Shown piece after piece: positions 1 through 64,000 of a stretch of 64,000 nt of DNA (positions are counted from its first letter, which is position 1; the number at the start of each line of letters is the position of its first letter). The position numbers and the translations under genes were made by a program. Origin of the DNA: Sporanaerobium hydrogeniformans (GTDB lineage: Bacteria; Bacillota; Clostridia; Lachnospirales; Cellulosilyticaceae). The stretch lies in contig NZ_PEDL01000003.1 in the NCBI RefSeq assembly GCF_002735925.1, positions 124,001 through 188,000 of the forward strand, given 5' to 3'. The notes beneath the pieces were generated by a model, which did no database searches, was not told the DNA's origin, and saw nothing but the letters and a program-made list of their open reading frames with translations.

Positions 1-582
1 GGTGGTATTCAAAAGGCTCATCCTGAATGGGGAGGTGCGAGAGAAGCTCTGAAGGATGCACTTAGATTATGGCCTCACCATCTAGAAGGTGAAGGACATT
101 TTGTATGTCTTTTACAAAAAAAGGGGGAAAAGAAAGAATATAGGTCTTATCTGCCTCTAGAAAAACGTATTAAAGATTATCCAGATATGGCTACATTCTT
201 CGAAAAGGAAACGACAATCTCTTTAGAGACACCTGTGATGGAAGTAAAGGGTAAAATTTATGCTGTCCCAAAGGAAAGCCCCGATTTAAGTGGCCTTCGA
301 GTTCTTCGTAATGGTCTTTTATTAGGAGAACTTAAAAATAAACGTTTTGAACCTTCCCATGCTTTAGTGCTGGGCTATGAAAAGGATTGTTTTAAACATA
401 CCATTGATTTTAAGGCAGAGGATGAAGCTGTTAAGCGTTATTTAAAGGGAGAAACGCTTCTCTATGAAGCACCTAAAGGATATCATGTTATAACAGTAGA
501 TGGCTATCCTTTAGGTTGGGTAAAAGCTCAAAATGACAGGCTTAAAAATGAATACCCACCAAGTTGGCGAATGATGGGATAA
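1..582 (+). CDS. RsmF/RsmB-family rRNA m5C methyltransferase, C-terminal part (5' end outside window)
   Basis: The frame is open from the first base, so this is the end of a gene that starts before the window. The first codons read GGIQKAHPEWGGAREALKDA, followed by RLWPHHLEGEGHFVCLL, which is the end of the Rossmann methyltransferase domain of NOL1/NOP2/Sun (RsmF-like) enzymes. These transfer methyl from SAM to cytosine C5 in 16S rRNA. The remaining ~130 residues form the RNA-binding C-terminal domain typical of the Gram-positive branch (LRVLRNGLLLGELKNKRFEP, then HALVLGY). The catalytic cysteines lie upstream and cannot be checked. An internal ATG at 187 is not the true start. The next gene, another rRNA modification enzyme, follows within 15 bases. 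Confidence 0.85.
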   Translation, partial: GGIQKAHPEWGGAREALKDALRLWPHHLEGEGHFVCLLQKKGEKKEYRSYLPLEKRIKDYPDMATFFEKETTISLETPVMEVKGKIYAVPKESPDLSGLRVLRNGLLLGELKNKRFEPSHALVLGYEKDCFKHTIDFKAEDEAVKRYLKGETLLYEAPKGYHVITVDGYPLGWVKAQNDRLKNEYPPSWRMMG

Positions 583-594
583 AGGATGAGGATA

Positions 595-1317
595 ATGAAA
601 ATAAAAAAAATGAGATTAGATCGCTTTTTAGTGCATACAGGGTATGGAAGCCGAAGTGAAGTACAAAAGTTAGTTAAACAAGGCAAGGTAACTGTTAAAG
701 GTGAAGTGATAAAAAAATCAGATACTTCCATTAATGTGCTAGAAGATGAAGTAAAAGTAAGGGGTGAAAATGTTTCATACCAAGAGTTCTATTATTATAT
801 TCTTTATAAGCCGGCAGGCTATATTACGGCTACGGAAGACTTAAGGCAGGAAACCGTACTAGATTTATTAGATCCTATTGATCGTAATAAAGGTTTATGT
901 CCTGTGGGACGTTTGGATAAAGATACGGAAGGGCTTCTTATTCTTACTAATGATGGACAGCTTAATCATGCATTGCTTTCACCTAAAAAACATGTGGATA
1001 AAGTTTATTATGCAAAGCTAGAAGGAGAAGTTGGAAGAGAAGATATAGAGCGTTTTAGAGAAGGTTTGACTTTAGAAGATGGTACAAAGCTTCAGCCAGC
1101 AGAGCTTGAGATTATTAAAACAGGTGCTGAATCAGAAGTCCATGTGACGATTAGAGAGGGGAAGTTCCATCAAGTGAAACGTATGGCTTTAGCAGTAGGG
1201 AAAAAAGTTATTTACTTAAAGCGTATTCAAATGGGAAGACTTTCGTTACCGAGTGATTTAGAGCCAGGTGCTTATCGTCCATTAACGAGTGAAGAGCTTG
1301 AACAATTAAGCAAATAG
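595..1317 (+). CDS. rsuA: 16S rRNA pseudouridine synthase, RsuA family
   Basis: Isomerises uridine to pseudouridine in rRNA; the RsuA branch acts on 16S rRNA in the small subunit. The N-terminal S4 RNA-binding domain reads RLDRFLVHTGYGSRSEV. The catalytic motif GRLDKDTEGLL, with the active-site Asp, and the later FHQVKRM motif are both present. Total length (~240 aa) fits RsuA better than the longer RluB. Start choice: ATG 595 sits just after AAGGATGAGG; ATG 586 and ATG 610 are alternatives. It probably shares a transcript with the upstream methyltransferase. The 294 bases after it hold no gene; the argF promoter lies at their end. RsuA versus RluB/RluF specificity is inferred from overall similarity. 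Confidence 0.85.
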   Translation: MKIKKMRLDRFLVHTGYGSRSEVQKLVKQGKVTVKGEVIKKSDTSINVLEDEVKVRGENVSYQEFYYYILYKPAGYITATEDLRQETVLDLLDPIDRNKGLCPVGRLDKDTEGLLILTNDGQLNHALLSPKKHVDKVYYAKLEGEVGREDIERFREGLTLEDGTKLQPAELEIIKTGAESEVHVTIREGKFHQVKRMALAVGKKVIYLKRIQMGRLSLPSDLEPGAYRPLTSEELEQLSK

Positions 1318-1534
1318 TCTTTATTGGGTTTAAAACCTCTAAAAACTGGAAAATGGTTCTAGTTGAAAAGAGGATAGAATGTTATTCTTAATATATATCG
1401 TAAGTAAAAGTGGAGCGAGTGTTTTTTTACAACTGAGAGAATTGTAAAGAAGCACTTGTTTTTCTTTTGGAGCAATAACTAAAAAGCAACAACTAAAAAT
1501 AGAAAAAATTAGACGATAAAAATTTATATGCATA

Positions 1535-1562
1535 TTGAAAAAGTAGGATTATAGTGTATAAT
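1535..1562 (+). promoter_or_regulatory. Sigma-A promoter of argF
   Basis: TTGAAA at 1535-1540 and a perfect TATAAT at 1557-1562, with a 16-base spacer, about 50 bases before the argF start. The -10 is a full consensus match. A repeated 10-mer lies just downstream and may be an operator. Confidence 0.75.
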
Positions 1563-1566
1563 AAAC

Positions 1567-1595
1567 TAATAAATATTCAAAAATTTAATAAATAT
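1567..1595 (+). repeat. Direct repeat TAATAAATAT x2 between argF promoter and RBS
   Basis: TAATAAATAT occurs at 1567-1576 and again at 1586-1595, 19 bases apart, starting 5 bases after the -10 box. A transcription factor bound here would block initiation or clearance. Arginine biosynthesis genes in Firmicutes are commonly repressed by ArgR, whose AT-rich operators lie in this position. Assignment to ArgR is inference; the copies are direct repeats and not clear palindromes. Confidence 0.4.
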
Positions 1596-1611
1596 ACAAG
1601 GAGGATTCAGT

Positions 1612-2547
1612 ATGTTTGGATTAAAAGGAAAATCTTTTCTTACTTTGCATGACTTTTCAAAACAAGAAATTACTTATTTATTGGACTTAGCGGCAGAATT
1701 AAAAGCTAAAAAGCGCATGGGTATTAAGGGGGAGCTTTTAGCAGGTAAAAATGTAGCACTTATTTTTGAGAAGCCTTCTACACGCACACGCTGTGCTTTT
1801 ACAGTAGCCTGTGTAGATGAAGGTGCGCATCCTGAATACTTAGGTAAAGATGATATTCAGTTAGGTCATAAAGAAAGTGTACAAGATACGGCACGTGTAT
1901 TAGGACGCTTATTTGATGCTATTGAATTTCGTGGTTTTTCTCAACAAGTGGTAGAGGATTTGGCAAAATACAGTGGAGTTCCTGTGTATAATGGTTTAAC
2001 AGATCTTTATCATCCAACTCAAATTTTGGCAGATTTTTTAACTATGAAAGAGCATGTTGGGACATTAAAAGGGAAGAAGTTTGTTTATATAGGAGATGGG
2101 CGTAATAATATGGCAAATAGCTTACTTATTGGCTGTGCTAAAATGGGAATTCATATTGCCGTTATTGCACCTAAGACTTTATGGCCAGAGGAGGCACATG
2201 TTGAGGTTTGTAGAGGCTATGCCGAAATAGAAGGTTCAAAGATTATTATTACTGAGGATGTAGAGGAGGTAAAGGGAGCAGATGTTATTTATACAGACGT
2301 TTGGTGCTCCATGGGAGAAGAAGAGAAAGCAAAAGAACGCGTTGCACTTCTTAAGCCTTATCAAGTAAATACAGAGCTTATAGCTAAAACACAAAATAAA
2401 CAAGTTATTTTTATGCATTGTTTACCAGCCGTTAAAGGTAATGAAGTAACAGAAGAAGTTTTTGAAGCACCTTACTCCGTTGTTTTTGATGAAGCTGAAA
2501 ACCGTATGCATACAATTAAGGCAGTGATGGTAGCAACACTTAGTTAA
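1612..2547 (+). CDS. argF: Ornithine carbamoyltransferase
   Basis: Catalyses carbamoyl phosphate + ornithine to citrulline in arginine synthesis (cytoplasmic trimer). All family signatures are visible: the carbamoyl-phosphate loop STRTR at residues 56-60, the HPTQ motif ([12 protein letters not shown]) and the HCLPA motif near the C terminus ([10 protein letters not shown]). Length 311 aa is normal. The start is fixed by AAGGAGGA 6-13 bases upstream. It has its own consensus promoter and stands alone, with serC behind another strong promoter, so it is likely monocistronic. A catabolic (arcB) role cannot be excluded from sequence, but no arginine deiminase or carbamate kinase gene is nearby. 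Confidence 0.93.
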
Positions 2548-2575
2548 AGAATAGTAGAGAAATATGAACGAAATA

Positions 2576-2604
2576 TTGACTAACATCTAAAAATTATCTA
2601 TAAT
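2576..2604 (+). promoter_or_regulatory. Sigma-A promoter of serC-serA
   Basis: TTGACT at 2576-2581, 17-base spacer, TATAAT at 2599-2604. Near-perfect consensus, 56 bases upstream of the serC start. Confidence 0.8.
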
Positions 2605-2660
2605 TTTAAAGATAGCGACATATTGTGTGTCAATGTGATTTCTAAATAGGAGGGTATAAA

Positions 2661-3737
2661 ATGCGTGTATTTAATTTTTCAGCAGGGCCAGGTGTATTAC
2701 CACTTGAAGTACTAGAAAAAGCACAAAAAGAATTAGTAGAATATGGTACAAGTGGAATGAGTGTTATGGAGATGAGTCATCGCTCCAAACCTTATGAAGC
2801 GATAATAGGGGAAACAGAAGCTAGACTTCGTAAATTAATGGATATTCCAGATAATTATTCGGTATTATTTTTACAAGGTGGCGCTTCGCTTCAGTTTGCT
2901 ATGGTTCCACTAAACTTATTTAGAAAGTCCAACACAGCAGATTACATGGAAACGGGACAATTTGCGTCGAAGGCTTTAAAAGAAGCTAAAAAATTTGGAG
3001 AAGTAAGAGTAGTAGCTTCTTCTAAAGCAGATACCTATAGCTATATTCCAAAGATAACAAAAGAAGATGTAAATCCAGAAGCAGATTATTTTTATATTTG
3101 TGCCAACAATACAATTTATGGGACAAAATTTAATGTGTTCCCAGATACAGGTGATGTACCATTAGTAGCAGATATGTCTTCTTGTATTCTTTCTGAAAAA
3201 GTAGATGTATCTCAATTTGGTCTTATTTTTGCAGGTGCACAGAAAAATCTCGGACCAGCAGGTGTCACTTTAGTGATTATCCGTAATGATTTATTAGGTT
3301 TTGCAAAAGAAAATGTACCTACTATGTTAGACTACAAGGTAATGGTAGAAAATGATTCTATGTACAATACCCCTCCAACTTATGGTATTTATATGTTGAA
3401 ACTTATGTTTGAGTGGATAGAAGCAAAAGGTGGCGTAGAAGTACTTGAAAAAATTAATCGCGAAAAAGCAGCACTTCTTTATGATTTCTTAGATCAATCT
3501 AAACTTTTTAAAGGAACAGCTGTTAAGGAAGACCGCTCAATGATGAATGTAACCTTTGTAACAGGTGATGCTGATTTAGATGCTAAATTTGTAAAAGAAG
3601 CAACAGCAGCTGGATTTGTGAATTTAAAAGGTCATCGTAGTGTAGGTGGTATGCGTGCAAGTATTTACAATGCTATGCCAGTAGAAGGAATTCAAAAATT
3701 AGTTGAATTTATGAAAAAATTTGAAGCAGAGAATTAG
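2661..3737 (+). CDS. serC: Phosphoserine aminotransferase
   Basis: PLP enzyme of serine biosynthesis that converts 3-phosphohydroxypyruvate and glutamate to phosphoserine. The start reads MRVFNFSAGPGVLPLEVLE, the hallmark FSAGP N terminus of SerC. The PLP lysine lies in GAQKNLGPAGV, and HRSVGGMRASIYNAM near the end is the usual C-terminal signature. Length 358 aa matches the family (about 360). AGGAGGG precedes the ATG at a good distance. serA follows 11 bases later, forming a serCA pair; no serB is visible here. Confidence 0.95.
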   Translation: MRVFNFSAGPGVLPLEVLEKAQKELVEYGTSGMSVMEMSHRSKPYEAIIGETEARLRKLMDIPDNYSVLFLQGGASLQFAMVPLNLFRKSNTADYMETGQFASKALKEAKKFGEVRVVASSKADTYSYIPKITKEDVNPEADYFYICANNTIYGTKFNVFPDTGDVPLVADMSSCILSEKVDVSQFGLIFAGAQKNLGPAGVTLVIIRNDLLGFAKENVPTMLDYKVMVENDSMYNTPPTYGIYMLKLMFEWIEAKGGVEVLEKINREKAALLYDFLDQSKLFKGTAVKEDRSMMNVTFVTGDADLDAKFVKEATAAGFVNLKGHRSVGGMRASIYNAMPVEGIQKLVEFMKKFEAEN

Positions 3738-3748
3738 GAGGAGTTAGG

Positions 3749-4906
3749 ATGTATACCATACAAACCCTTAATAAAATATCACAATCAGGTTTAGCACTTT
3801 TTGGTGATAATTATACTATTCAAGATAATTTAGAAGGTGCAGATGCAGTTTTAGTACGCAGTGCTAAGATGCATGATATAGCATTACCTAGTACAGTGAA
3901 AGCCATTGCACGTGCAGGAGCAGGTGTGAATAATATTCCAATTGAGGAATGTGCAAAAAGTGGGATAGTTGTTTTTAATACGCCTGGCGCCAATGCTAAT
4001 GCGGTAAAAGAATTAGTATTAGCAGGATTGCTCCTTTCTTCACGTAAAGTAGTAGAGGGGATCAATTGGGCAAAAACATTAGATACAGATGTAGCAAAAG
4101 CAGTTGAAAAAGGAAAAGGTGCTTTTGTAGGACCAGAAATTTTAGGCAAAAAACTAGGAGTTATTGGACTAGGGGCAATTGGTGTTATGGTTGCCAATAG
4201 TGCACAAGCATTAGGAATGGAGGTAATTGGCCATGATCCTTACATTTCTATTAATGCTGCTTGGGGACTTTCTCGTCATGTTCGCCATGCTGTATCCCTT
4301 GATGAGGTATTAGCTGAAGCTGACTATATTACTGTACATGTACCTCTTGTAGAAGCTACCAAATACATGTTTAATAAAGAAGCTTTTAGCAAGATGAAAC
4401 CAGGTGTAAGACTTCTCAATTTCTCTAGAGATACACTTGTACATAATGGGGATTTATTAAAAGCTATTGAAGAAGGCATTGTTACAACTTATGTAACAGA
4501 CTTCCCAGTAGAAGAAGTAATGGGAAATCCTAATATCCTAACAATTCCTCACTTAGGTGCTTCTACACCAGAGTCAGAAGAAAACTGTGCTGTAATGGCG
4601 GTTCAAGAAGTGAAAGATTATTTGGAAAATGGGAATATTGTTAATTCTGTAAATTACCCTGAGTGTATAATGGCATGGGCATCCAATTGTCGCCTTGCTA
4701 TTATTCATAAAAATACCCCAGCTATTCTAGGAAAAATAACAGCTATTATTGCTGGAGAAGGCATTAATATTCGAGATATGAGTAATCGTAGCCGAGGTGA
4801 TTTTGCTTATACGCTCATTGATACAGATACCTATGTTTCAGAAGACAACTTAAAAGCCATTGAAAATATGGAGCACATCATCAAAGTACGTCTCCTTGTG
4901 AAATAG
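3749..4906 (+). CDS. serA: D-3-phosphoglycerate dehydrogenase
   Basis: First step of serine biosynthesis: oxidises 3-phosphoglycerate with NAD. The N-terminal and central D-isomer 2-hydroxyacid dehydrogenase domain has the Rossmann fingerprint GVIGLGAIGVMVAN. The substrate-proximal segment RAGAGVNNIPIEECAKSGI and the catalytic region IPHLGASTPESEEN are present. A C-terminal ACT domain (about residues 315-385, LAIIHKNTPAILGKI) suggests allosteric control by serine. At 385 aa it is the short form that lacks the intervening domain of long SerA proteins. GGAGGAGTT lies just upstream; cotranscribed with serC. A strong terminator follows. Confidence 0.93.
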   Translation: MYTIQTLNKISQSGLALFGDNYTIQDNLEGADAVLVRSAKMHDIALPSTVKAIARAGAGVNNIPIEECAKSGIVVFNTPGANANAVKELVLAGLLLSSRKVVEGINWAKTLDTDVAKAVEKGKGAFVGPEILGKKLGVIGLGAIGVMVANSAQALGMEVIGHDPYISINAAWGLSRHVRHAVSLDEVLAEADYITVHVPLVEATKYMFNKEAFSKMKPGVRLLNFSRDTLVHNGDLLKAIEEGIVTTYVTDFPVEEVMGNPNILTIPHLGASTPESEENCAVMAVQEVKDYLENGNIVNSVNYPECIMAWASNCRLAIIHKNTPAILGKITAIIAGEGINIRDMSNRSRGDFAYTLIDTDTYVSEDNLKAIENMEHIIKVRLLVK

Positions 4907-4917
4907 ATAACAAATAA

Positions 4918-4954
4918 AAAGAAGGAATTAAGAATCATCTTAATTCCTTCTTTT
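4918..4954 (+). terminator. Rho-independent terminator of serCA
   Basis: A perfect 16-bp stem, arms 4918-4933 and 4938-4953, with a 4-base loop ATCA. The 3' arm ends in a T run. Closes the serC-serA transcript. Confidence 0.85.
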
Positions 4955-4974
4955 ATGGAATAAAGGAGGAAGTT

Positions 4975-5532
4975 ATGAGAGAACTTGCACTACATCTATT
5001 AGACATCATGCAAAATAGTATTAAAGCAGGAGCTACTCACATTCATTTGGAGGTGAGTGAGCAGGTACTTCAAAATAAATTAATATTAAAGGTTGAAGAT
5101 AATGGTAAAGGCATGAGTAAAGAAATGTGTAACCAAGTGATTCATCCTTATGTAACGACACGTACTTTACGCAAAGTTGGTCTAGGCATCCCACTTTTAT
5201 ATCAACTGTGTAAGGAGTGTGAAGGGGAGCTTAAGATAGAGAGTGAGCTAGGAAGAGGCACAAAGCTAGAAGCGACTTTGGTTTATAATCATATTGATCG
5301 GCTCCCTTTAGGCAATATAGCCAGTACTTTAGGTACAGTTATTATGGCAAAGCCTGAGATTACCTATACATATAGGCATTTTTATAATGAAAAATGTTTT
5401 GAATTAAGTACAGAACAAATTAAAGAGGTATTAGAAGGTGTGCCAATAGAAAATTTAGAGATTATTGCATGGCTAGAAAATTATATTGAAATAAATATTA
5501 CGGCACTTTACCAAATGGAGGCGTCAAAATAA
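4975..5532 (+). CDS. GHKL-type ATP-binding protein (HATPase_c domain only)
   Basis: A 185-aa stand-alone GHKL ATPase domain. The N box reads LLDIMQNSIKAGATHI, the G1 box VEDNGKGM, and the G2 region KVGLGIPLLYQLCKE is followed by GTKLEATL. There is no histidine-phosphoacceptor, sensor or membrane segment, so it is not a complete histidine kinase; anti-sigma-factor kinases have a similar stand-alone domain. The C-terminal ~70 residues are not recognisable to me. AAAGGAGG gives the start. It lies between a terminator and the rnf promoter and so appears to be transcribed alone. Similar small ATPases occur near electron-transfer gene clusters in Clostridia (from memory); its partner is unknown. 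Confidence 0.75.
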   Translation: MRELALHLLDIMQNSIKAGATHIHLEVSEQVLQNKLILKVEDNGKGMSKEMCNQVIHPYVTTRTLRKVGLGIPLLYQLCKECEGELKIESELGRGTKLEATLVYNHIDRLPLGNIASTLGTVIMAKPEITYTYRHFYNEKCFELSTEQIKEVLEGVPIENLEIIAWLENYIEINITALYQMEASK

Positions 5533-5590
5533 TAATAAATTTACTTATTCACGTTATTTTTTTAATTATCTAGTCTAATAGCTATAACCA

Positions 5591-5627
5591 TGCTATAATT
5601 GACATGATTTGTAAATAATGGTTTAAA
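5591..5627 (+). promoter_or_regulatory. rnf operon promoter region
   Basis: An extended -10, TGCTATAAT (5591-5599), has no good -35. Overlapping it, TTGACA (5599-5604) is followed 17 bases later by TTTAAA (5622-5627). Either could drive rnfC, which starts at 5665; the first has the better -10. Confidence 0.55.
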
Positions 5628-5664
5628 TATCATTAGTGATTTAAATATTGAAAGGAGGAGTAAC

Positions 5665-6984
5665 ATGAAAGGTTTAACCTTTAAAAAAGGAATTCATCCA
5701 CACTATCATAAGGAGTCCACACAAGATAAACCCATTACTATTTTAGCTCCAAAGGGTGAAATGGTTTATCCTATGTCACAGCATATTGGAGCGCCTTGTA
5801 CACCTCTAGTAAAAAAGGGTGATCATGTATATGTTGGTCAAAAAATTGGAGAGGTGACAGGTTTTGTGGCTGCCCCTATTCATGCTAGTGTATCGGGGAC
5901 AGTAAAAGCAGTTGAAGAAAGGCTTACATTTAGAGGTATAAAAGATAAATGTATTGTCATCGAAAATGACTTTCTCTATGAGGAAATACAAGAATTGCAG
6001 GCTTATAGAATGCCAGATATAAAATCTTTAGGACGTAAAGAGCTAGTAGATATTGTAAAGGAAGCAGGTCTTGTTGGTATGGGAGGAGCAGCTTTTCCTA
6101 CCCATGTTAAACTGAATATCCCAGAAGATAAGGAAGTAGAATTCATTATTATTAATGGGGCAGAGTGCGAACCCTATCTTACCTCAGACCATCGTGTCAT
6201 GCTAGAAGAAGGAGAGCGAATTATTGCAGGTCTTGAAATACTACTTCAGGTTTTTCCTAAAGCAAAAGCATTGATTGGTATCGAAGATAATAAAATGGAT
6301 GCCATAGAAAATTTAACACATCTTGCCAAAGAGATGACAAGAATAGAGGTATGTACACTCCATACTAAATACCCACAAGGTTCTGAGAAACATTTAATTT
6401 ATGCTACGACAGGCAGAGAGGTGCCAAGTGGCAAGTTGCCTATTGAAGTAGGTTGTATTGTACAGAATATTGATTCTATTGTGGCTATTTGGCGTGCTGT
6501 TACAAAAGGTAGACCTATTATGCGACGTATTATAACGGTAGCAGGAAGTGGCGTAAAAAACCCTTGTAATCTTAAAGTAAGAACTGGAACTTCCTATCGT
6601 GAGATTTTAGACTATGCACAGTGGGATGAAGAAAGAACGGTTAAAATTATTGCTGGAGGTCCGATGATGGGGGTGGCTATTTCGGATGTTGATGTGCCTG
6701 TTGTCAAAGGAACCTCAGCTATCTTATGCTTTACAGAAGAAGAGGTGAAGGGTGAAAAGACTTCTCATTGTATCCGCTGTAGTAAATGTGTGCAAGTCTG
6801 TCCGATGGGACTTATACCAAATGTTTTACATAGGAGTGCTATTCATGATAAATTAGAAAACTTTACAGCACATCATGGTATGGATTGTATTGAATGTGGC
6901 TGTTGTTCCTTTATTTGTCCAGCTAAATGCGAGTTGGTACAAAGTATACGAACAGCAAAAGCTCAATTACGTGCAAAGAAATAA
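5665..6984 (+). CDS. rnfC: Rnf complex subunit C (NADH-binding, Fe-S)
   Basis: Peripheral subunit of the Rnf complex, which couples reduced ferredoxin:NAD+ oxidoreduction to Na+ or H+ export across the cell membrane. RnfC is the NAD(H) site. The NuoF-like FMN/NADH loop GLVGMGGAAFPTHVKL lies near residue 138, and GAECEPYLTSDHR follows. Two C-terminal 4Fe-4S motifs, CIRCSKCVQVCP (about 369-380) and CIECGCCSFICP (about 408-419), are intact. Length 439 aa is typical for Clostridia. First gene of rnfCDGEAB; AAAGGAGG precedes the ATG. Confidence 0.95.
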   Translation: MKGLTFKKGIHPHYHKESTQDKPITILAPKGEMVYPMSQHIGAPCTPLVKKGDHVYVGQKIGEVTGFVAAPIHASVSGTVKAVEERLTFRGIKDKCIVIENDFLYEEIQELQAYRMPDIKSLGRKELVDIVKEAGLVGMGGAAFPTHVKLNIPEDKEVEFIIINGAECEPYLTSDHRVMLEEGERIIAGLEILLQVFPKAKALIGIEDNKMDAIENLTHLAKEMTRIEVCTLHTKYPQGSEKHLIYATTGREVPSGKLPIEVGCIVQNIDSIVAIWRAVTKGRPIMRRIITVAGSGVKNPCNLKVRTGTSYREILDYAQWDEERTVKIIAGGPMMGVAISDVDVPVVKGTSAILCFTEEEVKGEKTSHCIRCSKCVQVCPMGLIPNVLHRSAIHDKLENFTAHHGMDCIECGCCSFICPAKCELVQSIRTAKAQLRAKK

Positions 6985-7004
6985 ACTAAAAGGAGAATAA
7001 GAAG

Positions 7005-7958
7005 ATGGAAAAAATATTAACTGTTTCACCATCCCCTCATGCACGTGCGAAGCACACAACAAAGAGTATTATGTATGATGTAATCATCGCTTTAATACCA
7101 GCCCTTTTAGCCGGTATCCTTTTCTTTGGCTTACGTGCGCTCTGGGTGACTTTGTTAAGTGTGGTTTGCTGTGTAGGTTGGGAATGGCTTTGGCAAAAAA
7201 TCTTTAAAAAAGATAGTACGATAAAAGATTTAAGTGCAGTGGTTACAGGTTTATTATTAGCCTTTAATCTTCCACCAGAGATACCCTTTTTTATTGTAAT
7301 AGTAGGAAGTTTTGTAGCAATTATATTGGCTAAGCAAATATTTGGAGGGATTGGTCAAAACTTTATTAACCCAGCTCTTGCAGCAAGAGCTTTCTTGTTA
7401 GCAGCTTATCCTCAAGCTGTGGCAACTTTTACAGCCCCTACTGGGTTAAGCGGCATAGATGCTGTGACAACAGCTACACCCCTTGCCTTAATAAAAGCAG
7501 GCAATTACAATGAGCTACCGAGCATGCTGGATGCTTTTATAGGGAATATAGGAGGATGTATTGGTGAAGTATCTGCTTTAGCACTTCTTTTGGGTGCAGC
7601 GTATCTTCTTATTAAAGGCGTTATTAGATGGCATATTCCTGTTTTTTACCTAGGGAGTCTCTTCTTAGTAACTGCCCTATGTGGAGGACAAGGAATAGAG
7701 ATGAGTTTTTATTCCTTATTTTTAGGAGGAGCTATGTTAGGTGCGCTCTTTATGGCAACAGATTATACAACATCTCCAATGACTGTTAAAGGGCAAATTA
7801 TTTTTGCGATAAGTGCTGGTGTTCTTGCTGCTATTATCCGCTTATTTGGTGGTTATCCAGAAGGTGTAAGTTACAGTTTACTCATTATGAATTTAACAGT
7901 ACCATTAATTGATCGTTATGTTAAAACCAAACGTTTTGGGGGAGGGAAAAAGGCATGA
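7005..7958 (+). CDS. rnfD: Rnf complex subunit D (FMN-binding membrane protein)
   Basis: Integral membrane subunit homologous to NqrB. The start SPSPHARAKHTTKSIMYDVI is the family N terminus, and many hydrophobic spans follow (from about 25-50 onward). The covalent FMN site corresponds to the (S/T)xATP motif TTATPLA at residues 155-161, with Thr158 as the probable attachment residue; this is homology-based. DYTTSPMTVKG near residue 253 is a second conserved segment. 317 aa. AAAGGAGAA upstream of the start. The gene overlaps rnfG by 4 bases (ATGA), indicating translational coupling. Confidence 0.95.
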   Translation: MEKILTVSPSPHARAKHTTKSIMYDVIIALIPALLAGILFFGLRALWVTLLSVVCCVGWEWLWQKIFKKDSTIKDLSAVVTGLLLAFNLPPEIPFFIVIVGSFVAIILAKQIFGGIGQNFINPALAARAFLLAAYPQAVATFTAPTGLSGIDAVTTATPLALIKAGNYNELPSMLDAFIGNIGGCIGEVSALALLLGAAYLLIKGVIRWHIPVFYLGSLFLVTALCGGQGIEMSFYSLFLGGAMLGALFMATDYTTSPMTVKGQIIFAISAGVLAAIIRLFGGYPEGVSYSLLIMNLTVPLIDRYVKTKRFGGGKKA

Positions 7959-8515
7959 AAGAATTAAAATTAGGTGCTATACTTTTTCTCATTACTGCTA
8001 TTTGTGTAGGTTCACTAGGCTTTATTAATAGCCTCACTACACCTATTATTAGCCTCAATAAAGAAAAAGCAGAAAAGGAGGCCATGGGACAACTTTTGCA
8101 AGAAGCAGATGATTTTGTATCAGTCGAAGAGATTGATGACCCTATGATTAGTAGCCTTTATGTAGGAACCAAACAAGGACAAAGTGTGGGGATTGTGGCA
8201 AAAGTAACAACAAATGGTTATGGTGGCGGCATTGAACTAATGGTAGGAATCAATAAAGCAAACAAAATCATGGGAGTACAAATTTTAGCCCATTCTGAAA
8301 CACCTGGACTAGGCGCAAATGCTAAAAATCCAAGCTTTATTAACCAATTTATAGATAAAACGAGTCCACTTAAGGTAACTAAAACAACATCTGATGAGGA
8401 GATAGTAGCTATTACAGGTGCTACTATTACTTCACAGGCAATAACAGATGGAGTGAATCAAGTAGCAGAATATGTTCTCAATCATCAAAAAGAACTTTTA
8501 AAGGAGGGAAACTAA
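7955..8515 (+). CDS. rnfG: Rnf complex subunit G (covalent FMN, extracytoplasmic)
   Basis: Single N-terminal membrane helix (about residues 7-26) followed by an FMN-binding domain. The attachment motif TGATITS lies at 154-160, with Thr159 as the likely flavinylated residue by analogy with NqrC/RnfG SGATxTS. Segments ETPGLGANA and AITGAT are family-typical. 186 aa. Its start overlaps the rnfD stop by 4 bases and its stop directly abuts the rnfE start, so the operon is tightly packed. Flavinylation would need an ApbE transferase, which is not in this window. Confidence 0.95.
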   Translation: MKELKLGAILFLITAICVGSLGFINSLTTPIISLNKEKAEKEAMGQLLQEADDFVSVEEIDDPMISSLYVGTKQGQSVGIVAKVTTNGYGGGIELMVGINKANKIMGVQILAHSETPGLGANAKNPSFINQFIDKTSPLKVTKTTSDEEIVAITGATITSQAITDGVNQVAEYVLNHQKELLKEGN

Positions 8516-9112
8516 ATGAAGGCATTACAAGAAAGATTAAAGGCTGGGATTGTTTTGGATAATCCTACTTTTGTACAAGTATTAGGGATGTGCCCAACTT
8601 TAGCAGTTACAACCAGTGCAGAAAATGCAGTGGGAATGGGGCTTGCTACAACAGCAGTACTTATTTGCTCTAATTTAGTTATTTCCTTATTACGTAAGTG
8701 TATTCCAAATAAAATTCGTATTCCTGCCTTTATCGTTATTATTGCAAGTTTTGTAACGATTATTGATTTAATACTTCAAGCTTATATCACAAGTTTGCAT
8801 GCGGCTTTAGGTCTTTTTATTCCACTGATTGTAGTAAATTGTATCATTTTAGGACGTGCTGAAGCTTTTGCTTTTAAGAATAAACCTCTTCCTTCTATGT
8901 TTGATGGTTTAGGAATGGGACTTGGTTTTACTACATCATTAACCGTTATTGGCATGATTCGCGAGATCCTTGGCGCAGGACAACTTTTTGGCAATAATGT
9001 GATGCCAGAAAGCTATACACCCGCTATTATTATGATTTTAGCACCAGGAGCCTTCTTTACATTAGGTATTCTTATGGCTATTTTAAATACATTAAAGGCT
9101 AAAAAGCACTAG
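8516..9112 (+). CDS. rnfE: Rnf complex subunit E
   Basis: Integral membrane subunit homologous to NqrD and paralogous to RnfA. The signature [20 protein letters not shown] is at the start. The second conserved region, [20 protein letters not shown], contains the membrane cysteine that helps bind the buried iron-sulfur cluster shared with RnfA. 198 aa with about six hydrophobic spans. Its ribosome binding site AAAGGAGGG lies inside the end of rnfG, one base-pair step before the adjacent start. Confidence 0.94.
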
Positions 9113-9123
9113 GAGGGGGAAAC

Positions 9124-9699
9124 ATGAATTTATTTTTATTATTTTTAAGTGCAGCGTTAGTAAATAACTTTGTACTAACTAAATTTTTAGGAATTTGCCC
9201 ATTTCTTGGTGTCTCCAAAAAGGTAGAAACCTCTCTAGGGATGGGTGCCGCTGTTACATTTGTAATGGGTCTTGCTTCAATGATGTCTTATTTAGTTTAT
9301 CATTTTTTATTAGTACCTTTAAAGTTAGAATACCTTTATACAGTAGCTTTTATTTTAGTTATTGCATCTCTTGTCCAATTTGTAGAAATGGTCATTCAAA
9401 AGGTAAGCCCTTCACTATATAGTGCATTAGGTGTTTATCTTCCACTTATTACAACCAACTGTGCTGTTCTTGGAGTAGCTATTTTAAATATGCAAAAGGG
9501 TTATTCCCTTACTCAATCCATTGTAAATGGAGTAGGTGGAGCTATTGGTTTTACACTTGTTATGGTACTTTTTGCAGGTATTCGTGAACGTTTAGAAGAT
9601 AATGATATTTTAGAAGGCTTTAAAGGTTTACCTATTGCGCTTATTACAGCTGGTTTTATGGCTATAGCCTTTTTAGGCTTCCAAAATCTAATTAAATAG
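9124..9699 (+). CDS. rnfA: Rnf complex subunit A
   Basis: Integral membrane subunit homologous to NqrE. Shows [19 protein letters not shown] near the N terminus and [19 protein letters not shown] in the middle. The cysteines in CPFLG and TNC match the positions that hold the intramembrane Fe-S cluster with RnfE. 191 aa with about six hydrophobic helices and inverted topology relative to RnfE. AGGAGGGGG upstream; lies between rnfE and rnfB. Confidence 0.94.
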
Positions 9700-9713
9700 G
9701 AAGGAGCATAGAG

Positions 9714-10523
9714 ATGGATATATCAGCAATTTTATTTCCTGTTTCGTGTATTGGAGGTTTAGGCCTCATATTTGGAGTGGGGCTCGGAATTGCAGCAAAG
9801 AAGTTTGCTGTACCTATAGATGAACGTGTAGAAGCTGTTAAGGATTGTTTGCCTGGTGCTAATTGTGGAGGGTGTGGTTTTGCCGGATGTGAAGCCTTGG
9901 CAAAAGCTATAGTAAATGGTGAAAGTCTTGTTAATGCTTGTCCTGTTTGTAATAAGGGACAAATAGCAGAGATTGCTCAAATTATGGGGGTTGAGGCAAC
10001 AAATAGTATTAGAAAAATAGCTTTTATTAGTTGCAAGGGAACCCCGGATGTGGCTAAACTTAAGTTTAAGTATGAAGGTATCCTTACTTGCCAAGATGCA
10101 CAACTAATTGGTGGGGGGCCAAAAGTATGTAGCTATGGATGTTTAGGCTATGGAAGTTGTGTTAAAGTATGTCAATTTGATGCACTTACTATTGTGAACG
10201 GTCTGCCTGTTGTCGATAAAGAAAAATGCGTAGGTTGTGGAGCTTGCCAAAAAGAATGTCCAAGGGAGATTATTCAAATATTGCCGGAAGATACAACTTA
10301 TCAAGTAAGTTGTATGTCTCAAGATAAGGGGAAAGATGTAAAAGCTGCTTGTAGTGTGGGGTGTATTGGGTGTGGAATTTGTATGAAACAATGTGAAGTA
10401 GATGCGATAAAAGTAAAAAATAGCCTTGCTCATATTGATCAAAGTCTATGCATAGGATGTGGCAAATGTGAAACCAAATGCCCTACTAAGGCAATTAGTG
10501 CATTACTTTTAGAACATGTTTAA
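9714..10523 (+). CDS. rnfB: Rnf complex subunit B (ferredoxin-accepting Fe-S protein)
   Basis: Entry point for electrons from reduced ferredoxin. An N-terminal membrane anchor (about 5-26) is followed by the Fe-S domain CLPGANCGGCGFAGC with Cys45, 51, 54 and 59 plus CPVC near 76. The C-terminal half holds several ferredoxin motifs: GSCVKVCQFDAL, CVGCGACQKECP, CIGCGICMKQCEVDAI and CIGCGKCETKCP. 269 aa, somewhat shorter than the largest acetogen RnfB proteins (from memory). Last gene of the rnf set, as is usual in Clostridia; a small DUF4321 gene follows within ~30 bases. Confidence 0.94.
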   Translation: MDISAILFPVSCIGGLGLIFGVGLGIAAKKFAVPIDERVEAVKDCLPGANCGGCGFAGCEALAKAIVNGESLVNACPVCNKGQIAEIAQIMGVEATNSIRKIAFISCKGTPDVAKLKFKYEGILTCQDAQLIGGGPKVCSYGCLGYGSCVKVCQFDALTIVNGLPVVDKEKCVGCGACQKECPREIIQILPEDTTYQVSCMSQDKGKDVKAACSVGCIGCGICMKQCEVDAIKVKNSLAHIDQSLCIGCGKCETKCPTKAISALLLEHV

Positions 10524-10555
10524 GGTGAATGGAAAATGAAATTGGGGGGAAGATA

Positions 10556-10816
10556 ATGACATCCAATAAATCAGCAAATACATGGATTCTTATATTATGT
10601 ATGCTAGCAGGCTTAACTGTTGGTAATTTTTTAGGAGAATTATGTGCTCAAGTCAGTTTTTTAAAGTGGATGAATTATGCAGGAGTTTTTGGGCTGGATA
10701 ATCCTATTCAACTGGACTTAGGTGTTATGTGGCTTTCTTTTCAAGCACATCTTAACATTACTTTAGCAGGTATACTAGGGATGGTAGCAGGTGTGCTTAT
10801 TTATAAAAAGATATGA
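10556..10816 (+). CDS. DUF4321 family small membrane protein
   Basis: 86 aa from the ATG at 10556, which follows GGGGGGAAG at ideal distance; an in-frame ATG at 10529 lacks a binding site. Two hydrophobic helices (about 8-25 and 62-83) flank a loop with FGLDNPIQLDLGVMWLSFQ, a pattern I associate with DUF4321 proteins found beside maf in Clostridia. Function unknown. It sits between rnfB and maf with short gaps, so it may be read from the rnf promoter, but the link to Rnf is positional only. Confidence 0.75.
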   Translation: MTSNKSANTWILILCMLAGLTVGNFLGELCAQVSFLKWMNYAGVFGLDNPIQLDLGVMWLSFQAHLNITLAGILGMVAGVLIYKKI

Positions 10817-10834
10817 GGTAAAGGAGATAGATAA

Positions 10835-11407
10835 ATGATAGAGTGGATTTTAGCTTCTAGTTCACCTCGTAGGCAGGAACTTTTAGAAAGACTTCCTTTT
10901 AGCTTTTCGGTAGAAGTTGCTCAAGTGGAAGAGACAATTTGTTCTTCCCTCTCTCCACGCCAAAACGTTGAAAATCTTGCTAAGCAAAAGGCAGAAGCAG
11001 TAGCTAGAAAGCATCCTAACAAATGGATTATTGGTTGTGATACATTAGTTGCTTTGGAACAGCATATTTTAGGTAAACCTCAAGATGCAAATGAGGCAAG
11101 GAAGATGCTTTATCAGCTTTCAGGTAAAGTTCATTCTGTTTATACAGGTATCTGTATTATAAGAGCACAAGATAGTTTTTTAAAGGTGTTTAGTGAAAAA
11201 ACCAAGGTTCATATGAAACAACTGTCAGAGGAAGAAGTAACAGCATATGTGATAACAGGTGAACCGTTAGATAAAGCGGGTGCTTATGGCATACAAGGGC
11301 AAGGTGGACTTTATATTGAAGGTATAGAAGGTGATTATTATAATGTTATGGGATTACCTCTTTGTCGGCTCTATAAAGAAATAATGGAGTTTTATAAGTT
11401 TTACTAA
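10835..11407 (+). CDS. maf: Maf-family nucleoside triphosphate pyrophosphatase
   Basis: House-cleaning pyrophosphatase that hydrolyses non-canonical NTPs or dTTP/UTP. The N-terminal signature ILASSSPRRQELL is complete. The substrate and metal region GCDTLVALEQHILGKPQD and the later DKAGAYGIQGQG motif are also present. 190 aa is standard. AAAGGAGATA precedes the ATG. Conserved synteny maf-radC-mreB matches Bacillus and Clostridium; Maf of B. subtilis affects septation. A terminator follows. Confidence 0.93.
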   Translation: MIEWILASSSPRRQELLERLPFSFSVEVAQVEETICSSLSPRQNVENLAKQKAEAVARKHPNKWIIGCDTLVALEQHILGKPQDANEARKMLYQLSGKVHSVYTGICIIRAQDSFLKVFSEKTKVHMKQLSEEEVTAYVITGEPLDKAGAYGIQGQGGLYIEGIEGDYYNVMGLPLCRLYKEIMEFYKFY

Positions 11408-11437
11408 AAAGTAGGCCTTTAAAGGCTTACTTTTTTT
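11406..11437 (+). terminator. Terminator after maf
   Basis: AAAAAGTAGGCC pairs with GGCTTACTTTTT around a short TTTAAA loop (one G-T pair), followed by a run of seven T. It ends the rnf/maf transcript. Confidence 0.8.
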
Positions 11438-11492
11438 GTGTAAATTGGTATGAATTATTTTAATTAAGGCAATAATCTTATAAGAAAGTGGG

Positions 11493-12185
11493 GTGATAGA
11501 TGTGCGCATGCAAGATTTGCCAGCAGCAATCCGTCCTTATGAACGTTGTGAGCAGTTAGGTATTACGGCTTTAACAGATTATGAGCTACTTGCCATTCTT
11601 TTAAGGAGTGGTACCAAAGGTTGTAATGTAGAAGAATTAGCGTGTAAGCTTTTAAATGAAAAAGCACCCTATGGTTCCCTGCTTTCCCTTTTTCAATGGT
11701 GTGAAGAGGAACTAAGAACGATAAAAGGAATGGGTAAGGTAAAGGTAATCCAGATTTTAGCGCTTTTAGAAATCTGTAAACGACTTGCAAGACAACGCTA
11801 TGAACCCACTGAAAAGTTTACTTGTCCACGACAAGTATCAGAATATTTTATGGAGGAAGTAAGACATAGTAGAGAGGAACTTTTTATTGTCGTTTTATTA
11901 GATGCTAAATCTAAAATGCTCACGTATGAAAAAATTTCTCAAGGAAGTTTGACAGCTTCTATTGTTCATCCACGTGAGGTTTATAAGGTAGCCATTCAGA
12001 AGTCAGCTTATAGTATTATTGCAGTGCATAATCACCCTAGTGGAGATCCTTCACCTAGTAAAGAAGATTTATACATTACCAAACGACTTAAAGAAACAGG
12101 AGAAGTGATAGGTATTCCTCTTTTAGACCATATCATTATTGGTGATAGGTGTTACATTAGTTTAAAAGAAGAAAGTTACCTTTAG
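11493..12185 (+). CDS. radC: RadC family JAB/MPN protein
   Basis: RadC proteins carry a JAMM metalloprotease-like fold; their role in DNA repair is disputed. An N-terminal helix-hairpin-helix region (about 70-100, TIKGMGKVKVIQ) precedes the JAB domain. The metal motif HNHPSGDPSPSKED places His179, His181 and Asp192 as ligands. 230 aa from a GTG at 11493; a GTG at 11502 or ATG at 11508 fits the GTGGGG binding site equally well, so the start is uncertain by up to five codons. Conserved place between maf and mreB. Confidence 0.9.
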   Translation: MIDVRMQDLPAAIRPYERCEQLGITALTDYELLAILLRSGTKGCNVEELACKLLNEKAPYGSLLSLFQWCEEELRTIKGMGKVKVIQILALLEICKRLARQRYEPTEKFTCPRQVSEYFMEEVRHSREELFIVVLLDAKSKMLTYEKISQGSLTASIVHPREVYKVAIQKSAYSIIAVHNHPSGDPSPSKEDLYITKRLKETGEVIGIPLLDHIIIGDRCYISLKEESYL

Positions 12186-12240
12186 AAGATTAAATTCCAA
12201 AAAATACCTTAGTTTTATCGTGTATTTTCCAAGTGAACGG

Positions 12241-12269
12241 TTGAAAAAGGTAAAAAAAGGCTGTATGAT
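12241..12269 (+). promoter_or_regulatory. Promoter of the mreB shape operon
   Basis: TTGAAA (12241-12246), 17-base spacer, TATGAT (12264-12269), 62 bases before mreB. Confidence 0.7.
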
Positions 12270-12331
12270 GGTAGAGATGAGATTAAAAACACATTACTCA
12301 ATAAGATAGATGAAATTAGGAGGATTGGAAG

Positions 12332-13342
12332 ATGTTTGGAAAAGATATGGGTATTGACCTTGGAACCGCCAATACATTGGTATTTGTAAAAGGGAAAGGG
12401 ATAGTTGTAAATGAACCTTCCGTAGTTGCCATAAAAGAAAAAACGAATGAAGTGTTAGCAGTAGGTGATGAAGCAAAACAAATGATTGGACGTACACCTG
12501 GAAGCATTGTTGCTATTCGCCCACTTAAAGATGGAGTCATTGCAGATTTTGCAACAACAGAAGCAATGCTTAGATATTTTATTGGCAAAGCACATAAACA
12601 ATCTATATTTGCACCTAAACCACGTGTTATTGTGTGTGTACCTTCAGGTGTTACTTCTGTAGAAAAAAGAGCTGTAGAAGAAGCAACAGAAAAAGCTGGT
12701 GCTAAAAAAGCTCTTATTATGGAAGAACCTATGGCAGCAGCTATTGGTGCACACTTACGTGTAGAGGAACCTACAGGTAATATGGTTGTTGACATTGGGG
12801 GAGGGACAACAGACGTAGCAGTTATTTCTCTAGGCGGTATTGTAGCAAGCAAATCTTTACGTGTTGCAGGAGATGAATTTGATGAATATATTGTTTCTTA
12901 TATTAAAAGAGAATATAATTTAATGATTGGTGAACGAACAGCTGAACAGATTAAAATTACTATTGGTGCAGCTTATCCAACAGGTGAAGACCAAACCATG
13001 GATATTAGAGGACGTGATCTTGTAACAGGTCTACCTAAAATTTTAACTATTACTTCAAGTGAAGTAACAGATGCCATAAAAGAACCTGTTAATGCCATTA
13101 TTGATGCGATTAAATATACCTTAGAAAAGACACCACCTGAATTATCAGCAGATATTATGGAAAGTGGGATTATGTTAACTGGTGGGGGCGCTTTATTAAC
13201 AGGTTTAGATACGCTCATTAGCCTAGAAACAGGTATGCCAGTTAAAATTGCAGAAGATCCATTAGATTGTGTAGCAAAAGGAACAGGTTATGCCCTTGAA
13301 GACATTGAAAAGTGGGCAGTACTTTTTGCAGATGATAAATAA
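12332..13342 (+). CDS. mreB: Rod-shape determining actin homologue MreB
   Basis: Bacterial actin that forms membrane-bound filaments and guides the elongation machinery. Phosphate-1 motif [18 protein letters not shown], phosphate-2 [18 protein letters not shown] and the adenosine motif [12 protein letters not shown] are all present. MreB-type segments ([25 protein letters not shown]) distinguish it from FtsA and DnaK. 336 aa, typical. AGGAGGATTGG precedes the ATG. First gene of mreBCD-mrdA-minCDE-rodA. Confidence 0.96.
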
Positions 13343-13359
13343 TACAAGGGGAGATAGCC

Positions 13360-14181
13360 TTGAAGTTAACAAAAAAAATTAAAAAAGTAGGTATAGTAAT
13401 AAGTTCTATCCTCCTTATTGTCATTTTTCTGGGAAAAAGATATAACATTCCTGTAGTAAGTACAGGAGTAAACTCTCTCCTTTATCCTTTTGAAAAAGCA
13501 TTTTTCTATGCTACACAAAAGGTACAAGGTGTTACGGATTATTTTAAAAATGTAGATGTACTTTTAAAAGAAAACAAGGCCCTAAAAGAGGAAAATCAAA
13601 AGCTTTCTTACGAGAATAGTATTCTCGTGCAGTATAAGAGTGAAAATAATAGTTTGAAGAGCCTATTGGAGATGAAGCAGCTTTATCGTGATTATGAAGG
13701 TTTAGGTGCGAATGTTATTGCGAAAGATAATGGAAATTGGTATAAGACTTTTAAAATTGATAAAGGGCTTAATCAAGGTATAACCTATAATGGTGTTATT
13801 TTAGCGAATGGTGGTCTAGTTGGGCGTGTCAGTGAAGTGGATCTCTTTTCTTCGAAGGTACTTACTATTATTGATGATCGAAGTTCTGTAAGTGCAAAAA
13901 TTGTCCGCACAGGTGATACAGGTATTTTACGTGGTGATATTGAAATGACAGCTGAAGGACTTTGCAAACTGGAAATCAATGTAGAATCTGAAGTAGTAAA
14001 GGGTGACCAAGTAGTAACTTCTCATCTCAGTTCTATTTATTATCCTACGGGTATTCCAATAGGTACAGTAGAGGAAATTGTACCAGGTAAAAATGGATTA
14101 ACACAGTATGCCTATGTTAGGCCCATTGTAGATTTTAAACATTTAGAACAAGTTTTGGTTCTCTTAAATCAGGAACAGTAG
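13360..14181 (+). CDS. mreC: Rod-shape determining protein MreC
   Basis: Bitopic protein that links MreB and PBP2/RodA outside the membrane. A short basic cytoplasmic tail (KLTKKIKKVG) and one membrane helix (about 9-27) precede a coiled coil (about 65-105, LKENKALKEENQKLSYEN) and the beta-domain (GANVIAKDNGNWYKTFKIDKG, DDRSSVSAKIVRTGD). 273 aa. Start is TTG at 13360 behind AGGGGAGAT. Next gene mreD begins just past its stop. Confidence 0.93.
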   Translation: MKLTKKIKKVGIVISSILLIVIFLGKRYNIPVVSTGVNSLLYPFEKAFFYATQKVQGVTDYFKNVDVLLKENKALKEENQKLSYENSILVQYKSENNSLKSLLEMKQLYRDYEGLGANVIAKDNGNWYKTFKIDKGLNQGITYNGVILANGGLVGRVSEVDLFSSKVLTIIDDRSSVSAKIVRTGDTGILRGDIEMTAEGLCKLEINVESEVVKGDQVVTSHLSSIYYPTGIPIGTVEEIVPGKNGLTQYAYVRPIVDFKHLEQVLVLLNQEQ

Positions 14182-14192
14182 TGGGGTGTAAG

Positions 14193-14702
14193 ATGAGGAC
14201 AACAGTTATCGGCCTTTTATTAGTTGTGGTGCAAGTCCTAAGCACCACAATTTTTCAGCATTTAAGAATAGGTAATATTTTGCCAAACTTTATGATTATG
14301 ATTATTGTTTCTTTTGCGTTGCTAAGAGGGAGCACAGAGGGAACTCTGGTTGGTATTGCAGGAGGTCTTTTATATGATCTATCTTTTGGTTTATTGGTTG
14401 GACCAACAGCTATCATTTATGGAGGCATTGGCTATATAATTGGCAAATTAAATAGAAATTTTTATCGTGAAAATTTTATTATTCCATTTTTATGCACATT
14501 AGCAAGTAATTTAGTGTATAGTATCTTTTTCACTTTTGGGTTTATGCTAAGAGGAAAAATTAATTTCTTCTTTTTCTTTAAATCTCTTATTATGCCAGAA
14601 CTTATTTATACCATTACTCTTTCTTTGGTTGTGTATCAAATAAGTTATTTAATTAATGAAAAAATTGAATGGCATGAAAGAAAAACTCGTAATATTTTTT
14701 AA
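14193..14702 (+). CDS. mreD: Rod-shape determining protein MreD
   Basis: Small polytopic membrane protein of the elongasome; about 5 hydrophobic helices across 169 aa. NILPNFMIMIIVSFALLRGS and GTLVGIAGGLLYDLSFG are typical MreD segments. I prefer ATG 14193 with GTGGGGTG upstream; a GTG at 14181 that overlaps the mreC stop would add four residues but would remove the binding site. Operon position directly confirms the family. Confidence 0.9.
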   Translation: MRTTVIGLLLVVVQVLSTTIFQHLRIGNILPNFMIMIIVSFALLRGSTEGTLVGIAGGLLYDLSFGLLVGPTAIIYGGIGYIIGKLNRNFYRENFIIPFLCTLASNLVYSIFFTFGFMLRGKINFFFFFKSLIMPELIYTITLSLVVYQISYLINEKIEWHERKTRNIF

Positions 14703-14719
14703 ATAGAGGTGGCGTATAG

Positions 14720-17700
14720 ATGAAAAAGCAAGCTTTAGAACCTATACCCCTCCTACATGATCGTTTTTTTATCCTCTGCTGTACCAGTGGACTTCTATTT
14801 CTAGGGTTGGTGGTACGGTTATACGATCTTCAGGTTATTCATCATGAAGAGTATAGTAGTCATATGACTATAAAACACAACGAAGCATAGAGATTCCAGC
14901 CACTCGTGGACTTATCTTTGATCGTTATGGCAATCCATTAGCCATTAATGAACCTGTTAATGTTTTAAAGTTTGACCAACAAGCTTTTACTAATAAGGAA
15001 AAACTAAATGAGACTTTATTACAAGCCATAAATATATTAGAACAAAATGACGATACCTTTATTGATAATGTACCTCTTTCTCAAAAAGCTCCATTTATTT
15101 TAACAGGAGATACGTATGAAGTAAATCGTTTTAGTTATAATGTACCCTATATAAATGAAGAACAACGTCAAGAGCTTCTTACCTATAGTGGGCAAGAATG
15201 GATGGCATATTTAAAAAAACAGTTTGAAATAAGCCCACAATTAACAGATGAGGAAGCAAGAAAAATTATTGCCTTGCGTGTAGAAATTTTTAAATCCTCC
15301 TATTCACAGTACCAATTGGTTAACCTTGCTTTGAAAGTATCTGATAAGACGATGAGCCAAATAGAAGAAAATAGGGAAAAATTTGTAGGATTAAGTATCG
15401 ATCAAATCCCCCTGCGTTATTATCCTGAAGGAGAAATAGTAGGCAATCTTTTGGGTTATACGCGAACCATTACGGAAAATCAGTTGGAACAGCTTCAAAA
15501 ACAAGGAAAAAATTATGAGCGTAATGACTTAATTGGACAAATGGGCCTTGAGCAATCCATGGAAGATAAATTAAAAGGTGAAAAAGGGCTTGAAAAGGTA
15601 GCAGTTGATAATTTTGGCAGGCGTATTTATACATTAAGTCGAGAAGAAGGGCAAGCAGGAAGAGATATTTACTTAACGCTTGATTTAGCCCTACAAAAGG
15701 CTACGTATAATAGTTTAGAGAGAAGGCTGAGTGAAGCGATTATAATGCGTCTTAAAAACCCAGGTGGTTCTGTGCTTCCTCTAGATGCTAAAACCCTTAT
15801 TCGTTCTATGATTGAAAGTAATATTTTAGATATAAAGGCATTGCAGGTAGCACCTCAAGAGACAAAGAGTCATGCTATAGTGAGTATTTTGGAACAAGCT
15901 TACGACAAAATAGATCCTTTGATGCGACAAGACTTTTCTCTTAAGAAGTTACTTTTAGAGTGGTTTGATGAAGGCAAATTAACAGAGAAAGAAATTCTGT
16001 GGATACTTCATGAGCAAGGAATTTTAAAACTAGAACCTTCTGTTCTAGGTGAATTTCAAAAAAATAAGCAGGGAACTACAGAGGAACTTTTAATAGATCA
16101 ACTTGAAAAAGGCTATTTAAAGCCTAAATACTTTGCAATTGATCCTTGTAGTGGTGCAGCAGCAGTGGTAGATGTACAGACAGGTGAAGTTTTAAGTTTA
16201 GTAGGATATCCTTCTTTTGATAATAATCAGCTAAGTACTTCTTTTAATTCATATTATGCACAACTTACAGATGGGTTTGATAAGCGTAGCCTTTTAGTTA
16301 ATCGTGTGACCAAGACAGCTAAAGCACCTGGTTCTACTTACAAAATGGTGACTGCTATTGCAGGACTTGAAGAAGGAGTGATTACTCCAACAGAGAAAAT
16401 TAATGATACAGGAACCTTTACACAGGCAGGGGCGCCTTATCCAAGATGTTGGGTACTAAGTTCTTCAGGTAATGGGCATGGTGAAGTAGATTTAAACCGT
16501 GCCTTAGAAGTATCTTGCAATTATTATTTTTATGAAGTCGCTTATCGCTTAGCTCAAAAGATGGGGTCTAATTTTGAAGGAATTAATACATTAAATCGTT
16601 ACGCGGATTTGTTTGGTTTAAGTGAAAAAACAGGAATTGAACTAGATGAGGTACAGCCTAATATTTCTTCACCTTTTAATTTAGTCAAGCAGTGTGTAAG
16701 ACAGGTTTTAAATAAGTTAAAAGATTTGTCAATGAGTAAAGAGCAAGAGCTACTTACTACCCTTAAAGCACAACTTGAGAAAGGTGTTTATTTAACAGAT
16801 TCATTAGGAGAGACTAGGTTAGAGGTAGAAGAAGCATTCCAATATGAATTGAAACGTCAGTTAGAACCACTTTTGCAAAAGGTTTTAGAGCCACATTATG
16901 ATGTGTTTTTACCACAGATTTTATCACAAATTAAGCAAGGTGTGGCAAAAGATTTTACTCAGGTTATGGAACAAATTATAGTTAACACAATGGAGAGAAC
17001 GACGAGTACCTCTTTAGAACAAAAAGTAAAAAGTGTATTTATTCAAAGTCTGGAGATTTATGTAGATAAGACACTGGATGAGTCCTTAAAACAAGCAATT
17101 AATCAAATTCCTGAAGATGAATTATTAGATGCTTATGAGCAAGCTTTTTTGAAGGTTTATCGTATGCAAATAAGAAAAGCAGATCAAAGAGAAAGTGCAA
17201 AAGCCTTACTATTAGCTAAAAATCAATTACCTACCAAGATAGAGACATATAAAGAGCAACTGGTAGCAAAAATAAGACAAAATATTATAAATTTGATTGT
17301 CAATGAGTTGTTTGTTGGTGTAGAATTAAATTGGACAGATGGAGTAACCGTACGTACTGCCATGGGGCAAGGATACAATGCTTTTTCTCCTTTGCAAATT
17401 GTACGCTATATTGCAGGCATAGCTAATAAAAAAGTAACTTATGATTTACGACTGGTACAAGGAATTAGAAGCTATGAAGCAGGTCGATCGCTCTATGAAG
17501 TAACCTTGCCACACCCTATTAGGGATATTACAGTATCCGATTATACGATGAACCTTATACATCAAGGTATGCTAGATGTAATACAGGGAGAAGAAGGAAC
17601 AGCAAGAGAGATTTTTAAAAACTTTCCTGTAGCGATAGGTGCCAAAACAGGAACGGCAGAAGACGGTAAACATGAACATGCTTGGTTTGCGGGGTTTGCA

Positions 17701-17856
17701 CCTTATGAGGCACCTCAAATCGCATTAGTAGTCACACTTTACAACACAGATGGATTAGGTAGTACAAGTCAATTGATTGCCAAAGATATTTTGGAAAATT
17801 ATTTTAAGGAGAGTCAAGATAAACAAGCTACTTTAGAGAATATATTTGTTGACTAG
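14720..17856 (+). pseudogene. mrdA: Penicillin-binding protein 2 (MrdA), interrupted by a 1-base frameshift
   Basis: Class B transpeptidase for lateral-wall peptidoglycan, partner of RodA. ATG 14720 (GAGGTGG upstream) encodes a membrane anchor (CTSGLLFLGLVVRLYDLQV), then a stop is met at 14887-14889. The expected PBP2 sequence IEIPATRGLIFDRYGNPLAI continues in the +1-shifted frame and stays open to 17856. Restoring one A in the AAAA at 14872-14875 joins the halves into about 1,045 aa. Active-site motifs are intact: SxxK (STYK, 16333-16344), SCN (near 16513) and KTGT (from 17644). Two long helical insertions make it much larger than E. coli PBP2. The gene is essential in rods, so sequence error is the simplest reading; without it the downstream part would have to start at an internal ATG such as 15202 and would lack the anchor. 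Confidence 0.85.
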
Positions 17857-17868
17857 AGGGGGAGGAAG

Positions 17869-18561
17869 ATGGTGCAAGATAATCTAGTTGTCTTCAAAGG
17901 TTATGCAGATGGCATTATTGTTTTACTAGATGAAATGGCTAACTTTGAGGCGGTATTGGAGTGTTTCAAACAAAAACTGAAGGATTCTGAACGCTTTTTT
18001 AAAGGCTCTAGAGTGTCTTTACGTTTTAAAGGAAGACCTTTAAGCGAAAAACAGCAAGAGATACTTTTGGAACTTTTAGCCAATCAAAATATTGTTAATA
18101 TTTCTTTTGTACATGAGTTTGAAAATGAAAAAGAAATGTTTAAAGAAACTGATTATTTGAAATGGATCAAAGAGCAGATTGAATCAGGTGAAGCTTCACT
18201 TACACATTTTCATTATGGTATTGTGCGTTCAGGTAATCATGTACATGCTAGTGGAAATGTTGTTGTATTAGGTGATGTAAACCCGGGAGGACTTGTAACA
18301 GCAGGTGGAAATATCCTTATAATGGGTTCGTTGAAAGGAAAAGTACATGCAGGCATGGACCCTAGCTTTTCACATCCTTTTGTGATTGCGCAAAGTATGC
18401 AACCTATTCAGATTGGTATTGCTTCTATTATTGCTCAGTCACCCCAGGGCAATAAGTATATGGATATAGGTGAGGGTGGTATGCAAATGGCTTATTTGTA
18501 TGAAGAAGAAATCTATATCAATCAAATGGATACAAAAACATTAAGTCATATGTTAAAATAA
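17869..18561 (+). CDS. minC: Septum-site inhibitor MinC
   Basis: FtsZ polymerisation inhibitor that, with MinD, keeps division away from the poles. N-terminal domain (about 1-100) starts with NLVVFKGYADGIIVLLDE. The C-terminal beta-helical domain (about 120-225) contains HASGNVVVLGDVNPGGLVTA and GSLKGKVHAG, the best MinC signature. 230 aa. GAGGGGGAGGA lies before the ATG. minD follows 27 bases later and minE after that, so the full MinCDE set is present, unlike B. subtilis, which lacks MinE. Confidence 0.93.
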   Translation: MVQDNLVVFKGYADGIIVLLDEMANFEAVLECFKQKLKDSERFFKGSRVSLRFKGRPLSEKQQEILLELLANQNIVNISFVHEFENEKEMFKETDYLKWIKEQIESGEASLTHFHYGIVRSGNHVHASGNVVVLGDVNPGGLVTAGGNILIMGSLKGKVHAGMDPSFSHPFVIAQSMQPIQIGIASIIAQSPQGNKYMDIGEGGMQMAYLYEEEIYINQMDTKTLSHMLK

Positions 18562-18588
18562 AAAGAAATGAATTAGAGGGGGTTAAAA

Positions 18589-19389
18589 ATGAGTGAAGTA
18601 ATTGTAATTACCTCTGGTAAAGGTGGTGTAGGTAAAACAACTACCTCTGCCAATGTAGGTACAGCATTAGCATTAGCAGGTAAACAAGTCGTATTAGTGG
18701 ATGCAGATATTGGACTTCGCAATCTTGATGTTGTTATGGGGCTTGAGAATAGAATTGTTTATGATTTAGTAGATGTAGTAGAAGGAAGGTGCCGTTTAAA
18801 ACAAGCCTTAATTAAGGACAAGCGTTTTGAAGGACTTTTTCTTTTACCAGCTGCTCAGACACGTGATAAAAATGCAGTAAGCCCAGAACAAATGAAAAAA
18901 CTATGTGATTCATTAAAAGAGGATTTTGATTATATTTTATTAGATTGTCCAGCTGGTATCGAACAAGGTTTTAAAAACGCTATAGCAGGTGCAGATCGTG
19001 CTTTAGTTATAACTACACCAGAGGTTTCAGCTGTAAGAGATGCAGATCGTATTATTGGGCTTTTAGAATCCCATGGCGTTTCAACTATTCATCTTATCAT
19101 CAATCGTGTACGTATGAATATGGTAAAACGTGGAGATATGATGGCAATGGAAGATGTAGTTGAAATTCTTGCTATTGATCTTATTGGAGTTGTACCAGAT
19201 GATGAAAATATTGTTGTAACAACTAACAAAGGTGAACCAGCAGTTATTGAAGGGAGCTCTTTAGCAAGTAAAGCTTTCCGTAATATTGCAGATCGCGTAC
19301 AAGGTTTAGAGCGTCCATTTTTAGATTTAAATATTTCTACTGGTTTAGTAGGTAAAATCAAAAAGGTATTTGGATTTGGAAATCAATAA
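18589..19389 (+). CDS. minD: Septum-site determining ATPase MinD
   Basis: ParA-like membrane ATPase that recruits MinC and, with MinE, oscillates or forms polar gradients. Deviant Walker A SGKGGVGKTTTSAN lies at residues 9-22, the switch DADIGLRNLDVVMGLEN at about 39-55, and LLDCPAGIEQG at about 117-127. A C-terminal amphipathic helix (VGKIKKVFGFGNQ) is the membrane-targeting sequence. 266 aa. GAGGGGG precedes the ATG. Confidence 0.95.
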   Translation: MSEVIVITSGKGGVGKTTTSANVGTALALAGKQVVLVDADIGLRNLDVVMGLENRIVYDLVDVVEGRCRLKQALIKDKRFEGLFLLPAAQTRDKNAVSPEQMKKLCDSLKEDFDYILLDCPAGIEQGFKNAIAGADRALVITTPEVSAVRDADRIIGLLESHGVSTIHLIINRVRMNMVKRGDMMAMEDVVEILAIDLIGVVPDDENIVVTTNKGEPAVIEGSSLASKAFRNIADRVQGLERPFLDLNISTGLVGKIKKVFGFGNQ

Positions 19390-19410
19390 AGGGAGTAGGT
19401 GATGGGGGTA

Positions 19411-19686
19411 ATGGACTTTAATAGCTTGTTTGGAAAGAGAAATAAATCAAGTTCAGTAGCAAAGGATCGATTGAAGTTGGTACTTATTCATGATCGTATG
19501 AATTGTTCTACTGAACTTTTAGAAATGATGCGGGCAGATATTGTAGCGGTAATATCTAAGTATGTAGATATTGATACCGACGACTTTAATATTGAAATAT
19601 CGAATAGGCAATATGAAGAAGGTGGCAAAAAGGCACCTGTATTATCCGCCAATATACCTATTAAGAATTTAAAGAAAGTGAAGTGA
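19411..19686 (+). CDS. minE: Cell division topological specificity factor MinE
   Basis: Stimulates MinD ATPase and restricts MinCD to poles. The anti-MinCD segment SVAKDRLKLVLIHDR is the family signature; the C-terminal dimerisation domain holds VAVISKYVDIDTDDFNIEI. 91 aa from ATG 19411, whose start MDFNSLFG matches other MinE proteins; ATG 19402 and GTG 19399 are in frame and closer to GGGAG, so the exact start is open. Third gene of minCDE. Confidence 0.9.
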   Translation: MDFNSLFGKRNKSSSVAKDRLKLVLIHDRMNCSTELLEMMRADIVAVISKYVDIDTDDFNIEISNRQYEEGGKKAPVLSANIPIKNLKKVK

Positions 19687-19736
19687 CTCTCTAAGAGTTT
19701 CATAGGGGGCACTAGGAAAGGATTCGTTATTTTTTT

Positions 19737-20855
19737 ATGTTTAAAAAATTTTCAATTAAACAAATGGATGGTTGGCTTATTGTTCTAATGATGTTACTAA
19801 CAGGTATTGGCATATTAGCAATTAGCAGTGCAACAGCTTCCTTTGGCGATGAGGATTTAGTCAAAAAACAGCTTGTCTTTTTTGGCATTGGTTTTGTTTT
19901 AATGTTAATTGTGATGAGTATTGACTATCATATGCTGGGGGATTGGTATTTAATTATTTATGTGCTTACTAATCTTGTTTTATTATCTGTTTTTTTCTTA
20001 GGGAAAGAAGTAAATGGAGCTGCAAGATGGATTTCGATTGGAGGTTTTCAACTGCAACCTTCCGAATTTGCTAAAATTGCTATGATTTTATGTTGTGCCA
20101 AACTAATTGATAAGTACAATAAAAAGATTAATCGATTATGGCCTATTTTAGTGATTGGAGCATTTGACTTTGTGCCCTTTATTCTTATTAATCGTCAACC
20201 TAATTTGTCTACAAGTATTGTACTTGTTGTTATTTTAATGATACAATTATTTGTAACCAAACTCGATTTCAAGTATATTGCTTCAGCTGTAGGGATAGGC
20301 ATATTAATTGTAACGGTTGCCTTTGTTTATATTGTAAAGAATCCAGATCAGAAGCTAATTGCTAAGTATCAAAGAGACCGTATCGTAAATAAGATTCATG
20401 GCGGGGATAGCTTAGATGAACGTTACCAAACAACTCAAGCTATTCATGCCATTGGCTCAGGTGGGCTTAAAGGTAAAGGGCTCTATCAAGGTTCTATCAG
20501 TCAACTCAATTATTTACCAGAATCTCAAAATGATTTTATTATTGCTGTAATTGGTGAAGAGTTTGGTTTTATTGGAGCTACAGGTGTGATAGCACTCTTG
20601 ATGCTTTTTATTTTAAGAGGATTATGGATTGCAAGAGGAGCACCTGATGATTTAGGTAAGTTTATCGTTGTAGGTTATATCGGTATGATTGCTATGCAGT
20701 CTTTCGTTAATATTGGAGTAGCTACCGATTTACTCCCTAATACAGGGATACCCGTTCCATTTATTAGTTATGGTGGGAGTTCTTTATGGGCAAACATGAT
20801 TGGGATGGGGTTAGTATTAAATGTTGCGATGACAAAAGAAGAAACTATGTTTTAA
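19737..20855 (+). CDS. rodA: RodA/FtsW/SpoVE family peptidoglycan glycosyltransferase
   Basis: SEDS polymerase that builds glycan strands together with a class B PBP, here most likely the PBP2 encoded 2 kb upstream. 372 aa with about ten membrane helices. Signatures include NGAARWISIGGFQLQPSEFAK, PDLG-equivalent QPNLSTSIVLVVI, and the C-terminal TGIPVPFISYGGSSLWANM. The ribosome binding site (GGAAAGGA) is unusually far, about 14 bases, from the ATG, which may lower expression. RodA is preferred over FtsW/SpoVE from the operon context. Confidence 0.88.
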   Translation: MFKKFSIKQMDGWLIVLMMLLTGIGILAISSATASFGDEDLVKKQLVFFGIGFVLMLIVMSIDYHMLGDWYLIIYVLTNLVLLSVFFLGKEVNGAARWISIGGFQLQPSEFAKIAMILCCAKLIDKYNKKINRLWPILVIGAFDFVPFILINRQPNLSTSIVLVVILMIQLFVTKLDFKYIASAVGIGILIVTVAFVYIVKNPDQKLIAKYQRDRIVNKIHGGDSLDERYQTTQAIHAIGSGGLKGKGLYQGSISQLNYLPESQNDFIIAVIGEEFGFIGATGVIALLMLFILRGLWIARGAPDDLGKFIVVGYIGMIAMQSFVNIGVATDLLPNTGIPVPFISYGGSSLWANMIGMGLVLNVAMTKEETMF

Positions 20856-20870
20856 AGGAGGTTGAACCCT

Positions 20871-21266
20871 ATGAACGTTGCACTCATTGCACACGATGCA
20901 AAGAAAAAGTTAATGGAAAATTTCGCAATTGCGTATCGCCATATTTTAATGAAGCATACCTTATATGCGACTGGAACAACGGGAAGACTCGTAGAAGAGG
21001 CAACAAATTTAAATATTTATAAGTATTTAGCAGGACATTTAGGTGGGGCACAGCAGTTGGGCGCACAAATTGCTCACAATCAAGTGGATATGGTGATTTT
21101 TCTAAGAGACCCTGTTTCTCAGAAACCTCACGAACCAGATTTAGGAAGTATAGAAAGATTATGTGATATTCACAATATACCTATTGCTACCAATTTAGCA
21201 ACAGCTGAACTCCTTGTAAAAGCCTTAGAAAGAGGCGATTTAAGTTGGCGTGAGGTTATGCGATAA
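20871..21266 (+). CDS. mgsA: Methylglyoxal synthase
   Basis: Converts dihydroxyacetone phosphate to methylglyoxal and phosphate, a bypass of lower glycolysis under phosphate limitation. [13 protein letters not shown] opens the protein, followed by [17 protein letters not shown] and [17 protein letters not shown], the phosphate-binding and catalytic Asp segments. 131 aa from ATG 20871, nine bases after AAAGGAGGTT. It closes the rodA transcript; the placement next to rodA is common in Clostridia (from memory). Confidence 0.94.
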
Positions 21267-21290
21267 AAGACTTTTTTAAGTCTTTTTTTA
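21265..21290 (+). terminator. Terminator after mgsA
   Basis: AAAAGACTT (21265-21273) pairs with AAGTCTTTT (21278-21286) around TTTT, followed by further T. The stem starts at the mgsA stop codon. Confidence 0.75.
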
Positions 21291-21364
21291 TTTTGTGCCT
21301 TAAGAATAAAGCTTTTTCTTGTCCCATATATATAGACTATAAAAGATATTCAAGAGGTGAGAAA

Positions 21365-21622
21365 ATGGGAGAAGTAAAGAGAAAGAGACCATGGGAAGAT
21401 AAGCCAAAAGAAGAGCCCACTACATTTGCAAATGATCTTTTGAATCAAATACTCATTTGTACTGTAATAGGTATAGGAGCGTTTCTTGTGCTAAATACTA
21501 AAGAAAGCACGAAATGGAAAGACACTTTTCAACAAGAAATTTCTAAGAATATAGAAATAGAAGATTTACAAAAGTGGGTTAAAAAAGGAAGAGAAGTGAT
21601 TCGTGACTATACTTTAAAATAG
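21365..21622 (+). CDS. Unknown 85-aa single-span membrane protein
   Basis: Not recognised. The start at 21365 follows AAGAGGTGAG. Layout: charged cytoplasmic N terminus rich in Lys/Arg/Pro (RKRPWEDKPKEEP), one hydrophobic helix (about 30-46, ILICTVIGIGAFLVL), then an amphipathic helical tail of about 40 residues (EIEDLQKWVKKGREVIRD). The radical SAM gene starts 25 bases after it. In related genomes I recall M23-type spoIVFA and M50 spoIVFB genes between mgsA and the radical SAM pair. This protein has the topology of a SpoIVFA N terminus without the LytM domain, so it may be a remnant or a shortened form; that is a positional inference. Confidence 0.6.
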   Translation: MGEVKRKRPWEDKPKEEPTTFANDLLNQILICTVIGIGAFLVLNTKESTKWKDTFQQEISKNIEIEDLQKWVKKGREVIRDYTLK

Positions 21623-21647
21623 AATGGAAAATATACTGGAGGAAAAA

Positions 21648-23495
21648 ATGAATACAGTTAATTTATCTGATTCACTTCTAAATAGAGTGGATAAACCAGC
21701 GCGTTATATTGGAGGAGAATTAAATAGTTATAAAAAGACTATTGAAGAAGAGACAATCCGTTTTGCTTTTTGTTTTCCGGATGTTTATGAAGTAGGTATG
21801 AGTCATTTAGGTATGCAAATTTTATACCACTTCTTAAATCGTAGAGAAGATACTTTTTGTGAAAGAGTTTTTGCACCTTGGGTAGATATGGAAAAAATAA
21901 TGCGAGAAGAAAAGATTCCTCTCTTTAGTTTAGAGAGCCATAGCCCACTTAGTGACTTTGATTTTGTAGGCTTTACCTTACAATACGAAATGAGTTATAC
22001 CAATATCTTAAACATGCTAGAGTTAGGTGGGATTCCTTTATGGAGTAAGGATAGAAGAGAAGAACATCCTTTTGTTATTGTTGGGGGGCCTTGTGCGTAT
22101 AATCCTGAACCTTTAGCTAACTTTGTAGATATTGTTTATATTGGTGAAGGTGAAGTTTCCTATGATGCTTTATTGGATAAATATAAGGAATGGAAACGAG
22201 AAGGTGGAAGTCGTCAAGACTTTTTAAAACATATTGTTAAAATTCCTGGTATTTATGTTCCTTGTTTTTATGAAGAAATATATAAGGAAGATGGTACCTT
22301 AAGTAAACGTAAGAAAAATTATGAAGAAGCACCTGATACTATCAAAAAAGTTATTGTTGAAAAGATGGATGAGAGTTTTTATCCAGAAAAGCAAGTTGTA
22401 CCATGGATTCGTGCAATTCATGACCGTGTAACCTTAGAAATGTTTAGAGGGTGTATCCGAGGGTGTCGTTTTTGTCAAGCGGGTATGATTTACCGTCCTG
22501 TTCGTCAGAAAAGCAAAGAGGTATTACTTGGTTATGCTCAAAAACTTTTAGAAGCAACAGGGTACGAGGAAATTTCTCTTGCATCTTTAAGTACCAGTGA
22601 CTATAAAGAGTTACCAGCCTTTGCAGAGGAACTTATAGGGATGTGTAATGAGGAGTATGTAAATATTTCATTACCGTCTTTACGTGTAGATGCTTTTTCA
22701 GTAGATCTTATGCAAAAAGTACAAGAGGTGAGAAAAAGTAGTTTAACCTTTGCTCCAGAAGCAGGAACACAAAAAATGCGTGATGTGATTAATAAAAATA
22801 TTTCTGAAGAAGAGATTTTAAAGGGGTGTCGCCTAGCCTTTGAAGGAGGTTGGAATAGGGTTAAACTTTACTTTATGCTTGGTTTGCCTTATGAAACAGT
22901 AGAAGACGTACAAGGTATTGCAGCTTTAGCTGAAAAGGTAGCACAAACTTATTTTGGAGTAGAAAAAGAAAAAAGGCAGGCGGGCTTACAACTTGTAGTA
23001 AGTACATCTTGTTTTGTGCCTAAACCTTTTACACCTTTTCAGTGGGCAGCACAAGATAGTGCAGAAAGCTTTATGACCAAGCATAATCTGCTGAAGCATG
23101 CTATAACGCGTAGGCAAATTCGCTATAACCACCATGATGCTAAAACGAGTGTATTAGAGGCTGTTATTGCAAGAGGAGATAGACGTGTGGGCAACCTCCT
23201 TTATACAGCCTATCAAAAAGGCTGTACCTTTGATAGTTGGAGCGAGCACTTTGATGAAAACAAATGGCAAGAAGCAGCTAAAGACAGTGGGATTGAACTA
23301 GCTTTTTATGCACAACGTGAACGGAGTTATGAGGAGCTTCTGCCTTGGGAACACATTGATATTGGTGTAACAAAGCGTTTCTTAATGGCTGAAAATGAAA
23401 AGGCTAAGGCGGCTAGTACCACTCCTCATTGCCTAGAAAAATGTTCAGGATGTGGAGCAAATAAGTTAGGAAAAGGAGTTTGTCATGAAGGTTAG
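21648..23495 (+). CDS. TIGR03960 family B12-binding-domain radical SAM protein
   Basis: 615 aa from ATG 21648 (GGAGG 6 bases upstream; an ATG at 21624 has none). The N-terminal ~200 residues form a cobalamin-binding-like domain (FPDVYEVGMSHLGMQILYH). The radical SAM cluster motif CIRGCRFC lies near residue 270, followed by QAGMIYRPVR and a TIM-barrel core (LTFAPEAGTQKMRDVINKN). The C-terminal end has CSGCGAN. Function is not established. It overlaps the next gene by 11 bases; the two are a conserved pair sometimes fused, always near rng and rplU in Clostridia. Confidence 0.85.
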   Translation: MNTVNLSDSLLNRVDKPARYIGGELNSYKKTIEEETIRFAFCFPDVYEVGMSHLGMQILYHFLNRREDTFCERVFAPWVDMEKIMREEKIPLFSLESHSPLSDFDFVGFTLQYEMSYTNILNMLELGGIPLWSKDRREEHPFVIVGGPCAYNPEPLANFVDIVYIGEGEVSYDALLDKYKEWKREGGSRQDFLKHIVKIPGIYVPCFYEEIYKEDGTLSKRKKNYEEAPDTIKKVIVEKMDESFYPEKQVVPWIRAIHDRVTLEMFRGCIRGCRFCQAGMIYRPVRQKSKEVLLGYAQKLLEATGYEEISLASLSTSDYKELPAFAEELIGMCNEEYVNISLPSLRVDAFSVDLMQKVQEVRKSSLTFAPEAGTQKMRDVINKNISEEEILKGCRLAFEGGWNRVKLYFMLGLPYETVEDVQGIAALAEKVAQTYFGVEKEKRQAGLQLVVSTSCFVPKPFTPFQWAAQDSAESFMTKHNLLKHAITRRQIRYNHHDAKTSVLEAVIARGDRRVGNLLYTAYQKGCTFDSWSEHFDENKWQEAAKDSGIELAFYAQRERSYEELLPWEHIDIGVTKRFLMAENEKAKAASTTPHCLEKCSGCGANKLGKGVCHEG

Positions 23496-24165
23496 ATTAA
23501 AATTTACTAAAGAAGGCCCTGTTAAATTTGTAGGGCATCTTGATACGGTACGCTTATTTCAACGTGCTATAAAGGTTGCTAAAATACCAGTTGCATACTC
23601 ACAAGGTTTTAGTCCTCATTCTCTTATTTATTTTGCTCTTCCTTTGGCAGTAGGTATGAGCAGTAAGGGTGAGTATTTGGACATCGTTCTTGAGAAGGAA
23701 ATAGAACCTGAATGGGTGAAGGATCAACTTAATCAGGTTTTAGTAGATGGTATACGTATTTGTGAGATTTTTAGAGCTCCTGATATAAAAGACTCCTTAA
23801 TGAGTTTAGTAAAGGCGGCAGACTATCAAGTGATTTTGCCTAAAAGAGAATTTCCTTATTTAACATGTGAAATACTTGAAAAAGGTTTAGGACAACAGCA
23901 GTTATTAGTAGAGAAAAAGGGGAAAAAAGGGAATAAAGAGATAGATATTAAACCTCTTATTCTAGGAACAGAAGTAAATGAAGAGGAACAAGCATTTTGT
24001 CTGAAGCTTCATGTTTTAGCAGGAAGTGAAGCTAATTTAAAACCAGAGCTTGTCATCAAGGCACTTTTAACAGACGTTCAAGAGAACCATTATTTTGAGA
24101 TTACTCGAGAAGAGTTATATGCTTATGATAAGGAATATATACCTTTAGACCATTATGGGAGATAG
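23485..24165 (+). CDS. TIGR03936 family radical-SAM-associated protein (DUF2344)
   Basis: 226 aa. The opening RLKFTKEGPVKFVGHLDTVRLFQRAIKVA and SQGFSPHSLIYFALPLAVGMSS define the DUF2344 family. Start ATG 23485 overlaps the end of the radical SAM gene, with AAAGGAG in that gene. No catalytic motif is obvious; its strict pairing suggests it supplies substrate or RNA binding to the radical SAM partner, which is inference. RNase G follows two bases after the stop. Confidence 0.85.
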   Translation: MKVRLKFTKEGPVKFVGHLDTVRLFQRAIKVAKIPVAYSQGFSPHSLIYFALPLAVGMSSKGEYLDIVLEKEIEPEWVKDQLNQVLVDGIRICEIFRAPDIKDSLMSLVKAADYQVILPKREFPYLTCEILEKGLGQQQLLVEKKGKKGNKEIDIKPLILGTEVNEEEQAFCLKLHVLAGSEANLKPELVIKALLTDVQENHYFEITREELYAYDKEYIPLDHYGR

Positions 24166-24167
24166 GG

Positions 24168-25589
24168 ATGAAAAAGACTATTTTAATTGAAAAAAGCAGA
24201 GTATTAACACGTATGGCCTATCTTCAAGAGGGTGAGCTAATAGCCACTTACATTGATTCTCCTTTTGAACCCGAATTGCAAAATAAAATACTCGTAGGAC
24301 AGGTGGACCAAATTGTTAAAAATCTCAAGGCAGTTTTTGTGGACTATGGTGCTGAAAAGAAAGGTCTTTTACATTTTGCGCAGATTCCTGAAGAATATAG
24401 AGCAAAATTAAAACAAGGATTGCGCCTTCCTATTCAAGTTACTAGGCTTAATAAAGGAGATAAGGGGAATAAGCTTACTGCTAAGGTGTCTATGCAAGGT
24501 CGTTATATGGTTTGTCTACCCTTTGAACCGGGTATCAGTATATCTAAAAAAATTAAGCAATCTGCTTTAAGAGAAAAACTTAAAGAGCAGATTCGTCAAA
24601 GTTGTAAGAGAGAGTATGGATTTATTATTCGAACAGAGGCTATGACGTGTTCGATAGAGGATTTTGAAAAAGAACTAAAGGATTTAATTCAAAAAGCAGA
24701 TCAATTTATGAAAAGTAAGGATTATCTTTCGAAGGGAAGCATTCTATATGAAGAATTACCAACTTCTTTAAGTTGGATTTTTGATCATATGACCATGCAA
24801 GATGAAATAACACTTATTTGTGATGATGCGGATTATAGTGAAAAATTAAAAGAAGTGTGCCATCAATATGGCTATACAGATAAAAAGTTAGATTTACAAG
24901 TGTTAACAGAAAAAAGTAATCTTTTTTTTGTCTATGGGATTCAAAAGCAGTGGGATAAGCTTTTTGAACGTAAAATTTGGCTTAAAAATGGGGGTAACAT
25001 TGTTATTGATTGTACAGAAGCTATGACAGTAATCGATGTGAATAGTGCTAAGGCTATTTTGTCTAAAAATGCAAGACAAGCTATTTTAGAACTGAATCAG
25101 CTTGCTATACAGGAAGGACTATTGCAAGTACTAAGGCGTAATTTATCAGGAATTATTTTAATGGATTTAGTGGAAATGACAGAAGCTGAGGATAGAGAGG
25201 CTGCCTATCATTATGCAAAAAAGATACTAGAAACCTATGGTGAAAAGAGAACTCTTGTCTATCCATTAACTGAATTAGGTATTTTGCAGTGTACGAGAAG
25301 TAAAAAGCAACTTAGTGTGGGACAAAAGCTATTGGAGGGATGTAATGTTTGTGGAGCAAGAGAAGGGCGTTATAACATGCTGTATGAAGCTTTTTTATTG
25401 GAGCAAAAGTTAAAAAATCTTCATGAGCAAACGATGCAACGTCAGCTTTATATCCATTGTCATGAAAGACTTTACGATTTTCTAATAGAAAATGACATAC
25501 TAAAGCAATTAGAAAAGACGTATGACATGACATTATTTCTTGAGAAATCAAAAGAACTTCAAGGAAAAGCTTTTTTATGTCAATTTTAA
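24168..25589 (+). CDS. rng: Ribonuclease E/G family endoribonuclease
   Basis: Single-strand-specific endonuclease for rRNA processing and mRNA decay. An S1-type RNA-binding domain spans about 35-120 (LVGQVDQIVKNLKAVFVDYG, KKGLLHFAQIPEE). The catalytic domain carries the acidic residues in AMTVIDVNSAKA and GIILMDLVEMTEAEDR, corresponding to the two metal-binding Asp of RNase E. A zinc-link-like GCNVCGAREG lies near residue 390. 473 aa is RNase G size. Its position before rplU is typical. It is the end of the operon that starts at 21.3 kb. Confidence 0.92.
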   Translation: MKKTILIEKSRVLTRMAYLQEGELIATYIDSPFEPELQNKILVGQVDQIVKNLKAVFVDYGAEKKGLLHFAQIPEEYRAKLKQGLRLPIQVTRLNKGDKGNKLTAKVSMQGRYMVCLPFEPGISISKKIKQSALREKLKEQIRQSCKREYGFIIRTEAMTCSIEDFEKELKDLIQKADQFMKSKDYLSKGSILYEELPTSLSWIFDHMTMQDEITLICDDADYSEKLKEVCHQYGYTDKKLDLQVLTEKSNLFFVYGIQKQWDKLFERKIWLKNGGNIVIDCTEAMTVIDVNSAKAILSKNARQAILELNQLAIQEGLLQVLRRNLSGIILMDLVEMTEAEDREAAYHYAKKILETYGEKRTLVYPLTELGILQCTRSKKQLSVGQKLLEGCNVCGAREGRYNMLYEAFLLEQKLKNLHEQTMQRQLYIHCHERLYDFLIENDILKQLEKTYDMTLFLEKSKELQGKAFLCQF

Positions 25590-25601
25590 CCGTTTTGATT
25601 A

Positions 25602-25630
25602 TTGACAGGCTAGGGGAACTATGCTAGACT
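25602..25630 (+). promoter_or_regulatory. Promoter of rplU-prp-rpmA
   Basis: TTGACA (25602-25607), 17-base spacer, TAGACT (25625-25630) preceded by TGC, an extended -10. Strong match; start predicted near 25637. Confidence 0.8.
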
Positions 25631-25636
25631 ATTTAA

Positions 25637-25719
25637 GTGTTTTAAGCCGCACGAAGAGGTTGAAAACATCAACAAGATGTACCGTATTCGGCGAGTTTTC
25701 GGTTTAAGGAGGTGTACAC
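25637..25719 (+). promoter_or_regulatory. L21 leader-like structured 5' UTR
   Basis: About 83 bases between the promoter and rplU. TTAAGCCG (25642-25649) can pair with CGGTTTAA (25700-25707), allowing one G-U; inside, a second hairpin CATC...GATG (25667-25678) is visible. The outer helix ends inside AAGGAGG, the rplU ribosome binding site (25706-25712), so folding could regulate translation. Firmicute rplU operons carry an L21 leader element thought to bind r-protein; a covariance model match was not tested. Confidence 0.65.
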
Positions 25720-26031
25720 ATGTACGCAATTATTGAAACAGGTGGCAAACAATACAAAGTTCAAGTTGGAGATAGTATTTGTGTTGAAAAATTAAATGTA
25801 GCCGCTGGTGAAGCAGTTGTATTCGACAACGTATTAGTTGTTGGTAAAGAAGATTCTTTAACAGTTGGAACTCCTTTTGTAAGTGGTGCAACAGTTAAAG
25901 CAGATGTTGTAGGCGACGGTAAAGGTAAAAAAATTATCGTATACAAATACAAATCTAAAAAATCTTACCACAAAAAACGTGGTCATCGTCAACCTTTCAC
26001 AAAAGTTACTATTACAGCCATTGAAGCTTAA
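25720..26031 (+). CDS. rplU: Large ribosomal subunit protein L21 (bL21)
   Basis: 103 aa, full length. [18 protein letters not shown] is the invariant start, and [19 protein letters not shown] the C-terminal signature that binds 23S rRNA. AAGGAGGTGT precedes the ATG. First gene of the conserved trio rplU-prp-rpmA. Confidence 0.98.
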
Positions 26032-26036
26032 GTCGT

Positions 26037-26372
26037 ATGACAAAGGTAACTTTGTATTATAAGGATGATTTACTTTGGCGTTTTAAAGTAGATGGACATG
26101 CTGGATTTGCAGTACATGGTGAAGACATCGTTTGTGCCGCAATTAGTATGTTAACTATTAATACAATTAATGCCATTAGTTTATATACTAAGGAGCCTTA
26201 TACGGAACTTAGTATGGATTCAAAAAGAGGGCTTCTTGATATTGCTTTTCCTAATCGTAAATTAGGAAGATATGAAGAGGAGTCCGAATTACTTTTAAAA
26301 AGTATGGTATTAGGTCTTAAGACTATTCAAGAAACGTACGGAGAAAAATATATTCAAATTAGAACTAAATAG
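26037..26372 (+). CDS. prp: Ribosomal-processing cysteine protease Prp
   Basis: Cleaves the N-terminal extension of ribosomal protein L27, encoded next. The catalytic pair is visible in GHAGFAVHGEDIVCAAIS: His21 and Cys33, matching His22/Cys34 of S. aureus Prp. 111 aa. No strong binding site precedes the ATG five bases after rplU, so translation is probably coupled to rplU. Confidence 0.92.
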   Translation: MTKVTLYYKDDLLWRFKVDGHAGFAVHGEDIVCAAISMLTINTINAISLYTKEPYTELSMDSKRGLLDIAFPNRKLGRYEEESELLLKSMVLGLKTIQETYGEKYIQIRTK

Positions 26373-26384
26373 GAGGTGAATTAT

Positions 26385-26675
26385 ATGTTACGTTTAGACC
26401 TTCAGTTTTTTGCTCATAAAAAAGGGGTAGGATCAACTAAAAACGGTCGTGACTCTGAATCAAAACGCCTTGGTGCGAAAAGAGCAGATGGACAATTTGT
26501 AAAAGCTGGTAACATTCTATATCGTCAAAGAGGAACTAAAATTCATCCAGGTGAGAATGTAGGACGTGGCGGCGACGATACGTTATTTGCATTAGTGGAT
26601 GGACGCGTTAAATTTGAACGTAAAGGCAGAGATAAAAAACAAGTTTCTGTATATCCAGTAGCACAAGAAGCATAA
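26385..26675 (+). CDS. rpmA: Large ribosomal subunit protein L27 (bL27), with Prp-cleaved leader
   Basis: 96 aa from ATG 26385, seven bases after AGGAGGTG; the in-frame GTG at 26376 overlaps the binding site and is unlikely. The protein begins MLRLDLQFF followed by [20 protein letters not shown]. The nine-residue leader ending FF is the known Prp site in Firmicutes and must be removed to expose the L27 tail that reaches the peptidyl transferase centre. A terminator follows. Confidence 0.97.
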
Positions 26676-26685
26676 GAAGACTTTT

Positions 26686-26720
26686 AGAAGGTTTCAACTA
26701 CAGTTTGAAACCTTCTTTTT
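26686..26720 (+). terminator. Terminator after rpmA
   Basis: AGAAGGTTTCAA (26686-26697) pairs perfectly with TTGAAACCTTCT (26705-26716), followed by a T run. Confidence 0.85.
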
Positions 26721-26753
26721 ATGTATAAACTATAGATAGAAAGGAGTGATACT

Positions 26754-28031
26754 GTGTTTGTTGATAAAGTAAAAATATTTGTTAAATCAGGTAAAGGTGG
26801 TGACGGACATGTTTCTTTTCGAAGAGAGAAATATGTGCCTAATGGTGGTCCAGATGGCGGTGATGGTGGACGTGGCGGTCATGTGATTTTTGAAGTGGAT
26901 CCGGGAGTCAATACCTTAATGGCCTTTCGACATAATCGTCATTATAAAGCAGAAAATGGGGAAAGTGGAGGCAAAAAGCGTTGCCATGGCAAGGACGGAC
27001 AAGATTTAATTATTCGTGTACCCCAAGGTACCATTATTCGTGAGGCAGAAACAGGTAAAGTTATTACAGATTTACATGGTATAGATCAAAAAGAAATTGT
27101 TTTTAGTGGGGGACGAGGTGGACGTGGTAATCAGCATTTTGCTACAGCTACGCGCCAAGCGCCACGCTATTCAGAGAAAGGACAACCAGGTAAAGAATAC
27201 TGGGTTATTCTTGAACTTAAAATGATTGCGGATGTAGGACTTGTAGGTTATCCCAATGTTGGAAAATCAACTTTACTTTCTATGGTGAGTAATGCACAAC
27301 CTAAAATTGCTAATTATCATTTTACAACCTTAGCACCTAATTTAGGGGTTATTAGCAATTCTTATGGTAAACACTATGTAATGGCTGATATCCCTGGACT
27401 TATTGAAGGTGCATCAGAGGGAATTGGATTAGGTCATTCCTTTTTACGCCATGTGGAACGTACAAAAGTGCTAGTCCACGTAGTTGATGTAGCGGGAACA
27501 GAAGGAAGAGACCCAGTAGAAGATATTTATACTATTCAAAAAGAAATTAAACTTTATAATCCAGAGATTTTAAAAAATAAGCCTCAACTTATTGCAGCCA
27601 ATAAAACGGATGTAGGAAATTATGAGGAAAATTTAGCACACTTAAAGGCAGAATTTGAACCTCAAGGTATAGAAGTTATACCTATTTCAGCAGCAGGTAA
27701 TCAGAATTTACAAGACTTATTAAAGGCTATTGGATTGCTTCTTGAAAAAGTACCCGATCACACCATTATTTTCGAGCCAGAATTTGAAGAAAACTCTGAG
27801 GCTGATGACGAACCATTTACTGTGACAAAAGCAGGTGAAGGTTATTATGTGGTTGAAGGTAGGGCTATTGAGCGTATGATGGGTTATACGGCATTAGATA
27901 CAGAAAAAGGTTTTGCTTTCTTCCAGAAATATTTAAGAGATAAAGGGATTATACAAGCTTTAGTAGACGCTGGAATAGAGGAAAGCGACGTAGTTAATAT
28001 TTATGATTTAGAATTTGAGTATTTTAAATAG
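26754..28031 (+). CDS. obgE: GTPase Obg (CgtA)
   Basis: Ribosome-associated GTPase for 50S assembly and stress control. The glycine-rich Obg fold is plain at the start (KSGKGGDGHVSFRREK, GGPDGGDGGRGGHV). G domain: G1 GYPNVGKSTLL, G3 DIPGLIEGA, G4 ANKTD. A C-terminal OCT domain (about 350-425) is present, as in B. subtilis Obg. 425 aa from GTG 26754 behind AAGGAGTGAT. Followed by yhbY in the usual assembly-factor order. Confidence 0.96.
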   Translation: MFVDKVKIFVKSGKGGDGHVSFRREKYVPNGGPDGGDGGRGGHVIFEVDPGVNTLMAFRHNRHYKAENGESGGKKRCHGKDGQDLIIRVPQGTIIREAETGKVITDLHGIDQKEIVFSGGRGGRGNQHFATATRQAPRYSEKGQPGKEYWVILELKMIADVGLVGYPNVGKSTLLSMVSNAQPKIANYHFTTLAPNLGVISNSYGKHYVMADIPGLIEGASEGIGLGHSFLRHVERTKVLVHVVDVAGTEGRDPVEDIYTIQKEIKLYNPEILKNKPQLIAANKTDVGNYEENLAHLKAEFEPQGIEVIPISAAGNQNLQDLLKAIGLLLEKVPDHTIIFEPEFEENSEADDEPFTVTKAGEGYYVVEGRAIERMMGYTALDTEKGFAFFQKYLRDKGIIQALVDAGIEESDVVNIYDLEFEYFK

Positions 28032-28042
28032 GAGAATCCAAA

Positions 28043-28342
28043 ATGAAAACTTTAACAAGTAAACAACGTGCTTACCTTAAAGGGTTGGCTCAAAAAATAG
28101 ATCCCATTTTTCAAATTGGCAAAAATGGTGTAACACCAGAAGTAACGGAAGCCATTGCTTTAGCTTTAGAAGCTAGAGAGTTAATTAAAATTAGTATTTT
28201 AAATAACTGTCTGGAAGATCCTCGTGATGTATGTGAGAAGTTAAGTGAAAGAACACATTCTTTACCTGTTCAAATCATTGGTAAAAAGATTGTGCTCTAT
28301 AAGCCTTCTAAAGAAAATCATAGAATTATGCTTCCTCAGTAA
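28043..28342 (+). CDS. yhbY: YhbY/CRM-domain RNA-binding protein
   Basis: 99-aa CRM domain: LTSKQRAYLKGLAQKIDPIF, then the GxxG-like loop IGKNGVTPEVTEAI, and VQIIGKKIVLYKPSKE at the end. Binds pre-50S particles. AGGAG precedes the ATG 11 bases after obgE. The 207 bases that follow contain only T/A-rich sequence with a TATAAT at 28496 and a poor -35; no gene seen. Confidence 0.9.
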   Translation: MKTLTSKQRAYLKGLAQKIDPIFQIGKNGVTPEVTEAIALALEARELIKISILNNCLEDPRDVCEKLSERTHSLPVQIIGKKIVLYKPSKENHRIMLPQ

Positions 28343-28549
28343 AAATAAAAGAGAGTTTTTTTCTTTAGTAAGTTTAGACTACTAGAGGAAAAGACTTTTT
28401 TTGCTTTTAGAAGCATGTTATAAAAAAGTTTATTTTTAGAAAAACAAGAAGGGAAGATTTTATGGATTAGGACTTTCAAATTCATAAAAATAGGTTATAA
28501 TAAGAAAAGTATATAGGGTAGACTGATAATAAGAGGAGAGAAAGATTGT

Positions 28550-29812
28550 ATGATCTCACAATTTGGAGCCATGCGTAAGTTAGCCATAATGGGGGGAACA
28601 TTTGATCCTATTCATATTGGACATCTTGTAACGGCAGAAGAAGTAAGACAGGAATTTGATATTGATGAAGTACTATTTATACCAACAGGTCATCCCCCTC
28701 ATAAAGCCAGCATTAATATGACGACGAGTGAACATCGCTATTTGATGACCGTACTTGCAACAGCAGCTAATCCTAGTTTTAAGGTCTCTAAATTAGAGAT
28801 TAATAGAGAAGGTGTTACCTATACCATTGATACGATTAAAGAACTTAAAAAAATTTATGGTGAACAGGTAAAGCTATATTTTATTACAGGTGCAGATGCC
28901 ATTCATAAAATATTAACGTGGAAATCTTCAGAGGAGCTTTTGCAAATCTGTGAATTTGTAGCAGTAACAAGACCAGGCTATAATAAAGAAGAGTTAATTA
29001 AACAAATTGAGGAACTTAAAAGAAAATATGAGACGAATATTCATTTTCTTGAGGTACCAGCTTTAGCTATTTCATCTTCTGATATTCGTTATCGGATTGA
29101 AAATCAAAAGCCTATTAAATATTTAGTGCCTCCTGAAGTTGAAAATTATATAAAAAAATATAAATTATATCATTATGCCATTTGTTTAACAACTGAGAAA
29201 AGAGAAAAGATGTGTGCTTATGTGGCTAAGCGTTTATCCGCTAAACGTTATGCACATACAAAAGGAGTTATCGAAATGGCTCTGGAATTTGCTAGGGTGC
29301 ATCAACTAAACTATGATGAAGTCTTTTTAGCAGCACTTTTTCATGATGTAGCAAAAGAGATTTCTGGGGATGAAAAAAGAAAACTTTGTAAGGCTTATGA
29401 TATTACTTTAGATGCCTTTGAAGAAAAGCATATTGATTTAGCTCATGGTAAAATAGCAGCTGAGTTGCTAAAAAGAGATTGGCACATTACAACTCCCTCT
29501 GTTTTACAAAGTATTGCTTCTCATACTATTGGACGACCTTATATGACAGATTTAGAAAAGGTTATTTATTTAGCAGATATGACAGAAGCAGGACGTAGCC
29601 CGTATAAAGCAAAAGAGGAAATTCGTCACTTAGCTATGTATGATTTAAATGAAGCAATGTACGTAGCGCTCTGTTCTTCTTATAACTATGTCACCAATAT
29701 ACTAAAGCAGGAGGCACATCCTATTACGACGATGCTAATTGCAGAATACGAGAAAGTTAGGACTAAAAGTGAGCGAAAGGAGCAAACACAATTTGAACAA
29801 AGAGATACTTGA
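28550..29812 (+). CDS. Fused NadD nicotinate-nucleotide adenylyltransferase and YqeK HD phosphohydrolase
   Basis: 420 aa, two enzymes in one chain. Residues ~8-205 are NadD, which makes deamido-NAD from nicotinate mononucleotide and [15 protein letters not shown] with HxGH at 22-25 and [20 protein letters not shown] near 185. Residues ~215-405 are YqeK, an HD-domain diadenosine tetraphosphate hydrolase: [26 protein letters not shown] (HD near 266) and [23 protein letters not shown]. In most Firmicutes nadD and yqeK are separate adjacent genes, so this is a fusion with no stop between them. AGGAGAG precedes ATG 28550; ATG 28571 is an alternative. rsfS overlaps its end. Confidence 0.9.
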
Positions 29813-30140
29813 TTGTGCGAAAAAAATATTTACAATCATTAATAAGAAAAGTATACAGGGAATTGATGTTTTAGATGTCCACGAATTAACTCCACTAGCA
29901 GATATATTTATTATTGCAACAGCTTCTAATATCAGGCAAACTCAAGCTATTGCAAATGATGTGGAGGATATGCTCATAGAAGAAGGTATCCGTTTGCGTC
30001 AAAAGGAAGGCTATCAGACTGCAAAATGGATTTTGATGGATTATGGTAACATTATTATTCATATTTTACATGAGGAAGAAGCAGAGTTTTATGGTTTAAA
30101 TCGTTTGTGGAAGGATGCCCCCAAATTTACTTTTGAATAG
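29793..30140 (+). CDS. rsfS: Ribosome silencing factor RsfS
   Basis: Binds L14 and blocks subunit joining under starvation. 115 aa from TTG 29793, ten bases after AAAGGAG (29776-29782); this start gives the normal family length and overlaps the nadD-yqeK end by 20 bases. Signatures: [47 protein letters not shown]. Upstream in-frame ATGs would extend it into the previous gene without a binding site. Confidence 0.93.
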
Positions 30141-30143
30141 ATG

Positions 30144-30188
30144 AAAGGCTTGTTATTAATCCTAAAAGGTTAAGTAACAAGCCTTTTT
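30144..30188. terminator. Terminator between rsfS and the convergent carboxypeptidase gene
   Basis: AAAGGCTTGTTA (30144-30155) pairs with TAACAAGCCTTT (30175-30186), followed by T on the plus strand. Convergent genes share it. Confidence 0.75.
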
Positions 30189-30201
30189 ATGTTGATTATC
30201 A

Positions 30202-31533
30202 TTATTTAAGTAGTTTGTCCAAGTTTATCTTGACTTTTTGACGATGGCGTTTCCTTTTCCATTTAAAGGATAATAAAAGAAATAAACTTCCTACAATAGT
30301 AATGATTATAGCGAAAAGAATTTTATAAGAGATAGGAAAAAGTGACTCAGGTGTAGGAGACACTGTGATATAAGGGGAGGGTAAATAAGAGATATCTTGA
30401 ATGACTAACGTGTTTTTAGCAAGAATTTCACTTTTATATAAATAAGTAATTTCCCCAATGGTACTCCCTTTAGTTATTCCAAGAGTTAAATAATCGGGTA
30501 GTTTCATTTGAGTAGTAATATCGCGTTCTTTAATATCTTTACGCATTAAAATAGAGAGCGGATTTTGAGTACCAATGGATACATTACCAGCTTGATAGAG
30601 TTCTCCACTTCTTATACTATAAAGCGGCAAGGTTTTTAATGTTGTTTGAGGACTATGAAGTGAAAGTGTACGATAAGCATTAAAACCATAGTCCAATAAA
30701 GCATTGGTATCTGCATACATCATTTCCTTGTCATCTGCTTTCAAGATAACTACTACAAGCTCTACCTCTCCTTTTTTAGCCATAGTAACTAATGTATGAC
30801 GAGCAATATCTGTATAGCCGGTTTTTCCACCAATAACATCGGGTCGATAGAGGCGACTATTTCTTTTTTCATTCATTAGACCATGTTGTTGAGAAAAATA
30901 ACGAACCTCGTTTGTTTTATTGGTATAAGGAATTTGATAAGTTTTATGACTCATAATTTCTAAAAAGTAGGAATTAGTCATTAAATAACTAGAAATAAGA
31001 GCCATATCATAGGCTGTCGTATAATGATTTTCATTATCTAGACCATGAGGATTCATAAAATTTGTATTTTTAGCTCCTAACTCTTTAGCACGTTCTGTCA
31101 TACGTACTGCAAAATTTTCAATACTACCACTCGTAGCTTCTGCAAGTCCATTAGCAACCTCATTGGCAGATTCGAGAAGTAAACCATGAAGAGCTTGGTC
31201 CACAGTTATTTCCTCGCCAACATCTAGCGCAATATGGCTGCTTCCTCTTTCAATACCATAGATAGCTTCTTTAGAAAAGGTAACCCTATCGGTAGGTTTT
31301 AGGTTTTCAATGGTTAATAGGGCAGTCATAAGTTTTGTAATACTGGCGGGATAGTGCCTATCTTCAGCATTTTTTTGATAAAGAATGGTTTTAGATTTAA
31401 CATCCATTAAAATAGCAGAAGTAGCGCTAACAGCAGGTGCTTGATAAGCAACCTCTGTCGCTAGTAAGCTTTGGGCACACAAACTGAAGACAAGTAGATA
31501 ATGGCTCAGTTTAAGTAAACGTTTAAATTTCAT
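30202..31533 (-). CDS. D-alanyl-D-alanine carboxypeptidase (PBP5/DacF type)
   Basis: Low-molecular-mass penicillin-binding protein that trims the terminal D-Ala of peptidoglycan stems. A signal peptide (about 1-26) leads to the S11 peptidase domain with SxxK (PASITKLMT), SxN (ESANEV) and KTG (GGKTGYTD). A C-terminal beta-domain and a membrane helix (KILFAIIITIVGSLFLLL) with a basic tail anchor it outside the cell. 443 aa from the ATG at 31533, preceded on the minus strand by AGAAAGGGG; an ATG at 31560 has no such site. Transcribed divergently from comEA. Resembles sporulation DacF/DacB but the exact paralogue is not resolved. Confidence 0.9.
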   Translation of the reverse strand: MKFKRLLKLSHYLLVFSLCAQSLLATEVAYQAPAVSATSAILMDVKSKTILYQKNAEDRHYPASITKLMTALLTIENLKPTDRVTFSKEAIYGIERGSSHIALDVGEEITVDQALHGLLLESANEVANGLAEATSGSIENFAVRMTERAKELGAKNTNFMNPHGLDNENHYTTAYDMALISSYLMTNSYFLEIMSHKTYQIPYTNKTNEVRYFSQQHGLMNEKRNSRLYRPDVIGGKTGYTDIARHTLVTMAKKGEVELVVVILKADDKEMMYADTNALLDYGFNAYRTLSLHSPQTTLKTLPLYSIRSGELYQAGNVSIGTQNPLSILMRKDIKERDITTQMKLPDYLTLGITKGSTIGEITYLYKSEILAKNTLVIQDISYLPSPYITVSPTPESLFPISYKILFAIIITIVGSLFLLLSFKWKRKRHRQKVKINLDKLLK

Positions 31534-31647
31534 TGTTTGACGACCCCTTTCTCTTATCAATTATAACAAATGTCTTTTAAATTAGTAAGGGTAAACTGAC
31601 TAATTTATTAAAAAAATGTTAAAACTTTATGCAAGAGGTGCATAAAA

Positions 31648-32322
31648 ATGAAAGATGAAAAAAAATACAAAAACATAGGTCTTTTAGTAGGTATAGGTAT
31701 CCTACTAGCTATAGGTTACGGTGTACAGCAGATAGAGCGTCCACTTGTTGATAAATGTATACAGGAGGAACAAATAGCACAAGTATCTAAGGAAGTTCAA
31801 GTTCAAGAAATAACAACTCAAGATACAGTAGAAGTTTCCTTGCCTTCACCAGAAGTTACACGTGAGGTACCTGTTTATATTTGTGGAGAAGTTGTTAAGC
31901 CAGGTGTTTATTACATGAAAGAAGGGGCTATTCTAGCAGAATTGATGACTATGTGTGGCGGCTTAACGGAGGAAGCAGAACCCTATTATTTAAATCTAGC
32001 AAGTCCTGTTATCCCTCATGAAAAAATAGTTGTACCAAAAGTTGGAGAAGAAATTGACAAATTTGCTAATTCATATGACAATAGAGAAGAGTACTTGGGA
32101 AACAAGCAAGAAGTCTCTTCAAAAGAAGGTCAAAAAATAAACATTAATAGTGCAAGTGAAGCCCAGCTTCAAGAGTTGCCAGGTATTGGAAAAGTCAAAG
32201 CAGCAGCCATTGTTGCTTACAGAGAAGAAAAAGGTGGCTTTAAGGATATAAATGAGTTGCTTCAGATATCTGGAATAGGAGAGAAGACCTTAGAAAAAAT
32301 AAGAGACTTAGTGACACGATAG
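31648..32322 (+). CDS. comEA: ComEA-like DNA receptor (SLBB + helix-hairpin-helix)
   Basis: Membrane-anchored DNA-binding protein of natural transformation. N-terminal helix (about 9-24), a linker, an SLBB domain (about 75-125, VPVYICGEVVKPGVYYMKEG), and two helix-hairpin-helix motifs (about 160-224, ELPGIGKVKAAAIVAYREEKG and ISGIGEKTLEKI). AAGAGGTG precedes the ATG. In B. subtilis comEA is followed by comEB and comEC; here a two-component system and a GerMN lipoprotein separate it from comEC. Confidence 0.88.
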   Translation: MKDEKKYKNIGLLVGIGILLAIGYGVQQIERPLVDKCIQEEQIAQVSKEVQVQEITTQDTVEVSLPSPEVTREVPVYICGEVVKPGVYYMKEGAILAELMTMCGGLTEEAEPYYLNLASPVIPHEKIVVPKVGEEIDKFANSYDNREEYLGNKQEVSSKEGQKININSASEAQLQELPGIGKVKAAAIVAYREEKGGFKDINELLQISGIGEKTLEKIRDLVTR

Positions 32323-32340
32323 AATGAGGGAGGATCTAAA

Positions 32341-33027
32341 ATGAATAGTAAAATTTTAGTAGTAGATGATGAGAAACTTATTGTCAAAGGTATCAAGTTT
32401 AGCCTCGAACAAGAAGGCTGGGAAGTTGATGCAGCTTATGACGGGGAAGAAGCGCTTAATAATGTGCGTAACGGAAAATATGATGTAATGATTTTAGATG
32501 TGATGTTACCTAAATATAATGGATTAGAGGTATGTCAATTAGTAAGAGAGTTCTCTAATATTCCCATTATCATGCTAACTGCTAAAGGTGAGGACATGGA
32601 TAAAATAATGGGACTTGAGTATGGGGCAGATGACTATGTAACAAAGCCGTTTAACATTTTGGAGCTAAAAGCACGTATTAAAGCCATTTTGAGAAGATCA
32701 ACACATGTTGAAAAGGAACCTAATAAAAAGGTAATTGAAGTAGGCGAGTTACGTCTAGAAGTAAATAGTCGTCGTGTATTTATTAAAGAACAAGAAATCA
32801 ATTTAACTGCTAAGGAATTTGATATTCTTGAACTCTTTGCAACACATCCAGGTAAAGTATATAGTCGTGACCAACTACTAGATACTATTTGGGGACATGA
32901 ATATCCTGGTGATGTGCGTACGGTGGATGTACATGTAAGGAGACTTAGAGAAAAGGTGGAGCCTAATCCAGGACAACCTGAATATATCTATACAAAATGG
33001 GGGGTAGGTTATTATTTTAAAGATTAG
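32341..33027 (+). CDS. OmpR/PhoB family response regulator
   Basis: 228 aa. Receiver domain (1-120): acidic Asp10-Asp11, phosphoacceptor Asp53 in MILDVMLPKYNG, and Lys102 in VTKPF. C-terminal winged-helix domain (about 130-226) with LTAKEFDILELFATHPGKVYS and VDVHVRRLREKVEPNP. GAGGGAGGATC precedes the ATG. One base separates it from the kinase gene, so the two are a cognate pair. WalR/PhoP-like by overall sequence; targets unknown. Confidence 0.92.
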   Translation: MNSKILVVDDEKLIVKGIKFSLEQEGWEVDAAYDGEEALNNVRNGKYDVMILDVMLPKYNGLEVCQLVREFSNIPIIMLTAKGEDMDKIMGLEYGADDYVTKPFNILELKARIKAILRRSTHVEKEPNKKVIEVGELRLEVNSRRVFIKEQEINLTAKEFDILELFATHPGKVYSRDQLLDTIWGHEYPGDVRTVDVHVRRLREKVEPNPGQPEYIYTKWGVGYYFKD

Positions 33028-33028
33028 A

Positions 33029-34471
33029 ATGAAGTGGTTTCAAAGCTTAAGATGGCGCCTACTTGTCTTATTCTTCATTGTGAGTTTTATGCCACTTACT
33101 TTTTTCTCTTCTGTACTTTTAAGTCGTATGGAATTTTATTTTGTAAAAAAGGCACAGCAGGAGTGGCTCAGTAAAGCCAATTTAGTGTCTATACAAACTA
33201 AAGAAGGAAATTACTTAAAAGATGCGAGTAATTATAACTATTTTTCTTCTCGAATCATAGAGATGAGTAAGGAAAAAGACTTTGATTGTCGTATTTTAGT
33301 GGTGGATAAATATGGTTTTGTTGTAGTAGACTCTAGCTTTACTGCTCTTAACAAAACCATTATGAATAAACAGATTTTTGATGCACTTAATAAAAAAGAT
33401 AGTGCAGAGAAATATCAGCTTGGCGATCAAACTATTATTAATGCTGCTGTTTCTGTTCCAGATAAAAATAATAAAGATGAAGTGTTAGGAGTTGTTATTT
33501 TATCTGGTAACATTGACTCCGTATACAAGTCATTAGCTGACATGAAGAGTCAGATTTATCTTCTTTCTTTAGTCACGAGTTTATTTGTAGGAATTCTATG
33601 CTTTGTCACATCCTCACTGATTACAAAACCTTTGAAAACTTTAATGAAGTTTGTACAACGTATTACAACAGGTCAGCTTGATCAAAAAGTAGATGTTGTA
33701 GGGAAGGATGAAATTGCAGAGCTAGGCAATGCATTTAACCATATGGCTGAGCAATTGCAACGAGTAGAGCAATCACGTCAAGAATTTGTATCCAATGTAT
33801 CTCATGAATTAAAAACGCCCCTTTCTTCAATTAAAGTGTTGACAGAGTCTCTTATTTTTCAAGAGAATGTACCAGTAGAAATGTATAAGGAATTTTTTAC
33901 AGATATTAATTCAGAAGTAGATCGTTTAAATAATATTATTTCTGATCTTTTAACATTAGTACGTTTAGACCAACGAGAAGTCCCACTCAATATTAATACG
34001 GTCAACCTGAATGATGTGACACAAGGTATACTCAAAAGACTTATTCCACTAGCGAAGAAGAAGGAAATTAAATTAATTTATGAAAGTCATAAAGATATTA
34101 CAGCAGAAATTGATGAAGTGAAATTTACTTTAGCTATTTCTAATCTTATTGAAAATGCCATTAAATACACACCTAATGGTGGGGAAGTAAAGGTCATTAT
34201 TCAAAGTGATTTACAGGATGTCTTTATTACAGTCAAAGATACAGGGATTGGGATTGCAAAAGAAGAGCAGTCTAAAATCTTTGAACGGTTTTATCGTACG
34301 GATAAAACACGCAATCGTGAAACAGGAGGTACAGGTTTAGGTCTTGCCATTACTTATAAAACTATTGTGATGCATAATGGGGCAATTGTAGTAGAAAGTG
34401 AAGAAGGAGAAGGGTCTACCTTTGTTATACAAATACCTCTTCGCCATGTTTGGGAAGGAGGCACTCGATGA
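33029..34471 (+). CDS. Membrane sensor histidine kinase
   Basis: 480 aa. Two membrane helices (about 9-31 and 176-198) enclose a ~145-residue extracytoplasmic sensor with a PAS/Cache-like stretch (DCRILVVDKYGFVVVDSS). Then a HAMP linker (about 198-250), the HisKA dimerisation domain with His259 in NVSHELKTPLSS, and HATPase_c with N box NLIENAIKYTPNGG, G1 DTGIGIAKEE and G2 GGTGLGLAIT. WalK-like architecture. The binding site is weak, consistent with coupling to the regulator one base upstream. The 3' end overlaps the lipoprotein start by 4 bases. Confidence 0.92.
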   Translation: MKWFQSLRWRLLVLFFIVSFMPLTFFSSVLLSRMEFYFVKKAQQEWLSKANLVSIQTKEGNYLKDASNYNYFSSRIIEMSKEKDFDCRILVVDKYGFVVVDSSFTALNKTIMNKQIFDALNKKDSAEKYQLGDQTIINAAVSVPDKNNKDEVLGVVILSGNIDSVYKSLADMKSQIYLLSLVTSLFVGILCFVTSSLITKPLKTLMKFVQRITTGQLDQKVDVVGKDEIAELGNAFNHMAEQLQRVEQSRQEFVSNVSHELKTPLSSIKVLTESLIFQENVPVEMYKEFFTDINSEVDRLNNIISDLLTLVRLDQREVPLNINTVNLNDVTQGILKRLIPLAKKKEIKLIYESHKDITAEIDEVKFTLAISNLIENAIKYTPNGGEVKVIIQSDLQDVFITVKDTGIGIAKEEQSKIFERFYRTDKTRNRETGGTGLGLAITYKTIVMHNGAIVVESEEGEGSTFVIQIPLRHVWEGGTR

Positions 34472-35424
34472 AAAAACGCATATTTAGCTTATTATTAGGA
34501 CTTAGCTTAATAAGCATGGCTTTAGTAGGCTGTGAATCTCAAGTTCATCAAGAAGAGTTAGAAAATAGTTTAAAAGTGTATTTTTATAATGCTGAGGATG
34601 GAAGTTTGATTACAGAAAATGTGGCTGTAGATTTGGCACCCAATACACCAAGTGATAAATTGTTAGACGTGGTTATAAAAGCCTTGTATAAGGGAGCCCA
34701 AACAACAAATACGTTACAAACAAAATTAACCTTACCAATTGATGCTATTAGTTTAAAGGATGGGATTGTAAGTATTAACTTTGATGGAACGTATGAGCTA
34801 CTTTCACCACAAGAACAAATTGCTACGCGTGCTTCACTTGTTTATTCCCTTACTCAATTAGACTTTGTAAAAGCCGTTGATTTTTCTATGAAAGGTAAGC
34901 CACTAACTAATTTAATGGGAGATGTAATTGGCGCTGTAACATATAATGATGTGGTTACAAATGTTTTAGAACCTAATCCACCAACTACACAACAAAAAAT
35001 TAAGCTTTATTTTGCTAATGCAGAGGGAACAGCATTAGTGAAAGAAGAAAGGATGATTTTAACTAACAACAGCATTCCTCTCGAGCGCTATGTGGTAGAA
35101 GAGCTTATTAAAGGGCCACAGATAGAGGGATTGCATGCTACGCTTCCAAAAGAAACAAAGCTTAATGCCATTACAACTAAGGATGGTGTTTGTCAGGTGG
35201 ACTTATCTTTTGATATCAAATCAAAGCATTTTACCTCATCGCTTAGTAAAAAATTAATGGTGTATTCTATTGTCAATGCTTTAACAGATTTACCAGAGCC
35301 TAAAAAATCAGATATTCGTAAAGTTGCTTTTTTGATTGATGGAAAAAAAGAGAGTGAGTTTAGTAAAGATATTGATTTAAGTGAATTCCTAGGAAGGGAT
35401 GAATCACTCATTGCGAAAGATTAA
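34468..35424 (+). CDS. GerMN-domain lipoprotein
   Basis: 318 aa from ATG 34468, seven bases after AAGGAGG. Signal peptide with lipobox LVGC (Cys about residue 21), so it is likely lipidated and outside the membrane. Two tandem GerMN domains (about 35-155 and 175-300), each with the pattern KVYFYNAEDGSLI / KLYFANAEGTALV and a later VSINFDGTYELLS / CQVDLSFDIKS. B. subtilis GerM is a spore-associated lipoprotein with the same domain. Overlap with the kinase (ATGA) suggests it serves or reports to that sensor; inference. It overlaps comEC by 26 bases. Confidence 0.88.
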   Translation: MKKRIFSLLLGLSLISMALVGCESQVHQEELENSLKVYFYNAEDGSLITENVAVDLAPNTPSDKLLDVVIKALYKGAQTTNTLQTKLTLPIDAISLKDGIVSINFDGTYELLSPQEQIATRASLVYSLTQLDFVKAVDFSMKGKPLTNLMGDVIGAVTYNDVVTNVLEPNPPTTQQKIKLYFANAEGTALVKEERMILTNNSIPLERYVVEELIKGPQIEGLHATLPKETKLNAITTKDGVCQVDLSFDIKSKHFTSSLSKKLMVYSIVNALTDLPEPKKSDIRKVAFLIDGKKESEFSKDIDLSEFLGRDESLIAKD

Positions 35425-37699
35425 AAGACCCCTTGTAGGGGGGGCAGTTTATATAGTTATTGGGATAATAGGGGGAGAAATGGTATGTCAAAAGGCACCA
35501 TTTCTCCTTTTATTGCTAGTATTTCTTTTGATAAGCCTCATAGGGTGGTGGTATATAAAATATGAATTGGCCATTGCCTATTTGTGTTGCTTTCTTTTAG
35601 GATTAGGGGTGCTATTAGGCAACTCAACAGTAAAGGAAGAAAGTTGGCTAGAAAAAAGGCAGGTACTAACCTTAACAGGGATAGTCAAAGCATCTAAGGA
35701 GACAAGTTACAACAAACAAATTGAGCTTAGACAAGTAGCTTTATATGAAAAAGGGGGAGCCAAACATTTAAAATCTAATGTGCTTGTAGGGTTACCTTTA
35801 AGTGCTACTATAAAAGAAGGGGACTTAATAGAGGTGAAGGGAACTCTTGAGAAACCATTACCACCTATGAATCCAAGTGATTGGAATTATCCTTACTATT
35901 TAAAAAGCAAAAATCAAATCGGCTATTTAAAAGGAAAAGAAGTTAAGCAGTTAGGCTATAAGTTAACAATACTAGAAAAAATGCAGCAGAAGCTAAGAGA
36001 ACGTATTCATTATCTTTTTAAAAGTCAAGATAAAGGAATTATGTTAGCTTTATTAGGCGGTGAATCCGAAGAAATTCCTGATACGACCTATATGCTTTAT
36101 TCTCAAATGGGAGTGGTACATGTTTTAGCTATATCTGGTTTGCACGTAGGTTTGGTTTTAACGTTTCTATTAGGAATAGGTAGTTTGTTAGGTCTAAACT
36201 ATATTTTAAGGTATAGTGTAGCGGGCTGTTTGATTTGGTTTTATGCTTTTATGATGGGCGGTAGTACACCTACTCTTCGTGCAACAGTGATGTGCACTCT
36301 TTTTATCGTAGCTAGATGTTTGTGGGAACAAGAAGATGATTGGACAAGTCTTGCCATAGCAGCAGTTTTTCTTCTTTTAGACGCACCTTATCAGCTTTAT
36401 CAAGCAGGCTTTCAACTTTCTTTTGGTGCGGTAGGTGCACTCCTTTTAAGTAAGCTCCTTAAAAGAAAATGGGAAGAAAAGGGACGAAGATTAAAGAATT
36501 GGGAAATAAGTTTACTAAGTTGGGTAATGGTAACGCTTGTTCTATCTCCTCTTTTGGCATATCATTTTTTTGAGATTCCTTTTTTAACACAAGTGTTTAC
36601 TCCTTTTTTGGTTCCTCTTTTTTCATTACTTCTTTTAATTGGATGGGGGATCATAGGCATGAGCATTTTTTGTATGCCTTTAGCAGCTCAGTTAGGAGAT
36701 GCAGTGTGTGGTGTATTAGTATTAGTAGAGAAATTAGCAACGTGGGCTTGTAGTTGGCCTTTAGGGACATGGTGTATAGGTAGGCCGAATATGTGGGAGC
36801 TAATAGGTTATTATTTTTTGTTTACTTTAATAATAGGTTATTTATTAGGTTATTATGCACGCTCCATTTATCTTAAAGGAACTATCCTTATAAGTGGTTT
36901 ATATATCCTTGTTCAAAGTCTCCTTCCTATACCTCTTCGATTTACACAGCTTTATGTGGGACAAGGTGATGGAATGGTTATGACAACTCCTTATGGAGAG
37001 GTTTGGGTAATTGATGGAGGTAATAAAGGAAAAGGCAAGACACTAGAACGCTTTATTAAATATCAAGGTAAGAAACAAATAGATGCTCTTTTTGTTTCAC
37101 ATTCTGATCTTGACCATATTGGTGGTGTATTGGAACTTTTACAAAGTAACTTACGGATTAAAAAAGTTTTTCTATCTGCTACGGATTCTTCAGAGCTAGA
37201 ACAACAGCTTCTAGAAATATGTGAACAAAAACAAGTTTCCGTTCAGCGCCTTATACGAGGAGACTATTTTAAAAGAGGAGCTTTAGAGGTTCATATTTTG
37301 ACGCCTTTTAAAGGAGAAAGAGCCAATAACTCAAACGATAATTCTCTTAGTTGCTTTATTGGCTATAAACAATTTAATGCACTATGGACAGGTGATTTAT
37401 CAGCAAATGATGAGATGCGAGCCATTAATAAGTTAGGAAATATTGATGTTTTAAAGATAGCACATCATGGTTCCCGTACATCAACTCATGAAAAAACACT
37501 CTATGAAGTAAAACCTAAATATGCTATGATAAGCTGTGGTAAAGCTAATCGGTTCGGACACCCTCATGCAGAAGTCTTGAGACGTTTAGAGCTTCAAGAT
37601 ATATCTATCTTAAGAACAGATGAAAGAGGAGCTATTACATTTGAAACAGATGGGGACACATTAAAAATGTGGACTTATAGAAAGGGGGAAGAAGAATGA
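35399..37699 (+). CDS. comEC: ComEC/Rec2 DNA-uptake channel protein
   Basis: 766 aa. An N-terminal DUF4131 region with membrane helices and an OB-like part (about 30-185), the Competence membrane domain (about 200-480, HVLAISGLHVGLVL), and a C-terminal metallo-beta-lactamase domain (about 515-760) with SHSDLDHIGG, ALWTGDLSANDE and IAHHGSRTST. All metal-ligand motifs of a possible DNA-degrading domain are intact. Start ATG 35399 is very close to GGAAGGG; TTG 35411 is an alternative. With comEA it suggests competence or DNA-feeding capacity; other com genes are not in the window. Confidence 0.92.
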   Translation: MNHSLRKIKRPLVGGAVYIVIGIIGGEMVCQKAPFLLLLLVFLLISLIGWWYIKYELAIAYLCCFLLGLGVLLGNSTVKEESWLEKRQVLTLTGIVKASKETSYNKQIELRQVALYEKGGAKHLKSNVLVGLPLSATIKEGDLIEVKGTLEKPLPPMNPSDWNYPYYLKSKNQIGYLKGKEVKQLGYKLTILEKMQQKLRERIHYLFKSQDKGIMLALLGGESEEIPDTTYMLYSQMGVVHVLAISGLHVGLVLTFLLGIGSLLGLNYILRYSVAGCLIWFYAFMMGGSTPTLRATVMCTLFIVARCLWEQEDDWTSLAIAAVFLLLDAPYQLYQAGFQLSFGAVGALLLSKLLKRKWEEKGRRLKNWEISLLSWVMVTLVLSPLLAYHFFEIPFLTQVFTPFLVPLFSLLLLIGWGIIGMSIFCMPLAAQLGDAVCGVLVLVEKLATWACSWPLGTWCIGRPNMWELIGYYFLFTLIIGYLLGYYARSIYLKGTILISGLYILVQSLLPIPLRFTQLYVGQGDGMVMTTPYGEVWVIDGGNKGKGKTLERFIKYQGKKQIDALFVSHSDLDHIGGVLELLQSNLRIKKVFLSATDSSELEQQLLEICEQKQVSVQRLIRGDYFKRGALEVHILTPFKGERANNSNDNSLSCFIGYKQFNALWTGDLSANDEMRAINKLGNIDVLKIAHHGSRTSTHEKTLYEVKPKYAMISCGKANRFGHPHAEVLRRLELQDISILRTDERGAITFETDGDTLKMWTYRKGEEE

Positions 37700-38682
37700 C
37701 AAAAATGTTAAATACACAAGGTTATCTTTTGATGGGAGAGGACAATTGGTTGAAAGCTAAATGGTTTAAAACTTTTAAGCAAGACTACTGCATTGATGAA
37801 CAAGATATGATGAATTATGTAGAAATAAAAGCTAAAGACCTTTCCTTTAGTAAGTTAGAAGATACATTGAATACGCTTCCTTTTTTTGCATCGCATAAAT
37901 TAATTTACTTAAAGGATTCAGGTTTATTTAAAGCAGGTAAAAAAGAAGAAAGTGATAGTTTCTTAGGACTTATAAAGGATTTACCTGAGTATATTCTTTT
38001 AGTTGTTGACGAAAAGGAAGTGGATAAACGCAATAAACTTTACAAGGTCTTTAAAGAACGTTATGCAATCATTGTTTGTGACTATCCAGGTGAAGAACAA
38101 GTTATCACTATTCTGCAAAAAGAGCTTAAAAAAAACAGACTTGAAATGGATAAGGGGAATCTTCTTTACTTTATACGGAATATGCCAGAAAATGTGGAGG
38201 CTATCTTAACAGAGTTTCAGAAACTTATCACCTATGTAGAAGAGGGAAAAATAACTCAAGAAGCCATTGATGCAGTCTGCATATTTTCTCTAGAGAAAAG
38301 GGTCTTTGAACTTGTAAAAAAGATAGGTGCCAAAGAATCAAGTGAAGCTTTAGCCATCTATAATCGTATGATTCAGAGTAAGGAATCCCCAATTGGTATT
38401 TTAGTGCTTATTGCAAGACATTACCGTGTGATGCTTCAAATAAAATATCTAAGTAGTAAACGTAATCTTTCACAAAAGGAGTTAGCAACTCAGCTTAAGC
38501 TACCCTATTTTGCTGTGAAAGAACTCACTGAGCAAAGTAGAAAGTACTCTTTTAAGCAATTGGAAGCTATTTTAGCTGCTTGCTTAGAGACAGATCAAGC
38601 AATTAAAACAGGAAAAATGGAAGGGGTTAAGTGCGTAGAAGTTTTAATTATGAATTGTTTAAACCAACCTAAGATAGGATAA
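37696..38682 (+). CDS. holA: DNA polymerase III subunit delta
   Basis: Clamp-loader subunit that opens the sliding clamp. 328 aa. N-terminal GYLLMGEDNWLKAKW, a central SHKLIYLKDSGLF segment, and the C-terminal region ALAIYNRMIQSKESPIGILVLIARHYRVMLQIKYL, which is the strongest holA signature. Overlaps comEC by 4 bases (ATGA). Order comEC-holA-(rpsT inverted)-gpr is the same as in B. subtilis. Confidence 0.93.
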   Translation: MTKMLNTQGYLLMGEDNWLKAKWFKTFKQDYCIDEQDMMNYVEIKAKDLSFSKLEDTLNTLPFFASHKLIYLKDSGLFKAGKKEESDSFLGLIKDLPEYILLVVDEKEVDKRNKLYKVFKERYAIIVCDYPGEEQVITILQKELKKNRLEMDKGNLLYFIRNMPENVEAILTEFQKLITYVEEGKITQEAIDAVCIFSLEKRVFELVKKIGAKESSEALAIYNRMIQSKESPIGILVLIARHYRVMLQIKYLSSKRNLSQKELATQLKLPYFAVKELTEQSRKYSFKQLEAILAACLETDQAIKTGKMEGVKCVEVLIMNCLNQPKIG

Positions 38683-38711
38683 GAGAGTCTAGTCGCTTTT
38701 CCTAAAAAGAG

Positions 38712-38756
38712 ACAAAAACCCCCTTTAGGAGTCTAACTCCTAAAGGGGGTTTTTGT
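38712..38756. terminator. Bidirectional terminator between holA and rpsT
   Basis: Perfect 21-bp inverted repeat, arms 38712-38732 and 38736-38756, loop CTA, with AAAAA/TTTTT at the base on both sides and a C/G-rich core. Serves both convergent genes. Confidence 0.9.
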
Positions 38757-38769
38757 TGGAACGTCATCC

Positions 38770-39033
38770 TTATGCAATCGTTTTTACTAAACGAGCAAGT
38801 GTAGATTTTTTACGAGCAGCAGTGTTTTTATGATAAACACCTTTTGCACAAGCTTTATCAATAGCTTTTACAGCTACTGTTAAAGCTGCATTAGCTGCTG
38901 TTAAATCGTTAGCTTCTACAGCCACTACAACTTTTTTCATTTGAGTTTTTACTGCTGAACGAATTGAACGATTACGAGCAGTTTTTGTTGCGATAACTTG
39001 GATACGTTTTTTTGCTGATTTAATATTGGCCAT
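38770..39033 (-). CDS. rpsT: Small ribosomal subunit protein S20 (bS20)
   Basis: 87 aa, full length. MANIKSAKKRIQVIATKTARNRSIRS is collinear with the family start (shown in parts: MANIKSAKKR, RNRSIRSAVKT), and GVYHKNTAARKKSTLARLVK closes it. On the minus strand GGAGGGAC lies 7 bases before the ATG at 39033; an upstream in-frame ATG (39096) is inside the 5' UTR. Has its own strong promoter. Confidence 0.97.
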   Translation of the reverse strand: MANIKSAKKRIQVIATKTARNRSIRSAVKTQMKKVVVAVEANDLTAANAALTVAVKAIDKACAKGVYHKNTAARKKSTLARLVKTIA

Positions 39034-39101
39034 TGTATGGTCCCTCCATTCATATTCTATGGACACGGTTTGGGGAATTATGAACGGTTTCAACACTCTA
39101 C

Positions 39102-39130
39102 AGTATATAGTATGAATAGAATCTCGTCAA
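39102..39130 (-). promoter_or_regulatory. rpsT promoter
   Basis: Read on the minus strand: TTGACG (39130-39125), 17 bases, TATACT (39107-39102). Transcription would start near 39095, giving a ~60-base leader. It overlaps the region that must hold the gpr promoter. Confidence 0.75.
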
Positions 39131-39237
39131 TGCATACAGACTAAAATTATGGTAAAAATACATAAAGAAAGTCTAAAAAATTTAAATAACAACTCTGCTA
39201 CTCCTTGAGTGCGCAAATAGGAAAGAAGGAAATTGGA

Positions 39238-40251
39238 ATGAATAAAAAAACAAAATTTGACAATTGGTCACCTCGAACTGATTTAGCACTGGAGATTAGT
39301 AACACGCTTAGAGCGAATAAAGAAGAAGATTACGTTATCCCAGGTGTAGATGTGCAAACTGAGCAAGATGAGGAGCATAGACTTACTGTTACAAAAGTAA
39401 TTATTAAAGATAAGACAGGGGAAGAGCAAATGGGTAAACCTCAAGGACATTATATTACAGTGGAAAGTCCAACTATTAAAGAAAATGACCCTGAAGCCCA
39501 TCACTTTGTTATTCAGGCAGTAGCAGAAGCACTCCAATCTGTGTTACCTAAAAAGAAAAATAAATATTTAGAAGTTTTAGTAATTGGGCTAGGTAATCGC
39601 TTTGCAACACCTGATACACTGGGTCCTAAAGTAGCTAATAAAGTTCTCGTTACCCGCCATCTTAGCATCAAAGTACCTAATGCCATTGATGAGTCAGTGT
39701 GTAAATTAAGTAGTTTAGCACCAGGGGTAATGGGGCTAACTGGTATTGAAACAGCTGAAATTATTAGTGGGGTAGCAGAACATGTAAAACCCGATTGCAT
39801 TATTGCCATTGATGCCTTAGCTGCTCGTAGTGCCTCACGTATCAACTCGACTATTCAAATTGCAGATACAGGCATATCCCCTGGGGCAGGTGTAGGAAAC
39901 TGTCGCAAACAGCTTAATAAAGAGTCTATGGGATGTCCAGTAATCGGTATAGGTGTTCCAACTGTTGTAGATACGACGACATTAGTTGCTGATACGTTTG
40001 ATACCTTGCTACAAAGTATGTTAAAAGAAGCAGAACATTCACCTTTTTATGATATGCTTAAAGAACTTACAGAGCAAGAAAAGTATCAATTAATTCGTGA
40101 AAATATTTTTCCTGAAATAGCAGATTTATTTGTAACACCTAAAGACATTGATGAGGTAATGGAGTATCTAACAAGTATTATTGCTAATGCAATTAATATT
40201 GCTGTCCACCCCGGTATTACTTTAGAAGATATAAATAAATATACCTATTAG
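39238..40251 (+). CDS. gpr: Spore germination protease GPR
   Basis: Degrades small acid-soluble spore proteins on germination; made as an inactive zymogen in the forespore. 337 aa from ATG 39238 after AAGGAAA; a TTG at 39205 is less likely. RTDLALE near residue 13 is the SASP-like recognition segment in the propeptide. The core shows VLVIGLGNRFATPDTLGPKV, SSLAPGVMGLTGIETAEI and DALAARSASRINSTIQI. Family A25. Followed by spoIIP, as in B. subtilis. Forespore sigma-G control is expected; a loose candidate is discussed in the findings. Confidence 0.94.
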   Translation: MNKKTKFDNWSPRTDLALEISNTLRANKEEDYVIPGVDVQTEQDEEHRLTVTKVIIKDKTGEEQMGKPQGHYITVESPTIKENDPEAHHFVIQAVAEALQSVLPKKKNKYLEVLVIGLGNRFATPDTLGPKVANKVLVTRHLSIKVPNAIDESVCKLSSLAPGVMGLTGIETAEIISGVAEHVKPDCIIAIDALAARSASRINSTIQIADTGISPGAGVGNCRKQLNKESMGCPVIGIGVPTVVDTTTLVADTFDTLLQSMLKEAEHSPFYDMLKELTEQEKYQLIRENIFPEIADLFVTPKDIDEVMEYLTSIIANAINIAVHPGITLEDINKYTY

Positions 40252-40306
40252 TCATAAATGGTGGACTAGGTTTATAGACTAGTAAAGAGTGAAAGGGGGG
40301 CCAGGA

Positions 40307-41494
40307 TTGAGGCAAAAAGAAGAAACAACCTATAGAATGCAACATCTAAAAAGTGGTATAGGTATAAAGCAACTTATTTTTTACAGTATGCTGGCACTTC
40401 TATTTCTAAAGAGCTTAACAGGTGAACAGGGATTTCAGAAGCAAGAGGTAAGTTGGCAACTTGTAAGCCAAGCTATGCCATATGGTTTTAAGTGTGCAAA
40501 TACGGGCTTTTTTCAGCAAGTGTTTTATGAAGCAACTCACATTTATTGGAAAGAGCCTTTAACTTTTGTGCAAAGCGTATTACCTAGTTTGAGGTTAAAA
40601 ACCTACACCAATGGATTATTTACTGAAGATTTACCAGGTTACTTCCCGCAAGATCAAGAGTTGCCCTATATAGAAAGGGAAGGAAGTGACTATGCACCCC
40701 AACTACCAATTGTTTCACAAAAGGATTTAAAGATAGAAAACTATAAAGATCCCTATTACCTTCTTAAAAATTTTGTAACAGGTGAAGCTGTACTAGAGAT
40801 AGATGCTGACTTTTTAAGGCAATGGGATTTTTATGATTTGATGACAAGAGACTTACGATTAGACGAGAACTTACCTGGTCCAAAGATTCTCATTTTTCAT
40901 ACACATGCTCGGGAAAAATTCGTTGGTGGGACAACAGTCGTCGATGTAGGAGAAGCTCTTGCAAAAGAATTAAAAGCACGCTATGATATTGAAACTTTGC
41001 ATATTACAGATAGTTTTTATAAGGATGAAACAGAAAATGTAACCGGATGTTATGAAATTATGGAACCTGTTATTCAAAAGGTTCTAAAGGCTTATCCCTC
41101 TATTCAAATGTGTATTGATTTACACCGTGATGGGGTAGATGGTGACTATAAATTTGTTAAACAATATAATGACAAACCCACTGCTCAGTGGATGTATTTT
41201 AATGGTGTGTGTATGAATCGTAATATGGCAGGAGATTTAGTACCTATGCAAGATTTACAAAATCCTTATTTGCCTGAAAATCTTTCATTATCCTTCCAAA
41301 TGCAAGCTATTGCTTATAAATATTATCCTGGTTTAACACGAAAAATTTATTTTAAACCGTATCGCTATAGTTTACATATGAAGCCTCTATCCACACTTAT
41401 TGAGCTAGGTAATCAAAATAATACAGGAGAGGAAGCTTTAAATGCAGTAGAGCCTATGGCGAATATTATCGCAAAAGTACTGCAAAAAGATTGA
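40307..41494 (+). CDS. spoIIP: Stage II sporulation protein P (peptidoglycan amidase)
   Basis: Amidase of the SpoIIDMP engulfment machine. One N-terminal membrane helix (about 20-36), then a periplasm-facing amidase domain. Metal/catalytic segments: ILIFHTHAREKF (His, about residue 208), CIDLHRDGVDG (about 277) and TLIELGNQNNTGEEA (Glu, about 373). 395 aa from TTG 40307 eight bases after AAAGGGGGG; a GTG at 40289 overlaps the binding site. Next to gpr, conserved in spore formers. Confidence 0.92.
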   Translation: MRQKEETTYRMQHLKSGIGIKQLIFYSMLALLFLKSLTGEQGFQKQEVSWQLVSQAMPYGFKCANTGFFQQVFYEATHIYWKEPLTFVQSVLPSLRLKTYTNGLFTEDLPGYFPQDQELPYIEREGSDYAPQLPIVSQKDLKIENYKDPYYLLKNFVTGEAVLEIDADFLRQWDFYDLMTRDLRLDENLPGPKILIFHTHAREKFVGGTTVVDVGEALAKELKARYDIETLHITDSFYKDETENVTGCYEIMEPVIQKVLKAYPSIQMCIDLHRDGVDGDYKFVKQYNDKPTAQWMYFNGVCMNRNMAGDLVPMQDLQNPYLPENLSLSFQMQAIAYKYYPGLTRKIYFKPYRYSLHMKPLSTLIELGNQNNTGEEALNAVEPMANIIAKVLQKD

Positions 41495-41520
41495 ACCTTC
41501 AAGAAAGGCTATGCTATAAT
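41491..41520 (+). promoter_or_regulatory. lepA promoter overlapping spoIIP stop
   Basis: TTGAAC (41491-41496), 18 bases, TATAAT (41515-41520) with TGC before it. The -35 contains the spoIIP stop codon TGA. Separates housekeeping lepA-hemW from sporulation-controlled spoIIP. Confidence 0.75.
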
Positions 41521-41557
41521 AGAGCGAAAACTAACAAAAGATAGAAGGAGGGGCATA

Positions 41558-43369
41558 ATGTCTCTTTCAATGCAACATAAAATTAGAAATTTTTGTATCA
41601 TTGCACATATTGATCATGGTAAAAGTACGTTAGCCGACCGTATTATTCAACTGACAGGTACACTAACTACTCGTGAAATGCAAGCTCAAGTGCTAGATAA
41701 TATGGATCTCGAACGTGAACGTGGTATTACGATTAAATCTCAATCTGTACGTTTAGTCTATAAGGCCCAAGACGGACAGGAATATATTTTTAACCTCATA
41801 GATACACCTGGTCATGTAGACTTTAACTATGAAGTATCTAGAAGCTTAGCTGCTTGTGAGGGGGCTATTTTAGTAGTGGATGCGGCTCAAGGTATCGAAG
41901 CACAAACCCTAGCTAATGTATATTTAGCTCTTGAGCATGATTTGGAAATTATGCCTGTTATCAATAAAATTGATTTACCGAGTGCAGACCCTGAACGAGT
42001 AAAACATGAAATTGAAGACATTATAGGGTTAGATGCAAGTGATGCACCTCTTATTTCAGCTAAAACGGGCTTAAACATTGAAGCTGTTCTTGAAAAAATC
42101 GTAAAAGCAGTACCAGCACCACAAGGGGATGTGGATGCACCACTTAAAGCACTTATATTTGACTCTCTATATGATCCTTACAAAGGGGTTATTATCTTCT
42201 GTCGTATTAAGGAAGGTAAAATTAAAAAGGGTATGAAGATACGTATGATGGCTACTAAAACGGAGTTTGAGGTTGTGGAAACAGGTACTTTTGGGGCAGG
42301 TCAATTTAGACCTTGTGAAACACTGATGGCAGGTGAAGTAGGCTATATTACAGCCAGTATTAAAAATGTAAAAGATACACATGTAGGTGATACAGTAACC
42401 GATGCCAATAATCCAGCAGTAGAACCTCTTCCAGGCTATAAAAAAGTCAATCCTATGGTTTATTGTGGACTTTATCCTGCAGATGGTGCAAAGTATGGAG
42501 ATTTACGTGATAGCCTAGAAAAGTTACAACTCAATGATGCTGCTCTTGTATTTGAACCAGAGACTTCTATTGCTTTAGGTTTTGGTTTCCGCTGTGGTTT
42601 TTTAGGACTTCTTCATATGGAAATTATTCAGGAAAGATTAGAACGGGAGTATAATCTAGACCTTGTAACAACAGCACCTAATGTTATCTATCGTGTACAT
42701 CAAACGAATGGTGAAATGATAGAACTATCTAATCCTTCTAATTTACCAGATCCTTCAAGTATGTCCTATATGGAAGAGCCGATGGTGAGTGCTAAAATTA
42801 TTGTGCCCTCTGAATATGTGGGAGCTGTTATGGAACTTTGCCAAGAAAGACGTGGTATCTATCATGGTATGGAGTATTTAGAGGCCACACGTGCAGTACT
42901 AACCTATGATTTACCACTTAATGAAATCATTTATGACTTCTTTGATGCTTTAAAATCTAGAACACGTGGTTATGCTTCTTTTGACTATGAACTTAAAGGC
43001 TATCAAGAATCTAAACTTGTAAAACTAGATATTTTAGTTAATAAAGAAGTAGTAGACGCCCTTTCTCTTATTGTACATGAATCCAATGCCGCAGAAAAAG
43101 GACGTAAGATTGCAGAAAAGCTTAAGAAAGAAATTCCAAAACATCTGTTTGAAATCCCTATTCAAGCAGCCATTGGTAATAAGATTGTTGCGCGTGAAAC
43201 CATCAGTGCTATGCGTAAAGATGTTCTTGCAAAATGTTACGGTGGAGATATTTCGCGTAAACGTAAACTGTTAGAGAAACAAAAAGAAGGTAAAAAGCGT
43301 ATGCGTCAAGTAGGTAGTGTAGAAGTACCTCAAGAAGCCTTTATGAGTGTACTTAAATTAGATGAATAG
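41558..43369 (+). CDS. lepA: Elongation factor 4 (LepA)
   Basis: Ribosome-dependent GTPase that promotes back-translocation or initiation-stage assembly. 603 aa. G1 [15 protein letters not shown], switch [14 protein letters not shown]3 [11 protein letters not shown]4 INKIDLP. The C-terminal LepA-specific domain ends with [20 protein letters not shown], a signature that separates it from EF-G. AGGAGGGG precedes ATG 41558. hemW follows in the same direction, as in B. subtilis. Confidence 0.97.
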
Positions 43370-43378
43370 AGGGATTGT

Positions 43379-44509
43379 ATGAAAATAGGACTGTATATTC
43401 ATATACCATTTTGCCACTCTAAATGTTACTATTGTGACTTCCTTTCTTTTCCCAGACAAGATATGCAGGCACCTTATGTAGAAGCTTTAATTGCAGAGTT
43501 ACAGGCAGTAGGTAAAAAACTAGGTAAAGTTTATACACTGCAATCCGTTTTTATTGGTGGAGGGACCCCTACGGTTCTTCCACCCCTTTTATTGGATAAA
43601 ATCTGTGAAGCAGTGGAAAAATATTTTCAAATAGAAGAGGACGTGGAATGGACCATTGAAGCTAATCCAGGGACGTTATCTAAGGAGATGACAAAAGTAT
43701 TTCATGCGCATCCTATCAACCGAGTAAGTATGGGATTGCAAACAACTGATGATCAGCTTCTTAAAAAATTAGGACGTATTCATACTTTTAAACAGTGGGA
43801 AGAGAGTATGTGTTTTTTAAAAGAAGAAACAGACTGTGACATTAGTACAGATTTGATGTTTGCCTTGCCAGGTCAAAGCTTTGAAAGTTTTAAGAAAAGT
43901 GTACGTTGTGTGGGGAGCTATGAACTTTCCCACCTTTCACTATATGCTCTTATTATAGAAGCAGATACACCTTTTGGTAATTTAGAAGCTAAAGGTCAGT
44001 TAGAAAAAGTAAGCGAGCAATTAGACCGTCAAATGTATCATTGGGCAAAAACTTACCTCAAGGAACAAGGCTATCATCAATATGAAATTTCTAATTGGGC
44101 TAAGCCAGGTAAACCGAGTCGTCATAATAGCCTTTATTGGCGTCGTGAACCTTATATCGGTGTAGGACTTGGAGCGCATTCTTTATTTCAAGAAACACGT
44201 TACCATAATGTAACTAATTTAGATACTTATTTGGCATTAAAAGGTGATTTAAATAGTCTAAGAGTAGATATAGAACCACTTACATTAGAAATGGCTAGGG
44301 AAGAGTTTATGTTTTTAGGTCTTCGTATGACAGAAGGAATTTCACTTTCGGAATTTAAAGCTCTATTTGGACAAGACCTTTGGAATGTCTATCCTTCCCA
44401 GCTTAAAAAATGGATAGATTATAAGGTGTTGGTTCAAAATAGAGATAGATTATTTTTATCTGACTACGGTATGGATATCTGTAATGTGGTGTTTAGTTCG
44501 TTCTTATAA
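43379..44509 (+). CDS. hemW: HemW-family radical SAM heme chaperone
   Basis: 376 aa. CxxxCxxC cluster motif CHSKCYYC near residues 13-20, preceded by LYIHIPF, which is typical of HemN/HemW. Further markers: FIGGGTPTVLPP, TIEANPGTL, RVSMGLQTTDDQLLKKLGRIH. HemW lacks the coproporphyrinogen oxidase function of HemN and is thought to insert heme; the lepA-hemW-hrcA order supports HemW. Weak GAGGGATT binding site. Confidence 0.9.
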   Translation: MKIGLYIHIPFCHSKCYYCDFLSFPRQDMQAPYVEALIAELQAVGKKLGKVYTLQSVFIGGGTPTVLPPLLLDKICEAVEKYFQIEEDVEWTIEANPGTLSKEMTKVFHAHPINRVSMGLQTTDDQLLKKLGRIHTFKQWEESMCFLKEETDCDISTDLMFALPGQSFESFKKSVRCVGSYELSHLSLYALIIEADTPFGNLEAKGQLEKVSEQLDRQMYHWAKTYLKEQGYHQYEISNWAKPGKPSRHNSLYWRREPYIGVGLGAHSLFQETRYHNVTNLDTYLALKGDLNSLRVDIEPLTLEMAREEFMFLGLRMTEGISLSEFKALFGQDLWNVYPSQLKKWIDYKVLVQNRDRLFLSDYGMDICNVVFSSFL

Positions 44510-44534
44510 TCTTAAAAAATATTTAAAGAAAGGA

Positions 44535-44563
44535 TTGACAGATGCCGAGAATAGTGATATCTT
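44535..44563 (+). promoter_or_regulatory. hrcA-grpE-dnaK promoter
   Basis: TTGACA (44535-44540), 17 bases, TATCTT (44558-44563). The CIRCE operator begins about 10 bases downstream, over the expected start site. Confidence 0.8.
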
Positions 44564-44573
44564 TAATCTATAG

Positions 44574-44600
44574 TTAGCACTCGTTAGTGGTGAGTGCTAA
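44574..44600 (+). promoter_or_regulatory. CIRCE operator for HrcA
   Basis: TTAGCACTC (44574-44582), 9-base spacer, GAGTGCTAA (44592-44600): an exact 9-9-9 CIRCE inverted repeat. HrcA binds it and represses the heat-shock operon, including its own gene; GroESL restores HrcA activity. Confidence 0.97.
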
Positions 44601-44622
44601 CAAGCTGGAAGGAAGTGATGAT

Positions 44623-45660
44623 ATGGACATGAATGAAAGAAAAGTGAGAATACTAGAAGCTATCATTCGTGATTATATACAAACGGGTGATCCGGTTGGT
44701 TCACGAACCATTTCAAAGAAATATGATTTAGGTATTAGTTCTGCAACCATTCGTAATGAAATGGCTGATCTTGAAGAGCTTGGATTTATTATGCAACCTC
44801 ACACTTCCGCCGGAAGGATTCCTTCCGATAAAGGTTACCGCTTATATGTAGACAATCTGATGCAAAGAACACGCCTACAGCCTGAAATGGAACGAATAAT
44901 TGTAGAGATGATAAAAGAAAAGGTAACGCGTATGGACACCCTTATCGAAGAGACAGCGAAACTGATTTCTATGCTTACCAATTATGCAACTATTGCTTCA
45001 ACACCTACAATGAGCCAAACTAAGGTTAAACATTTACAGCTTGTACCTGTAGATGAACGAAGTGTGGCGTGTGTTATTGTAACAGATACGAATAGTGTGA
45101 AAAATCATATCCTACGTACACCTAAAGCCCTAGATATGAATTTATGTACAGTGCTTTCAAATATTTTAAATGACAGCTTAAAAGGTGTAACTTTAAGCGA
45201 GATTAGCTTAGATAAAATAAGACTTTCCATAGAAGAAAAATTAAGGGAATATAGTGGCATTGCCGAAAGTATTTTAGGTGCTATTCATCATATTTTAAAA
45301 GAAGAAGCTATTCCTGATGTTTTTATTCGTGGTGCAACGAACATTTTAGATTTTCAAGAATTCACTGATAAAGATAAAACACGTGAAATCTTTAAGCTTT
45401 TAGAAGAGAAGCCTTATTTAATGGAACTTCTGGATAATAGTCCAAGTAACCAAGTTAATATCCGTATTGGTGAAGAAAATATTTTTACACCAATGAAGGA
45501 TTGTAGCATTGTTACGACGAGTTATACTATTGGACCCTATACGCTTGGTAACATTGGCATTATTGGTCCTACCCGTATGGATTATGGGCAAGTTGTTTCA
45601 GTGCTTGAATATGTTTCACATTATATTACCAGTATGTTAAGTTCACTAAATGATTCATAG
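44623..45660 (+). CDS. hrcA: Heat-inducible transcription repressor HrcA
   Basis: Represses CIRCE-controlled chaperone genes. N-terminal winged helix (about 1-80): RKVRILEAIIRDYIQTGDPV, then SSATIRNEMADLEELGFI and TSAGRIPSDKGYR. The rest is the GAF-like and insertion domains ending in the dimerisation region. 345 aa from ATG 44623 (GGAAGGAAG upstream); ATG 44629 is nearly as good. Autoregulated through the CIRCE just upstream. Confidence 0.95.
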   Translation: MDMNERKVRILEAIIRDYIQTGDPVGSRTISKKYDLGISSATIRNEMADLEELGFIMQPHTSAGRIPSDKGYRLYVDNLMQRTRLQPEMERIIVEMIKEKVTRMDTLIEETAKLISMLTNYATIASTPTMSQTKVKHLQLVPVDERSVACVIVTDTNSVKNHILRTPKALDMNLCTVLSNILNDSLKGVTLSEISLDKIRLSIEEKLREYSGIAESILGAIHHILKEEAIPDVFIRGATNILDFQEFTDKDKTREIFKLLEEKPYLMELLDNSPSNQVNIRIGEENIFTPMKDCSIVTTSYTIGPYTLGNIGIIGPTRMDYGQVVSVLEYVSHYITSMLSSLNDS

Positions 45661-45673
45661 AAAGGGTGGCACA

Positions 45674-46237
45674 ATGGAAGAGAATAAGGAAGTAGTAGAA
45701 GACATAGTGATGGAGGAATCTACTGTCGAATCGGTGGAGGAAACAAAGTCAAATGCAGAAGAAGCTGAGACAGTAGAAGAAACAGAGGTAGTAGAAGAAA
45801 AAATAGAATCAGAACCCAAAGATAAAGCTGCCGAGTATCTCGAACGACTACAACGTTTAATGGCTGAGTTTGATAACTACAGAAAACGTAGTGAAAAGGA
45901 AAAAAAAGATATGTATGACTTTGCCGTAGGTAATACTATTCAAGAGTTACTTCCACTTGTAGATAATTTTGAAAGAGCACTTCAAGTAGAAAGTTCTGAT
46001 AAGAAGTTTTTTGATGGTGTTTCAATGATTTACAAGCAAATGATGAGTATTCTTGAAACTTTACAAGTCACAGTTATTCCGGCAGTAAATGAAACTTTTA
46101 ATCCAAATCTTCACAATGCAGTTTTTCACATAGAAGATGAAAATGTAGGTGAAAATATCATTGTAGAAGAACTTCAAAAAGGATATCTCTATAAAGAAAA
46201 AGTAGTTAGACATAGTATGGTAAAAGTAGCTAATTAA
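45674..46237 (+). CDS. grpE: Nucleotide exchange factor GrpE
   Basis: Exchanges ADP for ATP on DnaK. 187 aa from ATG 45674, after AAAGGGTGG; an ATG at 45650 inside hrcA has no binding site. An acidic, low-complexity N terminus rich in Glu and Val (about 1-50) leads to the coiled coil (EYLERLQRLMAEFDNYRKRS) and beta-wing (NETFNPNLHNAVFHIED). Confidence 0.95.
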   Translation: MEENKEVVEDIVMEESTVESVEETKSNAEEAETVEETEVVEEKIESEPKDKAAEYLERLQRLMAEFDNYRKRSEKEKKDMYDFAVGNTIQELLPLVDNFERALQVESSDKKFFDGVSMIYKQMMSILETLQVTVIPAVNETFNPNLHNAVFHIEDENVGENIIVEELQKGYLYKEKVVRHSMVKVAN

Positions 46238-46243
46238 TGATAG

Positions 46244-48100
<1,857 letters not shown>

Positions 48101-48112
48101 ATAGCCCTAGGC

Positions 48113-48146
48113 AAACAGTCAAAGAGAACTCTCTCTTTGACTGTTT
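48113..48146 (+). terminator. Stem-loop after dnaK
   Basis: Perfect 15-bp stem, arms 48113-48127 and 48132-48146, loop ACTC. The T run after it is short (TTT then CTGTCTTG), so it may terminate only partly and let some transcription into dnaJ. Confidence 0.65.
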
Positions 48147-48223
48147 CTGTCTTGAAAATTGTATTCTTCTTATAAATGGTGTAAGATAGAACAATGAGAA
48201 ATAAATAAAGAAGGATTGTGGTG

Positions 48224-49369
48224 GTGAAAAGCGTGGATAAAAGAGATTATTATGAAGTCTTAGGAGTTGATAAATCTTCTAGTGATGCAGACATAAAAAA
48301 AGCTTATCGAAAATTAGCAAAAAAATATCATCCGGATGCCAATCCAGACAATAAAGAAGCAGAAATTAAGTTTAAAGAAGTGACAGAAGCCTATGAGGTT
48401 TTAAGTGATACAGATAAACGTGCAGCATATGACCGCTATGGACATAGCGCCTTTGACCAAATGGGTGGTGGTGCTGGTGGCTTTGGTGGTGGTTTTGGTG
48501 CAGAATTTGATATGAATGATATTTTTGGAAGTGTATTTGGTGATATTTTTGGAGGAGGTCGCCAAAGACAACGTGGTCCAATGCCAGGTGCAGATATTCG
48601 TCAAACTATTCAAATTTCTTTTGAAGAAGCAGCTTTTGGGTGCGAAAAAGAAATAACTATTAATACGTCTGAAACCTGTAGCACTTGTAACGGTTCAAAG
48701 GCTAAGCCAGGTACCAGTACAACAACCTGTAGCAAATGTGGGGGTAGTGGTCAAATTCGTGTAACACAACGTACTATTTTGGGAGCTATGCAAAGTGTTC
48801 AAACATGTGATGCTTGTCATGGTCAAGGTAAGATTATTAAAGAACCTTGTCAAGCTTGTCACGGTCAAGGTAAGATAAGGACAACTAAAAAAGTAACTAT
48901 TACTATTCCAGCAGGTATTGACCACGGACAGACTTTACGTGTTTCAGGTAAAGGAGAAGTAGGAGATGTAGGAGCACAAAATGGTGACTTATTAGTAACC
49001 GTTTCTGTAAAACCTCATGCTACTTTCGAACGTCGTGGTAATGATGTTTATATGAAGATGCCCATTTCTTTTGCGCAGGCAGCTCTTGGAGATGAACTTT
49101 CTATTCCAACTTTGGATGGTAGTGCTAAGTTTAGTATTCAACCTGGTACAGCTACCGGAAGTGTTTTTAGATTACAAGGCAAAGGAATTCCTAATATTCG
49201 TAATAAAAAATACCGTGGTGATCAATATGTAGAAGTTTTTATTACAGTTCCTAAAAACCTCAGTGAAAAACAAAAAACTTTGCTACGCGAATTTGAAGCT
49301 GAGAGTGGAGAAAGTGGAGAAGGTAATGAGGGGACACGTAAATCGTGGAAAAATCGTTTTAAGAAATAA
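48224..49369 (+). CDS. dnaJ: Co-chaperone DnaJ (Hsp40)
   Basis: 381 aa. J domain (about 5-70) with HPD in [10 protein letters not shown], a glycine/phenylalanine-rich linker ([15 protein letters not shown]), four CxxCxGxG-type zinc repeats ([32 protein letters not shown]) and the C-terminal peptide-binding domain. Start: GTG 48224 is eight bases after AAGGA; GTG codons at 48218, 48221 and 48233 are in frame too. The first zinc repeat has SK where the consensus has G.G, a minor change. A TTGTAT-17-TAAGAT box (48159-48187) is a weak promoter candidate. Confidence 0.96.
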
Positions 49370-49371
49370 AG

Positions 49372-49430
49372 ATAGGATTGATAAAAAGAGCTAGTCCCAA
49401 AAGGAAACTAGCTCTTTTTATCAATCCTAT
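49372..49430. terminator. Bidirectional terminator after dnaJ
   Basis: Perfect 24-bp stem, arms 49372-49395 and 49407-49430, with an 11-base loop; the AAAAA/TTTTT runs lie inside the stem. Its right arm overlaps the stop codon of the convergent small gene. Confidence 0.75.
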
Positions 49431-49666
49431 TCTTCATTCTTATTTTCTTCCTCAGCAGATGAAGCTAGAGTAGATTCAGTCGTGCAAACAGATTGTTTTG
49501 AAGCTGTTTGTTCATTTAGATAAGCAATTGTAGCTTTAACGAGTTTGCCACCAGGTCCGAGAAGAAAATAGATTCCAACGATAGGGAATAGAGTGGTTAC
49601 AATAATATTAGCATAAGATAATATTATTTGCACAATATATAGAGCGTTATTACCTCCCATTGACAT
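49427..49666 (-). CDS. Unknown 79-aa membrane protein
   Basis: Not recognised. Minus-strand ATG at 49666, nine bases after GGAGG in CTTCC/TCC reading (AAGGAGG on the minus strand), so translation is likely. Starts MSMGGNNALYIVQII; hydrophobic from about 8 to 42 with a break at Asn/Ala near 20 and a Gly-Pro-Gly-Gly turn near 43-46 (LLGPGGK). An acidic, Ser/Glu-rich tail (EEENKNEE) ends the chain. One long or two short membrane segments. Convergent with dnaJ and divergent from prmA; no operon partner. A role cannot be assigned. Confidence 0.6.
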   Translation of the reverse strand: MSMGGNNALYIVQIILSYANIIVTTLFPIVGIYFLLGPGGKLVKATIAYLNEQTASKQSVCTTESTLASSAEEENKNEE

Positions 49667-49795
49667 GACGATACCTCCTTCCCATAATATAAAATACACT
49701 TAACACTCCTTATCATACACCAAAAAAGATGAAATTTAAATCATATAAATAAAATTTTTGAAATTTAAGAAGAGTTTTAAGAAAGGGATAGATGC

Positions 49796-49824
49796 TTGAA
49801 TAAAAGGAGTGGTTGACCTATAAT
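49796..49824 (+). promoter_or_regulatory. prmA promoter
   Basis: TTGAAT (49796-49801), 17 bases, TATAAT (49819-49824), 31 bases before the prmA ATG. Confidence 0.75.
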
Positions 49825-49855
49825 AAAGAAGATACTAAAATTTGGAGATGAAACG

Positions 49856-50830
49856 ATGAACTGGTTAGAAACGACAATTTATACCTCGAAACAAGGTTTA
49901 GAGGTTGTAACAGGGTTACTTTTACAATTAGGTGTAACAGGGTTTGTGATCCAAGATCCTGATGATTATGATGAATTTTTAACATTGCAAGGAACTACGT
50001 GGGATTATATGGATGAGGAAATGGAAAAACTTAAAGATTGTCCCACAAGTATAAAAATTTATTTAGCTGATAATATGCAAGGAAACGAAACGCTTATTGA
50101 GCTTAAAAATACGCTTACACGTCTTAAAAATGAAGATATAGAGGGCTTATATGGGGATTTGAGATTAGAACTTGGTAATATTAATGAAGAAGATTGGGCA
50201 AATAACTGGAAAAAATATTTTAAGCCTTTTGAAGTAGGTAAACATTTTGTGATTAAGCCTTCATGGGAGAAGTATGAGAAGGTTACAGAGCGTTATATCC
50301 TTGAGATTGACCCTAATTCAAGCTTTGGAACGGGACAGCATTATTCAACACAGCTTTGCATGGAGCAATTAGAAAAATTAGAGATAAAAGGACAACGTGT
50401 TTTAGATATGGGATGTGGGAGTGGTATTCTTTCAATTGCTGCACTTTTATTAGGTGCTAAAGAAGTGACCGCGGTAGACATTGACCAGAATTCAGCAGAT
50501 ATTGCAAGAGATAACTTGCAAAAAAATCATATGAGTGAAACTACTTTTCAAGTCTATTGTGGTAATGTCTTAGAAGATGATGATTTTACTATTCAGTTAG
50601 GCAGCCAATATGATCTTGTTTTAGCTAATATTGTGGCAGATGTTATTATTGCTATGAAAGAGCTTTTAAAAGGTTTCTTACGTCCAGGAGGGCAACTTAT
50701 TACTTCCGGTATTATTGGAGAAAGGGCAGAAGAAGTGAAATGTGCATTAGAAACAGCAGGCTTTAAAGTGCATACCCTTACAGAAAAAAATGACTGGATA
50801 GCATTAGGAGCTGTCTTAAAAGAGGAATAG
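49856..50830 (+). CDS. prmA: Ribosomal protein L11 methyltransferase
   Basis: Trimethylates L11 with SAM. 324 aa. The N-terminal substrate-recognition domain (about 1-115) begins MNWLETTIYTSKQGLEVV. SAM fold: motif I VLDMGCGSGILSIAALLLGA, then VDIDQNSADIARDN and LVLANIVADVII. FGTGQH (SFGTGQHYST) near residue 160 is the PrmA signature. TTTGGAGATG gives the start. prmA-rsmE follows dnaKJ as in B. subtilis. Confidence 0.95.
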   Translation: MNWLETTIYTSKQGLEVVTGLLLQLGVTGFVIQDPDDYDEFLTLQGTTWDYMDEEMEKLKDCPTSIKIYLADNMQGNETLIELKNTLTRLKNEDIEGLYGDLRLELGNINEEDWANNWKKYFKPFEVGKHFVIKPSWEKYEKVTERYILEIDPNSSFGTGQHYSTQLCMEQLEKLEIKGQRVLDMGCGSGILSIAALLLGAKEVTAVDIDQNSADIARDNLQKNHMSETTFQVYCGNVLEDDDFTIQLGSQYDLVLANIVADVIIAMKELLKGFLRPGGQLITSGIIGERAEEVKCALETAGFKVHTLTEKNDWIALGAVLKEE

Positions 50831-50844
50831 AGGAGAAAGGGAAC

Positions 50845-51585
50845 ATGGCTAAATTTTTTGTAGAACCGTGTCAAATCAAAGAGGATACTATCCATATTAT
50901 CGGCCCTGACGTGAATCATATTAAAAATGTTTTACGTCTAGATATTCAAAAAGAAATTTTAATTAACGATAGACAAGGAATTGACTACAAGTGTATAATA
51001 AATAAGATAGAGGATACTATTATTTATACGAAAATTGTTGACAAACAGTCATCTGATACAGAACCACTCGTTAAAACTGTATTATTTCAATCCTTAGTTA
51101 AAGGTGAGAAAATGGAGTTTGTTATTCAAAAAGGTGTAGAAATCGGCGTGACTACCATTATTCCTATAATGACAGAACGTTGTGTCGTTAAAATTGAATC
51201 TGATAAAAAGCTTCAAGCTAAATTAGATAGGTGGAATAAAATCGCTGAAAGTGCTGCTAAGCAAAGTAAGCGTGGTATTGTTCCACAAGTGGAAAGACCT
51301 CTTTCTCTTAAAGAGGCAATTGATTATGTCAAGACCCACTTAGAAGGTGCTTGTATTCCTTTTGAAAATGAAGATAAATACTCTTTAAAGGCATACTTAA
51401 AAACGACTCCTTTAGCATCAGTGGGGGTCTTCATTGGACCAGAAGGTGGTTTTACAGATGAAGAAATTAGACAAGCTACAAGTAAGGGGATTGTGCCTGT
51501 GACATTAGGCAAGCGCATTCTTCGAAGCGAGACTGCCGGATTAGTCGTATTAGCGAATATTATGTATGAGATAGGTGGTGTTTAG
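50845..51585 (+). CDS. rsmE: 16S rRNA (uracil1498-N3)-methyltransferase RsmE
   Basis: 246 aa SPOUT methyltransferase. N-terminal PUA-like domain (about 1-75, HIIGPDVNHIKNVLRL). Trefoil-knot SAM region: GVFIGPEGGFTDEEI near 190, and VTLGKRILRSETAGLVVL at the C terminus. RGIVPQVERPLSLKEA is also typical. GAGGAGAAAGG precedes the ATG, 14 bases after prmA. Confidence 0.94.
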   Translation: MAKFFVEPCQIKEDTIHIIGPDVNHIKNVLRLDIQKEILINDRQGIDYKCIINKIEDTIIYTKIVDKQSSDTEPLVKTVLFQSLVKGEKMEFVIQKGVEIGVTTIIPIMTERCVVKIESDKKLQAKLDRWNKIAESAAKQSKRGIVPQVERPLSLKEAIDYVKTHLEGACIPFENEDKYSLKAYLKTTPLASVGVFIGPEGGFTDEEIRQATSKGIVPVTLGKRILRSETAGLVVLANIMYEIGGV

Positions 51586-51588
51586 TGA

Positions 51589-51957
51589 ATGGAAAGCGTT
51601 AATTTTTTAGTAGTAGATGATGCAATCTTTATGCGAACAGTACTTAAAAAAATGTTAACAGAAGCAGGTTTTAATGTGGTAGGGGAAGCAGGTAATGGAC
51701 TTCAAGCTATTGAGATGGCAAAAATGTTACAACCTGATATCGTAACACTCGATATTACCATGCCAGAGATGGATGGTATCCAAGCAATAGATAAAATATT
51801 AGAAGTAAGCCCTAATACCAAGATAATCATGTGCTCAGCCATGGGACAACATTCAAAAGTTGTTGAGGCCATTAAACAAGGTGCCAAAGACTTTATCGTT
51901 AAACCATTTGAAAAAACGCGTGTGTTACAAGCTATTTATAATGTTATGAATAGATAA
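51589..51957 (+). CDS. CheY-like single-domain response regulator
   Basis: 122-aa receiver with no output domain. Asp10-Asp11, phosphoacceptor Asp55 in TLDITMPEMDG, Ser83 in MCSAMGQ and Lys105 in IVKPF. Highly similar in pattern to Gram-positive CheY (FLVVDDAIFMRTVLKKML). ATG 51589 lies 3 bases after the rsmE stop with GGTGG as weak binding site. No cheA, flagellar or other chemotaxis gene is in the window, so it is an orphan here; it could serve motility or another phosphorelay. Confidence 0.85.
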   Translation: MESVNFLVVDDAIFMRTVLKKMLTEAGFNVVGEAGNGLQAIEMAKMLQPDIVTLDITMPEMDGIQAIDKILEVSPNTKIIMCSAMGQHSKVVEAIKQGAKDFIVKPFEKTRVLQAIYNVMNR

Positions 51958-51962
51958 AAAGT

Positions 51963-51990
51963 GAGGGGATAGCGCCCTCCTTTTTTATTT
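51963..51990 (+). terminator. Terminator after cheY-like gene
   Basis: GAGGG (51963-51967) pairs with CCCTC (51975-51979), loop GATAGCG, then a run of T. Short but G/C-rich stem; ends the prmA-rsmE-cheY unit. Confidence 0.65.
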
Positions 51991-52013
51991 ATTTTTAGAT
52001 GGGAGAAAAAGGC

Positions 52014-53186
52014 ATGAATGAGATTTATTTAGATAATGCAGCAACTACAAAACCTTTAGAATGTGTTGCTCAAAAAGTATATGAAACAATGCTCCAAACT
52101 TATGGAAATCCCTCTTCGTTGCATAAAAAAGGAATAGAAGCAGAAAATAGCATTAAGGTAGTAAGTACTTTTCTTTCACAAAAACTAGGCTGCTTACCGG
52201 AGGAGATTATCTATACTTCTGGTGCAACGGAAAGTAATAATATGGCTTTATTGGGTGTATGTGATGCCTATAAAAGGCGAGCAAACAAAATTATTACGAC
52301 ACCTTTAGAGCATCCTTCAGTAACAGAAGTTTTTAAGGAATTAGAAAAAAAGAGTTTTGAAGTGCACTTTGTAAAGGTAGATGAACAGGGATATGTACAA
52401 CTAGAGCATCTAAAAAGTCTATTAGATGATAAAACTTTACTTGTGAGCATTATGCATGTCAACAATGAAATTGGTACCGTGCAGGACATAGAGTTATTAG
52501 GACAACTTATTAAGGCTCAAAATAAAGAGATCCTTTTTCATGTAGATGCCGTACAATCCTTTATGAAATTGCCTATTCAAGTGAAAAAAGGGAAAATTGA
52601 CCTTTTGTCAGTTAGTGCCCACAAATTTTATGGACCTCGTGGAGTTGGATTCTTGTATAAAAATAAAAATATACGCATGAGTTCTTTATTATATGGAGGG
52701 GGGCAGCAAAAAAATATACGTTCAGGAACTGAAAATGTACCTGGTATTATGGGTTTATATGAAGCTTGCAAGTATATGTCTGATCATGATAAGACTATTA
52801 TACCTCATTTTAGAGCCTGTAAGAAATATCTAGCAGAAGGCATTTTAAATGCTATTCCCGACACCTTTATAAATGGACCCACTATTGAAGAAGGCGCACC
52901 GCATATTCTGAACATCAGTTTTGAAAATATACGAGCAGAGGTCTTACTTCATGCGCTAGAACAAAAAGGAGTTTACGTTTCATCTGGATCGGCTTGCTCC
53001 TCTCACAAAAAGGCAAGTAGTGGAACATTGGTAGCCATTGGGAAAACAGCTGGACATCTAGATAGTGCCCTGCGTTTTTCCTTTTCACATGATACGACCT
53101 TTAAGGAATTAGATGAAGTCATTCAGATTCTTATGGAACAGGTAGCTTTATTAAGAAGATATACATTAGGAGGAAATAAAAAGTGA
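52014..53186 (+). CDS. Cysteine desulfurase (NifS/IscS family), partner of ThiI
   Basis: PLP enzyme that moves sulfur from cysteine to an acceptor. 390 aa from ATG 52014 (GGGAG upstream; ATG 51999 also in frame). IYLDNAATTKPLE starts the protein, the PLP lysine is in SVSAHKFYGPRG, and the active Cys loop is SSGSACSSHKK. The 4-base overlap with thiI indicates it feeds ThiI, as the NifZ/YrvO-type desulfurases do, for 4-thiouridine in tRNA. Confidence 0.93.
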   Translation: MNEIYLDNAATTKPLECVAQKVYETMLQTYGNPSSLHKKGIEAENSIKVVSTFLSQKLGCLPEEIIYTSGATESNNMALLGVCDAYKRRANKIITTPLEHPSVTEVFKELEKKSFEVHFVKVDEQGYVQLEHLKSLLDDKTLLVSIMHVNNEIGTVQDIELLGQLIKAQNKEILFHVDAVQSFMKLPIQVKKGKIDLLSVSAHKFYGPRGVGFLYKNKNIRMSSLLYGGGQQKNIRSGTENVPGIMGLYEACKYMSDHDKTIIPHFRACKKYLAEGILNAIPDTFINGPTIEEGAPHILNISFENIRAEVLLHALEQKGVYVSSGSACSSHKKASSGTLVAIGKTAGHLDSALRFSFSHDTTFKELDEVIQILMEQVALLRRYTLGGNKK

Positions 53187-54361
53187 ACAATGTGTTTTTG
53201 ATTAAATATGGCGAAATTGCCATAAAAGGAAAAAATAGATATCTATTTGAAAATCGGTTAGTAGATACTATTCGCAAGAATATGAAGGGACTTGGTCAGT
53301 TTATCGTTCGTAAAGAACAAGGACGTATTCTTGTAGAGCCCATGGAAGAAGAAGTTGATAAGGATTTAGTAATAGATAAGCTGACGCGCATCTTTGGGAT
53401 TATAGGTGTAGCTTATGGAACAAAAGAAGAAGAAGTTTCAATGGAAGCAATCAAACGTTTAGCACTTCATCATATGAAGGAAAAATGTCAAGAGGGAGTT
53501 ATTAGTTTTAAAGTAGAAACCCGTCGTTCAGATAAGCGTTTTCCTTTACAATCTATGGAAGTAAATGCACAAATAGGTGAATATCTTTTAAATGAATTAG
53601 AAGGTAAAGTAAAAGTAGACGTACATCATCCTGAAGTTTTATTGATGATCGAGCTACGTACACATACGTATGTGTATTCTACCACCTATAAAGGTGCAGG
53701 TGGTATGCCTTATGGTACTAATGGAAAAGCTTCTTTACTCTTATCTGGTGGAATTGATAGCCCTGTTGCAGGTTGGATGGTAGCTAAGCGTGGGGTAGAA
53801 ATAGATGCGGTTTACTTCCATAGCCCTCCTTATACGAGTGAAAGAGCAAAAGAAAAGGTGGTAGATTTAGCTAAAAAGGTGGCTGAGTACACAGGAGGTA
53901 TACGCGTTCATGTTGTACCTTTTACGGAAATCCAAATGGCTATTTATGAAAAATGTCCCCATGAGCAGCTTACACTGATTATGCGTCGTATTATGATGCG
54001 TATTGCAGAACGTATTGCACGTATGAATGGGAATATGGCACTGATTACAGGAGAAAGTATTGGACAGGTGGCTAGCCAAACACTTCAAAGTTTAGTGGTA
54101 ACAGATAATGTGGTTGAAATGCCTGTTTTTAGACCCCTTATCGGGTTTGATAAAGAAGAGATTGTTCAAATTTCTAAGAAGATTGATACATTTGAAACCT
54201 CTATTTTGCCTTATGAGGATTGTTGTACCATCTTTGTACCCAAACACCCTGAAACAAAACCAAAGCTTGAGAGCATTGAGCGTTCAGAACGTTTATTAGA
54301 TGATATTATTGAAGAAATGATGTTAAAAGCAATAAGTGAAATGGAGATTGTACAAGCATAA
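53183..54361 (+). CDS. thiI: tRNA 4-thiouridine synthase ThiI
   Basis: Adenylates U8 of tRNA and inserts sulfur. 392 aa from GTG 53183 after AGGAGGAAA. N-terminal ferredoxin-like and THUMP domains (about 1-165), then a PP-loop pyrophosphatase domain: LLLSGGIDSPVAGWM near 178. The C terminus has YEDCCTIFVPKHPETKP. No rhodanese domain, the usual Firmicute form, so sulfur comes from the adjacent desulfurase. Confidence 0.95.
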   Translation: MNNVFLIKYGEIAIKGKNRYLFENRLVDTIRKNMKGLGQFIVRKEQGRILVEPMEEEVDKDLVIDKLTRIFGIIGVAYGTKEEEVSMEAIKRLALHHMKEKCQEGVISFKVETRRSDKRFPLQSMEVNAQIGEYLLNELEGKVKVDVHHPEVLLMIELRTHTYVYSTTYKGAGGMPYGTNGKASLLLSGGIDSPVAGWMVAKRGVEIDAVYFHSPPYTSERAKEKVVDLAKKVAEYTGGIRVHVVPFTEIQMAIYEKCPHEQLTLIMRRIMMRIAERIARMNGNMALITGESIGQVASQTLQSLVVTDNVVEMPVFRPLIGFDKEEIVQISKKIDTFETSILPYEDCCTIFVPKHPETKPKLESIERSERLLDDIIEEMMLKAISEMEIVQA

Positions 54362-54362
54362 T

Positions 54363-54385
54363 AAAAGTCCACTTAGTGGACTTTT
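54363..54385. terminator. Terminator between thiI and the HPr-like gene
   Basis: AAAAGTCCACT (54363-54373) and AGTGGACTTTT (54375-54385) form a symmetric stem with a tiny loop; usable from both strands for the convergent genes. Confidence 0.75.
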
Positions 54386-54396
54386 ATAACTTTTCA

Positions 54397-54630
54397 TTAT
54401 TCACTTAAAAAGACTTGTAACTTAGAAACAATCTCATCTTCTTCAGGATTATTATAAATATCCAAGCGAAGCGGTTTACTTAAATCAAGACTAAAAATAC
54501 CCATAATTGATTTAGCATCAATGATATAACGCCCAGAGGATAAATCAAAATCGCCTTCATATAAATTGATGAGATTAACAAATTGTTTAACTTTTTCAAT
54601 AGAATTAAGTGAAATATAAAGTGATTGCAT
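54397..54630 (-). CDS. HPr-like protein lacking the active-site histidine
   Basis: 77 aa on the minus strand, ATG 54630 after AAGGAGG. The segment IIDAKSIMGIFSLDLSKPL matches the Ser46 region of HPr (Ser41 here). The site where HPr has GLHARPA and its phosphorylated His15 reads NSIEKVKQF, with no histidine anywhere nearby. It therefore cannot pass phosphate in the PTS. By analogy with Crh of B. subtilis, which lacks His15 but keeps Ser46, it may be purely regulatory; whether HPr kinase acts on it is untested. Monocistronic. Confidence 0.75.
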   Translation of the reverse strand: MQSLYISLNSIEKVKQFVNLINLYEGDFDLSSGRYIIDAKSIMGIFSLDLSKPLRLDIYNNPEEDEIVSKLQVFLSE

Positions 54631-54746
54631 AGGTGACCTCCTTAAGAATATATGATGGTTCTGTCATTAAGACAATTACTTAGCATCTTATTTAAGAGTA
54701 TCATATAGTTTAAGTCAGGGGATGTCAATATAAAAGAGGTGAAAAT

Positions 54747-56051
54747 ATGAGAAAAATAGCGTTTTACACACTAGGATGTAAAGTGAATCAGTATGATACA
54801 GAAGCAGTGTTAGAAGATTTTAAACGTGCAGGTTATGAGGTTGTACCTTTTGAAGAGTATGCCCATGTTTATGTGGTAAACACTTGTACGGTTACGCACT
54901 TAAGTGATAGAAAATGTCGTCAAATGCTTCGTAAAACCAAGCGTATCAATCCGGAAAGTATTTTAGTTGCAATGGGATGTTATGCACAGATAGCAGGAGA
55001 GACAATTAAAGAACAAGTAGAAGAAATTGACATTATTGTAGGAACCAATCGTCGCAGTGAAATTGTCCACCTGGTTCAAGAATTTGAAAGTCATGAAAAT
55101 ACTCCTACTAATCTGGTGTCAGATATTATGGCTGTTGAGGAGTTTGAAGAGATGCAAATTTCAGAACGTGGAGAAAGAACACGTGTTTATATTAAAATCC
55201 AAGAGGGGTGTAATAATTACTGTACGTATTGTATCATTCCTTATGTAAGAGGTAAGATTAGGAGTCGTAAAGAAAAGAGTGTACTAGATGAAACAAAGCG
55301 GCTAGCAGACTTAGGTTATAAAGAAATTGTGTTAACAGGAATACATGTGGCTTCCTATGGGAAAGATTTAGGTAATACAGATCTTGTTCAATTACTTCAG
55401 AAAGTACATGAGATAGAAGGTATAGAACGAATACGAATGAGTTCTATAGAGCCAGGTGTTGTAACAGATGCTTTTTTAGAAGTGCTAAAAGAGTTACCTA
55501 AGCTATGTAGACATTTTCATCTTTCTTTACAAAGTGGAAGTGATACAGTACTTAAGCGCATGAAACGTAAGTATACTTCAGCAGATTACCTAAAAAGTGT
55601 AGAGCAATTACGCCATGTTTGGCCAGATGTAGCCATCACAACAGATGTCATTGTAGGATTTCCAGGTGAAACAGAAGAAGAGTTTGAGGAAACTCTTCAT
55701 TTTGTGAAAAAGGCTGAACTTGCTCAGATCCACATTTTCCCTTATTCACAAAGAGAAGGAACACCTGCAGCGCAAATGCCTAATCAAATAACACCAGAAG
55801 TAAAAGAAGAGCGAACTAAAAGGTTAAGCCAAATAGAAAAAGAGCTTCACCAAGCATTTATGAAGCAGCATATAGGCAAAGAGGTGGAAGTTCTTTTTGA
55901 GAATTCACACAAAGAAGGCTTTACTGGCTTTACCAGTAATTATTTAAAAGTGTATGTAGAGAGTGAAAGCAATATTGAAAATACCCTACAACATGTACGC
56001 ATTACAGGTATAAAAGAGGATGAGTTATTAGGACAGTTGATATTGAAATAA
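54747..56051 (+). CDS. mtaB: tRNA t6A37 methylthiotransferase MtaB
   Basis: Radical SAM enzyme that makes ms2t6A at position 37 of tRNA. 434 aa. N-terminal UPF0004 domain (about 1-125) with three cluster cysteines ([31 protein letters not shown]). Radical SAM motif CNNYCTYC near 150-157 with [13 protein letters not shown]-terminal TRAM domain. The N-terminal [12 protein letters not shown] signature identifies MtaB rather than MiaB. AGAGGTG precedes the ATG. Confidence 0.93.
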
Positions 56052-56096
56052 ACATTTTATATTTTTGGTAATTATCTATAGTTTTTTTCAATATTA

Positions 56097-56105
56097 TGGT
56101 ATACT
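56097..56105 (+). promoter_or_regulatory. ireB-ruvX promoter (extended -10)
   Basis: TGGTATACT at 56097-56105 is an extended -10; no good -35 is visible. It lies 38 bases before the ireB ATG. Confidence 0.5.
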
Positions 56106-56142
56106 AAGAGATATAAGGTGTAAGTATTGGAAGGTGATTATA

Positions 56143-56394
56143 ATGGAAAATATGAATGAAACAATGCAATTTCATTTAGAGAATTTAGAAAAGGCTTCAA
56201 CTCGTGAAGTACTTACAGATGTGTATACATCTCTTAAAGAAAAAGGATACAACCCTATTAATCAAATTGTAGGTTATATTATGTCAGGAGACCCAACTTA
56301 TATTACCAGTCATAATGGTGCAAGAAATAAGATTCGTAAGCTAGAAAGAGATGAGATTCTTGAAGAGCTTGTGACTTGCTATTTAAAACAATAA
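56143..56394 (+). CDS. ireB: IreB family regulatory protein (UPF0297)
   Basis: 83 aa from ATG 56143, after GGAAGGTGA; an upstream in-frame ATG (56065) covers the promoter and is rejected. [40 protein letters not shown] is the family core (parts: [30 protein letters not shown]). In Enterococcus, IreB is a substrate of the Ser/Thr kinase IreK and affects cephalosporin resistance. The adjacent ruvX and DUF1292 genes form a conserved Firmicute trio. Confidence 0.92.
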
Positions 56395-56400
56395 AAGTGG

Positions 56401-56430
56401 GCTGCAGGATAGTGTTCTGCAGCTTTTTTT
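56401..56430 (+). terminator. Stem-loop between ireB and ruvX
   Basis: GCTGCAG (56401-56407) pairs with CTGCAGC (56417-56423), followed by TTTTTTT. Full intrinsic-terminator features inside a gene cluster normally cotranscribed; it may limit downstream expression. Confidence 0.75.
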
Positions 56431-56442
56431 AGGAGGTATTTT

Positions 56443-56862
56443 GTGCGTATTTTAGGGCTTGATTATGGAAGCAAGACAACAGGTGTGGCGATTAGTGATC
56501 CTTTAGGGTGGACCGCTCAAGGTTTAGAAATTATAAGAAGACAAGATGAAGCCAATATTAAACCGACTCTTAACCGTATTAGCGAGTTATGTCAAAGTTA
56601 TAAAGTAGATAGCATTGTTCTTGGACTTCCTAAAAATATGAATAATACATTAGGTGAAAGAGGTGAAAAGACACTTTTGTTTAAAGAGAAGTTAGAAAAT
56701 AGACTCAAAATCCCTGTAGTAACCTGGGACGAGCGTTTAAGTACGGTTGCGGCAGAAAATGTATTGATCGATGCAGACATGAGCCGTAAAAAAAGAAAAA
56801 ATGTCATAGATAAATTAGCTGCAACAATTATTTTACAAAATTATTTAGATGCAAAACGTTAA
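56443..56862 (+). CDS. ruvX: RuvX/YqgF Holliday junction resolvase-like nuclease
   Basis: 139 aa RNase H-fold protein involved in rRNA 16S 5'-end maturation or recombination. [20 protein letters not shown] carries the first catalytic Asp; [19 protein letters not shown] and [14 protein letters not shown] hold the others. GTG 56443 follows AGGAGG. Confidence 0.93.
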
Positions 56863-56888
56863 GTTGTAGAAATGAGAGAGGATATTTT

Positions 56889-57134
56889 ATGGAAAAAATT
56901 AAATTTGTAGATGAAGAGACAAAAGAAGAAATACTTTTTGAAGTAATGGATGAAGCTGTTTTAGAAGGAACGAAGTACCTTTTAGTAGTTGATGAAGAAG
57001 ATGTGGCTACTATCCTAAAACAGGTAGAGGAAAAAGACGATGAGATAGACTATGTCTTAGTGGAAGAAGAAGATGAATTTAAAAGAGTAGCTGTAGAATT
57101 TATGAGTAGTGAAGAATACGATATTGAAGTTTAA
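56889..57134 (+). CDS. DUF1292 family protein
   Basis: 81 aa, strongly acidic. MEKIKFVDEETKEEILFEVMD, then YLLVVDEED and YVLVEEEDEFKRV are DUF1292 (YrzB) features. GAGAGGATATT precedes the ATG. Always next to ireB-ruvX in Firmicutes; function unknown. A Fur-family gene follows. Confidence 0.88.
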   Translation: MEKIKFVDEETKEEILFEVMDEAVLEGTKYLLVVDEEDVATILKQVEEKDDEIDYVLVEEEDEFKRVAVEFMSSEEYDIEV

Positions 57135-57190
57135 ATACTATTTCCTTTAAGGGAATATGAAAAATTTTATAGATAAGGAGCGAAAAATAG

Positions 57191-57637
57191 TTGGACGTTA
57201 CAGCATTTAAAGAACGACTCAAAGAAAAAGGCTGTAAACTAACTTTACAGCGACGAAGTGTACTAGACATACTCATTAAGCATTCAGGTGAACACTTATC
57301 GACAGAAGAACTTTATGAGAAGGTAAAAGAGAATTATCCTGAAATAGGATTAGCAACTGTTTATCGTACAGTTCAATTATTTGAAGAGATGCATATTATC
57401 GATCGGCTAAATTTTGATGATGGTTGCAGTCGCTTTGAGCTTGCCTCAGAAGAAGAGATTCACCATCATCATCATTTGATTTGTGAAAAATGTAATAAAG
57501 TATTTGAAGTAGAGAATGACTTATTAGAAGAAATCGAGTCAGAAATTGAGCGCAAATATCATTTTAAAATACAAGACCATCATCTGATGTTTTATGGGCA
57601 GTGTGAAGAATGTCTAAATAAAAAAAGAGGAAAGTAG
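57191..57637 (+). CDS. Fur family transcriptional regulator
   Basis: 148 aa metal- or peroxide-responsive repressor. N-terminal winged helix (about 1-85; GCKLTLQRRSVLDIL, IGLATVYRTVQLFEEM). Metal region HHHHHLIC at 91-98, structural zinc site CEKC (98-101) and CEEC (138-141). Start is TTG 57191 after AAGGAGCG. Whether it senses iron (Fur), zinc (Zur) or peroxide (PerR) cannot be read with certainty. It sits between DUF1292 and RNase J, a common clostridial order. Confidence 0.9.
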   Translation: MDVTAFKERLKEKGCKLTLQRRSVLDILIKHSGEHLSTEELYEKVKENYPEIGLATVYRTVQLFEEMHIIDRLNFDDGCSRFELASEEEIHHHHHLICEKCNKVFEVENDLLEEIESEIERKYHFKIQDHHLMFYGQCEECLNKKRGK

Positions 57638-57657
57638 TTAAGTATGGAGGTGTAGTT

Positions 57658-59329
57658 TTGGTACCCAAAAAAACAAAGAGCAAATTGCGCATCATTCCAC
57701 TGGGAGGACTTGGGGAAATTGGAAAAAACATGACGGTATTTGAATATGAAGAAGATATTTTCGTCGTTGATTGTGGCTTAGCTTTTCCAGAGGATGAAAT
57801 GTTGGGGATCGATTTAGTTATACCAGATATTACGTATTTGGTGAAAAATAGTCAAAAGGTAAGGGGAATTGTTCTCACTCATGGGCATGAGGATCATATT
57901 GGGGGGTTACCTTATATTTTACAAGAGTTAAATGTCCCACTTTATGGTACTAAGTTAACTCTTGGTTTAGTTGAAAACAAATTGAGAGAGCATAATTTAT
58001 TACGTTCTACAGAGCGCATCAATGTCAGTCCAGGAGAAACGATTGCTTTAGGAAAACATTTTAAAGTAGAGTTTATTCGCTCCAATCATAGTATTGCAGA
58101 TGCCGTAATGTTAGCTATTGGGACGCCTATGGGTGTTCTTATTCATTCAGGGGATTTTAAAGTAGATTATACACCTATTAGCGGTGCAACTCTTGATTTG
58201 CATCGTTTAGCAGAGCTAGGACGAAAAAAAAGTTTTAGCTTTAATGGCAGATAGCACCAATGTAGAGCGTCCAGGTTTTACTCAATCTGAAAAAATGGTA
58301 GGTCAAAAATTTGAAGATGTTTTTACGAATCATCAAGATAAGCGTATCATGGTTGCTACCTTTGCATCTAATGTAGACCGTGTACAGCAAATTATTAATG
58401 CAGCGGATAAGTTTAAGCGTAAAGTAGCAGTTATTGGACGTAGCATGAGTAATGTAGTAAAGACAGCAAGTGAATTAGGTTACTTATCCATTCCTGAAAA
58501 GATTTTGATAGATGTAAATGAAGTAAAGCGTTTTAAGGATGAGGAAATTGTTATTATTATGACAGGGAGTCAAGGAGAGCCTATGGCTGCTCTTTCACGT
58601 ATGGCTGCTTCTGAACATAAACAAATTGAAATCAAGCCCGGTGATGTAGTTGTTTTAAGTTCAACACCTATACCTGGAAATGAGAAGACTGTTTCAAAAA
58701 TAGTTAATGAATTGGCAAAAAAAGGGGCAAATGTTATTCGTGAAGATACACATGTTTCAGGTCATGCAGCACAAGAGGAACTAAAGCTTCTTCATGCACT
58801 TGTTAAACCTAAATTTTTTATCCCCGTACATGGTGAATACCGTCATTTACAAAAGCATGCAGAGTTAGCTATGGAACTAGGTATGAAACGTAATAATATT
58901 CAAATCTTATCTATTGGAGAAGTAGCTGAACTTACACAGGATACCTGTAAAATGGCAGGAACCGTTTCATCAGGTCAAGTCCTTGTAGATGGGTTAGGCG
59001 TAGGTGATGTAGGAAATATTGTACTTCGTGATCGTAAACATCTTTCACAAGATGGTCTCCTTATTGTCGTAATGACATTAGAAAAAGAATCGGGTTTTGT
59101 AGTAGCAGGACCAGATATTATTTCACGTGGTTTCGTCTATGTACGAGAAGCAGAAAATCTAATGGAAGAAGCTAAAGCAATAGTCCGTAAAGCATTAGAG
59201 CGATGTGAGCAAAAGCACATTGTAGAGTGGTCACAAATTAAAACCATTGTTAAAGATGATTTGCGTGAATTTGTATGGCAAAAAACAAAGCGTAGTCCAA
59301 TGATTTTACCCATTATTATGGAGGTTTAG
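57658..59329 (+). pseudogene. rnjA: Ribonuclease J, interrupted by a 1-base frameshift in an A8 run
   Basis: RNase J is the main 5'-3' exo/endoribonuclease of Gram-positive bacteria. Start TTG 57658 behind GGAGGTG. The first 190 residues have the beta-lactamase fold, LTHGHEDHIGGLPYIL and SNHSIADAVMLAI, and IHSGDFKVDYTP. After LAELGRKK the frame goes to stop at 58252-58254. The family sequence LALMADSTNVERPGFT continues in the next frame and is open to 59329, with GSQGEPMAALSRMA and PVHGEYRHLQKHAELA. Removing one A from the A8 at 58224-58231 gives about 556 aa, the size of B. subtilis RNase J1. A sequencing indel or transcriptional slippage are both possible; the intact remainder argues against decay. 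Confidence 0.88.
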
Positions 59330-59378
59330 TTTACCCAATAAAAGAAATTTAAAGAGATTATTGCTCTTGTTCATAAAT

Positions 59379-59416
59379 AAAAAGGTCATCCTTAGCTTAA
59401 AGAGGATGACCTTTTT
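59379..59416. terminator. Bidirectional terminator between rnjA and sigK
   Basis: Perfect 14-bp stem, arms 59379-59392 and 59403-59416, with AAAAA at one foot and TTTTT at the other. Ends both convergent genes. Confidence 0.88.
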
Positions 59417-59417
59417 A

Positions 59418-60078
59418 CTATTTCAGTAGTTCTTTATATAGTTTTTTAATTGCCTTTTTCTCAATACGTGAAACATAAGAACGTGAAATTCCCATTTCTT
59501 CAGCAATTTCTCTCTGGGTTTTTTCTTCTTCATCATTAAGGCCATATCTGAGCTCAAGAATTTTTTTTTTCACGTGGTTTAAGAAGGTGTTTAATTTGAT
59601 TGTAAAGCTTTTTTATTTCAATACCAAAGTCTACTTGATCAAAGATGGTATCATTTTCCGTACATAGAATATCCAGTAAACTAATTTCATTGCCTTCTTT
59701 ATCAATACCGATAGGTGCATGAAGGGAAGTTTCGTAACGTTGCTTACGTGTTGAACGGATACTCATTAAAATCTCATTTTCTATGCAACGAGCCGCATAG
59801 GTAGCAAGGCGTGTGCATTTGCTAGGATCAAAAGAGGTAATGCCTTTAATGAGACCTATTGTACCGATAGAAATTAGATCGTCCATATCATTATTAATAT
59901 TGCTGTATTTTTTAACGATGTGTGCCACCAATCTAAGATTGCGTTCGATTAATATATTTTTAGCCTCTTCATCCCCTTGTTCATAACGTTCCAAATAATA
60001 TTTTTCTTCTTCAGAAGAGAGAGGTTGAGGAAAAGAAGAGATGCTACTAAAGTAGGAAAAGCAAAAAAGAGGAAGCAT
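59418..60078 (-). pseudogene. sigK: Sporulation sigma factor SigK, frameshifted in an A10 run
   Basis: Late mother-cell sigma factor. ATG 60078 on the minus strand after GGAGGTG. Begins with a hydrophobic pro-sequence (LPLFCFSYFSSIS) that SpoIVFB normally removes, then FPQPLSSEEEKYYL. Region 2: LRLVAHIVKKYSN, DLISIGTIGLIKGI, LATYAARCIENEILM. Translation runs into a stop just after LKPREKK. In the neighbouring frame region 4 continues (LELRYGLNDEEEKTQREIAE, ISRSYVSRIEKKAIKKL) to a stop at 59418. One A too many in the A10 run (59561-59570) explains it; the restored protein is about 219 aa. No skin-type element interrupts it. Confidence 0.87.
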
Positions 60079-60113
60079 ATAAGGCACACCTCCACAAAAA
60101 AGGGCTCATTATT

Positions 60114-60141
60114 AGTGTATGAAGTTAAAGTAGAAATGGTG
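60114..60141 (-). promoter_or_regulatory. sigK promoter, sigma-E/sigma-K type
   Basis: On the minus strand CATACACTA (60121-60113) fits both the sigma-E -10 (CATACANT) and the sigma-K -10 (CATANNNTA) exactly. About 14 bases upstream is CACCATT, with the AC needed for a sigma-K -35. Start predicted near 60107, ~30 bases before the ATG. Agrees with known mother-cell control of sigK. Confidence 0.65.
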
Positions 60142-60257
60142 CCCGTACCTTTTAAAATTCATAATAATGCAGATGGTTATGTAAGATTTTATGAGTGGAT
60201 TAATTACAGAAAGTATCCAACACCTTAAAGAATGGTATATAAAAAATATGCATATTA

Positions 60258-60286
60258 TTGGCAATAGCTGCAAAATACTGTATAAT
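60258..60286 (+). promoter_or_regulatory. Probable promoter of the cas operon
   Basis: TTGGCA (60258-60263), 17-base spacer, TATAAT (60281-60286). Strong match. A start near 60293 would leave a ~190-base untranslated leader before cas3, unusually long for this window. Confidence 0.65.
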
Positions 60287-60480
60287 ATTATAAATATTTA
60301 ATTATTTTAGAATATATATAAAATTAACTAGTGTATATTAATTAGGCTTTATAAGAACACTTAATTTATTAATAATGATAAATAATATGAATAAGCATTT
60401 CTTACAAGAGAAATAGAATAAAATAAAGTCTATGTATTAAGAAGCCATTTTAGTATCTTAGAACATTAAGGGGAGATATT

Positions 60481-62670
60481 TTGGAATACTATGGTAGATC
60501 AGTTCAGCAGAAAGAAGAAATTGTATATCAATTTTTAAAAGATCATTTAAAAAACGTAGCGAGATTGTGCGAAGGTTTTGTAGAACCTATTTCAGCTCCA
60601 CAAATTGGTACAATATTAGGCTATTTACATGATGTGGGGAAATATTCTGATGATTTTCAAAGGCGCATACGAGGAGAAAAAATACGTGTGTCTCATGCAG
60701 ATGCAGGGGCTAGAATTCTTGAAGAATATTATATGCATACTAAGAATCCTCTATACCGATTATTAACTTATGTTGTTTATGGACATCATAGTGGATTACA
60801 TGACTATGGAACACCAGCAAAGGGAATGTGTAAACAACTAAAAATACCTAGTACAAATGTAAGTGCATGGAAAGAAGAAATAGGAGTATTACCAGCTATA
60901 AGCCCTCAAGATTTAAAGCTTCAGTTAAGAGGAAAGGAGGAATTTGTTGGTTTTACCTTACAGTTTTATACGAGGTTTTTATTATCTTGTCTAGTGGATG
61001 CTGATCGAATTGATGCACAAGATTTCCCTAATCTAGAAGCCACTAAAGCAATGGCTGTCAATACATCTATGGAAACGCTCAAAGAACGTTATGAGCAGCA
61101 TATGACAAGATTAGCAGCAAATGCAAGAGAATCTCATTTGAACCAAATACGAAAAGGTATATTAAAAAATTGTTTAGATAAAGGAAGGCAAAAAAAAGGA
61201 ATGTATTCCTTAACTGTACCAACGGGAGGAGGAAAAACATTATCCTCTTTAGGTTTTGCTTTAACACATGCCGTTGCTAATAAGCAAAAGAGAATTATTT
61301 ATGCCATTCCATTTACGAGTATTATTGAACAGAATGCAAGTGTATTTGCAGATGTACTAGGTAAAGAGCATATATTAGAACATCATAGCAATTATGAAAA
61401 TCCGTACAACAAACAAGAGGAACTTGTTAAATTTCAACTTGCTCAAGAAAATTGGCATGAGCCTATAGTGGTTACTACAAATGTACAGTTTTTTGAAACT
61501 CTCTTTTCACATAAGGCTACAAAGGTAAGAAAGCTACATAACATAGCACAAAGTATTATTATTTTAGATGAGATACAATCTTTGCCTAATAAATATATAA
61601 AACCCTGTCTAATGGCACTTAATGAATTAGTAGTGAATTATGGATGTACTGTGGTTTTGTGTAGTGCAACACAACCAGAATATCATAAAAATAAACTTTT
61701 CTTAGAAGAAGTGAATGTAGAAGAAATGATAGAAAATCCAAGCAAGCTGTTTGAAGAATTGAAACGTACAGAGGAGCATTATCTAGGGGAGCAGACTATA
61801 GAAGAAATAGCTTGTAAGATAAGAGCAGATAGACAAGCTTTATGTATTGTTAATACTAAGAAACACGCAAGAGAAATTTTTGAACGCCTAGAAGGAGAAG
61901 AAAACTGTTTTCATTTAAGTACTAATATGTACCCAAAACATCGCAAAACAATATTATCTAGTATACGTCAATTGCTAAAAGATGATAAACCATGCAAGGT
62001 AATAGCCACTCAGCTTATAGAAGCTGGAGTAGATATTGATTTCCCTATTGTATATAGAAGTATAACGGGGATAGATTCTATTGTACAGGCAGCAGGAAGG
62101 TGTAATCGAGAAGGGAAACTAGCTAAAGGATTAGTTTATGTATTTAAACCAGAAGAAGAGTATATCGGAAAGGAATATTTAGCCCTTACTGCAGGTATTG
62201 GAGAAATGATTTTAAATAAGGAAGAGGCTTTTCTAGATTTGCCTAGTATAAGCAAATATTTTACGTACCTATTTGATATAACGCATCAAAATCTAGACTA
62301 TTATCATATTCTCCAACTATGCACTGATGGTATACAAAACCCATACGATATTAGATTTAATTTTGAAGAAATATCTACAAACTTTAAGTTTATAGACAAT
62401 CAAGGCTATTCGTTGATTATACCTAATGAGGAGTCTGTCAATGAACTGCTAGAACAAGTGAGATTTACACATAGTGTACAAGCTATTGTTAGAAAACTTG
62501 CTTCCTATACAATATCTGTTAAAAGATATGAATTAGATGGGTTAAAAGAAGAAGGAGCATTAAGAATAGTAGAAGAAACCTTAATGGTATTAGATGATTT
62601 AAAGTTTTACAATGAAGATATAGGGTTAGTTATTAAGAAAGAGCAAGATGATTTTGACTATGTAATTTAA
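60481..62670 (+). CDS. cas3: CRISPR-associated helicase-nuclease Cas3 (type I-C)
   Basis: Degrades target DNA recruited by the Cascade complex. 729 aa from TTG 60481 with AAGGGGAGA upstream. N-terminal HD nuclease (about 1-215): LHDVGKYSDDFQ with HD near 50 and HADAGARIL. Helicase: Walker A VPTGGGKTLSSLGFA near 247, DEIQ in IILDEIQSLP near 364, SATQP, and motif VI QAAGRCNREG near 540. The cas5c and cas8c genes that follow place it in subtype I-C. Base composition does not differ obviously from neighbours. Confidence 0.95.
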   Translation: MEYYGRSVQQKEEIVYQFLKDHLKNVARLCEGFVEPISAPQIGTILGYLHDVGKYSDDFQRRIRGEKIRVSHADAGARILEEYYMHTKNPLYRLLTYVVYGHHSGLHDYGTPAKGMCKQLKIPSTNVSAWKEEIGVLPAISPQDLKLQLRGKEEFVGFTLQFYTRFLLSCLVDADRIDAQDFPNLEATKAMAVNTSMETLKERYEQHMTRLAANARESHLNQIRKGILKNCLDKGRQKKGMYSLTVPTGGGKTLSSLGFALTHAVANKQKRIIYAIPFTSIIEQNASVFADVLGKEHILEHHSNYENPYNKQEELVKFQLAQENWHEPIVVTTNVQFFETLFSHKATKVRKLHNIAQSIIILDEIQSLPNKYIKPCLMALNELVVNYGCTVVLCSATQPEYHKNKLFLEEVNVEEMIENPSKLFEELKRTEEHYLGEQTIEEIACKIRADRQALCIVNTKKHAREIFERLEGEENCFHLSTNMYPKHRKTILSSIRQLLKDDKPCKVIATQLIEAGVDIDFPIVYRSITGIDSIVQAAGRCNREGKLAKGLVYVFKPEEEYIGKEYLALTAGIGEMILNKEEAFLDLPSISKYFTYLFDITHQNLDYYHILQLCTDGIQNPYDIRFNFEEISTNFKFIDNQGYSLIIPNEESVNELLEQVRFTHSVQAIVRKLASYTISVKRYELDGLKEEGALRIVEETLMVLDDLKFYNEDIGLVIKKEQDDFDYVI

Positions 62671-62682
62671 GGAGGCTTAAAA

Positions 62683-63333
62683 ATGTATGGTGTTAAATTA
62701 AGGGTATGGGGAAATGGAGCATGTTTTACAAGACCAGAAATGAAAGTAGAAAGAGTAAGCTATGATGTCATAACACCTTCAGCAGCAAGGGGGATTATTG
62801 AAGCGATACACTACAAGCCTGCAATTAGATGGATTATTGATGAGATACAGGTTTTAAAACCTATTACGTTTTCTACTATTAGAAGAAATGAAGTAAGCTC
62901 TGTATTGTCTACAGCTCATGTTAATGCAGCCATAAAAGGGAAAAAGGCAATTTACATCAATAGCAATAAGGATAGACAACAACGTGCAACACTCCTGTTG
63001 AAGGATGTAGAGTATATTATTAAGGCACATTTTGAAATGACATCACAAGCAGGAGAGATGGATACACCGGAGAAACATTATAATATTTTCTTAAGGAGAG
63101 CAAGAGCAGGACAATGTTTTAATCAACCCTATTTGGGATGTAGAGAATTTCCAGCGTATTTTGAGTTAGTAGAAGATGAGAAGTATAAGCCAATAGAGGT
63201 TACAAAAGATTTAGGATGGATGCTTTATGATATTAACTTTAAAGATAATATGAAACCAGAATTTTTTAGAGCTCAGTTAGAGAATGGTGTTATTCGTATT
63301 CCTACTGAGTTACAAAGGAGGGTTAATAGTTGA
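62683..63333 (+). CDS. cas5c: CRISPR-associated protein Cas5c (Cas5d), crRNA endonuclease
   Basis: In type I-C, Cas5 replaces Cas6 and cuts the pre-crRNA, then caps the 5' handle. 216 aa. MYGVKLRVWGNGACFTRPEM and VERVSYDVITPSAARGIIEA are the Cas5c signatures, and FLRRARAGQCFNQPYLGCREF lies in the second half. AAGGAGG precedes the ATG, 12 bases after cas3. The stop overlaps the next start by 4 bases. Confidence 0.94.
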   Translation: MYGVKLRVWGNGACFTRPEMKVERVSYDVITPSAARGIIEAIHYKPAIRWIIDEIQVLKPITFSTIRRNEVSSVLSTAHVNAAIKGKKAIYINSNKDRQQRATLLLKDVEYIIKAHFEMTSQAGEMDTPEKHYNIFLRRARAGQCFNQPYLGCREFPAYFELVEDEKYKPIEVTKDLGWMLYDINFKDNMKPEFFRAQLENGVIRIPTELQRRVNS

Positions 63334-64000
63334 TTTTACAAGCACTAGAAGAATGTTATGACATTATGGTACAAGATAAACATTTTGAAGTAGCACCCTT
63401 TGGCTACTCAAAGGTTCTATGTAACTTTGCTATTGTGATTGATGAGGAGGGAAATTTTAAAACGATCTTAGATTTAAGAGAAGGAAAGAAAGGACAATTT
63501 CATACAGTTCCACTTCAAGATGGTAGGTCAAGTGGGATTAAACCCTATTTATTGTGCGATAAAAGTAAATATATAGTGGGTAAAGAAGCAGACTCTAAAG
63601 GAAAACTTGTTCAATATCAAGCCTATTTAGAAGCAATGTATGAGAAACATCAGCAAGTGTTTTCAGATTTTAAAAATAAAGGAATACAAGCAGTAGAAAA
63701 GTTTCTCATGAGAGTATTTGAAGGTGAAGAATTACTTATTCCCCCAAGTCATGATTGTTATAAAGGGTCATTGATGATTTTTAAATTAGAGGGTGAAGAA
63801 GGGTATATTCATGAAAATCTAGAGGTGAGGGATTATTGGGAAAAATACTCTAATAGTGCAGAAAATAGTGATAAAGAAAAGGTTATAGGGCAGTGTCTTA
63901 TTTCTGGAAAAGACAATGTTAAAATAGCCGATAAGCATACTTTAATAAAAGGAGTTATGGGTGCTCAAGCAGCTGGAGCGAGTTTATCGAGTATTAATAT
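63330..64000 (+). CDS. cas8c: CRISPR-associated protein Cas8c (Csd1), N-terminal part, cut by window end
   Basis: Large subunit of the I-C Cascade that recognises the PAM. TTG 63330 overlaps the cas5c stop (TTGA) and lies eight bases after AAAGGAGG. The frame is open to the window end (about 223 residues). It begins ILQALEECYDIMVQDKHFEVAPFGYS, given here in parts (LQALEECYDIM, VAPFGYSKV), and later shows GQCLISGKDNVKIADKHTLIKG with AQAAGASLSSIN, the family core. Missing downstream genes should be cas7c, cas4, cas1 and cas2. Confidence 0.92.
   Translation, partial: MILQALEECYDIMVQDKHFEVAPFGYSKVLCNFAIVIDEEGNFKTILDLREGKKGQFHTVPLQDGRSSGIKPYLLCDKSKYIVGKEADSKGKLVQYQAYLEAMYEKHQQVFSDFKNKGIQAVEKFLMRVFEGEELLIPPSHDCYKGSLMIFKLEGEEGYIHENLEVRDYWEKYSNSAENSDKEKVIGQCLISGKDNVKIADKHTLIKGVMGAQAAGASLSSIN

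Follow-up and report, generated by a model that had tools for sequence, protein, structure and literature searches.

The window, by which we mean the entire 64,000-nucleotide stretch of Sporanaerobium hydrogeniformans DNA analysed here, has a single short open reading frame (ORF) encoding 85 amino acids between a gene read from its sequence as mgsA and the gene for a TIGR03960 radical SAM protein (Table 1). Its ATG start is preceded by AAGAGGTG, and one base separates its stop codon from the first ATG (21624) of the downstream ORF, whose TIGR03960 match covers window positions 21669-23483 (G000:C33:145669-147483; G000 is the genome of the window, other G numbers are related genomes, and L numbers are the loci compared). 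The flanking genes are those named by the initial annotation, the gene read as mgsA ending at 21266. That annotation also described the product as a short, single-span protein without a LytM domain lying in the place of spoIVFA and spoIVFB, and this description holds. An AlphaFold model, which is of low confidence (mean pLDDT 61, pTM 0.31) and serves here for the helix limits alone, has residues 19-44 as one long helix, and because searches of Pfam and NCBIfam gave no match at E values up to 10 we consider the protein to be devoid of a LytM domain. The corresponding place in Clostridium carboxidivorans (L285) and C. drakei (L288) is occupied by an M50 gene and by a LytM protein that is encoded in a single ORF and bears a transmembrane (TM) helix.

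Table 1. Positions of the genes discussed, in window coordinates
Feature	Position	Strand	Remark
85-aa protein, taken as a stand-alone SpoIVFA N-terminal (TM) module without LytM domain	21365..21622	+	
Gene read from its sequence as mgsA; upstream boundary of the spoIVF place	20862..21266	+	ATG probably 20871
TIGR03960 radical SAM gene; downstream boundary	21624..23495	+	start probably 21648, behind GGAGG
sigK, first part	59554..60087	-	177 aa from GTG at 60087; ATG at 60078
sigK, C-terminal part, in the other frame after an A10 run	59418..59560	-	to TAG at 59420-59418; read from sequence

Searching 59 genomes with the 85-aa protein at an E-value threshold of 0.01 yielded matches in eight, the window genome included. 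Those from another genus of the same family (G008, G012, G015 and G018) are 33-35% identical to it (E <=1e-11), and weaker ones were recovered from G001 of the same family (E 0.0025) and, outside the family, from G037 (6e-5) and G047 (0.001). Synteny across the relatives, to which the initial annotation had pointed, bears out the correspondence of place: a TM protein is found there in eight of the stretches obtained from 13 other family genomes (G001, G006, G008, G012, G015, G016, G019 and G022), those of G016, G019 and G022 being recognised by place and TM helix rather than by BLAST, and the module is likewise present in G018. The ORF is therefore not a chance ORF, and we regard it as confirmed to be genuine. 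In G002, G004, G007 and G011 mgsA directly adjoins the TIGR03960 gene with no module between them, and in G003, where the TIGR03960 gene has no mgsA alongside, the module was not found.

The homologue in G047 forms the front part of a spoIVFA gene and is followed by a LytM frame and then by an M50 gene. Comparison of ten family proteins with SpoIVFA N-termini by hhalign gave a probability of 97.0 (score 61.2) against 22 sequences of the window's order and of 94.0 (score 48.0) against 17 sequences of other orders (13 from LytM genes and four LytM-less), both probabilities being subject to the artificial rise in profile scores that TM helices cause; the match takes in the TM helix as well as the helix that follows. 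For the order set and the other-order set, respectively, the probability was 2.5 and 0.4 with a reversed alignment; its maximum over 30 full column shuffles was 0.3 and 0.1, and over 30 shuffles that left the TM block intact it was 77.8 (mean 7.0) and 15.1 (mean 1.4). The likeness to SpoIVFA that the initial annotation had noted is thus upheld above the best TM-keeping shuffle, and we take the 85-aa protein to be, in all likelihood, the N-terminal membrane module of SpoIVFA standing alone, made up of a basic cytoplasmic tail, one TM helix and further short helices. It shares with SpoIVFA of Bacillus subtilis and with LytM-containing clostridial SpoIVFA-like proteins a basic tail, a single TM helix, a helix behind it and a place adjoining spoIVFB where that gene is present, the profile match being to the clostridial N-termini and not to B. 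subtilis SpoIVFA. The N-terminal module, the mgsA-TIGR03960 place and a BofA in the genome are features of SpoIVFA that were found here, but unlike these proteins the 85-aa protein has no LytM domain and its genome no detected SpoIVFB.

With regard to SpoIVFB, whose absence the initial annotation had suspected, PF02163 has one match in the window genome (64 contigs, 99.66% complete), namely RseP (TIGR00054 E 6.8e-65), the gene for which is flanked by ORFs resembling dxr and ispG as read from sequence. We also used a SpoIVFB profile made from seven M50 proteins that adjoin spoIVFA genes and possess HExxH, N..P..PLD and a C-terminal domain; neither it nor PF02163 found SpoIVFB in the window genome. 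At E <=1e-6 this profile matches at least 51 of the 157 genomes of the order, some of them weakly, and none of the 15 family genomes is among the matches listed, nine family genomes below 90% completeness having been left out of this and of the BofA search. Further M50 proteins of the family, which are of about 220 residues in G002, G008 and G016 and of 385-413 residues in several cases, likewise have no SpoIVFB-profile match among those listed, where the genome was searched. A second full-length M50 protein besides RseP is encoded at G012:C21:29704-30624, in an open frame of 328 residues.

BofA is encoded in the window genome (G000:C6:85809-86009, E 5.2e-10) and in at least nine of the 14 other family genomes (at least ten of 15 in all), and a SpoIVB match exceeds its curated threshold in 22 of the 24 genomes of the family (E 4.4e-115 in the window genome). 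Among the 13 family genomes with a readable place, that of the window included, nine have both the module and BofA, three have neither and one (G002) has BofA alone, as judged from the BofA matches listed; as these genomes are related, the co-occurrence is suggestive only. The absence of SpoIVFB is already known for a relative, and an ordinary explanation exists for it: the available portion of an account of sigma-K control in Cellulosilyticum lentocellum and Epulopiscium (PMC3416734), published in 2012, reports for C. lentocellum that bofA was found and spoIVFB was not, as in the window genome. The same portion describes SpoIVFA as absent from clostridia, unlike the present analysis, in which its N-terminal module was found.

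It is conceivable that the ORF is a functionless remnant of spoIVFA, decaying since LytM and SpoIVFB were lost. Neither LytM nor SpoIVFB remains, the four genomes mentioned above lack the gene in the mgsA-TIGR03960 interval, and it evolves fast, being 33-35% identical to its counterparts in the nearest genus that gave a match. We nonetheless consider such a remnant unlikely, as against it stand intact module ORFs in ten family genomes, including that of the window, and dN/dS values of 0.12-0.44 in seven of eight family pairs. Moreover, LytM-less modules adjoin SpoIVFB outside the order (G176, G450 and, by pattern search, L299 of Clostridium tyrobutyricum), which argues that a module on its own can be an ordinary gene and the anchor alone a usable form. 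The pattern search identified short SpoIVFA-like TM modules (120-149 aa) without LytM ahead of SpoIVFB not only at L299 but also at L295 (Clostridium sp. cel8), L337 and L360.

In the window's order it is common for the TM module that precedes SpoIVFB or TIGR03960 to be closed by a stop codon, with the LytM domain following in a different frame. This layout emerges from comparison across the order and was beyond the view of the initial annotation, which had a single window to go by. Classified with a LytM profile (seeded with 46 LytM stretches from the same loci), 57 spoIVFA loci of the order comprise 40 split ones (counting G156, which has an overlap of 421 nt and is ambiguous), four fused ones (G052, G153, G146 and G096) and 13 without LytM, as against none split, 36 fused and 12 without LytM among 48 loci of other clostridial orders; the class without LytM takes in stretches cut by contig ends (e.g. 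L377), and G398 was scored through a partial LytM match. Hence, 40 of the 44 LytM-bearing loci examined in the order are split, versus none of 36 in other Clostridia. The order loci derive from 46 of the 51 SpoIVFB-profile genomes (the weak matches in G032, G055, G083, G105 and G106 being excluded), from G047 and from ten TIGR03960-anchored loci that were chosen because a pattern showed LytM there and are all split; minus these ten, the count is 30 split, four fused and 13 without LytM (n=47). The loci of other orders, drawn from at least 105 matched genomes, are the 28 best-scoring ones and 20 hand-picked to spread over families. Both forms occur in genus g42, where G096 and G146 are fused and G060, G102, G126 and G151 are split. 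At L320, from an uncultured Eubacteriaceae bacterium, the TM module and LytM also lie in different frames (~1970-2850), upstream of an M50 gene.

The LytM parts behind the stop are under purifying selection, to judge from dN/dS values of 0.06-0.19 in 14 of 15 pairs (one being undefined), which are rough in that pairs share genomes and many dS values exceed 1. The zinc motifs H.G.D and HxH are kept in all 44 LytM domains of the order compared with 15 of 36 outside it, although ten of the 44 were preselected by a pattern with H.G.D and are not independent in this respect. Since all 44 keep these motifs, a long anchor-LytM product could be an active peptidase.

Ten of the split loci require a +1 shift and thirty a -1 shift. 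All ten +1 loci, which come from three genera (g19, g60 and g76), end in CCC_TAG; the hexamer that is separated from CCC by one codon, a segment picked after seeing the sites, contains a Shine-Dalgarno (SD) match of at least 4 nt in eight cases and of 3 nt in the other two, compared with 8.5% of 1333 control windows having at least 4 nt. In the +1 signal of prfB, the gene for release factor 2, a slippery codon and a stop are preceded, at a distance of one codon, by an SD-like stretch. Our +1 sites resemble the frameshifts of prfB and of Listeria phages in this layout, differ from them in gene, function and stop (here UAG), and are known from sequence. For the phages, the shift is placed at CCC_UGA in the accessible part of PMC5009743. 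The -1 sites are less uniform: 11 are A7-A9 runs, five of which end at the stop (AAA_AAA_TAG, AAA_AAG_TAG), one is G_GGA_AAG, six are TTG_GGG, eight are CCG_GGG and four are without a clear site (for -1 motifs of Escherichia coli see PMC4066793, available in part). Strict heptamers are present in 20 of the 30 -1 loci and number 24 per 762 codons in overlaps versus 156 per 8659 elsewhere (1.75 times), an excess that is weak, and we therefore base no claim on heptamers. Downstream RNA structure, scored against 100 shuffles, gave no consistent signal in the 30 -1 loci (mean z -0.51; four of 30 below -2).

From this layout we infer that programmed frameshifting in the split spoIVFA of the order would yield two forms, one a short anchor and the other a longer anchor-LytM protein. 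Alternatively, LytM could be a separate gene translated by termination-reinitiation. Some ATG, GTG or TTG does precede the domain in 20 of the 40 LytM frames, three of these standing behind an SD-like stretch, and in G066 and G093 the stop overlaps a possible start (GGGTGA); but the other 20 frames contain no such codon before the domain, LytM-bearing loci outside the order are fused in 36 of 36 cases, and CCC_TAG with the SD layout recurs in ten of ten +1 loci, though such a stretch could also aid reinitiation. On balance reinitiation seems to us improbable. Still less probable, and in our estimation a poor explanation, is that the split loci stem from transcriptional slippage or homopolymer sequencing errors. 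Such an origin would suit the 11 of 30 -1 sites that are A7-A9 runs, and the window genome has two A-run frame breaks of its own (see below), but within a genus separate genomes repeat the same junction, the majority of the sites are of other kinds (CCC_TAG, CCG_GGG, TTG_GGG), and split loci make up 40/44 in the order as against 0/36 in other Clostridia. Transcriptional slippage at the A-runs themselves is possible and would likewise count as recoding. In the window gene itself no frameshift was seen. A T_TTA_AAA string just before its TAG (21613..21619, + strand) fits the form of a -1 heptamer, but its reading as a frameshift site was rejected: the -1 frame beyond it has about ten extra codons and the homologues end otherwise, and the string is probably there by chance.

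On this reading the 85-aa protein would be the counterpart of the short form alone. In the split spoIVFA, where the module ends at a stop, ribosomes would produce the short anchor as the basic product and, via -1 or +1 frameshifting, some anchor-LytM protein as a dosed minority. In B. subtilis, according to the available part of PMC12632252, the C-terminal region of BofA adjoins the TM segment of SpoIVFA within the SpoIVFB complex, and inhibition is released when SpoIVB and CtpB cleave the C-terminal domain of SpoIVFA. The short form would correspond to the TM part that meets BofA, without the LytM domain. We lean slightly towards the view that frameshifting, either -1 or prfB-like +1, sets the ratio of BofA-binding anchor to active LytM-anchor in the order, and that the anchor role outlives LytM and SpoIVFB, as in the window genome. 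The window's family would have lost SpoIVFB and the LytM frame and retained the short form, most likely since this form still acts with BofA in the mother-cell membrane that surrounds the forespore. The family's SigK, with a shortened extension, would not depend on SpoIVFB. Taken as a whole, this account of an anchor module standing alone, derived from an order-wide frameshifted spoIVFA and kept in its short form with BofA next to a SigK independent of SpoIVFB, appears to us reasonably probable.

Neither the identity of the 85-aa protein nor the two-frame layout of spoIVFA was found described in the open-licence literature searched, to the extent that its text was available; in the accessible portion of PMC3533761, which has both SpoIVFA and the word 'frameshift', the latter refers to disrupted genes or errors. 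The presence of such a module suggests that SpoIVFA has been overlooked in clostridia, being short, divergent and, in one order, mostly laid out in two frames. The dosing of a sporulation peptidase by frameshifting, if true, is directly testable, as is the retention of an inhibitor pair (BofA and the SpoIVFA module) without its protease.

The sigK gene of the window matches TIGR02846 with an E value of 2.4e-78, which is under the curated cut-off of that model because the frame breaks in the A10 run near 59560. The neighbouring RNase J-like gene (57658-59329, + strand) has its frame broken in an A8 run. The two family relatives compared for sigK and the one compared for the RNase J-like gene lack these A-runs, and the breaks reflect either sequencing error or slippage-tolerant sites. 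The initial annotation had ascribed a pro-sequence to sigK; a hydrophobic N-terminal extension before FPQPL is indeed present, but it measures only 15 residues from the ATG or 18 from the GTG. Of 20 family genomes, 19 have a start codon that leaves 15 residues ahead of the FPQPL-type motif (preceded by an SD-like stretch in 18 cases), the exception being G006 with 16, and an additional SD-supported start at 17-21 exists in G000 (the window's GTG, at 18), G003, G014 and G016. In the 22 SpoIVFB-bearing genomes the SD-supported start is at 19-23 in 13 of the 17 that are readable and at 16-17 in four; the window's extension is shorter than in most of these relatives. Loss of SpoIVFB is not always paired with a short extension, since the lineages f3, f8, f13, f21, f22 and f24, which have no SpoIVFB match, have extensions of 19-23 residues (f5 has about 3). 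Hydrophobic SigK extensions of 19-20 residues are found at L067, L070-L074 and L083 (f22) and at L060 and L062-L066 (f24), with no SpoIVFB-profile match among those listed, and these two lineages are more suitable than the window for asking which protease, if any, cuts the SigK extension.

In three family genomes sigK is interrupted near model position 106-115 by a skin-like insertion, of ~30 kb in G005 (L403/L404) and ~67 kb in G008 (L401/L402), where the halves lie on one contig; in G022 (L405/L406) they lie on two contigs. A large ORF, named from its sequence as serine-recombinase-like, adjoins the second sigK half in all three. The sigK of the window has no insertion. Clostridioides difficile has neither SpoIVFB nor BofA nor a pro-sequence and cannot do without skin excision, according to the part of PMC3789829 at hand; the family resembles it in that SpoIVFB was not found and in the skin-like insertions with a recombinase-like ORF, but unlike C. 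difficile the window genome keeps BofA, the SpoIVFA module, a 15-residue SigK extension and a sigK free of insertions. The initial annotation had argued that pro-sigma-K would need another protease or location if SpoIVFB is missing; given the short extension and the skin-like sigK in three family genomes, and with C. difficile known to combine the lack of SpoIVFB and of a pro-sequence with skin, a second protease need not be assumed in the window's family.

It could be supposed that BofA and the 85-aa module still restrain cleavage of pro-sigma-K, now by RseP as the last M50 protease. In this vein, RseP is the sole PF02163 hit in the window genome, BofA, SpoIVB and the hydrophobic SigK extension are all retained, and this extension is closely conserved within the family. 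However, RseP alone is among the M50 matches listed for f5 genomes too, in which SigK is nearly devoid of an extension, most SpoIVFB-bearing relatives have a longer extension than the window, and cleavage of SigK by RseP is itself hypothetical, so that we judge restraint of RseP to be quite unlikely and prefer a SigK that does not depend on such cleavage. Behind sigK, at window positions 60481-63333, lie genes named from their sequence as a cas3-like helicase and cas5-like, perhaps the start of a CRISPR-Cas locus.
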